Below are positions 1 to 48,645 of a stretch of 48,645 nucleotides of DNA, in pieces. Source of the stretch: an uncultured Acidobacteriota bacterium (lineage in GTDB: Bacteria; Acidobacteriota; Thermoanaerobaculia; UBA5066). The position numbers and the translations under genes were made by a program. The notes under the pieces are model-generated. The model did not search any database and was not told where the DNA came from. It saw only the letters and a list, made by a program, of their open reading frames with translations. The number at the start of each line of letters is the position of its first letter. The first letter of the stretch is position 1. Where the stretch lies: the NCBI GenBank assembly GCA_903845115.1, contig CAIMWE010000157.1:1-48645 (forward strand). Direction: 5' to 3'.

Positions 1-1377
1 CACCGTCGGGGCGAAGCTGATCCGGACCCACCCGGGCTTCTCTCCGAGGTGCCCCTCGTCCAGGCGGTGCCGGATCTCCTTGGAATGGTCCTCGTCGATG
101 TGGAGGAGGAGGTGCCCGTACGGTCCCGCGCACATGCAGCCGGCGCGGACCTGGATCCCGTAGAGGTCGTTCAGGAGCGTCGCCGCCAGGTTGTGGTGCA
201 GGTCCCGGAAGATCACGGAGAGGACGCCGAGGCGCCGGGTCTTCGTGTTCCCCATGATGTAGAGCCCGGGCTTTCCCTCCCACTCGCCGAGGGCCCGGGC
301 GAGGAAGTCCTGCTCGATGCGGAAGATCCTCTCGGTCCCGATAGCCGCCTTCAGGTCGAACGCGAGCCCCGCCTGGATCGACTGGACGATGGGAGGGGTC
401 CCCCCGGTCTCGCGCATCGCGATCGACGAGAGGTAGCGGTGGTTCCAGGGAGAGGTGTAGAGGACGGTCCCGCCGCCCGGCTCGATCGGCACCTTGTTCG
501 TGAAGAGCTTCCGGTTCGCCACCAGGAGCCCCGGCGTCCGCGGCCCCCCGAGGAACTTGTGGACCGAGAAGAAGAGGGCGTCCGCCGAGGCGTCCGGGTC
601 CCCCGCGGGGTGCATGGCGACGTCCACGTAGGGCCCGGCCGCCGCGTAGTCGAAGAAGGCGAGCGCTCCGCGGCGGTGCAGGACGCGGGCGAGGCCGGGG
701 ACGTCGTTCAGGATCCCGGTGACGTTGGACGCCGCGCTGAACGTCCCGATCTTCCAGGGTCTCCCCTCGAACCGCCCGAGCTGGTCGTCCAGGTCGTCCA
801 GGCTGACCCGGCCGTCCGCGTCGAACGCGACGTAGACGTTGTCGCCGATCGTCTCCCGCCAGGCGATGTCGTTGGAGTGATGCTCCATCATCGACCGGAA
901 GATGACGGGCCGCTCCTCCGCGGGGATCGACCGCGTGAGGGAGTGGCGCTCCTCCAGCTGGTCGGGGACTCTCAGCCCGAGAATGTTGATGAGCCGGTTG
1001 ATCACACCGGTCGAGCCCGAGCCGACGGGGATCAGGACGTCATCCGGGGAGGCGCCGAGGTAGCGGCCGATCCGGGCGAACGAGCGCTCGTAGTACTCCG
1101 TCATCATCCGCCCCGTGGCGTTCGACTCGGTGTGGGTGTTCGCCATGAACGGCAGGACGCGCTCGTTCAGCTCGTCCTCCACGTCCCGGTGGAAGCGCCC
1201 GGAGGCGATGAAGTCGAAGTAGCGGAGGGGCTTCTCCCCACCGGGGGTCCGGATCGCGACGCCCTGGCCGATCACGCCGGACCGGAGCCGGTCGAGGAAC
1301 TCCGCCTCCTCCCGCGCGCTTCCCCGGGGGACCGGCTCGCGGGGAACGTCCGAGGCCACGTCGACGAGTCGCTTCAC
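1..1377 (-). CDS. Class V aminotransferase-fold PLP enzyme (cysteine desulfurase-like), C-terminus off the window
   Basis: 459 codons are visible and the frame is still open at base 1, so the C-terminus is missing. The protein looks like a class V aminotransferase/cysteine desulfurase: an NTHTES segment near residue 90, a GSGSTG cofactor loop, the MEHHSN segment, and FFSVHKF whose Lys should bind PLP. Near the end, VRAGCMCAGPYG carries cysteines where cysteine desulfurases have the active-site Cys loop. The substrate cannot be told. The GTG start follows GGAGGGG at a good distance. Its GTGA overlaps the stop of a small upstream ORF (1374-1463), which suggests translational coupling. Alternatives are a selenocysteine lyase or an isopenicillin-epimerase-like enzyme. 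Confidence 0.85.
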   Translation of the reverse strand, partial: MKRLVDVASDVPREPVPRGSAREEAEFLDRLRSGVIGQGVAIRTPGGEKPLRYFDFIASGRFHRDVEDELNERVLPFMANTHTESNATGRMMTEYYERSFARIGRYLGASPDDVLIPVGSGSTGVINRLINILGLRVPDQLEERHSLTRSIPAEERPVIFRSMMEHHSNDIAWRETIGDNVYVAFDADGRVSLDDLDDQLGRFEGRPWKIGTFSAASNVTGILNDVPGLARVLHRRGALAFFDYAAAGPYVDVAMHPAGDPDASADALFFSVHKFLGGPRTPGLLVANRKLFTNKVPIEPGGGTVLYTSPWNHRYLSSIAMRETGGTPPIVQSIQAGLAFDLKAAIGTERIFRIEQDFLARALGEWEGKPGLYIMGNTKTRRLGVLSVIFRDLHHNLAATLLNDLYGIQVRAGCMCAGPYGHLLLHIDEDHSKEIRHRLDEGHLGEKPGWVRISFAPTV

Positions 1378-1463
1378 GAGACCCCTCCGGCGCCGGTGGG
1401 GGTTCCGGGCGCCACCCGCGCGGCCAGGGTCAGGAACGGGAAGACCGAGAGCAGCAGCGTCAC
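1374..1463 (-). CDS. Small hydrophobic leader ORF coupled to the aminotransferase
   Basis: An open frame of 29 codons starts at GTG 1463 behind GGAGG with an 8-nt spacer. Its TGA overlaps the aminotransferase GTG as GTGA. The N-terminal half is hydrophobic (TLLLSVFPFLTLAA), like a signal anchor, followed by a Pro/Gly/Thr-rich tail. A TACAAT box at 1488-1493 lies upstream. A second possible GTG start is at 1478, giving 34 codons. No family is recognised. It may be a leader peptide that only feeds ribosomes to the next gene, or chance. Confidence 0.35.
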   Translation of the reverse strand: MTLLLSVFPFLTLAARVAPGTPTGAGGVS

Positions 1464-1539
1464 TCGAAGCACCTCCACGTCCCCGAAATTGTACTCGAAG
1501 CGCCCCGCACGAAGAGGGCGGCGACGCCGTCCGCGCCCT

Positions 1540-1701
1540 CTACCTCCAGACCAGGGTCGCCCCGAGACAGAGGGCCAGCGCGATGTTCGCGGGGGCCATG
1601 AAGGGGGCCATTGCGGCGCCCAGCTGGAAGAAGACGAAGGCCGCCAGCTCCGACCCGTGGCGTCGGGCGAGCGATGCCCGGATCCGGGCGAAGAGGATCA
1701 G
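1540..1701 (-). other. Open frame of 53 codons with protein-like composition but no normal start
   Basis: The frame continues out of the 3' end of the Trm112-like gene and ends at TAG 1540-1542. It reads like a real membrane-protein tail, with segments such as AAFVFFQLGAAMAP and NIALALCLGATLVW. There is no ATG, GTG or TTG in this frame anywhere inside the Trm112-like gene. The only candidate start is CTG 1701, which overlaps the Trm112-like stop as CTGA. It may be a CTG-initiated coupled gene, the remnant of a broken gene, or a chance open frame. Confidence 0.25.
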
Positions 1702-1955
1702 GCCGCTCGCGCCCCGGCCGGGAGCGCCTCGTCGATCAGCATCACGGGGATGTCCGAGACGATGGCGTACACGCGTCCGCAGGCCGCGCAGTGAAGGCCT
1801 TCCGTCGCCACCGGCTCCTCGTCCCGGAACCGGTCGCGGTACCGGTCGGCGACTTCCTTCGACGCGGCCTCCGTCAGGCGGCAGAGGACGACCGGAGGAC
1901 GGCTCTCGCAGGCGGGACAGGCGAGGATCGAAAGCAGCTCGGGATCTACGGCCAT
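1698..1955 (-). CDS. Trm112-like small zinc protein (UPF0434 type)
   Basis: 85 residues. The N-terminus DPELLSILACPACESRP and the later LHCAACGRVYAI give two CxxC pairs, as in bacterial Trm112-like/UPF0434 proteins. VSDIPVMLIDEA near the C-terminus is the family's typical ending. The eukaryotic relative activates methyltransferases; the bacterial role is not settled. The ATG start lies 6 nt after TACGAT (1962-1967), so the mRNA is probably leaderless. The gene is 32 nt downstream of the NlpC/P60 fusion on the same strand. Confidence 0.8.
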   Translation of the reverse strand: MAVDPELLSILACPACESRPPVVLCRLTEAASKEVADRYRDRFRDEEPVATEGLHCAACGRVYAIVSDIPVMLIDEALPAGARAA

Positions 1956-1961
1956 GCGCTG

Positions 1962-1967
1962 ATCGTA
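1962..1967 (-). promoter_or_regulatory. Leaderless-type -10 box TACGAT for the Trm112-like gene
   Basis: TACGAT on the minus strand ends 6 nt before the ATG at 1955, so the transcript should begin at or next to the start codon. There is no Shine-Dalgarno sequence. Confidence 0.5.
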
Positions 1968-1987
1968 GCAGGCCGCCCGGCCCGCGG

Positions 1988-3778
1988 TCAGGGGGCGATC
2001 ATCGCCTCCCAGACCGCCCGGGAGATGGCCCGGGCCGTCTGCAGGACCCCCTTCCGCGCCACGTCCCCCTGGAAGCCGTCCGCCAGGAGCACCAGGAGGT
2101 ATTCCCGCCCGTCGGGAAGCCGGACGATCGCCGCATCGTGCTGGGCGGTGGAGACGCTCCCGGTCTTGTGCGCCACGATCGTGCCCGACTGCGGGTGGAG
2201 CCCGGCCGGGATCTCGTCGTTGACGGTCTGGGCGGCCAGGATGTCCCACGCCATCTTTCGGGAGCTCTCCGAAAGCCTCGGCGACCGGACCGCGGCCTCC
2301 ATCAGCGTGGCCATCCCGGCGGCGTCCGTGTCGTTGAAGATCCCCCTGTCGAGGGCTTTCGTGTCGAAGAGGGCCCGCTTGACGTGGACCGTGCCGGCCC
2401 CCAGCTCGTCCAGCAGCTTCTGAACAGCCTCCGTCCCGACGAGCTGGAGAAAGAGGTTCGCTGCCAAGTTCGACGACCGGACGATCATCTCCCGGGCCAG
2501 GAAGCCGACCGGGGCCTTCTCCCCGACCTTCCCCATGACGAAGGCCTCCGCCTCGGGCTCGATCTCCACCCCGAACGGCGAGCCGTCCACGACGCTCCGG
2601 AACTCGTTCTTCACCTCCAGCTCGTCGGTCCACCTGAGCGTCCCGGCGTCGAGACGGCGGAGCAGCTCCAGGAGGACCGCCGTCTTGACCGTGCTCGCCG
2701 CGTTCATGGCCTGGCTCTCGCCGATCCGGATCGCCGTCCCGGTCCCGAGGTCCCTGAAGACGATCCCGAACCTCACGCCGCTCTTCCCGGCGAGGGCGCG
2801 GAGCTCCGCTTCCAGCGCCGAGCGCTTCGCCTCGCTCCAGGCGCCCGGCCGGGGCGCGCCGGGGATCGCCGCCAGGCGGCGGGCATAGCGGAACCGCCCC
2901 TTCAGCCGGCCGTTCTCCTCGAACGAGGTGATCTGCGTCGACGGGATGCCGTACGAGGTGGCCTGGATCACCCGCCCGTCCCCCAGCCACATGGCCACGT
3001 GGTCGATCTTCCGGTCGGTCCCGAAGAAGAGGAAGTCGCCGGCCTCGAGCTTCTCGAACCGGACCGGGACGAGCCGGGGGTCGCGGAAGCAGAGGTCGGC
3101 GCTGTTCCTCATCACCCGGATTCCGTGGCGCTCCAGGACGCGCGTCAGGAGCCCGGAGCAGTCGAACCCGAAGGGGGTCGTCCCGCCCCACGTGTAGGGC
3201 GCGTCGAGGAACCCCTTCGCCATCTCGATCCACTTCGCCGGATGCGGGAGGGGCGGCCGGATGTCCGGCAGCGGGGCGAGGTCGGGGCCCGCCGCAAAGA
3301 GCCGGCGGCCGTCCGGCAGCCGGACCTCGGCCCAGGAGTGCCCTTCCTGGTCGAACGTCCGGAGCACGTCGAGCCGGGCCGCGAGCGGCGCCGTCAGCAC
3401 CGGCCGCGACGAGGAGAAGTCCGGGTCGCGGTAGAGGTGCGCCACGTTCGACGAGACCTCGTACGGTGTCCCGTAACGCGTCTTCGAGTCGCGGACGACG
3501 GAGCGGGCGTCGACCCAGCCGACCGTCCCGGACGCGCACCGGACCTTCGCGAACCCGGCCGTCTCCTCCAGCGCCTCCACCGTCTCCCCCAGGATCACCT
3601 GGTCGTCGACCTCGGAGGTGGCGTCGGGACGGACGTACACGTTCTCCACGGCCCCGGCGACGACCGCCGTCCTGGAAGCCGGCGGCTCCGCAGCCAGGAC
3701 GGACCGGGGGAGCCCCCCCAGGATCGCAAGGAGGACGAGGAGGAAGACGGAAAGGGAAATCCTCGCACGGCGGGTCAT
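1988..3778 (-). CDS. Secreted NlpC/P60 endopeptidase fused to a class A beta-lactamase-like serine hydrolase
   Basis: 596 residues. Residues 1-30 are a Sec signal peptide. Residues about 38-175 look like bacterial SH3 domains, and about 180-300 are an NlpC/P60 domain with Cys207 in FDCSGLLTRV and His260 in DHVAMWLGDG. Residues about 312-596 form a class A beta-lactamase/transpeptidase-like domain with Ser362-Thr-Val-Lys365, Ser435-Ser-Asn437 and Lys538-Thr-Gly-Ser. I do not see the ExxLN omega-loop motif of true class A beta-lactamases, so antibiotic hydrolysis is doubtful and a murein peptidase or esterase is as likely. NlpC/P60 enzymes of this layout cut D-Glu/DAP bonds and release L-Ala-D-Glu, the substrate of the epimerase at 5668-6807. 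The ATG follows GAGAAT by 5 nt. Confidence 0.85.
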   Translation of the reverse strand: MTRRARISLSVFLLVLLAILGGLPRSVLAAEPPASRTAVVAGAVENVYVRPDATSEVDDQVILGETVEALEETAGFAKVRCASGTVGWVDARSVVRDSKTRYGTPYEVSSNVAHLYRDPDFSSSRPVLTAPLAARLDVLRTFDQEGHSWAEVRLPDGRRLFAAGPDLAPLPDIRPPLPHPAKWIEMAKGFLDAPYTWGGTTPFGFDCSGLLTRVLERHGIRVMRNSADLCFRDPRLVPVRFEKLEAGDFLFFGTDRKIDHVAMWLGDGRVIQATSYGIPSTQITSFEENGRLKGRFRYARRLAAIPGAPRPGAWSEAKRSALEAELRALAGKSGVRFGIVFRDLGTGTAIRIGESQAMNAASTVKTAVLLELLRRLDAGTLRWTDELEVKNEFRSVVDGSPFGVEIEPEAEAFVMGKVGEKAPVGFLAREMIVRSSNLAANLFLQLVGTEAVQKLLDELGAGTVHVKRALFDTKALDRGIFNDTDAAGMATLMEAAVRSPRLSESSRKMAWDILAAQTVNDEIPAGLHPQSGTIVAHKTGSVSTAQHDAAIVRLPDGREYLLVLLADGFQGDVARKGVLQTARAISRAVWEAMIAP

Positions 3779-3790
3779 GGCCGATTCTCG
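3779..3790 (-). promoter_or_regulatory. Promoter-like 12-mer CGAGAATCGGCC
   Basis: The same 12 bases on the same strand occur at 20982-20993, ahead of the secreted DAP decarboxylase homologue. GAGAAT could be a -10 box. Here it ends 5 nt before the start codon. Confidence 0.35.
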
Positions 3791-3852
3791 CTGATCCGCT
3801 CCGGCCCTGTGGCGCTCCGGACACACGTCATCGTATTTGGGGAGCAGGATAC

Positions 3853-3858
3853 TAAGAT
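3853..3858 (+). promoter_or_regulatory. Candidate -10 box (TACTAAGAT) for the VWFA-related gene
   Basis: TAAGAT extended upstream as TACTAAGAT. It would give a 5' leader of about 150 nt before the ATG at 4017. It overlaps a TAGTAT box read on the other strand (3849-3854), so the two divergent genes may share polymerase sites. Confidence 0.35.
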
Positions 3859-4016
3859 GCCCTCGCCCGGGCTCGCTCGCGGCCGCCGCCAGCCCGGGCC
3901 GAGGGCGACCACGAGGGGTCCCGAGGGAGAGAGCCACGGACGAGATCACCTTCAGGCCTCCGGCCACCCCCCGCGGGGAGAGGAGAGCAGTCCCGGGACT
4001 GAGTGCCGGGCGGGCC

Positions 4017-5627
4017 ATGAGACGAACGCTGTGGCTCCCCGCGATCGGGATGCTCCTGTCGGCGGCGGCCGCTCCGGGCCAGAGGCCCTCCGAACTCCAG
4101 AGGATGCGGGCCTCGGCGGAATTGACCCTCTTCAACCTCGACGTCGTCGTGACCGACTCGAACGGAAGCCCCGTCCACGGTCTCTCGGCGGACGATTTCG
4201 AGGTCCTCCACGACCGGAAGAAGGTCACCATCACGAACTTCCGGGAGGAGCGCGGCAGCGCCCCGGCGTCCCAGGCCGATTCGCGGAGCGGCTCGGTCCA
4301 GGGCCCCGAGGCTCCCGCCGCCCGGCCCAGGAAACACCTCGCCCTCTTCTTCGACCGCCTCGACCTGCCGGACCCCGTCGAGCGGAAGGAGTCCTTCGAC
4401 GCGATGAAGGAGCTGGTCCGGAAGGCCCTCGGCCGGGGCGACGACGTGATGGTGGTCACCTGGAACGGAGTGAGCCAGACGGTCGTCCCCTTCACCTCGG
4501 ACCTCCCGGCTCTCGACCGGGCGATCGACGTGGCGGCCCGCATGGCCATCCGCCAGGGGTCCGAGAACACCGAGAACGACCTCATCGCCTTCAACGACGC
4601 CGTGGCCATCAGGGCCGGTCTCGGCCCGGACTCGACGATGATCATGCACATCCTGGAAACGCAGGCCTTCCAGAACATGAAGGCCAAGGCCGGGGTCATC
4701 CGGGGGATCCTCTCGGTCCTGGCCGGGATGGAAGGCCGGAAGGCGCTCGTCCTCGCCACGCGCCGGTTCTCCCGGTACGCCGGCAGGGAGTTCGGCGGGG
4801 ACGGAGTCGACACGAAGAGCCTGCGGGATTCGGTCATCGACGCGGCGAATGCCGCCGGCGTGACGCTCTACACCATCGACGCCCGCCCTTCCGAGACGGA
4901 CCTCCCGTCGGCGGCGTCGTCCCGCGACACGAACCCCTCCTTCAGCGGCTCCTCCGCGAGCACCGGCGCGACCCAGGCGAGCTGGCTCAACGAAAGCGAG
5001 AACCTCGCCATGATGGCCGAGCGCACCGGCGGGGTGACGGGAGGCATCCGGGGAGCCGGGTCCGTCTCGGAGCGCGTCTCGAGGGACTTCGAGTCGTGGT
5101 ACTCGCTCGGGTATCCGGCCCCCCCCGGCTCCGCGCGGTCGGTCCCCGTGTCGGTCAAGGTCAAGGGCCGGAAGGTCGACGTCAGGACGCGCAAGACCTT
5201 CGTCGAGAAGAGTCCCGAGGCACAGATGAGCGAACGGGTCCTCTCCCATCTCTTCATTCCGGACGCCCGCGCCAGGATCCCGATCTCCGTCGACGGGCAG
5301 GCCGTTCCGGTGAAGAAGGGGGGCACCCGTCTCTCGCTGGCGGTGAGGATCCCCATCGCGTCCCTCGTGCTCCTCCCGACGTCCCGGGGCTCCTCCGGCG
5401 GGTTCTCGGTCTTCGCGGCCGCCATCGCTCCCGACGGGAGCCTGACCGAGGTGGGCCGGCAGTGGCGCCCGTTCGAGATTCCCCGGTCGGACCTGGAGAA
5501 GGCGAAGGCGGCCCATTTCACCTACGACCTGGTCATCGACATCTCGGGCCCCGGTGCCCGCGTCTGCGTCGGCGTCTGGGACGAGACCGGCCAGGACGCG
5601 GGCTTCGCCGTCCTGGACCTCTCCTGA
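4017..5627 (+). CDS. Secreted VWFA-related protein of acidobacterial type
   Basis: 536 residues. It begins with a short signal peptide (RTLWLPAIGMLLSAAAAPG), followed by a conserved beta-rich N-terminus (LFNLDVVVTDSNGSPVHGL, then DDFEVLHD). The von Willebrand factor A-like fold follows, with HLALFFDRLDLPD in place of a classic DxSxS metal site. The tail has SRDFESWYSLGYPAP and VSVKVKGRKVDVRTRKTF. This arrangement is typical of the large VWFA-related secreted family of Acidobacteria, whose function is unknown. The ATG at 4017 was chosen because it directly precedes the signal peptide; the upstream in-frame stretch does not look like protein. The next gene starts 40 bp downstream with its own promoter box. 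Confidence 0.8.
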   Translation: MRRTLWLPAIGMLLSAAAAPGQRPSELQRMRASAELTLFNLDVVVTDSNGSPVHGLSADDFEVLHDRKKVTITNFREERGSAPASQADSRSGSVQGPEAPAARPRKHLALFFDRLDLPDPVERKESFDAMKELVRKALGRGDDVMVVTWNGVSQTVVPFTSDLPALDRAIDVAARMAIRQGSENTENDLIAFNDAVAIRAGLGPDSTMIMHILETQAFQNMKAKAGVIRGILSVLAGMEGRKALVLATRRFSRYAGREFGGDGVDTKSLRDSVIDAANAAGVTLYTIDARPSETDLPSAASSRDTNPSFSGSSASTGATQASWLNESENLAMMAERTGGVTGGIRGAGSVSERVSRDFESWYSLGYPAPPGSARSVPVSVKVKGRKVDVRTRKTFVEKSPEAQMSERVLSHLFIPDARARIPISVDGQAVPVKKGGTRLSLAVRIPIASLVLLPTSRGSSGGFSVFAAAIAPDGSLTEVGRQWRPFEIPRSDLEKAKAAHFTYDLVIDISGPGARVCVGVWDETGQDAGFAVLDLS

Positions 5628-5655
5628 CCGGGGCCGACGGGCAGGAGCCTTCCGC

Positions 5656-5661
5656 GATAAT
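5656..5661 (+). promoter_or_regulatory. Leaderless-type -10 box GATAAT for the dipeptide epimerase
   Basis: GATAAT ends 6 nt before ATG 5668. No Shine-Dalgarno sequence is present. Confidence 0.5.
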
Positions 5662-5667
5662 CCGGCC

Positions 5668-6807
5668 ATGACGCCCCCCCTCTCCCGCCGCGCCCTTCTC
5701 TCCTCCGGCGGCGCCCTCGCCGCCTCCGCATTCCTCCCGGCGTCGCTCGCGGCGCCGGCCGAAGGTCGGAAGGCGGCCGGGACCGGGAGCGCGAAGCTCG
5801 ACTTCCGCCTCCTGCCGCTGAAGCTGACCCACGCCTGGACGCTCTCGCGCAACACCTCCACCGAGAAGAGGAACGGCCTCCTGACGCTCTCGGCCGAGGG
5901 GGTCACCGGGTACGGAGAGGCCGCCGCGAACGTCCGGTACGGCCAGAGTTTCGAGAGCGCGGAGAAGGCGTTCGCGAGGGTCGCGAAGGCGGTCGAGGGG
6001 CTCTCGCCGTGGGAGCACCTGGCGTGGCTCGAGCGGGCCGAGAAGGAAGCCGGGATCGATTCCGAGGTCGTCGCCGCCCTGGACATGGCGCTCTGGGACT
6101 GGAAGGGGAAGAAGCTGGGCACGCCGGTCCACCGGCTGCTCGGGATCCCGACCGGCCGGATGGCCGTGACCACCTACTCGATCGGAATCGACACGGCCGA
6201 CGCGATGAAGGCGAAGGTGAAGGAGGCGACGGCCTATCCGCACCTGAAGGTCAAGGTCGGCCTCCCCGACGACGAGGCGAACGTGGCGGCGATCCGCTCG
6301 GTCACCGACAAGCCGATCCGCGTCGACGCCAACGAGGGATGGAAGAGCGCCGAGGAGGCGATCCGGAAGATCGCCTGGCTGAAGACGATGGGGATCGAGT
6401 TCGTCGAGCAGCCGCTCCCCTCCTCGATGAACGCCGAGACGAGGAAGGTGAAGGCGGTGGCGGGTCTCCCGCTGGTGGCCGACGAGTCGGTCCTCCACCC
6501 GTCCGACGTGGCCGCCCTCGCCGGGACCTTCGACGGGATCAACGTGAAGCTGGCCAAGTGCGGCGGCCTCACCCGCGCCTACGAGATGGCCGCCCTCGGC
6601 CGCGCCCTTGGCTTCAAGCTGATGCTCGGCTGCATGATCGAGTCGTCGCTCGGGATCGCCGCGGCGGTCGCCGTGGCCCCGCTCTACGACTGGCTCGACC
6701 TGGACGGGAACCTGCTGATCTCGAACGACCCGTTCAAGGGGCTCTCCATCCAGGACGGCGTCTGGGCGCTGCCGAGCGGGCCGGGGCTGGGAGTGGTGCC
6801 GGTCTAG
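5668..6807 (+). CDS. L-Ala-D/L-Glu dipeptide epimerase with Tat export signal
   Basis: 379 residues, enolase superfamily. It converts L-Ala-D-Glu from murein stem peptides into L-Ala-L-Glu. The capping domain is at about 43-165 and the barrel at 165-379. Catalytic KxK is Lys194-Val-Lys196; metal ligands are Asp220 (VDAN), Glu247 (VEQP) and Asp272 (ADES); the second acid/base Lys is in NVKLAKCGG (294-299). The DLDGN segment near 345 is the specificity mark of this subgroup. Unusually, the N-terminus (LSRRALLSSGGALAASAF) is a twin-arginine signal, so the enzyme is predicted to act in the periplasm, whereas known epimerases such as E. coli YcjG are cytoplasmic. It lies in the murein island downstream of the NlpC/P60 fusion. 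Confidence 0.85.
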   Translation: MTPPLSRRALLSSGGALAASAFLPASLAAPAEGRKAAGTGSAKLDFRLLPLKLTHAWTLSRNTSTEKRNGLLTLSAEGVTGYGEAAANVRYGQSFESAEKAFARVAKAVEGLSPWEHLAWLERAEKEAGIDSEVVAALDMALWDWKGKKLGTPVHRLLGIPTGRMAVTTYSIGIDTADAMKAKVKEATAYPHLKVKVGLPDDEANVAAIRSVTDKPIRVDANEGWKSAEEAIRKIAWLKTMGIEFVEQPLPSSMNAETRKVKAVAGLPLVADESVLHPSDVAALAGTFDGINVKLAKCGGLTRAYEMAALGRALGFKLMLGCMIESSLGIAAAVAVAPLYDWLDLDGNLLISNDPFKGLSIQDGVWALPSGPGLGVVPV

Positions 6808-6819
6808 ACGGCCCTGGCG

Positions 6820-6825
6820 TATTCT
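6820..6825 (+). promoter_or_regulatory. Leaderless-type -10 box TATTCT for the NTase pair
   Basis: TATTCT ends 7 nt before ATG 6833. Confidence 0.5.
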
Positions 6826-6832
6826 CCTCGCG

Positions 6833-7114
6833 ATGGAGATCGCCGGAACGGGGAGGCTTGGAGACCCCATCTCTGACACGCCAGCTGCCGTCGCCGCGAT
6901 CCAGATCGACATTCTCCGGCGGGCCGGCGCCGGGGCTCGCATCGCTCTCGCGTTCTCGATGAGCAGAATGGTCTGTGGCCTCTCTCGGCGTGCCATCCTG
7001 CGAGCTCACCCAGGGATCTCCGACGATGACCTTGCCGTTCGGTTCGTCGCCGCGCATTACGGAAGCGGCCTGGCGGACGGGCTCCGAAGCCATCTAGCGA
7101 CCAGACGAACGTGA
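6833..7114 (+). CDS. Small companion protein of a nucleotidyltransferase pair
   Basis: 93 residues with no recognised domain. The C-terminal half (SRRAILRAHPGISDDDLAVRF) reads like a short helical module. It overlaps the downstream nucleotidyltransferase by 4 nt (GTGA), so the two are probably translated together. Codon use is less G/C-biased than in the neighbours. Two-gene sets of this shape resemble toxin-antitoxin or MNT/AbiEii-like modules, but the role is not shown. Confidence 0.6.
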   Translation: MEIAGTGRLGDPISDTPAAVAAIQIDILRRAGAGARIALAFSMSRMVCGLSRRAILRAHPGISDDDLAVRFVAAHYGSGLADGLRSHLATRRT

Positions 7115-7689
7115 TCCCTCCGGACCCTCTTGAAGCCCTGACAGCCATCGGCTCGACGTTCGAGGCCCTCGGCGTTCGGTGGTACATCGGCGGGTCGGTC
7201 GCCAGCTCGGCAAGAGGTTTGGCCCGCGCCAGCCTCGACGTCGACATCGTCGCCGATCTCAGGCCGGGCCAAGAGGTGGCGATCGCCACCAGCCTGCGGG
7301 AGTCGTACTACGTCAGCGAGGAGGCGATCCGTGACGCGATCCGTGATCGCGGGTCGTTCAACGCCATCCATCTCCCGACGGGCCTGAAGATCGACGTGTT
7401 TCTTCCTTCCGGGCGGGCCTTCGACCGGCAAGCCCTCGATCGGGCCGTTCCTGAGTCTTTAGGCCCGGACGGGACCTCGGCACGATATCCGGTCGCGACC
7501 GCCGAGGACATCATCGTCGCGAAGCTCGAGTGGTACCAGCGTGGGGGCCGGGTCTCTCAGCGCCAGTGGTCCGATGTCCTCGGCGTGCTGAGGACGAGCG
7601 GGCCCACGATCGACCTGAGATACCTCGAGATCACGGCGGCCTCTTTGGATCTTTCCGACCTCCTGCGGCAGGCGCTGGAAGAGGCCTGA
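7111..7689 (+). CDS. Nucleotidyltransferase-fold protein (AbiEii/MNT-like)
   Basis: 192 residues. The N-terminus carries the nucleotidyltransferase signature: Gly27-Gly-Ser29 in WYIGGSVASS and Asp43-x-Asp45 in LDVDIVADL. LKIDVFLPSG near residue 90 may give the third acidic residue. VATAEDIIVAKLEWY and the following helices match the C-terminal part of AbiEii/DUF6036-type proteins. The substrate is unknown; relatives nucleotidylate tRNA or proteins, or act as toxins. The GTG start overlaps the stop of the upstream gene. The pair sits between murein enzymes, yet nothing in it suggests a murein role, so it may be an inserted cassette. Confidence 0.75.
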   Translation: MIPPDPLEALTAIGSTFEALGVRWYIGGSVASSARGLARASLDVDIVADLRPGQEVAIATSLRESYYVSEEAIRDAIRDRGSFNAIHLPTGLKIDVFLPSGRAFDRQALDRAVPESLGPDGTSARYPVATAEDIIVAKLEWYQRGGRVSQRQWSDVLGVLRTSGPTIDLRYLEITAASLDLSDLLRQALEEA

Positions 7690-7749
7690 TTTCAGGGCGC
7701 CGCGACTCCGGCCCGCGATCGCTCGCGAAACTCGCGCCGGAACAATCCC

Positions 7750-7755
7750 TACAAT
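7750..7755 (+). promoter_or_regulatory. Leaderless-type -10 box TACAAT for the NagX-like gene
   Basis: TACAAT ends 7 nt before ATG 7763; no ribosome binding site is visible. Confidence 0.55.
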
Positions 7756-7762
7756 CGGCGGG

Positions 7763-8890
7763 ATGGACGTCGACAGCTCTCCGGCCCCGTGCGGCGAGCG
7801 GCTCGCCGCCCTCGACCTCTTTCGCGGCGCGACGGTGGCCGCGATGCTCTTCGTGAACAACCCCGGCGACTGGGGACACCTCCTCCGCCCGTTCGGCCAC
7901 GCCGAGTGGCACGGGTGGACGCCGACCGACCTGATCTTCCCGTTCTTCCTCTTCATCGTCGGGACGTCGGGCGTCCTCTCCCTCGAGAAACGCCGCGCCG
8001 CCGGGGCGAGCGACCGGGAGCTGGCCCGCCACGCCGCGGTCCGCGGCATGATGATCGTCCTGGTCGGCTGGGCCATGGCCTGGTTCCCCTTCACGCCGGA
8101 GAGGCTGACGCGCCTCCGGATCCCCGGCGTCCTGCCGCGAATCGGCGCCGTCTACCTCCTCGGCACCTGCCTCGTCCTCCTCTTCCGGAAGCGGCGGGCC
8201 TGGATGGTCCTCCTCGCGGCCGCGGTCCTCCTCTCCGTCCACACCTTCCTCCTGACCGGCCTCGGCTTCGACCTGACCCGCGAAGGGAACGTCCAGCGCT
8301 TCGTCGACCTCGCCCTGCTGAAGGGGCACCTCTGGAAGAGGGACTGGGACCCCGAGGGGATCGTCTCGACCCTCTCGGCCGTCGCGACGCTCCTGACCGG
8401 GACTCTCGCGGGGTTCTGGCTGAAGTCGGACCGCCCGCTCGGCCGGAGGGTGACGGGGCTCGTCCTCTGCGGCCTCGCCGCGGCGGCGGCGGGAGAGCTC
8501 TGGGGCCTGTCGCTCCCCGTGAACAAGAACCTCTGGACCGGCTCCTACGTCCTCCTGACGTCGGGGTTCGCGGCGGCCTCGCTGGGCCTCTCGATTCTCC
8601 TCGTCGACGGGATGGGGCTCGTCAAGCCTCCCGGCTTCTTCTACACGTTCGGGACGAATCCCCTCCTGGCATTCGTCCTCTCGGGCCTCGGCACCAAGAC
8701 GCTCGGCCTCGTGAAGTGGGCCGGCGCGGGCGGAGCGACGACCTCGCTCCACTCGTTTCTCTACCGGGGATCCTTCGGGCGCCTCCCGAGCCCGGTCCTC
8801 GCCTCGCACCTCTGGGCGGTCGCGGTCGTCGTCCTCTGGTACCTCGTCCTCCGCGCCTTCGAGCGGCGCGGCTGGTACTGGAAGGTCTGA
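7763..8890 (+). CDS. NagX/HGSNAT-like membrane acyltransferase
   Basis: 375 residues with about ten hydrophobic segments. The N-terminus RLAALDLFRGATVAAML and the downstream TPTDLIFPFFLFIVGTS are hallmarks of the family related to heparan-alpha-glucosaminide N-acetyltransferase (DUF5009/NagX). LRIPGVLPRIGAVYLLG and FFYTFGTNPLLAFVLSG are further conserved blocks. In other bacteria nagX is found with GlcNAc genes and is thought to act on amino sugars at the membrane, but its reaction is not firmly established. The gene converges on murQ with a 13-bp gap, which supports a role in handling murein sugars. Confidence 0.8.
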   Translation: MDVDSSPAPCGERLAALDLFRGATVAAMLFVNNPGDWGHLLRPFGHAEWHGWTPTDLIFPFFLFIVGTSGVLSLEKRRAAGASDRELARHAAVRGMMIVLVGWAMAWFPFTPERLTRLRIPGVLPRIGAVYLLGTCLVLLFRKRRAWMVLLAAAVLLSVHTFLLTGLGFDLTREGNVQRFVDLALLKGHLWKRDWDPEGIVSTLSAVATLLTGTLAGFWLKSDRPLGRRVTGLVLCGLAAAAAGELWGLSLPVNKNLWTGSYVLLTSGFAAASLGLSILLVDGMGLVKPPGFFYTFGTNPLLAFVLSGLGTKTLGLVKWAGAGGATTSLHSFLYRGSFGRLPSPVLASHLWAVAVVVLWYLVLRAFERRGWYWKV

Positions 8891-8903
8891 CCGGGGAACA
8901 GGG

Positions 8904-9761
8904 TCAGGAGCCCGGGGGCCCGGGCCTCTCCTCGAGCGCCCTGGCGACCGAGCCCGCCCACGACGCGAGGTGCGCCCGGGCGGCTTCCGGCGCCAGGTCC
9001 CACCGGCCCGCGATCAGCGCCACCGGAAGGTCCCAGCCCGACTCCTCGAGCAGCCACTCGGCCCGCTCGGACGTCTCGCCCAGGATCTTCGCGGCGATCC
9101 GGACCGCGCGGGCGCGGAGCTTCGCGTTCGTCGGCCGCACCGCGACCATGAGGCCGTCGACGACGAGCCCCCGCTCCGCCATGACGGCGGTCGACAGCAT
9201 GTTCAGCGCCAGCTTCTGGGCCGTTCCCGCCTTCATCCGGGTCGACCCTTCGAGGACCTCCGCTCCCGTGTCGAGGAGGACCGGGATCTCGGCCAGCTCC
9301 AGGAGCGGCGTCCGGGGCGTGCAGACGAGCGCGACCGTCAGCGCGCCCGCCTCCCGCGCGTGCCGGAGCGCCCCGGCGACGTAGGGGGTCCGTCCGCTCG
9401 CGGCGAGGCCCACCACCGCGTCGCGCGCCGTCATCCCGGCCGCGGCCAGGTCCCGTCCGCCGGCGGCCTCGTCGTCCTCTGCCCCTTCGACCGCGCGGAA
9501 CATCGCCTCGGGGCCCCCGGCCAGGAGCGCCGTGACGAGCCCCGGGTCGGTCCCGAAGGTGGGCGGCAGCTCGGCGGCGTCGAGGACCGCCAGCCGCCCG
9601 CTCGTCCCGGCCCCCACGTTGAACCACCGGCCGCCCGCCGCGAGCCGCCCGGCCAGCGCCTCCGCCGCCCGTTCGAGCGCCGGGAGGGCGGCCCCCACCG
9701 CGTCGAACGCGGTCCGGTCCGCCTCGTGGATCCTCCTGAGGAGGGCCGGGATCCCGCTCAC
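8904..9761 (-). CDS. murQ: N-acetylmuramic acid 6-phosphate etherase
   Basis: 285 residues, close to the usual size of about 300. MurQ removes the lactyl ether from MurNAc-6-phosphate to give GlcNAc-6-phosphate and D-lactate. The SIS sugar-phosphate fold is clear: NVGAGTSGRLAVLDAAELPPTFG carries the family's active-site Glu, and the tail signature EGSTRMKAGTAQKLALNM is diagnostic. The GTG start overlaps the stop of the kinase gene (9758-10711) as GTGA, so the two should be translated together at fixed ratio. The protein has no signal and is cytoplasmic. Confidence 0.93.
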   Translation of the reverse strand: MSGIPALLRRIHEADRTAFDAVGAALPALERAAEALAGRLAAGGRWFNVGAGTSGRLAVLDAAELPPTFGTDPGLVTALLAGGPEAMFRAVEGAEDDEAAGGRDLAAAGMTARDAVVGLAASGRTPYVAGALRHAREAGALTVALVCTPRTPLLELAEIPVLLDTGAEVLEGSTRMKAGTAQKLALNMLSTAVMAERGLVVDGLMVAVRPTNAKLRARAVRIAAKILGETSERAEWLLEESGWDLPVALIAGRWDLAPEAARAHLASWAGSVARALEERPGPPGS

Positions 9762-10711
9762 GCCGATCCGGCTGCCTCGGCAGCCTCGGCGGCGACGGCG
9801 ATCCTCACGGCGCCGATCTCCGGCGGGAACGCCGCCTGGCCCGCCGTCGCCCTCGGCGCCACGGACGCGAGCGCCTCGCGGACCGGGTCGAGGATCAGCG
9901 CCCCCGCGCCGAACACCCCCCCGACCGTCGCTACGCGGAACGCGTCGCCCAGCATCCCGAGCTTCCTCGCCACCGTCACCGCCGCAAGCCCCAGCTCCGC
10001 CCCCGCGCGCCGGAAGATCTCGAGCGAGAGGACGTCCCCCTGCCGCGCGGCGTCGAGGACCATCGGGTAGAACGCGGCGACCTCCGAGGGGCCCCCGTCC
10101 ACGCGGTGGACCTTCAGGAGGAGCTCGGCCGGGGTACCGATTCCCTCGGACGAGAGGACCGTCGTCCGGAGGAGCGTGTCGGGGCCGCGCCCGTCCAGGT
10201 CCCTCATGACCGCCATCAGCCCCTCGCGGGCGATCGCATATCCCGATCCCTCGTCGCCGAGCAGCGGGCCCCACCCGCCGGCGCGGGCCTCTTCCCCCTT
10301 CGCGTTCCGCCCGAACGCGATCGCCCCCGTCCCGGCGATCAGGACGATCCCGGGCGTCCCCACCGGCCCCTCCGACGCGCCTGCCAGGGCGATCCGGGCA
10401 TCCGTCGTCACCTGGATCCTCCCGAAGCCGAAGATCTTCTCGAGGCCCCACTGGAGCCGCTCCCGGAGGCCGGTCGCGTCCACCCCGGCGATGCCGCAGC
10501 AGATCCGCCGGACGTCCCCCTGCCCGACGCCCGCGGCCGAGAGCGCGTCGTCGAGCGCCTCGTGGATCACCTCCATCACGTGCGCCAGCGACCCCCGGGA
10601 GGCGTTGGACGCTCCGGCGGTCCCGCGCCCCCGGATCACGAGGTCCTCCGCCGCCACGACCGCTCGCGTCCTCGTCCCGCCGCCGTCGATGCCGACGTAC
10701 AGTGCTGACAT
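9758..10711 (-). CDS. BadF/BcrA-type sugar kinase, probable MurNAc/GlcNAc kinase
   Basis: 317 residues. The N-terminal phosphate-1 motif YVGIDGGGTRTRAVV, the IAGTGAIAFGRN block and GWGPLLGDEGSGYAIAREGL identify the BadF/BadG/BcrA/BcrD ATPase family, which includes the GlcNAc kinase NagK and the MurNAc/GlcNAc kinase MurK. Coupling to murQ points to MurNAc phosphorylation, giving MurNAc-6-phosphate as the MurQ substrate. GlcNAc may be a second substrate. The ATG lies 6 nt after TACACT, so the mRNA is probably leaderless. A divergent leaderless promoter serves the glycosyltransferase at 10760. Confidence 0.85.
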   Translation of the reverse strand: MSALYVGIDGGGTRTRAVVAAEDLVIRGRGTAGASNASRGSLAHVMEVIHEALDDALSAAGVGQGDVRRICCGIAGVDATGLRERLQWGLEKIFGFGRIQVTTDARIALAGASEGPVGTPGIVLIAGTGAIAFGRNAKGEEARAGGWGPLLGDEGSGYAIAREGLMAVMRDLDGRGPDTLLRTTVLSSEGIGTPAELLLKVHRVDGGPSEVAAFYPMVLDAARQGDVLSLEIFRRAGAELGLAAVTVARKLGMLGDAFRVATVGGVFGAGALILDPVREALASVAPRATAGQAAFPPEIGAVRIAVAAEAAEAAGSA

Positions 10712-10717
10712 GCCCGA

Positions 10718-10723
10718 AGTGTA
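10718..10723 (-). promoter_or_regulatory. Leaderless-type -10 box TACACT for the kinase-murQ operon
   Basis: TACACT on the minus strand ends 6 nt before ATG 10711. Confidence 0.5.
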
Positions 10724-10747
10724 GTCGGGCCCGGACCGCGGCGCCGT

Positions 10748-10753
10748 TAAGAT
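10748..10753 (+). promoter_or_regulatory. Leaderless-type -10 box TAAGAT for the TPR glycosyltransferase
   Basis: TAAGAT ends 6 nt before GTG 10760. It is 25 bp from the divergent kinase box, so the two promoters are almost back to back. Confidence 0.5.
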
Positions 10754-10759
10754 CCCTCC

Positions 10760-12589
10760 GTGACGCCGCGTTCCAGAGCGATCGGCCTCCTCGCAGTCAC
10801 GGCCGCGGCGCTCGCCGCCCGGGCGATCGTCCTGGCGTCGCTGGACGGCCACCCCCTCCTCCGCCCCGAGGGAGGGCTCGACACCGACGTCTACGTCGAC
10901 CTGGCCCGGAGGGTCGCCGGGGGCGACCTCTTCCTCCGCTCGGCCCCGGAGCCGTTCTTCGTCTCCCCGCTCTACGTCTACTTCGCGGCTCTCGTCCTCT
11001 TCGTCACGGGCGGCTCGCTCTTCGCGGTGACGGCGGTCCAGGTGCTCCTCGGAGCCGCGGCGGTCTGGCTGGCCGGCGATGCCGCGCGGCGCCTCTTCGG
11101 GGACGCCGCCGCCGTCCCCGCGGCCCTCCTCCTCGCCCTCACGGGAGTGGTGGCCTTCCACGAGGCGACCCTCCTCCAGTCGGCGCTGGACCCGTTCCTG
11201 GCGGCGCTCGTGCTCTGGCTCCTGACGAGGGCGCTCGGATCGGACCGACTCGGGGCGTTCCTCCAGACCGGCCTGGCCCTCGGACTCTTCGCCCTCAATC
11301 GGCCGAACGTCCTCCCGTGGGCGGGCGTGGCGGCGCTCCTCCTGCTCGTCTCGCGGGGGGTCCGGAGCGGCGGGAGATCCGCCGCGGCCCTCCTCCTCGG
11401 GACCGCGCTCGGCGTCGCCCCCGCCGCCGTCCGCAATCTCACCGTCTCCGGCGAGCCCGTCCTCGTCTCCTCGCACGGCGGCCTGAACTTCCTCGTCGGC
11501 AACGGACCCGGGGCGAACGGCGTCTATCGCTGGCTGGACGGCATCACGCCCAACATCTCTGGGCAGGCGGCCGACGCGAAGCGGATCGCCGAGGCGGAGG
11601 CCGGACGGCCGCTGACCGCCCGGGAGACGTCGGCGCACTTCGCCGGCAAGGCCTGGGCCTGGATCTCCTCCGAGCGAGCGGCCGCGGCGAAGCTGTTCGC
11701 GCGGAAGGTCTGGTACGTCCTCTCCGGCGACGAGGCGCCGCTCAACTACCCCTATCCCTGGTACCGGCGCGAGACCGCCGCCCTGAGGCTCCTTCCCGTC
11801 GGACCGTGGCTCCTGGTCCCCCTCGGCGCGGCGGGCCTCGCGCTCGGCCTCGCCGGCGCGTCCGGCCTCTCCCGGCGGGACTTCGCCGTCTGGGCCTCTT
11901 TCCCGCCCGTGTACGTCCTGCTGGTCGCCGCCTTCTTCGTCGCCACGCGCTACCGCCTGCCGCTTGCCGTCCCGCTCGCGACGGCGGGAGGCGGCGCGGT
12001 CGCCCTCCTCGCCGCGGCGATTCGCGTGAGGGACTTCCGCCGTCCGGCCCTCGCCGCGGCCGTCGCCCTTCCCATGGCCGCCGTCGCACTCTGGCCGACA
12101 GGACTCGACGACGCTTCCGCGGAGGAAGAGGCGAGGTGGGTCCTCCACCTCGTCGACGCCGGCGACCCCACGGCCCGGGCGCGAGCCGACGCCCTCGCCC
12201 GCCGGTACGTCCATCCGGGCGTCCTCTGGTTCCGCGTCGGGCAGGCCCAGGCGGTGGCCGGACGCCTCGACGAGGCGATCGGCTCGTTCGAGAGATCGCT
12301 CGACATCGACGCGCACCAGGAAGAGACCGAGAGGCTCCTCGCCGAAGCGCACTCCCGCCGGGGAATCGAGCGGACTCTCGCCGGGAACCTCGACGGCGCG
12401 CGTCAGGACCTCGAGACGGCGGTCCGCCTCGCGCCGAACGACCCCAGGGCCAGGCTGAACCTCGCGGCAGTCCTGGCCGACCAGGGGGATCGCGCCCGGG
12501 CCCGTATGCTGGCCCGCGAAGCCCTCGCCCTCGAGCCAGGCTACGAGAAGGCCCGGGCCCTCCTTCGCGCCCTCGACCGCCTCAAATAG
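10760..12589 (+). CDS. Membrane glycosyltransferase (GT39/ArnT-like) with C-terminal TPR repeats
   Basis: 609 residues. Roughly 10 to 12 hydrophobic segments cover residues 5-455. The acidic GGLDTDVYVDLARR after the first segment corresponds to the Asp-containing loop of lipid-linked-sugar glycosyltransferases of the GT-C fold (ArnT, PMT, GT39). FVATRYRLPLAVPLA is a typical late segment. From about 490 to 609 come soluble TPR-like helix pairs (GRLDEAIGSFERSLDID, then GNLDGARQDLETAVRL). It probably moves a sugar from polyprenyl phosphate to an acceptor outside the cytoplasm; donor and acceptor are unknown. It ends at a terminator shared with the TonB receptor gene. Confidence 0.75.
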   Translation: MTPRSRAIGLLAVTAAALAARAIVLASLDGHPLLRPEGGLDTDVYVDLARRVAGGDLFLRSAPEPFFVSPLYVYFAALVLFVTGGSLFAVTAVQVLLGAAAVWLAGDAARRLFGDAAAVPAALLLALTGVVAFHEATLLQSALDPFLAALVLWLLTRALGSDRLGAFLQTGLALGLFALNRPNVLPWAGVAALLLLVSRGVRSGGRSAAALLLGTALGVAPAAVRNLTVSGEPVLVSSHGGLNFLVGNGPGANGVYRWLDGITPNISGQAADAKRIAEAEAGRPLTARETSAHFAGKAWAWISSERAAAAKLFARKVWYVLSGDEAPLNYPYPWYRRETAALRLLPVGPWLLVPLGAAGLALGLAGASGLSRRDFAVWASFPPVYVLLVAAFFVATRYRLPLAVPLATAGGGAVALLAAAIRVRDFRRPALAAAVALPMAAVALWPTGLDDASAEEEARWVLHLVDAGDPTARARADALARRYVHPGVLWFRVGQAQAVAGRLDEAIGSFERSLDIDAHQEETERLLAEAHSRRGIERTLAGNLDGARQDLETAVRLAPNDPRARLNLAAVLADQGDRARARMLAREALALEPGYEKARALLRALDRLK

Positions 12590-12615
12590 GAAGGCCCGGG
12601 AAGCCCCGGGCCTTC
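12590..12615. terminator. Bidirectional terminator hairpin
   Basis: Perfect 11-bp arms (GAAGGCCCGGG and its complement) with an AAGC loop lie between the convergent genes ending at 12589 and 12641. T-rich bases follow on the plus strand. Confidence 0.75.
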
Positions 12616-12640
12616 TTCCAGCTCGCTAGGGAACCGGCGG

Positions 12641-15364
12641 TCAGAAGTCGAGGAGGGCCGACAGGACGAACCGCCGCGGCGCCGACCAGGAGGTCGCCTG
12701 TCCGAAGGAGGGGTTCGGCTTGGTCGTTCCCTGGGGACCCATGGTCGATGCGGGGGTTCCGTTGACGTAGGCGTCGAGGTACTGGAGCTTGTTGACGCTG
12801 AGGACCGCCTGCGTGTTGAAGACGTTCCCCACGCGGCCCTCGATGCGGAGCCCTACGTCGCATCCCAGCTTGAAGGAGTAGGCCGCCGACAGGTCGAGGT
12901 TCGACCAGCCGCCGAGACGGCGCGAGCCGGCCGGCTCGAGGTAACGGTTCTGGCCGCCCGTGGCGTCGTACCCCTGGGCCTGCCAGGCGGTCCCGCTCTG
13001 GTACCTGTAGTAGCCCCCCAGCGAGAGTCCGAACGGGAACGAGTAGTTCGCGAAGATCTTCAGGAGGTGCGGGTGGTCCTGCGTCAGCGTGCCGTTCCGG
13101 TTCGGCTCGAACGTGTTGGCCCCCGGGCCGTCCTCGAGGATCGAGGAGGAGTTGAAGATGGTGATCGACGCGTAGTCGAGGTCGAAGTTCCCCTCCAGCT
13201 TGCTGTAGGTGTAGTTGATGTCGGCAGACCAGTTGTCCGAGAACCGCTTGTTGATGTCCAGCGTCACCCCCCGGTAGTAGCGCCGGGCCCAGGGGAGGTT
13301 CTCGATCATGAACGACCCGTTGTAGTTGGTCGGGTCGATCGGAGCGTCTTCCAGGGCGTCGTGCAGCGCCCGGTACTGGTAGTAGGCCTCGACCGAGAGC
13401 GTCTTCGTCACCGGCGCCGCATAGCCGAACATGATCTCGTCCTGGTAGGGCGCTTTCAGGTCCTGAGGGATGACCTTCCCCGTCGAAGCTCCTCGCACCG
13501 TCTCGTAGAGCCACTTCCCGCTCAGGTCGAAGTACTCGTAGTCCTGCCGGATCCGGTACGGCGCCCACGAGCGGGCCGCGGACTTCTGGTCGAGGCCGCT
13601 GTACTTGCCGTAGTTGAAGTAGACCTTGTCCCCCTTGACCAGCTCGGTGTTGTAGACGACGCCGAAGCGGGGCTGGACCTCCTTGTCCCAGCCGAAGGTC
13701 GCGAAGTTGTACCGGGTCTCCGAGGCGAGCGGGATGGCGGTCGTGCCGCCGCAGACGACGCTGCCGGCGGGACAGATCTGGGCGAAGTCGTCCTTGTTGA
13801 AAAGGACACCGACCGTCACGGAGAGGCGGTTCCAGGTCATCGTGTCCTGGAGGAAGATCGAGTACGTCCGTCCCCTGCCCAGCTGCTTGGGCTGGGTGTT
13901 GTAGAAGTCGGTCCGGAGGTTCGAGGCCAGCGTCGTGAAGTTCCCCCAGCCGTTCGACTGCCGGACGAAGTTGTAGTCGTCGTTCTCGTACCCGCCGCCG
14001 ACCTTGATCTGGTGCTGCGTCTGGCCCCAATCCAGGAACTGGCTGGCCGACAGCTTGATCTCGTCGCGGAGGTAGTCGTCTCCGGTCGACGCGTACTGGT
14101 AGACCCCGACGTTGCCACCGAGCCGCGCCGGGTCGACGTAGGCGCCGAAGGCCCCGAGATTGGCCGGGTCGACCTGGGGGGGGCGGCTCGAGAGGATGGT
14201 CTGAGCCTGCGTCAGGTCGGATTCCTTCGTGTGGACGTACTTGGCCTCGACGAAGGAGTTGCTCGAGATGAACCAGCTCGCCGAGACGTTCCCGACCAGG
14301 TTGGTCACGTCGCTTCCCCAGGCCGCGGTCGGGGAGTCGTAGATCGAGTTGAACCCTTCCTGTGTCTTCTGCGGCAGGACGCGGAAGCTGGCGTTCATGA
14401 GAAGGGACTGCCCGATGTTCCCGGTCAGCTTGCCGAAGTAGTCCTGGTTCGTGATCTTCGTGTCCGGGTGGGACCCGTAGATGCTCGATTGCGCGGAGTC
14501 CTTCTCGCCGTAGTACCGGCCCGAGACGTAGCCGAAGAGGACGTCCTTGAAGATCGGGAAGCCGACGGAGGCGGCGCCGTCGTAGACGTCGACATCCTGG
14601 TTGATCGTGTTCTTGTAGGCGGCCCGGAAGGAGCTCGGCATCGCCTCGACGAAGACGGCTCCGTGGAAGTCGTTCGTCCCCGACTTCGTGACGGCGTTGA
14701 CGATCGCCCCCTGGGTCCGGCCGAATTCAGCCGTGATCCCGCCCGTCTTGATGTTGAAGTCGGCGACGTCGAGCTGGTTGGTGTCGATCCCGAGGTTACC
14801 GTAGCCCGGGTTCGTGATGCTGACGCCGTCGACCATGTACTTATTGTCCTGCCGGCTGCCGCCCGCGATGGCCATGCCGATGCCGTCTGGCGCTGCGGCG
14901 CCTGGGATCAGCTGGAGCATGCCGGCGTAGCTCCTGGGGAGCGGGAGGTCCTTGATCGTCTCGGCCCCGTAGTTGAAGTTGACCTCCGCCGACTTCGTGT
15001 CGACCGAGGACGCGACGACCTCCACGGCCGTCTCGGTTCCGCCCTTCAACGCGAGCTCGATCTGATAGTCGTTGTCGACCTGGACGGTCACCGTTCGGAC
15101 CGACTTTCCGAGCCCCTGCAGCTCGGCGGACACCGTGTACCTCCCGGGGAGGAGACGCTGGAAGTTGTACGCTCCGCTGGCGCTCGTGGTCATGGTCCGG
15201 CCCGCGGGAAGCTGCGGACCGAAGACCTTCACCATGACTCCAGGGAGCGCCCCTCCGCTGGCGTCGGAGACCTTCCCGGAGATCGAGCCCGTCTCGCCCG
15301 CCATGATCGTCAGGGCGGGGACGAGAAGCACGACCAGCAATACGAGTCGTAGACCTCGGCGCAT
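12641..15364 (-). CDS. TonB-dependent receptor, Oar-like, with carboxypeptidase-regulatory N-terminal domain
   Basis: 907 residues. A signal peptide (LRLVLLVVLLVPALTIMAG) is followed by a carboxypeptidase-regulatory-like domain at about 25-110 (GSISGKVSDASGGALPGV, RLLPGRYTVSAELQG). The plug is at about 125-235 (NKYMVDGVSITNPG, FGRTQGAIVNAVTKSGTN), and an outer-membrane barrel runs to a terminal aromatic residue (VLSALLDF). The ligand cannot be read from sequence. Its place between murQ and the SIS gene makes murein fragments or amino sugars plausible (inference). Unlike its neighbours it has a strong GGGAGGAGG ribosome site 6 nt before the ATG and a leadered promoter. Confidence 0.9.
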   Translation of the reverse strand: MRRGLRLVLLVVLLVPALTIMAGETGSISGKVSDASGGALPGVMVKVFGPQLPAGRTMTTSASGAYNFQRLLPGRYTVSAELQGLGKSVRTVTVQVDNDYQIELALKGGTETAVEVVASSVDTKSAEVNFNYGAETIKDLPLPRSYAGMLQLIPGAAAPDGIGMAIAGGSRQDNKYMVDGVSITNPGYGNLGIDTNQLDVADFNIKTGGITAEFGRTQGAIVNAVTKSGTNDFHGAVFVEAMPSSFRAAYKNTINQDVDVYDGAASVGFPIFKDVLFGYVSGRYYGEKDSAQSSIYGSHPDTKITNQDYFGKLTGNIGQSLLMNASFRVLPQKTQEGFNSIYDSPTAAWGSDVTNLVGNVSASWFISSNSFVEAKYVHTKESDLTQAQTILSSRPPQVDPANLGAFGAYVDPARLGGNVGVYQYASTGDDYLRDEIKLSASQFLDWGQTQHQIKVGGGYENDDYNFVRQSNGWGNFTTLASNLRTDFYNTQPKQLGRGRTYSIFLQDTMTWNRLSVTVGVLFNKDDFAQICPAGSVVCGGTTAIPLASETRYNFATFGWDKEVQPRFGVVYNTELVKGDKVYFNYGKYSGLDQKSAARSWAPYRIRQDYEYFDLSGKWLYETVRGASTGKVIPQDLKAPYQDEIMFGYAAPVTKTLSVEAYYQYRALHDALEDAPIDPTNYNGSFMIENLPWARRYYRGVTLDINKRFSDNWSADINYTYSKLEGNFDLDYASITIFNSSSILEDGPGANTFEPNRNGTLTQDHPHLLKIFANYSFPFGLSLGGYYRYQSGTAWQAQGYDATGGQNRYLEPAGSRRLGGWSNLDLSAAYSFKLGCDVGLRIEGRVGNVFNTQAVLSVNKLQYLDAYVNGTPASTMGPQGTTKPNPSFGQATSWSAPRRFVLSALLDF

Positions 15365-15399
15365 TGAAATCCTCCTCCCGGGTGCTATTGCGAGCTCCC

Positions 15400-15428
15400 A
15401 GTATTCCGGAGAGCCCGTCTCGATTGAA
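15400..15428 (-). promoter_or_regulatory. Candidate promoter of the TonB receptor gene
   Basis: TTCAAT, 17 nt, then AATACT on the minus strand, giving an mRNA leader of about 30 nt that contains the Shine-Dalgarno sequence at 15371-15379. Matches to consensus are partial. Confidence 0.35.
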
Positions 15429-15487
15429 TGATGCGGGGGAGTCTACCGAACGGTCGACCGGTGTCAACAGATTGATGCCCGATCCGA

Positions 15488-15493
15488 TACGAT
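15488..15493 (+). promoter_or_regulatory. Leaderless-type -10 box TACGAT for the SIS gene
   Basis: TACGAT ends 6 nt before GTG 15500. Confidence 0.5.
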
Positions 15494-15499
15494 CCGGAC

Positions 15500-16540
15500 G
15501 TGTCCGATCCCGGCCTCCCTCCCGGCGCGCTCTTCCGGGCCGAGGTCCGGGAGCAGCCCGACGCGGTCGCGCGGCTGCTCGGGCGCGAGGCGAAGAGGAC
15601 CAAGGCCTTCGCCCGGAGCCTGTTGCGCCACGACCTCCGCTTCGTCCTGGTCGCCGCCCGCGGCTCGTCCGACAACGCCGCCCGCTACGCCCAGTACGCG
15701 TTCGGGATCGCCGCCTCGCTCCCGGTCGCCCTCGCGGCGCCGTCGCTGTCGACGCTCTACGGCCGGCCGCCGCGCCTCCGCAACGCCCTCGTCGTCGGGA
15801 TCTCGCAGTCCGGGCGCTCGCCCGACGTCGTCGAGGTCCTCGCGGCCGCCCGGCGCGCCGGCGCCCCGACCCTCGCGATCGTCAACGACCCCGACAGCCC
15901 GCTGGCCCGGGCGGCCTCCGAGGTCCTGCCGCTCCACGCCGGTCTCGAGCAAAGCGTGGCGGCCACGAAGACCTACACCGCGGAGCTGGCCGCCGTCGCC
16001 CTCCTGGCCCTCTCCATCGGCCGCCGGCGCGAGGAGCTGCGGCAGCTCGCGGCCGTCCCGGAGAGGATGGCGCGGGCTCTCTCCCTCGAGGAGGCCGCGG
16101 AGCGCGCCTCCTCGACGCTCGCCCCGTTCACCCGGGCCGCCGTCATCGCCCGGGGGATCAACTACCCCACCGCCTGGGAGATCGCGCTGAAGCTGAAGGA
16201 GACGGCGCTCCTGCACGCCGAGCCCTTCTCCTCCGCGGATTTCCTCCACGGCCCGATCGCGGTGGCCGGCGCCGGCTTCCCCGCGCTGATCGTGTCGCCC
16301 CCCGGCGGCGCCGCGGCGAGAGAGCTCGCGGGCCTCGCCCGCGCGCTCGCGAGGAGAGGGTGTCCGGTCCTGACGATCGGCCCGGCGAACGGGACGCTCC
16401 CGCTCCCCCGGGTTCCCGAGCTCTTCTCGCCGATGGTGGCGGTGGTGCCGGGCCAGTTCCTGGCGCTGGGACTCGCGCTCGGGCGCGGGCTGGACCCCGA
16501 CCGGCCGAGGGGGCTCCACAAAGTCACGGAAACTCGCTAG
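15500..16540 (+). CDS. SIS-domain amino-sugar isomerase/deaminase (GlmS-C/NagB-II-like)
   Basis: 346 residues with two SIS domains, like the isomerase half of GlmS but without the glutaminase half. Motifs are AARGSSDNAARYAQYAF, VVGISQSGRSPDVVEVL and SVAATKTYTAELAAVAL in the first domain, and EIALKLKETALLHAEPFS and DFLHGPIA in the second. Stand-alone proteins of this type near nag genes act as glucosamine-6-phosphate deaminases (NagB-II), which would channel MurQ-derived sugar to fructose-6-phosphate. A GlcNAc-6-phosphate deacetylase (NagA) is not in the window. The last codons and the stop lie inside a perfect 24-bp hairpin. Confidence 0.8.
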   Translation: MSDPGLPPGALFRAEVREQPDAVARLLGREAKRTKAFARSLLRHDLRFVLVAARGSSDNAARYAQYAFGIAASLPVALAAPSLSTLYGRPPRLRNALVVGISQSGRSPDVVEVLAAARRAGAPTLAIVNDPDSPLARAASEVLPLHAGLEQSVAATKTYTAELAAVALLALSIGRRREELRQLAAVPERMARALSLEEAAERASSTLAPFTRAAVIARGINYPTAWEIALKLKETALLHAEPFSSADFLHGPIAVAGAGFPALIVSPPGGAAARELAGLARALARRGCPVLTIGPANGTLPLPRVPELFSPMVAVVPGQFLALGLALGRGLDPDRPRGLHKVTETR

Positions 16541-16572
16541 GCGCCTTTGCGCCTAGCGAGTTTCCGTGACTT
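16521..16572. repeat. Perfect 52-bp palindrome with 24-bp arms across the SIS gene stop
   Basis: Arms 16521-16544 and 16549-16572 are exact reverse complements separated by CTTT. The left arm holds the last codons and TAG of the SIS gene, and the right arm is its inverted copy. The stem is far longer than an ordinary terminator and has no strong T tract. It may stop transcription, protect the mRNA end, or be the scar of an inverted duplication. Confidence 0.9.
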
Positions 16573-17085
16573 CGCTGCCGTTGATCAGGGGTGACCGGAC
16601 GCGGCCGGCCTCCCCTGCGCGCCTCCGGCGCTACCCCTCCCGGCCCCGGGGAAGAAACCGCCCGGAACTTCCACGCCCCAGGGATTCCGGCGCTGCCCGC
16701 CCACGGCAACGAAAGGGTAGGCGCGAAGCGCCGCAGGGGAAACGCCTCGCGGTTCCCCTGATCCAAGACAGCCTCTCTGGTGCGGCGCGTAGCGCCGCGT
16801 GTGTGCGCCGCGAAGGCGTCGAGCACGTGCCGGGTACCCGCTCGGCACCGCGCGGAGACCGAGCGGATCAGCCGCTCGCGTTGTCCGAGCGAAGCGAGTT
16901 CGCGAGCGGCCCGCTCGGTCGAGCACGGGGCCGCTAGCGGGTGGCTCGCGCACAGTGGCCGTAGCGGCGCACACACGCGGCGGCTCGCCGCCACGGCGGA
17001 CCACGAAGCGCGGTCCCGGGCTCCTCCCTCCGGCGCCTCGGCGGACAGAAGCCTTCCCTGCGAGTGAAGCCTCGGTCCCCCCGTC
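16573..17085. other. 513-bp non-coding stretch dense in inverted repeats
   Basis: No convincing gene is seen on either strand. It contains an 18-nt perfect inverted repeat (16794-16811 and 16964-16981), nested hairpins between its arms, and motifs shared with 23520-23670 (AGGCGCGAAGCGCCG at 16720-16734; GGTTCCCCTGATC then AAGACAGCC at 16751-16773). It could hold a structured RNA or a cluster of REP-like repeats. Confidence 0.7.
16794..16981. repeat. 18-nt inverted repeat enclosing nested hairpins
   Basis: GCCGCGTGTGTGCGCCGC at 16794-16811 recurs inverted at 16964-16981. Inside are CGCTCGG/CCGAGCG (16839-16845 with 16859-16865) and CCGCTCGCG/CGCGAGCGG (16872-16880 with 16901-16909). Folded as RNA, the 188 nt would form a long stem topped by at least two hairpins. 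Confidence 0.7.
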
Positions 17086-19500
17086 TCAGTCGTACAGGAG
17101 GAACGCGGCGCGGCGGCGCTCGAACTCCATCTGGGCGGCGGCCCAGCCGGAGACGATGGACGCGGCCGTATCTCCCCGTTCGATCCGGGTCAGCGTCGCG
17201 CCGTGGGCCAGCAGGTGTCCCAGCCGGCTCCGGTCCCACTCCTTCGGGAAGAGGTCGCGGAGCGCCGTCGCCAGCTCCATCCCCAGGGCGACCGGCGCCA
17301 GGCGGTCCCGGTCCACCACGGTGATCCGGACGCCACCGCATTCGACCCCGGAGTGCGTCGACGATGCCGGCGTGAGGCGGAGCGGCGTGAACCGGACCCC
17401 AGGGATTCCCCGGGCCGAGAGGACCGACGCGAGTCTCGCCCCGTCCAGCCAGGGGGCACCGACCCACTCGAAGGGCGCGTCGGTCCCGCGTCCCACCGAA
17501 ACGTTCGTCGTCTCGAGGAGAGCCACGCCGGGATAGAGCGCCGCCTGCGTCACGCTCCGGAGGTTCGGCGAGGGGTTCACCCAGGCGAGGCCGGTCTCGT
17601 CGTACCAGAGCGACCGCCGGCACCCCTTCATCTTCACCACGTACAGCATCGCCCCGATCGACTGCTCCGCGTTGAACATCCCGGCCAGCTCGCCGATCGT
17701 CATCCCGGTCCGGACCGGGATCGAGTGATACGCGGTAAACGAGAGACGGTCGTCGTCTGCGGGCGGCCCCTCGACGACGTCGGCCCGGATCGGGTCGGGC
17801 CGGTCCAGGACCACCACCTTCACGTTCGCCTTCGCCGCTTCCTCCATCACGTACCCGAGGGTCGTGAGGTACGTGTAGAAGCGGGCGCCGGCGTCCTGCA
17901 GGTCGACCACGATCGCGTCGAGCCCCGCGAGATCCGAGGGAGACGGGCGGCGGCTCTCGCCGTAGAGGGAGGTCACCCTCAATCCGGTGGCCGGGTCCGC
18001 CTGGCCGACGACCTTCTCGTCGCGCGTCCCGTCCGGCCCGTGCTCGGGCGAGAAGAGGCGGACGAGCGAGACGCCGGCCTTTCTCGCCGGTTCCGAGAGG
18101 AGGACTGCCGCCGTGGGGCGGCCGTCGGCCGCGCGTCCCGCCGGGTGCGTCAGGAGGGCGACCTTCCAGCCGGCGATCGCCTTGAAGCCGTCGGCCTCGA
18201 GGACGTCGATCCCCGCACGGACCGGCGATGCGGCCGCGGGTGGCGGCGGCGCGGGCGAGGCCGGCATCAAAACCTTCCTTCCCACCGCGGCGAGAAGACT
18301 CGTCGCCCACGACGCCTCCCGGAGCTTCTCCACGTCCATGTCTTCGACCGCGGCGGCGGCGAGCGTCGCGACGATCCCCCGGAGAGCGATCGGGGAGGTG
18401 CCCGAGCCGTCCGGGTGGACCCGGCTCGTCAGGAGGACGACGAAGACGCGCGTCGCCGGGTCGATCCAGATCGACGTCCCCGTCCACCCGGTGTGGCCGA
18501 ACGAGCCGCGCGGGAGGAGGTCCCCCCTGTTCGACGAGTAGGAGGTCTCGACGTCCCACCCGAGCGCCCGGAGGTCCCCGTCCCCGAAGAAGCGGGGGCG
18601 TGTCATCTCCGCGACGCCGGCGGCCGAGAGGAACGGCCCTCCCCCCGAGAGGATCGCGGTGCAGAAGCGGGCCAGGTCGTCGGCCGTCCCGAAGAGGCCG
18701 GCGTGCCCCGCCACGCCGCCGACGGCCCGGGCGCGCGGGTCGTGGACCTCGCCGCGGAGGATCCGCCCGTCGACCTTCTCGGTCGGAGCGATCCGCGCCG
18801 TGGGCAGGTTCCCCTTGCCCGCCGGACGGAACTCGGTCTCCTTCATGCCGAGCTTCGCGAAGGCGTTCTCGCGGACGAAGAGGTCGAGCTGGCGGCCCGA
18901 CACGCGGGCCACCAGCTCGCCGAGCGCCTCGTAGCCGGCGTCGGAGTAAAGGAACCGCTGGCCGGGGGGATGGGCGAGGGGGACCTTCGCCTTCCGCGCC
19001 AGAATCTCCTCCCGTGTGCCGCGGTAGAGGTCCATCGGGTCGTCGGCCACCAGCCCGCCCCGGTGAACGAGGAGCTGCTCCACCGTCACTTTCTCGCGGC
19101 CCCCTTCCCGGCCGAACTCCGGGAGATGCTTCACGACCGGGTCGGAGAGCCGGACCTTCCCTTCCTCCACCAGGACCATCACGCTCGCCGCCGTGGCGAC
19201 GGCCTTCGTGACGGACGCCAGGTCGAACACCGTGTCGACCGTCATCGCTTCCCGGTCGGGGACGAGGGACCGGAAGCCGTACGCCTTCCGGTAGACGACC
19301 TTGTTCCCGCGGCCGATCAGGACAACCGCCCCGGGGAGCTCCTTTCGCGCGATCGCCCCCTCGACCGGCGCGTCGATCCGCGCGAGCCGCGCGGCCGACA
19401 TGCCGGCCGAAGCGGGCGGGACGACGGGCAGCGCGCCGGCGGCCCGCGCCGGGGAAGCCGCGAGGAGAGCCGCGAGGAGAGCCGGAGCGAGGCTTCCCAC
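17086..19500 (-). CDS. Secreted AmiE-like serine hydrolase fused to NamZ-type exo-N-acetylmuramidase (DUF1343)
   Basis: 804 residues. Residues 1-21 are a Sec signal peptide. Residues about 25-395 are a beta-lactamase-fold esterase/amidase domain with Ser96-Val-Thr-Lys99, Tyr185-Ser-Asp and His336-Thr-Gly. An Ala/Pro linker (about 411-427) leads to a DUF1343 domain at 428-804, with FSPEHG near 483, VVDLQDAGARFYTYLTTL near 532, VVLDRPDP, GMTIGELAGMFN and NVSVGRGTDAPFEWVGAPW. DUF1343 includes Bacillus subtilis NamZ, which removes MurNAc from non-reducing glycan ends. In B. subtilis the beta-lactamase-fold MurNAc-Ala amidase AmiE and NamZ are separate genes of one operon; here they are one exported protein. 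It starts 11 nt after the DAP decarboxylase homologue and probably shares its transcript. Confidence 0.87.
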   Translation of the reverse strand: MGSLAPALLAALLAASPARAAGALPVVPPASAGMSAARLARIDAPVEGAIARKELPGAVVLIGRGNKVVYRKAYGFRSLVPDREAMTVDTVFDLASVTKAVATAASVMVLVEEGKVRLSDPVVKHLPEFGREGGREKVTVEQLLVHRGGLVADDPMDLYRGTREEILARKAKVPLAHPPGQRFLYSDAGYEALGELVARVSGRQLDLFVRENAFAKLGMKETEFRPAGKGNLPTARIAPTEKVDGRILRGEVHDPRARAVGGVAGHAGLFGTADDLARFCTAILSGGGPFLSAAGVAEMTRPRFFGDGDLRALGWDVETSYSSNRGDLLPRGSFGHTGWTGTSIWIDPATRVFVVLLTSRVHPDGSGTSPIALRGIVATLAAAAVEDMDVEKLREASWATSLLAAVGRKVLMPASPAPPPPAAASPVRAGIDVLEADGFKAIAGWKVALLTHPAGRAADGRPTAAVLLSEPARKAGVSLVRLFSPEHGPDGTRDEKVVGQADPATGLRVTSLYGESRRPSPSDLAGLDAIVVDLQDAGARFYTYLTTLGYVMEEAAKANVKVVVLDRPDPIRADVVEGPPADDDRLSFTAYHSIPVRTGMTIGELAGMFNAEQSIGAMLYVVKMKGCRRSLWYDETGLAWVNPSPNLRSVTQAALYPGVALLETTNVSVGRGTDAPFEWVGAPWLDGARLASVLSARGIPGVRFTPLRLTPASSTHSGVECGGVRITVVDRDRLAPVALGMELATALRDLFPKEWDRSRLGHLLAHGATLTRIERGDTAASIVSGWAAAQMEFERRRAAFLLYD

Positions 19501-19511
19501 GGGACGCCCCC

Positions 19512-20957
19512 CTACTTCTTCGGGGCGGCCGGGGCGGCCTCGGCGCGGAAGAGGTCGTCGAACGTCCCGCGGCGGCGGATGACGCGGGCGTCGTTCCCGT
19601 CCACGAGGACCTCGGCCGGAAGCGGCCGCGCGTTGTACTCGCTCGCCATCGAGAAGCCGTAGGCCCCCGCGTCGAGGATCACGACGAGGTCGCCCGCCTT
19701 GGGCCGGGGAAGCATCCGGTCGGCCGCGAGGATGTCTCCGGTCTCGCAGACGTCCCCGGCGACGTCGAGCTTCTGGACCTCCCCCGCGGGGCCGACGACC
19801 CGCACGCGGTGGTAGGCCTGGTACATGGCGGGGCGCATCAGCGTCTCGAAGCCGGCGTCCACGTTGACGAAGGTCTTCACGGGGGTCGTCTTCACCGAGT
19901 TGACCCGGGCCAGGAGGAAGCCCGACGGCGCCACGAAGAAGCGGCCCGGCTCGAGCCAGAGGACCGGCTCGTACCCGAGGGCCTTCACCCCGTCGTCCCA
20001 GATCGGCTTCAGCGCCCTTGCGAGGTCCTCGGAGCCCATCACCGTCTCGCCGTCGTGGTACGGGATCCCGATGCCGCCGCCGAGGTCCACGAACTCGAGC
20101 GTGACGCCGAGCTTCTCCTTCAGCTCCCGGACGAACGCGAGCATCTTCCTCGCCGTCGCCTCGTATCCCGACGTCTCCGTGATCTGGGAGCCGATGTGGC
20201 AGTGGACGCCCGTGATCCTGACGTGCGGGAGCGCCTTCGCCCTGGCGTACGCCGCGAGGGCGATCCCGTCCTCGAGGTGGAGGCCGAACTTCGACTCGGA
20301 GATGCCGGTGTTGATCTGGTGGATCGTGTGCGGATCGACTCCCGGGTTGATGCGGAACGAGATGCGCGCCGCCTTCCCGAGGCGCCCCGCGATCTCGCTC
20401 ACCTGCTCCAGCTCGTCGCGCGAGTCGACGTTCAGGACGCTCCCGTTCCGGATCGCCAGCTCGATCTCGTCGGGCCGCTTGGAGGAGGAGGTGAACATGA
20501 TCTCGTCCCCCGGCACCCCGACCCGCCTGGCGGCGACCAGCTCACCGCCCGAGACCACCTCGGCCCCGAGCCCCTCGTCCCTCAGGAGCGAGACGATCAC
20601 GCCGTTCGTGTTCGCCTTCACCGCGTAGAAGACCTTCAGCTTCGGGAAGCGGGGCGCGAACGCCCCCTTCAGCGCCCGCGCCTGGCCCACGATCGTCGCC
20701 CGGTCGTAGACGTAGAGCGGCGTCCCGAATCTCGCGGCCAGCGTCTCGAAGGCCCGCGTCGCCTCCGGGCTCCCGGCCCGGTCGGCCCGGGCCGCCTGGA
20801 GACCGTCGCGGAGCGTGGAGGCAGGGGCGGCGGCTCCGGGCGGCAGAGGGGCGGCGGCCTGGGCAGGGGCCTTCGACGGGACCTCGGCGCCGGCGAGGAT
20901 CGGCGAGAAGCAGAGAGCCAGCGCGACGGCGAGACGGGAAGGCGTGCGATTCGGCAA
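19512..20957 (-). CDS. Exported diaminopimelate/lysine decarboxylase homologue (LysA fold)
   Basis: 481 residues. It belongs to the fold III PLP decarboxylases: Lys114 in VFYAVKANTN binds PLP, with His252-Cys-His in HCHIGSQ, GGGIGIPY (about 293-300), EPGR (336-339), CETGD (404-408) and DAGAY. This set matches diaminopimelate decarboxylase, though D-ornithine/D-lysine decarboxylases are similar. About 65 extra N-terminal residues start with a Sec-like signal (SRLAVALALCFSPILAGA) and an Ala/Pro linker, so the enzyme is predicted to be periplasmic, which is unusual for this family. The start is TTG, picked because AGGAGG lies 5 nt upstream and the signal peptide follows at once. DAP freed from murein peptides is the likely substrate. 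Confidence 0.82.
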   Translation of the reverse strand: MPNRTPSRLAVALALCFSPILAGAEVPSKAPAQAAAPLPPGAAAPASTLRDGLQAARADRAGSPEATRAFETLAARFGTPLYVYDRATIVGQARALKGAFAPRFPKLKVFYAVKANTNGVIVSLLRDEGLGAEVVSGGELVAARRVGVPGDEIMFTSSSKRPDEIELAIRNGSVLNVDSRDELEQVSEIAGRLGKAARISFRINPGVDPHTIHQINTGISESKFGLHLEDGIALAAYARAKALPHVRITGVHCHIGSQITETSGYEATARKMLAFVRELKEKLGVTLEFVDLGGGIGIPYHDGETVMGSEDLARALKPIWDDGVKALGYEPVLWLEPGRFFVAPSGFLLARVNSVKTTPVKTFVNVDAGFETLMRPAMYQAYHRVRVVGPAGEVQKLDVAGDVCETGDILAADRMLPRPKAGDLVVILDAGAYGFSMASEYNARPLPAEVLVDGNDARVIRRRGTFDDLFRAEAAPAAPKK

Positions 20958-20981
20958 GGAGTCCTCCTGTGGGCGGGTGCC

Positions 20982-20993
20982 GGCCGATTCTCG
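20982..20993 (-). promoter_or_regulatory. Promoter-like 12-mer CGAGAATCGGCC
   Basis: Identical to the 12-mer at 3779-3790. Used as a -10 region (GAGAAT) it would give a leader of about 23 nt that contains AGGAGG before the TTG start at 20957. Confidence 0.4.
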
Positions 20994-21013
20994 GGGAGGG
21001 GCGCCGCCCTGTC

Positions 21014-21019
21014 TAGAAT
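21014..21019 (+). promoter_or_regulatory. Leaderless-type -10 box TAGAAT for the LD-carboxypeptidase
   Basis: TAGAAT ends 7 nt before ATG 21027. Confidence 0.5.
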
Positions 21020-21026
21020 GGGCTCC

Positions 21027-22106
21027 ATGCTGAATCGCAGAGGGTTCCTCGGGCAGGTCTCCACCGCGTCCCTGTTCGCCGCCTTCCCCCCGGGGCTCCA
21101 GGAGACGATCGCGCGCGCCGAGAAGGGGACGCTGCCGCCGATCCGGCCGAAGGCGCTGAAGAGGGGAATGACGATCGCCCTCGTCTCTCCTTCCAGCCCG
21201 CTGGCCGACTCCGAGAGCCTGAAGATCGCGGCGGAGATGACGGCCCTCCTCGGCTTCGTCCCGAAGCTGATGCCGAACGCCGGCCGGGTCGCGATGTACC
21301 TGGCGGGGACGGACCAGGAGCGGGCGGCCGACCTCAACACCGCCTTCGCCGATCCGTCCGTCGACGCCGTCTGGTGCCTCCGCGGCGGCTACGGCTCGTA
21401 CCGGATCCTCCCCTTCCTCGACTACGAGACGATCCGGAAGAACCCCAAGCCCCTCATCGGCTACAGCGACGTCACCGCTCTTCTCAACGCCGTCCACCGG
21501 ATGACCGGCCTCGTCACCTTCCACGGACCGATGGGATCCGAGAACCTCACCGAGTTCACCCTTTCCGAGTTCAAGAAGGTCCTCTACGAGGCGAGGGCGG
21601 CCGGATCGATCGCCGCCCCTCCTCCGCCGCCGCCCCTCGAGCGGGAAGGCTTCGTCGACCGCGAGAACCGCCTCCGCCGGATCGCTCCTGGCAAAGCCAG
21701 GGGGCCGCTCGTCGGCGGGAACATCAGCGTCTTTGCGACCCTCGTCGGGACACCGTTCGAGCCGGACCTCCGGGGGAGAATCCTCCTTCTCGAGGAGGTG
21801 GGAGAGGAGCCGAAGAAGATCGACCGGTGGCTGAGCGGCTTCCTGCTGACAGGACGGCTCCAGTCGCTCGCCGGGATCGTCCTCGGGCGGTTCAACGACT
21901 GCGGTCCGAAGGACCAGGCGGCCTACTACGGGACCTGGACGTGGCAGGAGGTCTGCGCGGACAGGCTGGGAGGCCTCGGCATCCCCGTCCTCGCCGGCCT
22001 CCGCTTCGGGCACGTCCCGGATAAGGCGACGCTCCCGATCGGCGTCGCCGCCGAGCTGGACGCCGACGCCGGGACCCTGACCCTCCTGGAGCCCGCCGTC
22101 GCCTGA
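21027..22106 (+). CDS. LD-carboxypeptidase (S66 family, LdcA-like) with Tat export signal
   Basis: 359 residues. S66 peptidases remove the terminal D-Ala from murein tetrapeptides. The nucleophile is Ser124 in LRGGYGSYRILPF, the acid Glu256 in ILLLEEVGEEPKKIDR, and His329 in LRFGHVPDK. The N-terminus (LNRRGFLGQVSTASLFAAF) is a twin-arginine signal, so export is predicted, unlike the cytoplasmic E. coli LdcA. A second in-frame ATG at 21018 overlaps the -10 box, so 21027 is preferred. It is divergent from the DAP decarboxylase homologue. Confidence 0.87.
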   Translation: MLNRRGFLGQVSTASLFAAFPPGLQETIARAEKGTLPPIRPKALKRGMTIALVSPSSPLADSESLKIAAEMTALLGFVPKLMPNAGRVAMYLAGTDQERAADLNTAFADPSVDAVWCLRGGYGSYRILPFLDYETIRKNPKPLIGYSDVTALLNAVHRMTGLVTFHGPMGSENLTEFTLSEFKKVLYEARAAGSIAAPPPPPPLEREGFVDRENRLRRIAPGKARGPLVGGNISVFATLVGTPFEPDLRGRILLLEEVGEEPKKIDRWLSGFLLTGRLQSLAGIVLGRFNDCGPKDQAAYYGTWTWQEVCADRLGGLGIPVLAGLRFGHVPDKATLPIGVAAELDADAGTLTLLEPAVA

Positions 22107-22167
22107 TCGGGGACGGTCCTGAAATCGTGTATTGTCGAGCTACTGAGAAGCGAATCAGGAGGCAAGG

Positions 22168-23517
22168 ATGAGCGTCAACTCCCGACGGGACCACCTCGAC
22201 GAGATCCGGGCTGCTGCCCTGGGCGCGGTCGAACCGGGAAGAGCGGTCCGGAGGTTCCTCTCCCGCGACGGGGATCGCCTTCGAGTCGGGGATCACGTGG
22301 TTCTGCTCGACTCCGCCCGGCCCGTCCGCCTCCTCGCGGCCGGGAAGGCGGCGGTTCCGATGGCGAGGGCGGCCGCCTCGATCCTCGGGGGCCGCCTCGG
22401 CCCAGGCATCGTCGTGACGAAGCACGGCCACTTCGACGGCCTCCCCTTCCCCCCGGGCCTGACGGCGATCGAGGCGGGTCACCCGGTCCCCGACGATGCG
22501 GGGCTCGCGGCCGTGGCCGCGATCGAGGCTCTCCTCGAAGGAGTCGGCGACCAGGACGTGGTCCTCGCCCTCTTCTCGGGCGGGGCCTCGGCCCTCCTCC
22601 CGGACCCGGCCGAGGGGCTGACGCTGGCCGACCTCCAGGCGACGACGGGAGCGCTCCTCCGCTCGGGCGCCCCGATCGGCGAGCTGAACGCCGTCCGCAA
22701 GCACCTCTCGAAGCTGAAGGGGGGCCAGCTGGCCCGGCGGGCCCAGCCGGCGGCCCTGGCCGCCCTCATCCTCTCGGACGTCGTCGGCGATCCGCTCGAC
22801 GTCATCGCCTCCGGCCCGACGGCGCCCGACCCGACGACGTTCGCGGACGCCTGGGCGATCCTGGAGCAGAGGGGCTTGCTCGCCGCCGTCCCGGCCCCGG
22901 TGAGGCGCCGCCTTCACGACGGGGTGGAGGGACGGCTCCCCGACACGCCCGGCCCAGGCGACCCTCTCTTCTCCCGCGTCGCGAACGTCCTGGTCGGCTC
23001 CAACCGGCTGGCCGCCGAGGCGGCGGTGTCGGCGGCCGAGCGGCTGGGCTACCGAACCCTTCTCCTCTCGACCTTCGTGGAAGGCGAGGCGCGCGAGGTG
23101 GCGAAGGTGGCCGCCGCGCTCGCGAGGGAGATCCTCGCGTCCGGTCATCCCGCCGCGCCCCCCGCGTGCCTCGTCCTCGGAGGCGAGACGACGGTGACGG
23201 TCAAGGGAGCCGGGCGCGGCGGCCGCAACCAGGAGCTCGCCCTGGCGGCCGCCCTCTTGCTGGAGGGGATCGACGGTGTCTCGATCCTGGCGCTCGCCAC
23301 CGACGGCACCGACGGCCCGACGGACTCGGCCGGAGGGGTCATCGACGGAGGAACCGCCGCCGCGATCCGCGCCGCCGGGATCGACCCCGCCGCGGCACTC
23401 GCCGACAACGACTCCTACCCGGCCCTGGATTCCTGCGGCGCCCTCCTAAGGACCGGTCCGACCGGCACCAACGTCAACGACCTCCTCGTCCTCCTCGTCG
23501 GAGACCCGAACAGCTGA
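22168..23517 (+). CDS. Glycerate 2-kinase (GckA/MOFRL family)
   Basis: 449 residues. It phosphorylates D-glycerate to 2-phosphoglycerate. The N-terminal half has LLAAGKAAVPMARAAA, VVTKHGHFDG and the phosphate-binding LFSGGASALLPDPAEG; LNAVRKHLSKLKGGQLA follows. The MOFRL C-terminal part has LVLGGETTVTVKG, GRGGRNQELALAAAL and ATDGTDGPTDSAGG. A clear AGGAGG precedes the ATG, so this gene is leadered. Its link to murein use is not obvious. A hairpin terminator follows at 23563. Confidence 0.9.
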   Translation: MSVNSRRDHLDEIRAAALGAVEPGRAVRRFLSRDGDRLRVGDHVVLLDSARPVRLLAAGKAAVPMARAAASILGGRLGPGIVVTKHGHFDGLPFPPGLTAIEAGHPVPDDAGLAAVAAIEALLEGVGDQDVVLALFSGGASALLPDPAEGLTLADLQATTGALLRSGAPIGELNAVRKHLSKLKGGQLARRAQPAALAALILSDVVGDPLDVIASGPTAPDPTTFADAWAILEQRGLLAAVPAPVRRRLHDGVEGRLPDTPGPGDPLFSRVANVLVGSNRLAAEAAVSAAERLGYRTLLLSTFVEGEAREVAKVAAALAREILASGHPAAPPACLVLGGETTVTVKGAGRGGRNQELALAAALLLEGIDGVSILALATDGTDGPTDSAGGVIDGGTAAAIRAAGIDPAAALADNDSYPALDSCGALLRTGPTGTNVNDLLVLLVGDPNS

Positions 23518-23519
23518 GC

Positions 23520-23670
23520 GCGCCATGCCCCCGGCCCGGAGGGGTTCGCCGCGAAGCGGCAAAAGGGGAACCCGGGCTGAGGGTTCCCCTTCTCAACGAC
23601 AGCCAGCTCCGGCAGGCGCGAAGCGCCGAGCGCCGAGGGTTCCCCTTCTGATGTTCAGCCGCTCCGGCTT
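23520..23670. repeat. Repeat cluster related to 16573-17085
   Basis: It holds GGTTCCCCTTCTC followed by ACAGCC (23582-23604), AGGCGCGAAGCGCCG (23614-23628) and another GGGTTCCCCTTCT (23638 onward). Close relatives of the first two occur at 16751-16773 and 16720-16734, so this is a dispersed intergenic repeat family. Confidence 0.6.
23563..23591 (+). terminator. Hairpin after the glycerate kinase gene
   Basis: 11-bp perfect arms (AAGGGGAACCC and its complement) around a 7-nt loop, 46 nt after the stop. The bases after the stem are pyrimidine-rich rather than pure T. Confidence 0.55.
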
Positions 23671-23698
23671 TTCAAGAAACGCGTCCGCGTTTCTTGAA
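23671..23698. repeat. Perfect 28-bp palindrome across the GNAT gene stop
   Basis: TTCAAGAAACGCG (23671-23683) and its complement (23686-23698) are separated by 2 nt. The TGA of the GNAT gene (23672-23674) lies in one arm, which repeats the layout seen at the SIS gene. Confidence 0.85.
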
Positions 23699-24460
23699 CA
23701 GATAGGCTGGCCCGTCGGCCCGCGCCCCGACGCCGATCGCCTCGTACCCCGCGGAAAAGAGGGCATGCGCGCCCTTCGCGAAGACGCGGCGCGCCTTCAG
23801 GGCCCCTTCCGGATCCGTCTTGTACGTCTCCGGCGCCCCGGCCGGGAACGGCAGGAGGACCCGCGGCGGGTTCTTCTCCGACCGCGGGCGGAAGACCGGG
23901 ACGCCTTCCAGATCCGGCCTCTTCAGCGTCGGGTCCCCGGCGGCCGCCCGCTCCACGTCACCGTCGTCCAGCCGCCAGCTCACCTCGAACCGGTCGGACG
24001 GGAGGTGTCCGTAGATCCCCCCCATCTCGCCGTAGAAGTTCGGCAGGAGCCGGCGCGCGCGCGCCCGGAGCTTTCCCAGGTTCAGGCTCGCGTTCTTCAG
24101 GAGGAACGGGTCATAGGTCCACGTCACCAGCCGGATCCCGTGGTCGAGGCACCACGAACGCTGGAAGAGCTTCAGGAGCGTGGAGAGCCCTCGCCCCTGC
24201 GCCTCGCGCCGGACCGCCAGGAGGTGGGAGTGCTGGCAGGGCTCTCCCAGGTTCACGCGCGGGATGCCGAAGACGAAGCCCAGCATCCTCTTCCCCTCGA
24301 AAGCCCCGGCCATCAGGCCGCCCGCGTGCGCCCCCGCGACGAGGTCGGGGGCCGGCGAGACCATCTTCGGCGCGAAGTCCCAGGCGTCCTGCGAGACCTC
24401 CATGGACTCGAGGAACTCGTTCGGGCTGGCCAGCTCCCGGATGACGAGGGTCGGCTTCAC
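23672..24460 (-). CDS. GNAT acyltransferase paired with N-succinylamino-acid racemase
   Basis: 262 residues. The GNAT core is at about 1-150: LMAGAFEGKRMLGFVFGIP, then the acyl-CoA loop HLLAVRREAQGRGLSTLLK. TWTYDPFLLKNASLNLGKL and NFYGEMGGIYGHLPSDRF are typical of the GNATs found next to racemases of the N-succinylamino-acid type. In Geobacillus such an enzyme succinylates D-amino acids so that the racemase and a desuccinylase can yield the L-form. No desuccinylase is in the window. The GTG start overlaps the stop of an 11-codon relay ORF (24457-24492). The gene ends inside a palindrome. Confidence 0.8.
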   Translation of the reverse strand: MKPTLVIRELASPNEFLESMEVSQDAWDFAPKMVSPAPDLVAGAHAGGLMAGAFEGKRMLGFVFGIPRVNLGEPCQHSHLLAVRREAQGRGLSTLLKLFQRSWCLDHGIRLVTWTYDPFLLKNASLNLGKLRARARRLLPNFYGEMGGIYGHLPSDRFEVSWRLDDGDVERAAAGDPTLKRPDLEGVPVFRPRSEKNPPRVLLPFPAGAPETYKTDPEGALKARRVFAKGAHALFSAGYEAIGVGARADGPAYLFKKRGRVS

Positions 24461-24492
24461 TTCGCCGCCGGCCTCGATGCCTGTCGGGTCAT
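24457..24492 (-). other. 11-codon relay ORF linking racemase and GNAT genes
   Basis: Its ATG overlaps the racemase stop (ATGA at 24489-24492) and its TGA overlaps the GNAT start (GTGA at 24457-24460). The peptide would be MTRQASRPAAK. It can carry a terminating ribosome across the 28-nt gap between the two genes. Confidence 0.45.
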
Positions 24493-25595
24493 GCGCGGTA
24501 CTCCCTCTTCCCCGTCGTGAAGCGCGAGAGGATAGCAGCCCGCACCTCGACTCCGGTGCCGGGGCCGGCCGGGACCGGCATGAGGCCTGCCGTCGCCTCC
24601 AGGCGGGGCTCGACGATGTCCTCCTCGAAGTAGCGCGACGAGGAGGACGTGTCGCCCGGCTTGCTGAACCCCGCGAGCGACGCGATCGCCACGTTGTGCG
24701 CGCGGCCGACCCCCGATTCCAGCATCCCCCCGCACCAGAGAGGGATCCCCGCGGCCGCGGCCGCCTCGTGGATCGCCAGCGCCTCGCCGTGGCCGCCCAC
24801 GCGCCCGATCTTCACGTTGATCACCTTGCAGGCTCCCAGGGCGATCGCCGCCTTCGCGTCGGCCGCGGAGCGGATCGACTCGTCGAGGCAGATCGGCGTC
24901 CCGATCCGCCGGGCCAGCTCCGCGTGCGCGGCGATGTCCTCGTGGTGGAGCGGCTGCTCCATGTAGTCGAGGCCGAACTCGTCGATCGCGGCGAGCGTCG
25001 GCGTGTCGCCGAGCGTGTAGGCCGCGTTGGCGTCGACCGTCAGGACGATCGAGGGAAACGCCCCGCGCACCGCCCGCAGCCTCTCCACGTCGCACCCCGG
25101 CTCGATCTTCAGCTTGATCCGGCGGTATCCCTGCGCCACGTGCCGGCCGACGTTCTCGACGAGGGCCTCGACCGTGGGCGCGATGCCCAGGGAGACGCCC
25201 ACCTCGATGGAGCTCCGCGTCCCCCCGAGGGCCTTCGAGAGCGAGACACCCCGGGCCCTGGCGAAGAGGTCCCAGAGCGCCGTCTCGACGGCCCCCTTCG
25301 CCATCCGGTTCCCCCGGACGCGCGCCGCCAGCAGGTCGAACGCCCCCGGGCCGGCGGTCTCCCGGCCGAGGACGAGGGGGAGGAGGTTCCTCTCCAGGAT
25401 CGCCCGGGCCGTGTCGAGGGTCTCCGGGGAGAAGAAGGGGTCCTCCTCGGCGACGCACTCGCCCCACCCCGCCAGGCCGCCGGACCGGAGCTCCAGGAGA
25501 AGGAACTTCTTGACGTTCGTCTCGCCGAACGACGTCCTGAACTTGAACTTCAGGGGCATCTCCACCGTGCGGAGGACGGCCAGATCGATCTTCAC
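24489..25595 (-). CDS. Enolase-superfamily N-succinylamino-acid racemase / o-succinylbenzoate synthase
   Basis: 368 residues. It is of the NSAR/OSBS type: N-terminal PLKFKFRTSFGETNVKKF, EEDPFFSPETLDTA, the KxK catalytic pair in RRIKLKIEPG, ligands in VDANAAY, YMEQPL and LDESI, and the second Lys in VINVKIGRVGG. The specificity blocks GGMLESGVGRAHN and DTSSSSRYFEEDIV match this branch, not the dipeptide epimerase at 5668. It could make o-succinylbenzoate for menaquinone or racemise N-succinyl amino acids. The adjoining GNAT favours racemisation, and no other men gene is near. GTG 25595 was chosen because GGAGG lies 9 nt before it; the in-frame GTG 25604 has no spacer. Confidence 0.82.
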   Translation of the reverse strand: MKIDLAVLRTVEMPLKFKFRTSFGETNVKKFLLLELRSGGLAGWGECVAEEDPFFSPETLDTARAILERNLLPLVLGRETAGPGAFDLLAARVRGNRMAKGAVETALWDLFARARGVSLSKALGGTRSSIEVGVSLGIAPTVEALVENVGRHVAQGYRRIKLKIEPGCDVERLRAVRGAFPSIVLTVDANAAYTLGDTPTLAAIDEFGLDYMEQPLHHEDIAAHAELARRIGTPICLDESIRSAADAKAAIALGACKVINVKIGRVGGHGEALAIHEAAAAAGIPLWCGGMLESGVGRAHNVAIASLAGFSKPGDTSSSSRYFEEDIVEPRLEATAGLMPVPAGPGTGVEVRAAILSRFTTGKREYRA

Positions 25596-25686
25596 GCGAA
25601 TCACCCTCCGGGCCGATCATCGCACCCGCCCCCGCGGTCCGGAGAGCGGGAGCCCCACGGCTCGGGGACCGAACGGCCCGAAGGAC

Positions 25687-25692
25687 TAAGAT
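25687..25692 (+). promoter_or_regulatory. Leaderless-type -10 box TAAGAT for the leader ORF and branching enzyme
   Basis: TAAGAT ends 8 nt before ATG 25701, the start of the leader ORF, so translation would start there and not at the branching-enzyme GTG. Confidence 0.5.
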
Positions 25693-25700
25693 CGTCCTCC

Positions 25701-25736
25701 ATGGCGGTCGACGGACCGCCCGCGAGGGTCCAGTGA
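25701..25736 (+). CDS. 11-codon leader ORF of the branching enzyme
   Basis: It encodes MAVDGPPARVQ. The ATG lies 8 nt after TAAGAT, and the TGA overlaps the enzyme's GTG as GTGA (25733-25736). No Shine-Dalgarno sequence is seen for the GTG, so re-initiation after this leader is a likely way to translate the enzyme. Confidence 0.5.
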   Translation: MAVDGPPARVQ

Positions 25737-28036
25737 GCGAAGAGACACCCGGGTTCCAGCCTCCAGAAGCCGCCGGGGCGGAGATCGACACCTTCGACGG
25801 CCACGCCAAGGTGGAGCGGCTCTCCGGGCCGCAGGCACCGTCGGCCGCCGACGGGCCGGGCGCGGTCGACCCGAGGGTCGCCGCCCTCACCGACCCGTGG
25901 TTCCGCCCGCTCCTCGACCTCCCCTTCCTCGACCCCTACTACAACGAGACCTATCTCTACCTCGTCCCGTCCGACCCGAAGAGCGTCTTCATCCTCTGGG
26001 AGGTGAGCCAGGGGACCCGGGACGACCTGACCCGCCGGTTCGGGCCGGACTTCCTCGGGAAGAACCGCCTGATCCTCCGCATCTACGACGTGACGGGCGT
26101 CCTCTTCGACGGGTACAACTCGAAGTCGCTCTTCGAGGTCGACGACTTCCTGAACGACAAGGTCCAGTACTGGGTCTCCGTCGAGGGGGAACGCGACTAC
26201 ATCGCCGAGATCGGCTACCGGGCGGCCGGGACCTCCTACTTCGAGGTGGTGGCGAGGTCGAACTCCGTGAGGACGCCCCGCGGCACGCCCCGGCCGGAGG
26301 AGACCTACGCCTCGTGGGGCTCGGTCCAGGTCCACCCGAACGACGTGGAGGTCCCCGTCGGGAGCGACCAGTGGCGGTTCAACCAGTACCTCTACTGGAA
26401 GCAGCGGAAGCGCGACGTCCCTGACGAGAAAGGGTACTGGGCCCTCGTCCTCCACCAGCACCTGCCGTTCGTCCGCCACCCGGAGTACTCCGTCAGCCTG
26501 GAGGAGCAGTGGTTCTTCGAGGCGGTCGTCTCGGTCTACACGCAGCTCCTCGACATGTTCTGGAGGCTCGAGCGCGACAAGGTCGACTTCCGCGTCACCC
26601 TCAGCCTGACGCCGACTCTCCTCTCGATGATGCAGGACCCGCTCCTGAAGGTCCGCACGGCGCGGCACATCGACGAGTGCATCGCGCTGGCCGAGCGCGA
26701 GGTGAAGAACGCCGGAGGACGCCCCTGGCAGGCCACGGCGCAGCAGACGCTGGACCGCTTCCTGGCGGCCAAGCGGGTTTTCGAGACGTACCACGGCGAC
26801 CTCACGGAGGGGTACCGCGCTTTCCAGGACCTCGGGAAGATCGAGGTGATCACGTGCCCCGCCACGCACATGATCCTGCCGCTCTTCAAGCACTTCCCCG
26901 AGACGGTGCGCGCCCAGATCCGGGTCGCCTGCAAGCAGTACCGGAGGACGTTCGGGCGGAGCCCCCGCGGCATCTGGCTCGCCGAGAACGCGTGGACGCC
27001 GGGACTCGACGAGTTCCTGGCCGCCGAGGGGATCCGCTGGTTCGTCCTGAACGACCTCGGCGTCCTCGAGGGCGACACGCGCCCCTTCTACGGGACCGCC
27101 GGACCGGTGGTCACGCCGGCCGGCCTCGCCGGCTTCGGCATCGACACCGACACGCGGGCGAAGATCTGGTCCCGCGAGGGGGGCTACCCGGGACACGTCG
27201 ACTACAAGGAGTGGTACCGCGACCTGGGCTACGACGCCGACGAGGAGTACCTCCCCGACTACTGGAAGACGGCCGACGTGAGGCGCAACACGGGGATCAA
27301 GTACTACCGGATCACCGACAAGAACCTCGACAGCGGCCAGAAGGCGTACTACGACCCGGGCAAGGCCTACCAGACTGTCCACGAGCACGCCGGGCAGTTC
27401 GTCTTCGAGCGCGGCGCGCAGGCGAACTACTTCCTCGGCCGGGACGGCGGGCACCGCCCGTGCATCGTCTCGGCCTACGACGCGGAGCTGTACGGCCACT
27501 GGTGGCAGGAGGGGCCCGACTTCCTCGAGTCGGTCTTCCGCAAGATGGCCTTCGACCAGACCGAGGTCCGCCCGGTCACGCCCGGGGAGTACCTCGCCGA
27601 GCAGGCGACCCACCAGCGGATGGTCCCCGGCGCCGGCTCCTGGGGGAAGGGCCACTACTTCCAGACCTGGGTGGACGACCGGGCGCACCAGCCGAACTCG
27701 TGGGTCTACCGCCACCTCTTCCGCCTCTGCGGCCAGATGGCCGACGTCGCCACCAGGCACAGGGACACCACGGACCCCGTACTCAAACGAGCCCTCGACC
27801 AGGCCGCGCGGAGCCTCTTCCTGGCGGGCGCTTCCGACTGGGGCTTCCTGATCTCGACCGGCCAGGCGATCCGCTACTCCGAGGTCCAGATCCTCACGCA
27901 CATCGACCGCACCAAGGAGCTCCTCCGCCAGATCCAGGCGGGAGAGATCCGCGAGGAGTACCTGGCCCTCCTCGAGAGCGTCGACTGCATCTTCCCGTGG
28001 GGGGACATGGACTTCCGGGTCTTCTGCCGCGGCTGA
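25733..28036 (+). CDS. GH57 1,4-alpha-glucan branching enzyme with N-terminal DUF4912
   Basis: 767 residues. Residues about 55-190 match DUF4912 (YLVPSDPKSVFILWEVS), a likely carbohydrate- or protein-binding part. The GH57 barrel begins near 235 with WALVLHQHLPFVRHPEY. The likely nucleophile Glu is in GIWLAENAWTPG and the acid Asp in SAYDAELYGHWW, as in GH57 branching enzymes. The DUF1957-like helical C-terminus has ASDWGFLISTGQA. It would form alpha-1,6 branches in glycogen; no other glycogen genes are visible. The GTG start is coupled to the 11-codon leader ORF. Confidence 0.9.
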   Translation: MSEETPGFQPPEAAGAEIDTFDGHAKVERLSGPQAPSAADGPGAVDPRVAALTDPWFRPLLDLPFLDPYYNETYLYLVPSDPKSVFILWEVSQGTRDDLTRRFGPDFLGKNRLILRIYDVTGVLFDGYNSKSLFEVDDFLNDKVQYWVSVEGERDYIAEIGYRAAGTSYFEVVARSNSVRTPRGTPRPEETYASWGSVQVHPNDVEVPVGSDQWRFNQYLYWKQRKRDVPDEKGYWALVLHQHLPFVRHPEYSVSLEEQWFFEAVVSVYTQLLDMFWRLERDKVDFRVTLSLTPTLLSMMQDPLLKVRTARHIDECIALAEREVKNAGGRPWQATAQQTLDRFLAAKRVFETYHGDLTEGYRAFQDLGKIEVITCPATHMILPLFKHFPETVRAQIRVACKQYRRTFGRSPRGIWLAENAWTPGLDEFLAAEGIRWFVLNDLGVLEGDTRPFYGTAGPVVTPAGLAGFGIDTDTRAKIWSREGGYPGHVDYKEWYRDLGYDADEEYLPDYWKTADVRRNTGIKYYRITDKNLDSGQKAYYDPGKAYQTVHEHAGQFVFERGAQANYFLGRDGGHRPCIVSAYDAELYGHWWQEGPDFLESVFRKMAFDQTEVRPVTPGEYLAEQATHQRMVPGAGSWGKGHYFQTWVDDRAHQPNSWVYRHLFRLCGQMADVATRHRDTTDPVLKRALDQAARSLFLAGASDWGFLISTGQAIRYSEVQILTHIDRTKELLRQIQAGEIREEYLALLESVDCIFPWGDMDFRVFCRG

Positions 28037-28203
28037 GAGCCGCGTCGTAGCCGGCCCGCTCTCTTCCTCCGGACGCGCACAGCTCACCGTCGTCCCGATG
28101 TCCGGATCGATCCAACGAACGGCTCCGCGCTCCGTACAAAGGGCATGAACGGAAAAGAGACGCGCAGGGCTGGCCCGGATCGTGCGAATGGGGTTACGAC
28201 GTC

Positions 28204-28485
28204 ATGAGGAGAGGACAAAGCGGCAGCGCGCCCATCTCGAGAGCCCGCGGATTGCGGGCGGTCCCGGCCGTCGAGGACCCCGACCGCGAGTGGCTCTCGT
28301 CCCTCTTCGACGCGTTCTCGCGGAACGAGCGCGACCTCGACACCCTCGTCGCCTGGAGGACGAAGCGGATCACCAGGGCGCGCGTCGTGAGCCCGGCGAC
28401 ACGGGTTCCCCGCTCGGTCCCGGCCATGCTGTCGCCCGGCCGGCGGCTGGAAGACCTCTTCAGGAAGGTCGGGAGAATGGGATGA
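28204..28485 (+). CDS. Small protein of unknown function
   Basis: 93 residues, Arg-rich and probably helical in the middle (SSLFDAFSRNERDLDTLVAW). GC-rich third positions from about codon 15 support coding. It is convergent with the response regulator, with a 6-bp gap. A 20-codon open frame (28145-28207) ends in an ATGA overlap with its start; this could be a leader or chance. The start is uncertain. Confidence 0.5.
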   Translation: MRRGQSGSAPISRARGLRAVPAVEDPDREWLSSLFDAFSRNERDLDTLVAWRTKRITRARVVSPATRVPRSVPAMLSPGRRLEDLFRKVGRMG

Positions 28486-28491
28486 GGACGG

Positions 28492-28884
28492 TCAGCGAGG
28501 ACCGAGTTCGCTCCGGATCGCCTCGTCCAGGACCCGGGCGAATTCCTGGACGGTGTCTGGCTTCAAGACCATGTCGCGGGCTCCGGCGGCGATGGCTGCG
28601 TCGCGCTCGCCCGGCCTGACGGAGCCCGAAGAAACGATCACGGGGAGCCCGGGACGGAGGACCAGGACCTGCCTCGCGAGGTCGATGCCCGACATCCCCG
28701 GCATCCAGAGGTCGGTGACGACGGCGTCGAAAGCGTCCGGATGCGCCCGCAACTCGTCCATCGCCTCTCGCGCGCCCTCTAGCGGCTTCACCACGTAGCC
28801 GAGCGGCTCCAGGGCGAGAGGCACGAGAAATCTCAGCGCCTCCTCGTCGTCCACGTAGAGGACCCTCTTTCTCTCTTCGCTCAT
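28492..28884 (-). CDS. Single-domain response regulator
   Basis: 130 residues, a receiver domain only. Acidic pocket residues are in VLYVDDEEAL, the phosphoacceptor Asp in VVTDLWMPGMSG, the Thr/Ser switch in IVSSGSV, and the conserved Lys in DMVLKPD. Without an output domain it probably works in a phosphorelay or by protein contact. It is divergent from the hybrid sensor kinase at 29057, a likely partner. GGAGG lies 3 nt before the ATG. Confidence 0.9.
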   Translation of the reverse strand: MSEERKRVLYVDDEEALRFLVPLALEPLGYVVKPLEGAREAMDELRAHPDAFDAVVTDLWMPGMSGIDLARQVLVLRPGLPVIVSSGSVRPGERDAAIAAGARDMVLKPDTVQEFARVLDEAIRSELGPR

Positions 28885-29056
28885 CGGCCTCCGCCATCGC
28901 CCCGGCCCGGCAGCCCGCCGGGGTTCGCCGGCACCGGAATGATGTCACGGCGACCGACCGCCGGCAGGGCCTCTCCGGAAAGCGCCGTGAGACAATCGCC
29001 CGACCGGTCGGTTCAACGCAACTCGTGCCGTGGGAGGCCGCCGGAGGAGCCGTTCG

Positions 29057-30502
29057 ATGCCGAAACCTCTCGTCCTCGCCGTCGACGACGACGCCACGGC
29101 GAGGGAAGCTCTCGCGTCGCTCCTCGCCCGCGAGGAGTGCGAGACGCACTTCGTCGGCAGCGGCCCCGAGGCGCTCGAGACAGCGCTCGCCCTGCCGCCG
29201 GACCTGATCCTCCTCGACGTGATGATGCCGGGGATGGATGGCTTCGAGGTGTGCCGCCGGCTCCGGGCCGAGCCTTCCGTCCGCGAGGTTCCCATCGTCC
29301 TCCTGACCGCGCTCGACGACCGGGAGTCGCGCCTCGAGGGTCTTCAGGCCGGCGCGGACGATTTCCTCTCCAAGCCATACGACCGTGCCGAGCTCCGGGC
29401 CCGCGTCCGGACCATCCTGCGGCTGAACCGCTACCGCCGCCTGGTGGGCGAGCGGGAGAATTTCCGCTGGCTCGCCGACCACGCGCGCGACGGCTACCTC
29501 ATCACCGACGGAGGCGGGCGCGTCTCCTACGCGAACGAGGCGGCGGTACTCTTCCTCGCCCTCGAGGCCGGGCTCCCCCTGGAGGGCCGCGTCTTCCCGG
29601 CCTGCACCGAGCCCGCTTACCGGAAGGAGCCGGCCGAGGCCTGGGCGAGCTGGCCTTCCCCCTCGGAGGCCCCCCGCTACCTGGTCCGGCCTGAATCGCC
29701 GTCCGCCCGGGCCTTCTGGCTCCGGGCCGACCAGACCCGGATCGCCGGCGAGACCGGAGGCGGGCTCCTCGTGCAGCTCCGCGACGTGACGGACGAGAAG
29801 TCGATCGGGCGGGACGTCAGGACGGTCCAGACGCTCGTCGCGCACAAGTTCCGCACCCCGCTCAGCGGCCTGATCGGCAGCCTTCAATTCCTGGCAGCGG
29901 GCAATCTCGACGCGAAGGAGACCTCGGACTTCGCCCGGACGGCGGTCCAGTCGGCCGAACGGCTGGCTGCGCAGCTGGAGAGGATCCTGATGGCCATCCG
30001 GACCAAGAAGAGCGCCGCCGAGGCGGGCTGCCCTCTCTCCTTCGTCCCGGTCGTCGTCCGGGAGATCGCCACCGACCTGGGGCTGCCGCGGGTCCCCGAG
30101 GTCGCCGTGGAGCCGGCCGTGGCGTGGCGCAAGCTTCGCCTCGGAGCGCGGTCTCTCGAGTGGATCCTCCGCGAGCTCTTCGAGAATTCCGTCAAGTTCC
30201 ACCCGACCGGCTCTCCCGAGATCGAGGTGGCGATCCAGACTTCGGGCCCGGCACAGGTGACGATCAGCGTCACCGACGACGGGATCCACCTCTCCCCCGA
30301 GCAGCTCCGCCGGGCCCCTCAGCCTTTCGCCCAGGGGGCGAAATTCGAGACCGGGGAAACGCCCGGAATGGGGCTCGGCCTCCCGGTCGTCGTCACGCGC
30401 CTGTGGGAAGTGGGCGGCGCGCTGTCGCTCCGGAACCGCCGGGATAGGGCGGGCGTCGTCGCCGAGATCGTCGTCCCGATCGACGACTGGCCCGGAGCCT
30501 GA
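29057..30502 (+). CDS. Response regulator-histidine kinase hybrid with atypical H-box
   Basis: 481 residues. An N-terminal receiver (1-120: LAVDDDATAR, LLDVMMPGMDGFEV, FLSKPYD) is followed by a PAS-like domain (about 140-250) and a kinase core. The H-box reads VAHKFRTPLSGLIGSLQ, with Lys where most kinases have Glu or Asp after the His. The ATPase part has FENSVKFH (N box), SVTDDGIHLSPE (a degenerate G1, usually DNGxG) and GMGLGLPVVV (G2). Loss of the acid next to His may reduce phosphatase or kinase activity. GGAGGAG precedes the ATG. The sensor kinase at 30510 follows after 7 nt. Confidence 0.87.
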   Translation: MPKPLVLAVDDDATAREALASLLAREECETHFVGSGPEALETALALPPDLILLDVMMPGMDGFEVCRRLRAEPSVREVPIVLLTALDDRESRLEGLQAGADDFLSKPYDRAELRARVRTILRLNRYRRLVGERENFRWLADHARDGYLITDGGGRVSYANEAAVLFLALEAGLPLEGRVFPACTEPAYRKEPAEAWASWPSPSEAPRYLVRPESPSARAFWLRADQTRIAGETGGGLLVQLRDVTDEKSIGRDVRTVQTLVAHKFRTPLSGLIGSLQFLAAGNLDAKETSDFARTAVQSAERLAAQLERILMAIRTKKSAAEAGCPLSFVPVVVREIATDLGLPRVPEVAVEPAVAWRKLRLGARSLEWILRELFENSVKFHPTGSPEIEVAIQTSGPAQVTISVTDDGIHLSPEQLRRAPQPFAQGAKFETGETPGMGLGLPVVVTRLWEVGGALSLRNRRDRAGVVAEIVVPIDDWPGA

Positions 30503-30509
30503 ACCCTTC

Positions 30510-32867
30510 GTGGCGAACGCCCCCCGTCTCCCTGCTTCGCCGGCGTCGAGGGCGGTGGATGCCGCGATCGGCGCCGTCGGCCTCGCCCTGACCGCCCTTC
30601 TCGTCTTCGCCGACGTCGGGAACGAACGGGAGCGCGAGCGCAGGGCGTTCGAGCGAACCGCCGAGAGCCTGGTCGCCGACCTCTCCAGGGTGCAGGCCGA
30701 ACAGACCAGAAACGACCAGACCGTCGCCGACCTCTTCGAGGCCTCGGAGGTGCCCTCCGAGGACCGTTTCGTGAAGTTCGCGGCGAGCCACCCTCCCGCG
30801 TCCCGCCGGGCGATCCAGTTCGTCCCGAGGGTCCGGGACGCGGACCGGGCCCGGTTCGAGGCCCAGCTTGGAGAAGCTCACCCGGACGGCGTCGGCATCT
30901 GGGAGCCGGGCGAGGACGGGGAACGCCGTCCCGCCGCGCCCCGCCCCGACTACTTCCCGGTCCAGTACATGTACCCGGTCGCCGAGATGGAGAGCGTCTT
31001 CGGATTCGACCTCGGGAGCGAGCCGCTCCGCCGCCTCCCGCTGGAGCAGGCGGCACGGACCGGCCTCCCGACGATCTCCATGCCGATCCGCCTCGTCGAG
31101 GCGCCGAACCGCTGGGCCTACCTCCGCTACGTCCCGCTCTACCGGCAGGGGCACCTGGTAGGGACGCCCGACGAACGGGAAGAGGCCCTCCGGGGATTCG
31201 TCGTCGCCGTCTACCGGTTCGGCGACTCCCTGGACGCTGCCATGGAGAGCACCGGGGCGTCTCACCAGGTCGTCTACCTCTACGCCGAGGACCGGCCCGA
31301 CGCCCTTCCGGTCTACACGTACCGGACGCCCGACGCCGCGCCGGATGCGAGCGCCGCCCCCCGGCTGGCCGAGGCGGCCGCCCTTCCCGGGACCGTCGTC
31401 TCCCATTTCCATCTCACCGACCGGGACCGGGTCCACGTCTTCGTCCCGTCGCCTCCGACTCCGATCTGGCGGCTGGCCGACAGGAGCACCGCGATCATCA
31501 CCCTGCTCGGCCTGGCCCTGACGACGGCGGCGCTGGTCGACCGGCGCCTCCGCCGCCGGCGGGAGCAGCTCGAGAAGGTCGAGCTCGACATCGCGCACGT
31601 CCTCTCGGAGTGCACCGACCTGGAAGAGGGGGCCCGCCGGGTCCTCGGCGTGATCGGCATCCAGCTCGCCTGGGACCACGCCGAGCTGCAGGTCGCCGGA
31701 GACCGCCGGAGGGGGGACGGCGGAACCGTCGTCTGGCCCGACGGCTCGGACCTGCTCCCGTCCGGGGACCCCCCGCACGGCGCCGGCCCCCGGGAGACGT
31801 CGACGGTGTCCACCCGGGCGGGCCATCTCCGGAAGATCGAGTGGATCGAGGACCTCCACGGCTCCGGCGCCGACGAGACGGCCGCCATGATCGGCGCCGG
31901 CCTCCGGAGCACGGTCACGCTCCCCCTGATCAGCGAGAACCGCGTCCTCGGCATCGTCACCCTCGCGTCGAGAGCGCCGCGCCCCCCGGAGCCCGACACC
32001 GCGGCGATGCTGGCCGACGCCGGAGCCGGGATCGGACAGCTCGTCGCCCGGATGCTGGCCCAGGACGCTCTCCGGGACGAGCACGACTCCCTCGCGCTGC
32101 GGGTCGACGAGCGGACGGCCGAGCTCCGCCAGGCCAACGCCGACCTGGCCCGCGCCGGCCGCATGAAGCACGAGTTCCTCGCGTCCATGTCGCACGAGCT
32201 GCGGACACCACTCAACGCGGTCCTCGGGCTTTCCGAGGCGCTCCAGGAGAGGGTCTACGGGCCCTTGACGGAGAGCCAGGAGCGAAGTCTCCGGACGATC
32301 GAGGAGAGCGGACGAAAGCTCCTCGGGCTGATCAACGACATTCTAGACCTGTCGAAGATCGAGGCCGGCAAGCTCAACCTCCAGAAGGCCTCGGTGGAGG
32401 TGGCCGGTCTCTGCCAGTCGGCCCTCCACCTCGTCCGCCCGGCTGCCCAGGAGAAGGGCCACGCCCTGACCCTCTCCGTGGAGCCTGCCGGCCTCCGGAC
32501 GTACGCGGACTCCCGCCGCCTCAAGCAGATCCTGGTCAACCTCCTCTCGAACGCCGTGAAGTTCACGGATCCGGGAGGCTCGATCGCCCTCGAGGCGGCC
32601 GGAGGACCCGGCTCGGTCCGGTTCACGGTCCGGGACAACGGGATCGGGATCGCGGAGGCGGACCGGCCTCAGCTCTTCAAGCCGTTCGTCCAGCTCGACA
32701 GCAGCCTCGCGAGGAGGCACGAAGGGTCGGGACTCGGGCTCGCCCTGGTCGGACGGCTGGCGGAGCTCCACGGCGGGAAGGTCGAGCTGGAGAGCGAGCC
32801 CGGGCGGGGGACGACGGTCTCCGTCACCGTGCCGGGGGAGGGGCCCGGCGACGCCGGGCCGAACTAG
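30510..32867 (+). CDS. Membrane sensor histidine kinase (CHASE, GAF, HisKA, HATPase)
   Basis: 785 residues. Membrane helix near 17-34, then a CHASE-like sensor outside (RAIQFVPRVRDADRARFEAQ, ISMPIRL, YVPLYRQG), and a second helix near 325-345. A GAF-like domain spans about 370-530, followed by HisKA with FLASMSHELRTPLNAVLGLS and HATPase with NLLSNAVKFTDPGG, VRDNGIGI and GSGLGLALV. All catalytic boxes are intact. The ligand is unknown. It sits 7 nt after the hybrid kinase and should be co-transcribed. Its TAG shares the palindrome CTAG with the stop of the convergent ymdB gene. Confidence 0.9.
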   Translation: MANAPRLPASPASRAVDAAIGAVGLALTALLVFADVGNERERERRAFERTAESLVADLSRVQAEQTRNDQTVADLFEASEVPSEDRFVKFAASHPPASRRAIQFVPRVRDADRARFEAQLGEAHPDGVGIWEPGEDGERRPAAPRPDYFPVQYMYPVAEMESVFGFDLGSEPLRRLPLEQAARTGLPTISMPIRLVEAPNRWAYLRYVPLYRQGHLVGTPDEREEALRGFVVAVYRFGDSLDAAMESTGASHQVVYLYAEDRPDALPVYTYRTPDAAPDASAAPRLAEAAALPGTVVSHFHLTDRDRVHVFVPSPPTPIWRLADRSTAIITLLGLALTTAALVDRRLRRRREQLEKVELDIAHVLSECTDLEEGARRVLGVIGIQLAWDHAELQVAGDRRRGDGGTVVWPDGSDLLPSGDPPHGAGPRETSTVSTRAGHLRKIEWIEDLHGSGADETAAMIGAGLRSTVTLPLISENRVLGIVTLASRAPRPPEPDTAAMLADAGAGIGQLVARMLAQDALRDEHDSLALRVDERTAELRQANADLARAGRMKHEFLASMSHELRTPLNAVLGLSEALQERVYGPLTESQERSLRTIEESGRKLLGLINDILDLSKIEAGKLNLQKASVEVAGLCQSALHLVRPAAQEKGHALTLSVEPAGLRTYADSRRLKQILVNLLSNAVKFTDPGGSIALEAAGGPGSVRFTVRDNGIGIAEADRPQLFKPFVQLDSSLARRHEGSGLGLALVGRLAELHGGKVELESEPGRGTTVSVTVPGEGPGDAGPN

Positions 32868-33652
32868 GCCGGCCGTTCCTGGATCGAGCGGATGGCGACG
32901 GCCCGGCCGGTCGTCTCGTCGACGTCCACGATCGCGCCACACATCCGGACGTCCCGGGTCGCGGTCTCCATCGACCGAGGGGTCTGCATCAGGAACTTCT
33001 CCAGGATGCTCTTCGGCTCGAAGCCGATGATCCCCTCGTACGCCCCGCACATCCCGGAGTCGGTCTGGAACGCGGTCCCCCTGGGCAGGATCCGCGCGTC
33101 GGCCGTCGGGACGTGCGTGTGCGTCCCGATCACGAGCGAGACCCTCCCGTCAAACCAGAAGCCGGTCGCCTGCTTCTCGGAGGTCGCCTCGGCGTGGATG
33201 TCGATCACGATCACCTTCAGGTCCGGGCGCTTCTCCCTCATCTCCGCGATGACCTGGTCCCCGACCCGGAACGGCGAATCGGTGTTGACCATGAAGACCT
33301 GCCCCTGGAGGTTCAGGACTCCCACGGGGATCCCCGACGGCGTCTCCTGGATCGTCCACCCCTTGCCCGGGTTGCCGGGCGGGTAGTTCGCGGGGCGGAT
33401 CAGGTTCCCGAGGTCGCCCAGGAGGGGGACGAACTCCTTCTTGTCCCAGATGTGGTTGCCGCTGGTGAAGACGTCGATCGGGAGCTTCGACAGCTCCGCG
33501 AAGATCTCGGCCGTCACGCCGAACCCGCCCGCCGCGTTCTCGGCGTTCGCGATGGTGAAGTCGATCTTCTCGCGCTCGACCACCTTCGAAAGGAGATGCA
33601 GGGCCTTCCGGCCGGGCTTGCCGACGATGTCGCCGAGGAACAGGAGCCTCAT
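32864..33652 (-). CDS. ymdB: YmdB-family metallophosphoesterase
   Basis: 262 residues. The metal-site motifs are LFLGDIVGKPGR, IANAENAAGG, FTSGNHIWDKKE, VIDIHAEATSEK and GTHTHVPTADARI. B. subtilis YmdB is a 2',3'-cyclic nucleotide phosphodiesterase linked to RNase Y. The gene follows rny by 12 bp, as in Firmicutes, which supports a shared role in RNA turnover. Confidence 0.92.
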   Translation of the reverse strand: MRLLFLGDIVGKPGRKALHLLSKVVEREKIDFTIANAENAAGGFGVTAEIFAELSKLPIDVFTSGNHIWDKKEFVPLLGDLGNLIRPANYPPGNPGKGWTIQETPSGIPVGVLNLQGQVFMVNTDSPFRVGDQVIAEMREKRPDLKVIVIDIHAEATSEKQATGFWFDGRVSLVIGTHTHVPTADARILPRGTAFQTDSGMCGAYEGIIGFEPKSILEKFLMQTPRSMETATRDVRMCGAIVDVDETTGRAVAIRSIQERPA

Positions 33653-33664
33653 GGGGAGGGGACC

Positions 33665-35314
33665 CTACTTGGCATAGTCGACCGCTCTCGTCTCGCGGAT
33701 CACGGTAATTTTGATCTGCCCGGGGTACTGCAGCTCCGCCTGGATCCGCTTCGCCAGGTCCTTCGACATCCAGAGGCACTCGTCGTCGTTCACCTGCTTG
33801 GCGTCGACGATGACGCGGAGCTCGCGTCCGGCCTGGATCGCGAAGGTCTTCTCGACCCCCTTCATCCCGTCCGTCATCCTCTCCAGCTTCTCCAGCCGCT
33901 TGACGTAGGTCTCCAGGATCTCGCGCCGGGCCCCCGGACGGGCCGCCGAGATCGCGTCGGCGGCGTTCACCAGGACCGCCTCGATCGTCCGGGGCTCGTA
34001 GTCGCCGTGGTGGCACTCCATCCCGTGGACGACCGCATCGGTCTCGCCGAACTTCTTCAGCAGGACGCGGCCCAGCTCGAGGTGCGTCCCTTCCTGCTCG
34101 CGGTCGACCGCCTTGCCGACGTCGTGGAGGAGGCCCGCCCGCTTGGCGACGGCCACGTCGGCCTTCAGCTCGCTGGCCAGGTGGCACGCGGCCCAGGCGA
34201 CCTCGAGGGAGTGCTGGAGCACGTTCTGGCCGTAGCTGGTCCGGTACTTCAGCCGGCCGAGGAGCTTGACCAGCTCGGGGTGGAGGTCGGGAATCCCCAG
34301 CTCGTAGGCGGCGGCCTCGCCGGCCTGCTTGATGTTCTCCCACAGCTCCCCGCGGACCTTCTCGACCACTTCCTCGATGCGGGCAGGGTGGATGCGGCCG
34401 TCCCCCATCAGCCGCTCGATCGCCCGGCGGGCGACCTCGCGGCGGATCGGGTCGAACGAGGAGAGGAGGACCGCCTCCGGGGTGTCGTCGATGATGATGT
34501 CCACGCCCGTGGCCGACTCGATGGCGCGGATGTTCCGTCCCTCACGGCCGATGATCCTCCCCTTCATGTCGTCGGACGGGAGGTCGAGGACCGAGACGGT
34601 GTTCTCGACGACGTGCTCCGAGGCCATCCGCTGGATCGTCATCGAGAGGAGCCGCTTGGCCTTCTGGTTCGCGCCCTCCACCGCCTCCTCCTCGATCCGC
34701 CGGACCATGCCGGTCGCCTCGAGGCGGGCCTCGTTCTCCAGCTCGCGGATGAGGTCCTTCTTCGCCTGCTCGGAGGTGAGGCCGGCGATCTTCTCGAGCC
34801 GGGTCCGCTGCTCGGTCACCAGGATTGCGGCCGCGACCTCGGCCTCCTCGATCAGCTCCTCGACCCGCTTCTCCCTCTTCGTCAGGTTCTGGGCCCGGTT
34901 CTCGCTCTCCTGCTCGCGCTTCTCGACCGTCGTCAGCTTCTTGTCGAGCCCTTCCTCCTTCTGGAGGATCCTCTTCTCGATCTCGGTCAGCTCGCCCCGG
35001 CGGCGGATGGCCTCCTGTTCGGCCGCCTCGCGGCTCTTGAGCAAGCGCTCCTTCGAGTCGAGCTCGGTCTTCTGCGCCTCGGCCTGAGCGCGGCGGACCT
35101 CGCTCTCGGCCCTGAAGCGCGCCTCCTCGAGGAGCTTCTTCGCCTCGATGTCGGCCAGGGACTTCTCGCGGCTCGCCGCCTCTTTTTCGCGGGTCGCGGC
35201 TTCCTTTTCGAGGGTAGCTTTCGCCTTCTCCCCGAGCGCCGAGAAGTAGAAATACGCCCCCACGGCGGCGAATACCGCCGTGAGGATCAGCATGAGGATG
35301 GTCGTCTGGGTCAC
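33665..35314 (-). CDS. rny: Ribonuclease Y
   Basis: 549 residues. N-terminal membrane helix (TILMLILTAVFAAVGAYFYF), a charged coiled coil to about 200, a KH domain (DDMKGRIIGREGRNIRAIE), then an HD domain (LLHDVGKAVD and ECHHGDYEP). It is a membrane-anchored endoribonuclease that starts mRNA decay. GTG start with GGGGGA upstream. It lies downstream of zapA and 6S RNA and upstream of ymdB. Confidence 0.95.
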   Translation of the reverse strand: MTQTTILMLILTAVFAAVGAYFYFSALGEKAKATLEKEAATREKEAASREKSLADIEAKKLLEEARFRAESEVRRAQAEAQKTELDSKERLLKSREAAEQEAIRRRGELTEIEKRILQKEEGLDKKLTTVEKREQESENRAQNLTKREKRVEELIEEAEVAAAILVTEQRTRLEKIAGLTSEQAKKDLIRELENEARLEATGMVRRIEEEAVEGANQKAKRLLSMTIQRMASEHVVENTVSVLDLPSDDMKGRIIGREGRNIRAIESATGVDIIIDDTPEAVLLSSFDPIRREVARRAIERLMGDGRIHPARIEEVVEKVRGELWENIKQAGEAAAYELGIPDLHPELVKLLGRLKYRTSYGQNVLQHSLEVAWAACHLASELKADVAVAKRAGLLHDVGKAVDREQEGTHLELGRVLLKKFGETDAVVHGMECHHGDYEPRTIEAVLVNAADAISAARPGARREILETYVKRLEKLERMTDGMKGVEKTFAIQAGRELRVIVDAKQVNDDECLWMSKDLAKRIQAELQYPGQIKITVIRETRAVDYAK

Positions 35315-35454
35315 GGGTCGGTCCCCCTCGCTTCCTATTCGTTCGAGGGTGACCCGGAGTCGATACGGCTGGACCGGATTCTGGCTGTGGTTCTATCGGG
35401 GAGCGATCGCTCCGAGCCTCCGAGCGGGGAACGGGAGGACCTCGAGGACGAAAA

Positions 35455-35628
35455 GGCCCCCGCCTCGGCCGTGTGAGCTAGGTCGATTGAACCCTAAGTT
35501 AGGAAGTTCGAACCCTCCGGGGCAGACCATTAGTTCCCCGTGCCCGGCGGAGCCGGGGGGGGCGTCACAGGACGGCCCGGGTCGGGAGGATTCGGGGCTC
35601 AAATATCGGTTCAAGGACGTGTCGCTCA
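35455..35628 (-). ncRNA. ssrS: 6S RNA
   Basis: The region between zapA and rny folds like 6S RNA. A closing stem UUGAACC (35608-35614) pairs with GGUUCAA (35487-35493). An inner stem GAAUCCUCC (35585-35593) pairs with GGAGGGUUC (35510-35518) below a GC-rich apical hairpin. Between them is an open bubble containing ACCGAUAUUUGAGCC, close to the E. coli central-bubble strand GAGCCGAUAUUU. A short hairpin and four U residues end it near 35451-35460. The position just downstream of zapA is the classic one. Ends are approximate. Confidence 0.72.
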
Positions 35629-35629
35629 A

Positions 35630-35986
35630 TCACGCACCGCGCAGGGTGCCACTCGATTCAATGCCCGAGCCGTTCGGGCTTCCCTGGGGAACCACATTCA
35701 GAATCTGGTCTAGCTTTTCGACGAGACGACTTGCCCGTGTGGCAATTCGCCCCGGATCACCCTCTTTTGCCATGAGCCGGAACTGGTGGAATTCGTCCGA
35801 GATGTTCAGCGCCGTCAGGATCGCGATCTTCGTCGCGTCCACCGTCGGCGCGTGCCGGGAGACCTCCTGCATCTTCCTGTCGACGAAAGCGGCCAGCTCC
35901 CGGACGTACTCCGGGTCCCCGGCGGCTCTCACCGAGTAGGTCTGGCCGAAGATCTCGACCTGCGTGACAGTCGGTTTCGCTTCCAT
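35630..35986 (-). CDS. zapA: Cell division protein ZapA
   Basis: 118 residues. The N-terminus VEIFGQTYSVRAAGDPEYV and AAFVDRKMQEVS form the ZapA globular head, and ILTALNISDEFHQFRL begins the coiled coil. ZapA cross-links FtsZ filaments. It follows the coiled-coil gene at 36037, a possible partner, and precedes 6S RNA. Confidence 0.88.
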   Translation of the reverse strand: MEAKPTVTQVEIFGQTYSVRAAGDPEYVRELAAFVDRKMQEVSRHAPTVDATKIAILTALNISDEFHQFRLMAKEGDPGRIATRASRLVEKLDQILNVVPQGSPNGSGIESSGTLRGA

Positions 35987-36036
35987 TCGGACGGCTCTTT
36001 CCAGGTTTCCGGCCGGATGATAGCACGCCGGGAGGG

Positions 36037-36375
36037 TCACTCCGGGACGGTCTCGGCCTCTTCCAAGTTCTTGATCAGGCGCTCGATACGCCCCCGGATC
36101 GACTCCCGCTCGTCCTCCAGCTGGGCGAGCCGGTCCCTGGACTCGGAGTCGACGGCGAGGCGTTCGAGCGATTCGGAGAGTTCCGCCTTCAGCCTGTCCC
36201 TGGCGGCTTCCGCCTCTTCCAGCCCGCTCCGCAGCGCCCGGTTCTCCTCCGTCAGGCCGGCGAGCCTGGCCGAGAGCTTCTCCACCCGCTCCTCGAGGGC
36301 GGCAAAGACCTGATCGAGGGGGGCCGGCGGGTCCCCTTTCGGCTGGGCTCCCTTTGCACGTTCCGTCTTCGACAT
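36037..36375 (-). CDS. Coiled-coil protein, possibly ZapB-like
   Basis: 112 residues. After a Pro-rich start, heptads run from about residue 22 to 108 (LEERVEKLSARLAGLTEENR and onward). ZapB, the ZapA partner, is also a short coiled coil. The adjacency to zapA supports that role, but coiled coils cannot be assigned by sequence alone. The gap to pheT is 24 nt. Confidence 0.65.
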   Translation of the reverse strand: MSKTERAKGAQPKGDPPAPLDQVFAALEERVEKLSARLAGLTEENRALRSGLEEAEAARDRLKAELSESLERLAVDSESRDRLAQLEDERESIRGRIERLIKNLEEAETVPE

Positions 36376-36399
36376 CTTGAATAGCCTCCTGGCGCCGCC

Positions 36400-38475
36400 T
36401 CAGTCGATCCCGTCGACGCCGGTTTCCGGAAGGGCGAGGAGGGCCCGGGCCGCCGAATCGCGCCAGCCGTTGACCTCCTCGCGGGACAGCGACCGCTCCG
36501 GCGAGCCGAAGCGGAGGCTGAGGTTGGTCTTGACGAAGCCCGGGGCGACCCCGGGGCCCGAGTATCGGTTGTTCGCGTCGACCGCGAGGAGCTCGGCCGG
36601 GCCCGCCCTTTTCACCGTCTCCTCGACGAGGCGCCAGGGAATCTCCTTCCGGTGCGTGAGCGTGAGATCCACGGAGCTTCCCGGGAAGCGGGACGGGATC
36701 TCGACGGACGTGACCGGAGCGGGCTTCGGAATGGCGTCCAGGTCGACGTCCCCCACGACCGGGTCGGCCAGGTCCCAGCCTTCGGCCAGCGGCGAGGCGA
36801 GCACTCCGACCCAGCCGGCCACCGCGCCCCCTTCCGCCACGATGCGGGCCGACCGCCCTTCCGCCAGGAACGGGAAGGGGGCCGCCTCGAAACGGGGTGC
36901 CGGAGCTCCCAGCCCCGAGAAGAGCCCGGCCACGATCCCGGTCCCGTCGAAGAAGTCGGCCTCGCGGGCCGCGTCCGACCAGTGGCTCTGCCGCCGGCCG
37001 GCGAGGAGGAAGGCCGCAGAGCGGCGCTCGGCCACCTGGCCGTCCTTCCAGCCGAACGACCGGGCCACCTCGAAGAGGCCGAGATCCGCCCGGGACCGCC
37101 TCACGTTGTGCTGCGCCGAGCGGAGGAGACCGACGACCGGCGTCGCCCGCAGGGTGGAGAACGGCTCCCCGAGGGGGTTCTCGATCTCCACCGGCTCTCC
37201 CGGCCCCGCCGGGACGAACGGGGCGTTCTCGGCCCCGGAGACGAACGAATAGTTGTGGGCCTCCGTCAGGCCCAGGCCCGCGAGCTGATCGCGCGCCCGG
37301 TCCTCCAGGATCGACGACTCCGCCGACTCCCCAGGCTCGAAGACGGGGGGGAGAGTTTCCGGGAGCTGGTCGTAGCCGACGCAGCGGATGATCTCCTCGA
37401 CCAGGTCGATCTCGCCGGCGACGTCGATCCGCCAGCTCGGGACCGTCACCTCGATGACGTCGCCGGCGCCTCCCTTCCGCTCGGGGGCGAACCCGAGGGC
37501 CGCCAGGATCGAGAGGCAGCGCTCGGGCGCCACCTCCATGCCGAGGAAGCTGCCGAGCCGGGCGAGCCGGAGGCCGAGCGTCCGGGCCGCGAACGGCCGG
37601 GCCACGGCGTCGATCACTCCGGGACGCACCTCCCCGCCGCAGTCGGCGGCGATGATCCGGGCCGCGCGGTCGAGCCCGTCGAGAGTGGTCAGCGGGTCGG
37701 TCCCCCGCTCGAACCGGTGCGACGCGTCGGTGTGCATCCCGGTCGCCTTGGCGGTCCGCCGGACCGCGCCGGGATGGAAGTGGGCGGACTCCAGGAGGAT
37801 CCGCGTCGTCGAGTCGGAGATCGCCGAGTGGAGCCCCCCCATGACGCCGGCGAGGGCCACCGGCTTCTCGGCGTCGGCGATGACGAGCTGATCCCCCGCC
37901 AGGGTCCGCTCCACCCCGTCCAGGGTGACGAGCTTCTCTCCCGGGCGGGCGAGCCGGACGACGATCGTGGGCCGGCCGTCCTTCCCCTTCGCCAGCCTGT
38001 CCAGGTCGAAGGCGTGCATCGGCTGGCCGATGTCCCAGAGGACGTGGTTCGTGGCGTCGACCGGGGCGCTGATCGCGTTCGACCCGATCGACTCGAGTCG
38101 CGCCCGGACGGCCGCGGAGGCCGGGCCCATCCGGATCCCCTCGATCACGCGGGCCGAGTAGCGGGGGCAGAGCTCTCCCTCCTCGATGACGATCGCCGCC
38201 AGCTCCGCCGCCGGTCGGCCGCTCTCGGATACCGGCCCGGGGCCCGGATCGCGGAACTCGCGTCCCAGGGCGACCGCGGCCTCGCGGGCCAGCCCTCGGT
38301 GGTTCATCCCGTCCGGGCGATTCGCGGTCACCTCGACGTCGTAGACCGTCGACGCGCCCTCCCCTTCCCGTCCCTCGACGATGAAGCCGACCGACGTCAG
38401 CCGCTCGGCGGCCGCAGACGGGTCGGGAGCCGGGCCCGGAAGGTACGAGGCGAGCCAGGAGAGGCTCATCTTCAT
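36400..38475 (-). CDS. pheT: Phenylalanyl-tRNA synthetase beta subunit, short form lacking the EMAP-like domain
   Basis: 691 residues, against about 790 in E. coli. It begins with MSLSWLASYLPG and GFIVEGREGE and then goes straight to VYDVEVTANRPDGMNHRGLA. The usual 100-residue tRNA-binding (EMAP/OB) insertion between these blocks is absent. The rest is normal: DATNHVLWDIGQPMHAFD, LLESAHFHPGAVRR, HTDASHRFERGTDP, and a C-terminal FDX-ACB domain (SRFPGSSVDLTLTHRKEIPW). It starts 3 nt after pheS. The enzyme charges tRNA-Phe as an alpha2beta2 tetramer. Confidence 0.93.
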   Translation of the reverse strand: MKMSLSWLASYLPGPAPDPSAAAERLTSVGFIVEGREGEGASTVYDVEVTANRPDGMNHRGLAREAAVALGREFRDPGPGPVSESGRPAAELAAIVIEEGELCPRYSARVIEGIRMGPASAAVRARLESIGSNAISAPVDATNHVLWDIGQPMHAFDLDRLAKGKDGRPTIVVRLARPGEKLVTLDGVERTLAGDQLVIADAEKPVALAGVMGGLHSAISDSTTRILLESAHFHPGAVRRTAKATGMHTDASHRFERGTDPLTTLDGLDRAARIIAADCGGEVRPGVIDAVARPFAARTLGLRLARLGSFLGMEVAPERCLSILAALGFAPERKGGAGDVIEVTVPSWRIDVAGEIDLVEEIIRCVGYDQLPETLPPVFEPGESAESSILEDRARDQLAGLGLTEAHNYSFVSGAENAPFVPAGPGEPVEIENPLGEPFSTLRATPVVGLLRSAQHNVRRSRADLGLFEVARSFGWKDGQVAERRSAAFLLAGRRQSHWSDAAREADFFDGTGIVAGLFSGLGAPAPRFEAAPFPFLAEGRSARIVAEGGAVAGWVGVLASPLAEGWDLADPVVGDVDLDAIPKPAPVTSVEIPSRFPGSSVDLTLTHRKEIPWRLVEETVKRAGPAELLAVDANNRYSGPGVAPGFVKTNLSLRFGSPERSLSREEVNGWRDSAARALLALPETGVDGID

Positions 38476-38478
38476 GAT

Positions 38479-39537
38479 TCAGGAGCTCCAGACCCGGTCC
38501 AGGAACCGGAGGTCGTTCTCGAGGAGGAGGCGCAGGTCGGGCAGCCCGTGCAGCAGCAGGGCGATCCGGTCCACTCCCATCCCGAACGCGAAGCCGGTGT
38601 ACCGCTCGGGGTCGATGCCGCCGTTCTCGAGGACCTTCGGGTGGACCATCCCCGCCCCCATGATCTCGATCCAGCCGGAGCCGGAGCAGACCCTGCACCC
38701 CTTCTGTTCGCACAGGACGCACGAGACGGCCACGTCGACGCCCGGCTCGACGAACGGGAAGAACGTCGGCCCGAACCGGACCTTCGCCCGGTCGCCGAAG
38801 AACGTCCGCGCGAACGCCGCCAGGGTGCCGCGCAGGTCGGCGAAGGTGATCCCCTCGTCCACCGCGAGCCCCTCGATCTGGTTGAAGACGGGGAGGTGCC
38901 GGGGGTCGATGTCGTCCTTGCGGAAGACGCGCCCAGGGCAAAGGATCCGGATGGGCGGCTTCCTCGAGAGCATCGTCCGCATCTGGACGGGCGACGTGTG
39001 CGTCCGGAGCAGCAGGCGGTCCCGGCCGGTGCCGCCCCCCTTCACGAAGAAGGTGTCGACCGCGTCGCGCGCCGGGTGGTCCGGCGGGAAGTTGAGCGAC
39101 TCGAAGTTGTACCAGTCGCTCTCCACCTCGGGGCCGTCCGCCACCTCGTAGCCGAGCGAGCGGAACGACGCCTCGATCCGCCGGCGGACGACCGTCAGCG
39201 GGTGGAGGCGGCCCACGGCCGGGACCCGGGGCGGGAGCGTCACGTCCACCGCGCGGGCGGATTCCGCAGCGCGGGCGGCCTCCGCCGCGGCCGCGCCCTC
39301 CAGCTCCTTCAGCCGGGCTTCGACGCGGGCCTTGAGCTTGTTGACGCCGGCGCCGTAGGCCCCCTTCTCGTCCTTGGGCACCTCCCGGAGGAGGCCCAGG
39401 AACGCCGTGACGACGCCGTGACCCTTGCCGAGCCAGTCCACGCGCAGCTTCTGGACCTCCGCGGAGGTCCTGGCGCGTGCCGCATCCAGCTCGAAACGAG
39501 CCAGCTGCTCGTCAAGGACGAACGGCGCCTCGGTCAA
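38479..39537 (-). CDS. pheS: Phenylalanyl-tRNA synthetase alpha subunit
   Basis: 352 residues. A coiled-coil arm (about 1-95) precedes the class II core: GRLHPLTVVRRRIEASF, the motif 2 region GRVFRKDDIDPRHLPVFNQ, and motif 3 FAFGMGVDRIALLLHGL. CVLCEQKGCRVCSGSGW adds four cysteines that may bind metal. The start is taken as TTG 39537, 9 nt after rplT, without a clear ribosome site; re-initiation is likely. Confidence 0.92.
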   Translation of the reverse strand: MTEAPFVLDEQLARFELDAARARTSAEVQKLRVDWLGKGHGVVTAFLGLLREVPKDEKGAYGAGVNKLKARVEARLKELEGAAAAEAARAAESARAVDVTLPPRVPAVGRLHPLTVVRRRIEASFRSLGYEVADGPEVESDWYNFESLNFPPDHPARDAVDTFFVKGGGTGRDRLLLRTHTSPVQMRTMLSRKPPIRILCPGRVFRKDDIDPRHLPVFNQIEGLAVDEGITFADLRGTLAAFARTFFGDRAKVRFGPTFFPFVEPGVDVAVSCVLCEQKGCRVCSGSGWIEIMGAGMVHPKVLENGGIDPERYTGFAFGMGVDRIALLLHGLPDLRLLLENDLRFLDRVWSS

Positions 39538-39546
39538 GGTCCGCGA

Positions 39547-39918
39547 TCAGGCGGCCGGCGGGGCCGCGAGCGCGCTCTTGGCGGACGCCACGAGCGAGGC
39601 AAACCCCTTCGGGTCGAGGACGGCGATCTCGGCCAGCATCTTCCGGTTCACGTCGGAGCCGGCCTTCTTCAGGCCGTCCATCAGCTTCGAGTAGCTCAGG
39701 TCGTGCTGGCGGGCGGCGGCGTTGATCCGGATGATCCAGAGGCCGCGGAACTCGCGCTTCTTCTGCTTCCGGTCACGCGTCGCGTAGGCGAGCGAGCGCT
39801 CCACCTGGAGCTCGGCGATTCGGAAGCAGTTGTGCTTCGTCCCGTAGTAGCCCTTGGCGAGGTGAAGAATCCTTTTCCTGCGGTCGTTCCGCTTCGTTCC
39901 ACGCTTGACGCGAGGCAT
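39547..39918 (-). CDS. rplT: 50S ribosomal protein L20
   Basis: 123 residues, with the L20 blocks [30 protein letters not shown] and [12 protein letters not shown]. It binds 23S rRNA early in assembly and in many bacteria represses its own operon. Confidence 0.97.
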
Positions 39919-39951
39919 TTTCGTCTCTCCTTAAACTTCGTTGGCCTGGGG

Positions 39952-40155
39952 TCAGGCGTAGGGGAGCATCCGGCGCACGACGGCCTCGTCGGCCTTCGCC
40001 ACCAGGGTCTCCTTGTCCAGGTCGCGCAGGCGGCTGGCGTTCTTCTTCGTGAGAATGTGCCGCTTCATCGCGAAGCTCCGCTTGAACTTCCCGGTCGCCG
40101 TCTTCCGGAAGCGCTTCGCTGCGCCCCGGTGGGTTTTTCGCTTGTTCGTCGCCAT
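39952..40155 (-). CDS. rpmI: 50S ribosomal protein L35
   Basis: 67 residues, basic. [19 protein letters not shown] and [14 protein letters not shown] are typical of L35. It lies between infC and rplT in the conserved order. Confidence 0.96.
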
Positions 40156-40208
40156 GTCGGGACTCCTTCCGGTTGGATGTCGATTCGTTCGCGGCGCGCT
40201 CCGCGCCG

Positions 40209-40757
40209 TCAGTGCTTCTTGGTCGGCCCGAAGATCTGGTGCATTCGGTTCCCCATCATCTCGGGAGCCGATTCCACGTGGGCCTTGCCCTCCAGATCCC
40301 CGATCAGCCGGGCGAGGACCTTCCGACCGTTCTCCAGGCGGGACATCTCCCGCCCACGGAACTGGATCGTCGCCTTGACCTTGTCCCCTTCCTCCAGGAA
40401 CCGCACGATGTTCTTCAGCTTGAAGTCGTAGTCGTGGTCGTCGATGTTCGGCCGGAACTTGATTTCCTTGACCTGCGTGACCTTCTGCTTCTTCTTCGAC
40501 TCGTGCTCCTTCTTCTTCTTCTCGAAGGTGAACTTGCCGAAGTCCATCACCTTGCAGACCGGGGGGTCGGCCTGCTCGGCGATCACCACCACGTCGAGCC
40601 CTTCGGCCCGTCCCTGGGCCAGGGCGGCCTGGGGCTCGACGACGCCGACCTGCTCTCCCGTGGAGGAGATGAGCCGCACCGCCTGGAAGCGGAGGATGTA
40701 CTCGTTGATCGGGGAATTCTTTTGCGGTGGAATCCGCGGTCCGCCTCTAAAAAAAAT
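40209..40757 (-). CDS. infC: Translation initiation factor IF-3 with AUU start
   Basis: 182 residues when started at ATT 40757. That start places AGGAGG 7 nt upstream and restores the normal IF-3 N-terminus ([17 protein letters not shown]). The first GTG or ATG downstream would cut off about 25 residues. The linker [17 protein letters not shown] and C-terminal [19 protein letters not shown] are typical. IF-3 rejects non-standard start codons, so an AUU start lets the factor repress its own synthesis, as known in E. coli. The gap to thrS is 13 nt. Confidence 0.92.
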
Positions 40758-40764
40758 GGTCCTA

Positions 40765-40770
40765 CCTCCT
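40765..40770 (-). promoter_or_regulatory. Shine-Dalgarno AGGAGG that sets the infC AUU start
   Basis: AGGAGG on the minus strand lies just after the thrS stop and 7 nt before ATT 40757. The start is followed by an AT-only run that continues into the coding sequence. Confidence 0.8.
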
Positions 40771-42735
40771 TCAGTGGGCGGCCGCCGGAGCGGTCGTCCA
40801 GGCCGTCGCGCGGGATGCGGCGACCTCGTTCATCTCGGCGATCAGCGCGTCGAGCGACCTCGACCCGGCGTCCCCGCTGCCGTGGAGGCGGAGCGAAACC
40901 GTCCCCGCCACCCTTTCCTTCTCCCCGACCACCAACAGGGCCGGGACCTTTTCCATCTCACCGTTTCGGATCTTCGCGCCCAGCTTCTCGTTCCTGAGGT
41001 CGATCGCCGCCCGGAACCCTTCGGCCAGGAGCTTCGCCTCCACCTCGCGGCCGTACTCGTTGAACTTCTCCGAGACCGGCACGACGCGCACCTGCTCCGG
41101 CGCCAGCCAGAGCGGGAAGTTGCCCCCCGTGTGCTCGATGAGGATGCCGAAGAACCGCTCGAGCGACCCGAGGACGGCGCGGTGGAGGACCACCGGGCGG
41201 TGCTTCGCCCCGTCCTCGCCCGTGTACTCGAGGTCGAAGTTCTCCGGGTTCGCGAAGTCGACCTGCAGCGTCCCGAGCTGCCAGGCCCGGCCGATGGCGT
41301 CGGTCACCTGGAAGTCGAGCTTGGGGCCGTAGAACGCCCCGTCGCCCGCGTTGACGAAGAAGTCGCGCCCCCGGCGCTTGAAAGCCTCGGCCAGGGCGGC
41401 CTCGGCCTTGTCCCAGTTGGCGATCTCGCCCATGTACTTCTCGGGGCGGGTCCCCAGGCCCACCCGGACGCCGGTGAAGCCGAACGTCGTGTAGACCTCG
41501 TCGATCAGCGAGATGAAGCGGTCCATCTCCTCGGCCATCTGGTCCAGGGCGACGAAGATGTGCGAGTCGTCCTGGCAGAACGTCCGGACCCGGGTCAGCC
41601 CCTGCGTCACGCCCGACCGCTCGTAGCGGTGGAGACGCCCGAAGTCGGCGTATCGGACCGGCAGGTCGCGGTACGAGAACGCCTGGCTGGCGTACATCAG
41701 GAAATGCCCCGGGCAGTTCATCGGCTTCACGCCGAATTCCCGCTCGTCGATCTCCGTGAAGTACATGTTTTCCTTGTAGTTCTGGTAGTGGCCCGACTTC
41801 TTGAAGAGGTCGGCGTCGAAGACCTGCGGCGTGACCACTTCCTGGTAGCCGTACTTCACGTACAGCTCGCGCATGTACGCGACCAGGAGGTTGTAGACCG
41901 TCGCCCCCTTCGGGAGGAAGAACGGCGAGGCGGGCGCCCACGGGTGGAACAGGAAGAGGCCCAGCTCCTTCCCCAGCTTCCGGTGGTCCCGCGCCTTCGC
42001 CTGCTCCAGCCGGTGGAGGTGCTCGTCCAGCTCCTTCTGGGAGAGGAACGACGCGCCGTAGATCCGCTGGAGCATCGGGTTCCGCTCGTCGCCCTTCCAG
42101 TAGGCCCCGGCGGTGTGGGTCAGCTTGAAGACGCCGAGCTTCCCCGTGGAGGGGACGTGCGGCCCGCGGCAGAGGTCGACGAAGTCCTTCTGGCGGTAGC
42201 AGGAGACCGTGTCGCCCTCGGGGATGGCAGAGGCGATCTCGACCTTCAGGTGGTCCGCCTGCGCCTCGAAGACCGCGACCGCCTCGGCCTTCGGCATCTC
42301 CAGCCGCTCGACCGGGTTGTTCTCGGCGATGATCGTCCTCATCTCGGCCTCGATCCGCTCGAGGTCCTCGGGCGTGAAGGCCTTCCCCGGGTCGAAGTCG
42401 TAGTAGTAGCCGTTCTCGATGGCCGGCCCGATCCCTATCTTCACGTTCGGGAAGAGGCGCTTGACAGCGTTGGCCGTCAGGTGGGCCGTGGAGTGCCGGT
42501 AGAGGTCGAGGGCGTCCGGGTGCTTCGGCGTCACCACCTCGAACGGGCCCGATTTCACGAGCGGCCGGGAGAGGTCCAGGACCACTCCGTCCAGCTTGAC
42601 GGCGAGGGCGTCCTTGACCAGGCGGGGGCCGATGGACGCCGCGACGGCGGCGCCGGTCGTCCCCGCCTGGACCTCGCGCACACTTCCGTCGGGGAGCGTC
42701 AGCCGGACCACGTCGCCCGGGACTGCCTCGGACAT
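40771..42735 (-). CDS. thrS: Threonyl-tRNA synthetase
   Basis: 654 residues. N-terminal TGS domain (LTLPDGSVREVQAG), editing domain with HSTAHLTANAV and DLCRGPHVPSTG, and a class II core with zinc ligands in MNCPGHFLMY. RTFCQDDSHIF is motif 2-like, HRAVLGSLERFFGILIEH motif 3, and an anticodon-binding domain ends the chain. GGAAGGCGAGAGAG precedes the ATG. It is the first protein gene of the thrS-infC-rpmI-rplT-pheST operon and lies 106 bp behind the tRNA-Val genes. Confidence 0.96.
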   Translation of the reverse strand: MSEAVPGDVVRLTLPDGSVREVQAGTTGAAVAASIGPRLVKDALAVKLDGVVLDLSRPLVKSGPFEVVTPKHPDALDLYRHSTAHLTANAVKRLFPNVKIGIGPAIENGYYYDFDPGKAFTPEDLERIEAEMRTIIAENNPVERLEMPKAEAVAVFEAQADHLKVEIASAIPEGDTVSCYRQKDFVDLCRGPHVPSTGKLGVFKLTHTAGAYWKGDERNPMLQRIYGASFLSQKELDEHLHRLEQAKARDHRKLGKELGLFLFHPWAPASPFFLPKGATVYNLLVAYMRELYVKYGYQEVVTPQVFDADLFKKSGHYQNYKENMYFTEIDEREFGVKPMNCPGHFLMYASQAFSYRDLPVRYADFGRLHRYERSGVTQGLTRVRTFCQDDSHIFVALDQMAEEMDRFISLIDEVYTTFGFTGVRVGLGTRPEKYMGEIANWDKAEAALAEAFKRRGRDFFVNAGDGAFYGPKLDFQVTDAIGRAWQLGTLQVDFANPENFDLEYTGEDGAKHRPVVLHRAVLGSLERFFGILIEHTGGNFPLWLAPEQVRVVPVSEKFNEYGREVEAKLLAEGFRAAIDLRNEKLGAKIRNGEMEKVPALLVVGEKERVAGTVSLRLHGSGDAGSRSLDALIAEMNEVAASRATAWTTAPAAAH

Positions 42736-42841
42736 CTCTCTCTCGCCTTCCTTTCTCTCGCGCGGGACCAGCCCCGGCACTGCGCCGGGGCGTTCGAATC
42801 GGGATCTTTCTTCTGGCTTCTGGGGCGAGAGGAGGAGGGAA

Positions 42842-42917
42842 TGGTAGGCGCTAGCGGACTCGAACCGCTGACCCCGTCCGTGTGAAGGACGTGCTCTACC
42901 GACTGAGCTAAGCGCCT
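42842..42917 (-). tRNA. tRNA-Val (CAC)
   Basis: 76 nt including an encoded CCA. Acceptor AGGCGCT/AGCGCCT, anticodon stem CGTCC/GGACG with loop TTCACAC (anticodon CAC for codon GUG), and T arm AGCGG-TTCGAGT-CCGCT. Confidence 0.95.
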
Positions 42918-42953
42918 GGAGTCGCAGCGACCTGGGGGGAAAGCGGAACGGAA

Positions 42954-43028
<75 letters not shown>

Positions 43029-43111
43029 GCAACCGAAATTTCCGCTTCCCAGGGCTACCGGCAGGGGTCCCGCGGCCAGGCGCATGCCCTGGCGCAACGG
43101 GGAGCTTCTGG

Positions 43112-43143
43112 ACCCTACCCTCGACCCGGAATCAGATTGTCAA
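43112..43143 (-). promoter_or_regulatory. Candidate promoter for the tRNA-Val/thrS operon
   Basis: A perfect TTGACA (43138-43143, minus strand) is followed after 20 nt by TAGGGT. The spacer is longer than ideal. It is the best candidate in the 216 bp upstream of the tRNAs. Confidence 0.35.
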
Positions 43144-43230
43144 AAGACCGATCCCCAGGCTAAGCGCCCGGGGCGGTGGAGGATACCGGCACACCGGGAT
43201 ACCGTCAAGGCTGCTGGCTGTCGATTCGGC

Positions 43231-43236
43231 TATTCT
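43231..43236 (+). promoter_or_regulatory. Leaderless-type -10 box TATTCT for the GT2 gene
   Basis: TATTCT ends 8 nt before GTG 43245. Confidence 0.45.
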
Positions 43237-43244
43237 GGCGGAGC

Positions 43245-44189
43245 GTGAAGCTGGTCATCCAGATCCCCGCCTGGAACGAGGAGGAGCAGATCGCCGCCGC
43301 GGTGCGCGAGCTGCCGCGCGCGGTCGACGGGTTCGAGTCCGTGGAGGTCCTCGTCGTCGACGACGGGTCGACCGACGCCACGGCCCGGGAGGCCCGGGCC
43401 GCCGGGGCCGACCACGTCGTGAGGCTGCCGGTCCACCAGGGGCTGGCCGCCGCGTGGCGTGCGGGCCTGGACGCCTCCCTTCGCCTCGGGGCCGACGTCA
43501 TCGTCTCGACCGACGCCGACCGGCAGTACGCGGCGGCCGACGTCGGCAAGCTGGTGGCGCCGATCCTGGCCGGGGAGGCCGAGTTCGTCGTCGGGGACCG
43601 CGGCGTGGCGACGAAGGCGGACTTCTCCCGCGGGAAGCGGTGGATGCAGCGACTCGGCAGCTGGGCGGTCCGCCGGGCCTCCGGCACCGACGTCCCCGAT
43701 GCCACCTCCGGATTCCGCGCCCTGACCCGCGAAGCGGCCCTCCGCCTGAACGTCTTCTCGAAGATGACCTACACGATCGAGACCCTGATCCAGGCCGGGA
43801 CCAAGGAGATGGCGGTCGCGTCCGTCAGGGTCGGCACGAACCCGCCCGTCCGGCCCTCGCGCCTCTTCCGGAAGACCTCGGACTACGTCCTGATCCAGGG
43901 CGCCAACATCCTCCGGATGACCGCGCTCTACAAGCCGCTGCCGGTCTTCTTCGGCCTGGCGGCCCTCCTCTTCGGGGGAGGCCTCCTCCTCGTCGGGCGC
44001 TACCTCTGGTTCGTGGCGGCGAACCAGAATCCCGCCGGCCACCTCCAGTCGCTGCTGCTCGCGGCGGTCCTCTTCCTCGCGGCGACGATCTCGTTCCTCA
44101 CCGGCCTCCTCGCCGACCTGATCTCCATCAACCGGGCGCTCCTCGAGGAGGTCCTGCTCCGGCTAAGGAAGACGGACCTGGACCGCTGA
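43245..44189 (+). CDS. Family 2 glycosyltransferase with two C-terminal membrane helices
   Basis: 314 residues. The GT2 core has IQIPAWNEEEQIAAAV, VLVVDDGSTDATA and a STDADRQY donor-site DxD. PDATSGFRALTREAALRL is typical of polyprenyl-phosphate sugar synthases. Two hydrophobic segments (about 227-248 and 265-290) anchor it. It probably makes a polyprenyl-phosphate sugar, the donor type used by GT-C enzymes such as the one at 10760; the sugar is unknown. The GTG start was chosen for its -10 box spacing and because the GT2 fold begins at once. Confidence 0.85.
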   Translation: MKLVIQIPAWNEEEQIAAAVRELPRAVDGFESVEVLVVDDGSTDATAREARAAGADHVVRLPVHQGLAAAWRAGLDASLRLGADVIVSTDADRQYAAADVGKLVAPILAGEAEFVVGDRGVATKADFSRGKRWMQRLGSWAVRRASGTDVPDATSGFRALTREAALRLNVFSKMTYTIETLIQAGTKEMAVASVRVGTNPPVRPSRLFRKTSDYVLIQGANILRMTALYKPLPVFFGLAALLFGGGLLLVGRYLWFVAANQNPAGHLQSLLLAAVLFLAATISFLTGLLADLISINRALLEEVLLRLRKTDLDR

Positions 44190-44219
44190 GGGCCGGGGAG
44201 CGGCGCCGACCCGGGGAGC

Positions 44220-46709
44220 TCACGGCGAGGGGATGCCGGGGACCAGCGTGCCGTCCCCGGATCGGTTGTCGACGACCGTGGCGTAGGCGCCGACCGCCGC
44301 TCCCGACAGGTCCTCGAAGACGACCGACAGGACCTCGTTGCCGGTGCCGAGGCCCGCGATCAGCTCGTCCACCGCGAGCTGGACGAAGTTGCTGCCGGCC
44401 TGCGTCAGCCTGAGATACGTCGACAGGAGCTGCGTCCCGGCCGCGTTGTAGACCTTGACGAACCCCTCGGCGCCGTCCACCGCCGATCCCGAGGCGAGGA
44501 AGAGGGCCACGTTGGTCCGGTAGTTCGCGTCCGAGCGGAGCCCGGCCAGGACCAGCCGCCTGTTTGCGCCCGCCCCGGACGCGAAGTCGGCGCCGGTGTA
44601 GCCGGGGATCCCCAGGCCCACGTCGCCCGTCGGCTGGTTGTTGTAGACGCGGGAGGTCACGAGGATCGGGTCGGCGTTCGCGTCGTCCGGGGAGACGTCC
44701 GCGAACGCGTTGAGGTAGCGGTTCGCGTCGCCGTCCTGGAGCGAGAGCCAGCTCTTCACGAAATCGACCCACTGGATGGTCTGCCCCGCGACGAAGGGGA
44801 CGGACCCGCTCCTCGTGCGGCTGAAGCCGAGGCCGTCGACCCACGAATAGACGATCCGGACCACGCGCGCCGAGGCCGACGGGTTGTAGACCACGAGGTC
44901 GCTCCGCCAGAGCGTGTTCTCCTTCCCCTCCGTGCGGACGATGCCGGGGAGGCGGTACGAGGAGGCGGGAGACGAAACCCCCGTGACGAGCACCGGGTCC
45001 TTCGAGACGTCGTCGATGACCGAGGCGTAGGGAAAGACGGCGGTGCCCGAGAGGATCCGGATGCGCGCCCGGTAGGCCTGGACGGGGTTCGCCGTCTTGT
45101 CGTAGCCAGCGCCGCTCCCCGGGGGAGGGGCGGTCAGGACGTTCGTCAGCTGGCGGACGCCGAACGGATTCAGCTCCATCGTCACCGGGAAGCCCAGCCG
45201 GCTGCCGTCGGCCCCGAAGAGCGTCACCTCGGCCGACACGTAGTCGCCGGCGAGATTCGCGACCGCGAGGTTCGTGTGGTGCGTCGCGTCGTCGCGCAGC
45301 CCGATCAGCTCCAGCAAGTCGCCGCCCGCCTGGACGCCGGCGCCGGCCCCGGCCGGGAGCGCGACCGACGGGAGGGAGAGGCCGACCGTCCCGTCGGCGC
45401 CGCGGCTGACGTCGTAGGTCGAGCCGTTGACGACGGGCTGGACCGCGGCCGAGCCGTCGCTCCGGACTAGGATCGCGCCGTAGGTCCCCTTCTCGAGGCC
45501 GAAGAGCGAGGCCATCCCGTTCGCGAACACCCTGGTGGCCCGCGGCGAGACGGAGATCGCCTTCCATTTCCCGTCCAGGTCGGCGAGCGAGCCGATCGGA
45601 CGGCTCCCGTCCAGGAACGCGACGTGCAGGTCCATGGGGCTGCCCTGGGACGGGTTGAAGAAGCCGAGGTCGGACTGCCACTCGGCGCCGCCCAGGCCCG
45701 AGACCCAGGCCACGCCCGGCACCAGCCAGAGCTGGACGCCCGAGATCGTCAGGCTCGTGGCGGCGGTCCGGGTCGGGCCGGCCGCGTCCTGCACCGTGCA
45801 CGTCACCGCGAACGTCCCCGCCCGGGTGTAGGTGTGGAAGGTCGAAGCCCCGCTCCCGGGTCCGCTCTGGTCGCCGAAGTCCCACGCGTAGGACGAATAG
45901 CTCCCCGACCCGCCGGCGGCGGTGGCGGTGAAGGTGATCGGCACCCCGATCGCCCCGCCGGGCGGGGACGCCTGGATGGCGAGCGTCAACGGAGGAGGAG
46001 CCGTGTCGATGATCGTCACGCTCACCCCCAGGGTGGAAGGAAGGGACCCGTTCTTCGGGACGAAGCCGAGCTGGATGCCGCCGGGGAACGTGCCGCCCGC
46101 CGCATAGGAGAAAGCGGCGCCCTGCCCGGCCCCCGTGGCCGGGCTGGCCCCCGCGAACGTCCACGCGAGCGACGCAGCGACGGGCGGGATCTGGGCCTTC
46201 GTCACGCGGTCGAATGCGTACGCCGTCAGGCTGTCTCCCACCTTCGCCGCCAGCGCCGTCCGGTCGCAGAACGGCACGAAGTTGCACGAGTCGACGCCGT
46301 TGACGGAGACCCGCACCTCCGGGCTCCACTTCTGGACGGTCTGCGTGACGGTGACGTCCGTCAGGAGGAAGTTCGAGCCGGCCGAGCTCGAGGCCGTGCA
46401 CTTCGCGTGGAAAGTCCCGGCCGCGCCGTAGGTGTGGGTGGCGACGGACGACTGGACCGGGGAGCCCCCGTCGTCGAAGTCGATCGAGAAGGCCGGGGAC
46501 GGGACCCCGGTGGCCACGCAGCCGAAGACGACCGGCTGCCCGACCGCGGGGTTCGACGGCGACGCCGTGAAGCTCGTGACCGTCGGCGAGGCGATCAGAG
46601 CCGGCGCTCCGCCGGCCGCGAAGAGGGCCAGCACGGCGGCGGCGAGGGCCGGCAGGAAGCGCCCTCCCGTCCCGGCGGCTCCAGGCATGGACGAGATCGC
46701 AGACCGCAT
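44220..46709 (-). CDS. Large secreted protein with PKD domains and repeated C-terminal modules
   Basis: 829 residues. The signal peptide is within 1-40. Two PKD-like domains are seen: FSIDFDDGGSPVQSSVATHTY (about 74) and YAWDFGDQSGPG (about 270). From about 330 on, a motif recurs three times in which a short aromatic sentence precedes a beta-rich unit: GGAEWQSDLGFFNPS, ENTLWRSDLVVYNPS and SDANYRTNVALFLAS. This suggests three tandem beta-domains of a secreted type common in some Acidobacteria. No catalytic site is seen; a surface or adhesive role is possible. GGAAGAG precedes the ATG. Confidence 0.75.
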   Translation of the reverse strand: MRSAISSMPGAAGTGGRFLPALAAAVLALFAAGGAPALIASPTVTSFTASPSNPAVGQPVVFGCVATGVPSPAFSIDFDDGGSPVQSSVATHTYGAAGTFHAKCTASSSAGSNFLLTDVTVTQTVQKWSPEVRVSVNGVDSCNFVPFCDRTALAAKVGDSLTAYAFDRVTKAQIPPVAASLAWTFAGASPATGAGQGAAFSYAAGGTFPGGIQLGFVPKNGSLPSTLGVSVTIIDTAPPPLTLAIQASPPGGAIGVPITFTATAAGGSGSYSSYAWDFGDQSGPGSGASTFHTYTRAGTFAVTCTVQDAAGPTRTAATSLTISGVQLWLVPGVAWVSGLGGAEWQSDLGFFNPSQGSPMDLHVAFLDGSRPIGSLADLDGKWKAISVSPRATRVFANGMASLFGLEKGTYGAILVRSDGSAAVQPVVNGSTYDVSRGADGTVGLSLPSVALPAGAGAGVQAGGDLLELIGLRDDATHHTNLAVANLAGDYVSAEVTLFGADGSRLGFPVTMELNPFGVRQLTNVLTAPPPGSGAGYDKTANPVQAYRARIRILSGTAVFPYASVIDDVSKDPVLVTGVSSPASSYRLPGIVRTEGKENTLWRSDLVVYNPSASARVVRIVYSWVDGLGFSRTRSGSVPFVAGQTIQWVDFVKSWLSLQDGDANRYLNAFADVSPDDANADPILVTSRVYNNQPTGDVGLGIPGYTGADFASGAGANRRLVLAGLRSDANYRTNVALFLASGSAVDGAEGFVKVYNAAGTQLLSTYLRLTQAGSNFVQLAVDELIAGLGTGNEVLSVVFEDLSGAAVGAYATVVDNRSGDGTLVPGIPSP

Positions 46710-46791
46710 GACGCTCTTCCTTTTCCCGACAGGGGGGATCCAGCTGGTGGTGTCGCGACCGCCCCCGTTCTTTCTCCGGTTCCCCCGCCCG

Positions 46792-48609
46792 TCACCGCTC
46801 CGCGTACATCCTCTCCACCTCGTCGCGGTAGTGCTCGGCAGCCGCGCGCCGGCGGACCTTCATCGTCGGCGTCATCTCGCCGCGCTCGATCGAGAGCGGC
46901 TCGGAAAGCAGCGTGAACCGGATGATCCGCTCGAACGGGGCGAACGCCTGCGACCGTTCGCCGATCCGGTCCCGGAAGAGCTCCACGACTTTCGGGTGCC
47001 GGACCAGCTCCTCCCGGTTCTGGAAGGGGACCGACGCGCTCCGAGCCCACTGCTCGAGCGCTTCGAACGCCGGGACGATCAGGGCCGTGACGAACCTCCG
47101 CCCCTCGCCGATCACGGCGATCTGGTCCACGAGGTGGTCCGAGCCGATGGCCGACTCGATCTGCTGGGGCGCCACGTACTTGCCGCCGGAGGTCTTGATC
47201 AGGTCCTTGATCCGCTCGGTGATCTGGAGGTTGCCTTCGGCGTCCATCAATCCCGCGTCCCCGGTCCGGAACCAGCCGTCCACGAACACCTCCGCGGTCT
47301 CGCGGGGCTTCTTGTAGTACCCCTTCATCACGGTGGAGCCGCGAACCAGGATCTCCCCCTCGTCCGAGATCCGCACCTCGACTCCCGAGAGCGGCTTTCC
47401 CACCGTGCCGGCCCGGAAACGGCCGGTCTCGTTGCACGACACGGTGGCGGTCGTCTCCGTCAGACCGTAGCCGCAGACGACGAAGAGCCCGCAGGCGAGG
47501 AAGAACTCCTCGATCTCCTTCGAGAGGGGGGCCCCGGCGCAGGGCAGCAACCGGGTCCGTCCGCCCAGGATCTCCCGGATCTTCGCGAGGACGAGCCGGT
47601 CGGCGGCGCGGTGCCGGACCGAGAGCCAGGCCGGGACCGGAAGGCCCTCGCGGAGACGCTTCGAGCGCTCCGCACCGACGCCGATCGCCCAGCGGAAGAG
47701 TGTGCGCCGGAGGGCGGGGGCGGACTCGGCGCGGTCGAGGACGGTCCCGTGCACCTTCTCGTAGAACCGGGGGACCGCGCACATCATCGTGGGGCGGACC
47801 TCCTTCAGGAACTCCGTGACCTTCGCGGGCTCCTCGCAGTAGGCCACCGTCATCCCGCAGCTCAGGAGGGCATAGCAGGTCCAGGCCCTCTCGAAGACGT
47901 GAGCCAGCGGAAGGAAGCAGAGCGAGAGGTCCGACTCCCCCGGGTCGGGGAGGCGCTCGTCGTGGTAGGCGGCGGTCGACGCGAAATTCCGGTGGGTCAG
48001 CATGACCCCCTTCGGCTCGCCCGTCGTCCCGGAGGTGTAGATGAGGGTCAGGAGGTCGTCGAGGGAGGCGCGGCCGAGCCGGTGCGCCACCTCGGCGTCG
48101 CTCCCGGAATTCCGCCCGGCCGCGAGGAAGCCGTCGAATCGCAGCGTCGCCGGGCCGTCCGCGGGGACCGCGGGGTCGAGGACGACGACGCGCGAGAGCG
48201 ACGGGGTCGACCCGAGGAGGGCGTTGGCCTTCTTGAGCTGCTCGCCGCCCCCGACGAAGACGATCTTCGCCTCGGACTCGCGGAGGATGTAGCGCGCCTG
48301 CGCTTCCGACGCGGAGGAGTAGAGCGGAACGGAGACCGCCCGGATCTGCTGGCAGGCGAGGTCGACGATCGTCCACTCCGGCCGGTTCGCCGACCAGATG
48401 GCGACCCGGTCGCCCTCCGCGACGCCCAGGTCGACGAGGGACCTCGCGGCCGCGCGCACTTCTTCGCCGAGCCGGCGCCACGAGATCTCCCGCCACTGGC
48501 CCGCCTCGCGGAAGCGGAGGGCGGCCCGGTCCCCCAGTCGCTCCACCTTGGCGGCCAGGAGGTCGCCGAGGAAGGGGATCTTCCTGTGCTGTCCCACGGT
48601 AATGCTCAC
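46792..48609 (-). CDS. Long-chain acyl-CoA synthetase (AMP-forming)
   Basis: 605 residues. It activates a fatty acid to acyl-CoA via acyl-AMP. The phosphate loop is IYTSGTTGEPKGVMLTH, the adenine motif GYGLTETTATVSCNE, followed by GWFRTGDAGLMD and the hinge/Lys region ITERIKDLIKTSGGKYVAP. The length and the final EMTPTMKVRRR are typical of the FadD15/FAA type. GGGGGA precedes the GTG start. The 36 bp beyond it to the window end hold nothing recognisable. Confidence 0.92.
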   Translation of the reverse strand: MSITVGQHRKIPFLGDLLAAKVERLGDRAALRFREAGQWREISWRRLGEEVRAAARSLVDLGVAEGDRVAIWSANRPEWTIVDLACQQIRAVSVPLYSSASEAQARYILRESEAKIVFVGGGEQLKKANALLGSTPSLSRVVVLDPAVPADGPATLRFDGFLAAGRNSGSDAEVAHRLGRASLDDLLTLIYTSGTTGEPKGVMLTHRNFASTAAYHDERLPDPGESDLSLCFLPLAHVFERAWTCYALLSCGMTVAYCEEPAKVTEFLKEVRPTMMCAVPRFYEKVHGTVLDRAESAPALRRTLFRWAIGVGAERSKRLREGLPVPAWLSVRHRAADRLVLAKIREILGGRTRLLPCAGAPLSKEIEEFFLACGLFVVCGYGLTETTATVSCNETGRFRAGTVGKPLSGVEVRISDEGEILVRGSTVMKGYYKKPRETAEVFVDGWFRTGDAGLMDAEGNLQITERIKDLIKTSGGKYVAPQQIESAIGSDHLVDQIAVIGEGRRFVTALIVPAFEALEQWARSASVPFQNREELVRHPKVVELFRDRIGERSQAFAPFERIIRFTLLSEPLSIERGEMTPTMKVRRRAAAEHYRDEVERMYAER

Positions 48610-48645
48610 GGCTCCCCCGCGCCCGGCCCGTTCGCGGACCGGGAC

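Follow-up and report, generated by a model that had tools for sequence, protein, structure and literature searches.

Bacillus subtilis encodes the amidase AmiE (YbbE) and the exo-muramidase YbbC, which we take to be NamZ, by two separate genes. As the original prediction had stated, both are operon genes; the operon reads murQ-murR-murP-amiE-nagZ-ybbC (PMC5061867), and nagZ lies between amiE and ybbC. In Escherichia coli, yfeW comes third in the operon murQ-murP-yfeW and encodes PBP4B, reported as a DD-carboxypeptidase according to the title of a reference cited in the same paper (PMC5061867). Tannerella forsythia has an operon MurT-MurK-MurQ, in which the MurNAc transporter MurT is a member of the sodium symporter superfamily (PMC5790795).

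Here we describe an acidobacterial locus, contained in a stretch of 48,645 nucleotides (the window), that shares features with all three systems. By domain, it has the same pair of functions as AmiE and NamZ of B. subtilis, and likewise a MurQ pathway neighbour, but the two are encoded by a single fused gene. B. subtilis imports through the PTS protein MurP; here a candidate kinase in the window and an SSF symporter in relatives would take its place. With T. forsythia it shares the kinase–etherase pair and its order, and the counterpart of the SSF-type transporter adjoins the enzymes, or is fused to them, in relatives of the window fusion; an AmiE–NamZ fusion is not reported for T. forsythia in the literature searched. 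With E. coli PBP4B the fusion shares S12 homology, the SxxK, YSD and GHTGWTGT motifs and a MurNAc operon, although PBP4B has no NamZ domain.

A predicted secreted protein with two probable murein-directed domains

The fusion gene has the following features, all on the minus strand:

17086..19500, minus: AmiE-like S12 hydrolase and NamZ fusion protein, 804 aa (open frame, GTG start)
19441..19500, minus: predicted Sec signal peptide, residues 1-20, MGSLAPALLAALLAASPARA (from sequence and start codons)
18394..19362, minus: S12 serine-hydrolase domain, residues 47-369, with S96xxK99, Y185SD187 and H336TG338 (Pfam PF00144)
18223..18279, minus: Ala/Pro linker core, residues 408-426, predicted disordered (pLDDT)
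17551..18162, minus: NamZ N-terminal domain (NamZ_N), residues 447-650, with the SPEHG motif and invariant E486 (PF07075)
17092..17538, minus: NamZ C-terminal domain (NamZ_C), residues 655-803 (PF20732)

The original prediction of an AmiE-like domain and NamZ in one frame is borne out by the open 804-aa frame, by intact alignments in relatives and by Pfam, which recognises Beta-lactamase (PF00144; 9.9e-70), NamZ_N (1.6e-68; 230.5 bits against a gathering score of 26.9) and NamZ_C (4.4e-41; 141.6 against 25). Secretion, also predicted, is consistent with the start codons: GTG 19500 is the only one ahead of ATG 19401 and yields a Sec-type signal peptide. The proposed linker is equally evident, both in composition (an Ala/Pro-rich stretch at residues about 408-426, within ...MPASPAPPPPAAASPVRAG) and in the AlphaFold model, where, the signal peptide apart, pLDDT falls below 50 nowhere but at residues 408-423. 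Computed with a 50-sequence alignment, this model contains two confident domains (mean pLDDT 90) and has a pTM of 0.55, that is, two folded units whose mutual placement is left loose.

The fusion is found free of stops in dozens of genomes, and a missing stop codon or an assembly artefact was therefore rejected as its origin. Nor is it a chance join, since 47 of 297 genomes of the phylum, counting that of the window, give an uninterrupted alignment over the two halves (a lower bound, counted from the rows listed) and the motifs are kept in 50 proteins. These 50 fusions come from Acidobacteriota and from several further phyla. In their alignment S96, K99, Y185-S-D187, H336 and G338 of the S12 half are invariant in every sequence, as are E486-H-G488, D533, R540, Y542-T-Y544, D566-R567, S644-P-N646 and R671 of the NamZ half. 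These data bear on whether one half might be catalytically dead and provide its partner with a binding module. The pTM of 0.55 and the lack of a defined interface would fit such an arrangement, but invariance of the expected catalytic motifs of both halves across 50 diverse fusions is unlike a decayed domain, and we find the idea hardly credible.

Taken with the gene context described below, we consider it probable that the fusion is a secreted bifunctional murein-salvage enzyme, which takes the peptide off MurNAc and MurNAc off wall glycans. In the S12 half, acting outside the cytoplasm, Ser96 would be the nucleophile, aided by Lys99, Tyr185 and the HTG loop, and the peptide would be cut from MurNAc in the fashion of AmiE. 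The NamZ half would then take unsubstituted MurNAc off the non-reducing end of the glycans. The flexible linker may keep the two active sites close to each other; MurNAc ends freed of peptide would then be produced and consumed in one place, which is the benefit of fusion that we infer.

The NamZ half resembles solved DUF1343 structures

The NamZ half retains the motifs SPEHG, RFYTY, LDRP, PSPN and VGRGT. In fold comparisons it matched two DUF1343/NamZ proteins of Bacteroides fragilis: BF0371 (PDB 4k05; Z 49.3, rmsd 2.1, 34% identity, 373 residues aligned) and BF0379 (4jja; Z 40.1, 31% identity over 337). The fold of this half is common to both, but, unlike the window fusion, the solved chains have no S12 domain. 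Domains, fold and motifs together predict a complete GH171 exo-beta-N-acetylmuramidase, in which conservation makes E486 the candidate catalytic residue.

The S12 half is related to PBP4B/YfeW

The S12 fold spans esterases, D-peptidases and beta-lactamases. The S12 half of the fusion is nearer in sequence to E. coli PBP4B/YfeW than to true beta-lactamases. Its best NCBIfam model was the PBP4B/YfeW equivalog (NF002968; 164.9 bits, short of the cut-off of 385), while the class C beta-lactamase model (NF033085) scored 43.5 bits, short of its cut-off of 415. Aligned pairwise, the S12 half and YfeW are 32% identical over 431 aa, with a score of 176 bits, and have their YSD and GHTGWTGT motifs exactly in common. 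The nearest solved structures are EstG, family VIII esterases and other S12-fold esterases or acyltransferases (Z about 40), and D-peptidases and carboxypeptidases are also found among the fold matches.

An AmiE-type amidase would be expected to combine the S12 fold and its SxxK, Tyr and [KH]TG motifs with a gene context of MurNAc catabolism. The S12 half has the fold and the motifs; murK-murQ in the window, and MurQ, SSF or NagZ genes in relatives, provide the context. The label 'AmiE-like' is thus a reasonable, if provisional, one, resting on gene context and the relation to YfeW. When plasmids were searched for the S12 half, the best 40 records did not include a Bacillus amiE. Of the identities originally proposed, the domain families of both halves stand on Pfam, motifs and fold; amidase specificity is less firmly placed, the best relative in reach being PBP4B/YfeW at 32% identity.

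Two other activities were weighed for this half. It could be a DD-carboxypeptidase or D-amino-acid peptidase trimming stem peptides, as reported for PBP4B, with NamZ acting as proposed. Its kinship with PBP4B, the best characterised sequence relative in reach, and the peptidases among its fold matches are in keeping with this. However, NamZ works at the glycan end and in B. subtilis is paired in one operon with the amidase AmiE (PMC5061867), and an L,D-carboxypeptidase gene is already close by in the window; we therefore regard a DD-carboxypeptidase as unlikely. An enzyme like EstG or a family VIII esterase, or a glucan hydrolase, acting on another substituent of a wall or periplasmic glycan, seems very unlikely. 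EstG and 4ivi are indeed among the best structural matches (Z 39-40, 30-32% identity), but the 176 bits for YfeW (pairwise) exceed the 109.5 bits of the top PDB sequence match (database search), scores that are only roughly comparable, and both the exact motif matches to YfeW and the MurNAc catabolic context argue against an esterase. Cleavage between MurNAc and peptide accordingly remains the activity that we favour for the S12 half.

The fusion lies in a murein-salvage island

The window is a murein-salvage island around the fusion, with the following neighbours:

1988..4837, minus: SH3, NlpC/P60 and class A beta-lactamase-like domains in one frame, N-terminal boundary uncertain (domain profiles)
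5668..6807, plus: dipeptide epimerase or DgcA-like racemase, Tat-like signal (PF13378; NF042940 230 bits and NF011708 149 bits, both below cut-off)
7763..8890, plus: NagX-like transmembrane acetyltransferase (NF046061 132 bits, below cut-off)
8904..9761, minus: MurQ, MurNAc-6-phosphate etherase, start GTG 9761 (NF003915 338 bits, cut-off 168)
9758..10711, minus: BadF/NagK-type sugar kinase, candidate MurNAc kinase (MurK-like), start ATG 10711 (PF01869 135 bits; NF046058 116 bits, below cut-off)
15500..16540, plus: SIS-domain glucosamine-6-phosphate deaminase, NagB-II type (NF046059 243 bits, below cut-off 430)
19512..20957, minus: LysA (diaminopimelate decarboxylase) paralog (TIGR01048 461 bits)
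21018..22106, plus: L,D-carboxypeptidase (peptidase S66, LdcA-like), Tat-like N-terminus NRRGFL (PF02016, PF17676; NF008424 below cut-off)

The start codon of murQ overlaps the stop of the MurK-like kinase gene. A second enolase-family protein (24489-25604) was rejected as an epimerase, as it scores as MenC. Within the window no SSF gene was found, and the best SSF of the genome lies on a short contig without gene context; AnmK was not found in the genome.

These genes suggest a route for what the fusion would release. Freed MurNAc would be imported, in relatives via the adjacent or fused SSF symporter, and the importer of this genome may be of the same kind. It would be phosphorylated by the MurK-like kinase, after which MurQ would convert MurNAc-6-phosphate to GlcNAc-6-P and lactate, and GlcNAc-6-P would pass onward through NagB-II. 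The peptide may be recycled by LdcA, the epimerase and LysA. A joint role in murein salvage is strongly supported by this gene context (murK, murQ, nagB-II, ldcA) and by the alternative fusions found in relatives. We judge the original interpretation to be sound in large part.

The LysA paralog is directly upstream of the fusion gene (gap 11 bp), and a second, ordinary LysA is encoded elsewhere in the genome. The paralog in the window has no start codon but TTG 20957, which gives it an N-terminus resembling a signal peptide; such an N-terminus was also seen in two relatives (L214, L220) and not in L215-L218 or L222. An exported diaminopimelate decarboxylase would be unusual. The Tat-like N-termini of the epimerase-like protein (5668-6807) and the L,D-carboxypeptidase (21018-22106) suggest extracytoplasmic peptide processing.

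The flanks of the fusion, taken up to 8 kb in 80 named relatives, include MurQ in 15 of them, an SSF symporter in about 20 and a GH3 NagZ in 11. By chance, a nearby MurQ would be expected in fewer than one of the 80, an estimate (not a simulation) that assumes one MurQ per roughly 4-5 Mb. The gene order SSF-NagZ-[S12-NamZ] repeats in L050, L054 and L046.

The S12–NamZ architecture is widespread and on record

The original prediction called for a search of the architecture and its taxonomic spread, and held that an already well described architecture would refute it. This applies in part: the architecture is already on record, widespread and not new. Identity to the window fusion is 45-65% in the other same-phylum genomes that align across both halves. 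A scan of GTDB contigs yielded 581 or more related stretches; of the 80 best, nearly all are full-length fusions, and their labels are Acidobacteria, Planctomycetota, Verrucomicrobia, Ferrovum, Pseudomonas panipatensis, Magnetominusculus, Rokuibacteriota, Armatimonadetes and others, the labels being the records' own (one 'Bacillota' MAG, L078, fell in the window's phylum). A PF00144-DUF1343 architecture was listed in a 2008 survey as YP_439122.1 (PMC2605481), and NCBI names WP_059583925.1 of Burkholderia savannae, a species of another phylum, 'exo-beta-N-acetylmuramidase NamZ domain-containing protein'. Both have the domain order of the window fusion, YP_439122.1 by its survey listing. A functional description of the fusion was not found in the literature searched, some NamZ papers lying outside that search. 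The window gene is thus a clear, well-supported example, from soil acidobacteria, of a murein-salvage fusion that is recorded but functionally undescribed.

Parsimony on the domain trees gave four changes between fused and unfused states for NamZ and two for S12, for sequences sampled by similarity to the fusion.

Relatives fuse the same modules in other combinations

At least 12 loci, mostly from one family (f19) of the window's phylum, carry SSF-S12-NamZ_N-NamZ_C in single stop-free frames of about 1300-1700 aa. Pfam confirmed six of these triple fusions (L034, L035, L037, L176, L178, L180), for example:

L034, 2220-6413, plus: SSF-S12-NamZ frame (Pfam)
L035, 4487-8887, minus: SSF-S12-NamZ frame (Pfam)

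Others were identified by BLAST (L036, L038, L039, L112, L179, L181), the frames of L112 and L181 meeting the edge of the available DNA, so that their lengths are minima. NagA is often directly upstream. A NagZ-AmiE-NamZ composition had been considered for the frames of roughly 1400 aa and was rejected, the extra domain being an SSF symporter, not GH3. In the triple fusions the symporter passes into a hydrophobic segment like the signal peptide of the separate enzyme. At L183 (genome G139), the symporter ends at a stop, and an S12-NamZ gene follows in the same frame behind a separate signal peptide, an arrangement that looks like a precursor of the fusion. By analogy with MurT, the SSF part looks like an importer of the released MurNAc.

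A further pairing joins GH3 NagZ, with its C-terminal domain, to S12 in three genomes:

L190, 1398-4424, plus: GH3 NagZ (with GH3 C-terminal domain)-S12 fusion
L193, 5136-8324, plus: GH3 NagZ (with GH3 C-terminal domain)-S12 fusion
L198, 885-4259, minus: GH3 NagZ (with GH3 C-terminal domain)-S12 fusion

At each, a NamZ gene lies divergently alongside, with SSF downstream. The SSF-S12-NamZ and NagZ-S12 pairings are apparently new, as S12-NamZ is not; no description of the symporter–S12–NamZ fusion was found in the literature searched, which lacks most subscription journals. The symporter fusion is accordingly a more original lead than the window gene itself.

That these modules are fused in differing ways independently supports one shared pathway, in which murein is cut outside, MurNAc is imported and phosphorylated, and lactate is removed. 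The differing pairs of symporter, NagZ, AmiE-like domain and NamZ also connect S12 hydrolases and SSF symporters that lack an assigned role with the uptake of MurNAc, and give both protein classes directly testable functions. More tentatively, the window fusion may be one stage of a wider tendency among Acidobacteriota to unite the steps of extracytoplasmic murein salvage in single machines, with a symporter–amidase–muramidase polypeptide that frees MurNAc and takes it up by its own transporter domain as the end point, and with the window's clade also exporting the dismantling of the peptide (L,D-carboxypeptidase, dipeptide epimerase, even the LysA paralog). We see this as possible but doubtful; if true, much of the muropeptide would be taken apart before uptake.

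NamZ also occurs in other settings. The second NamZ of the window's genome (L003, 4651-6357, minus) is followed in the same frame by a MobB (molybdopterin guanine dinucleotide) domain at the C-terminus, and a radical-SAM MoaA-like gene is close by. Murein synthesis is not expected in the haloarchaeon Halorussus halophilus, one of whose plasmids (L185, 5194-13185) carries AnmK, an S12 hydrolase, DUF1343/NamZ and NagZ as separate, clustered genes.
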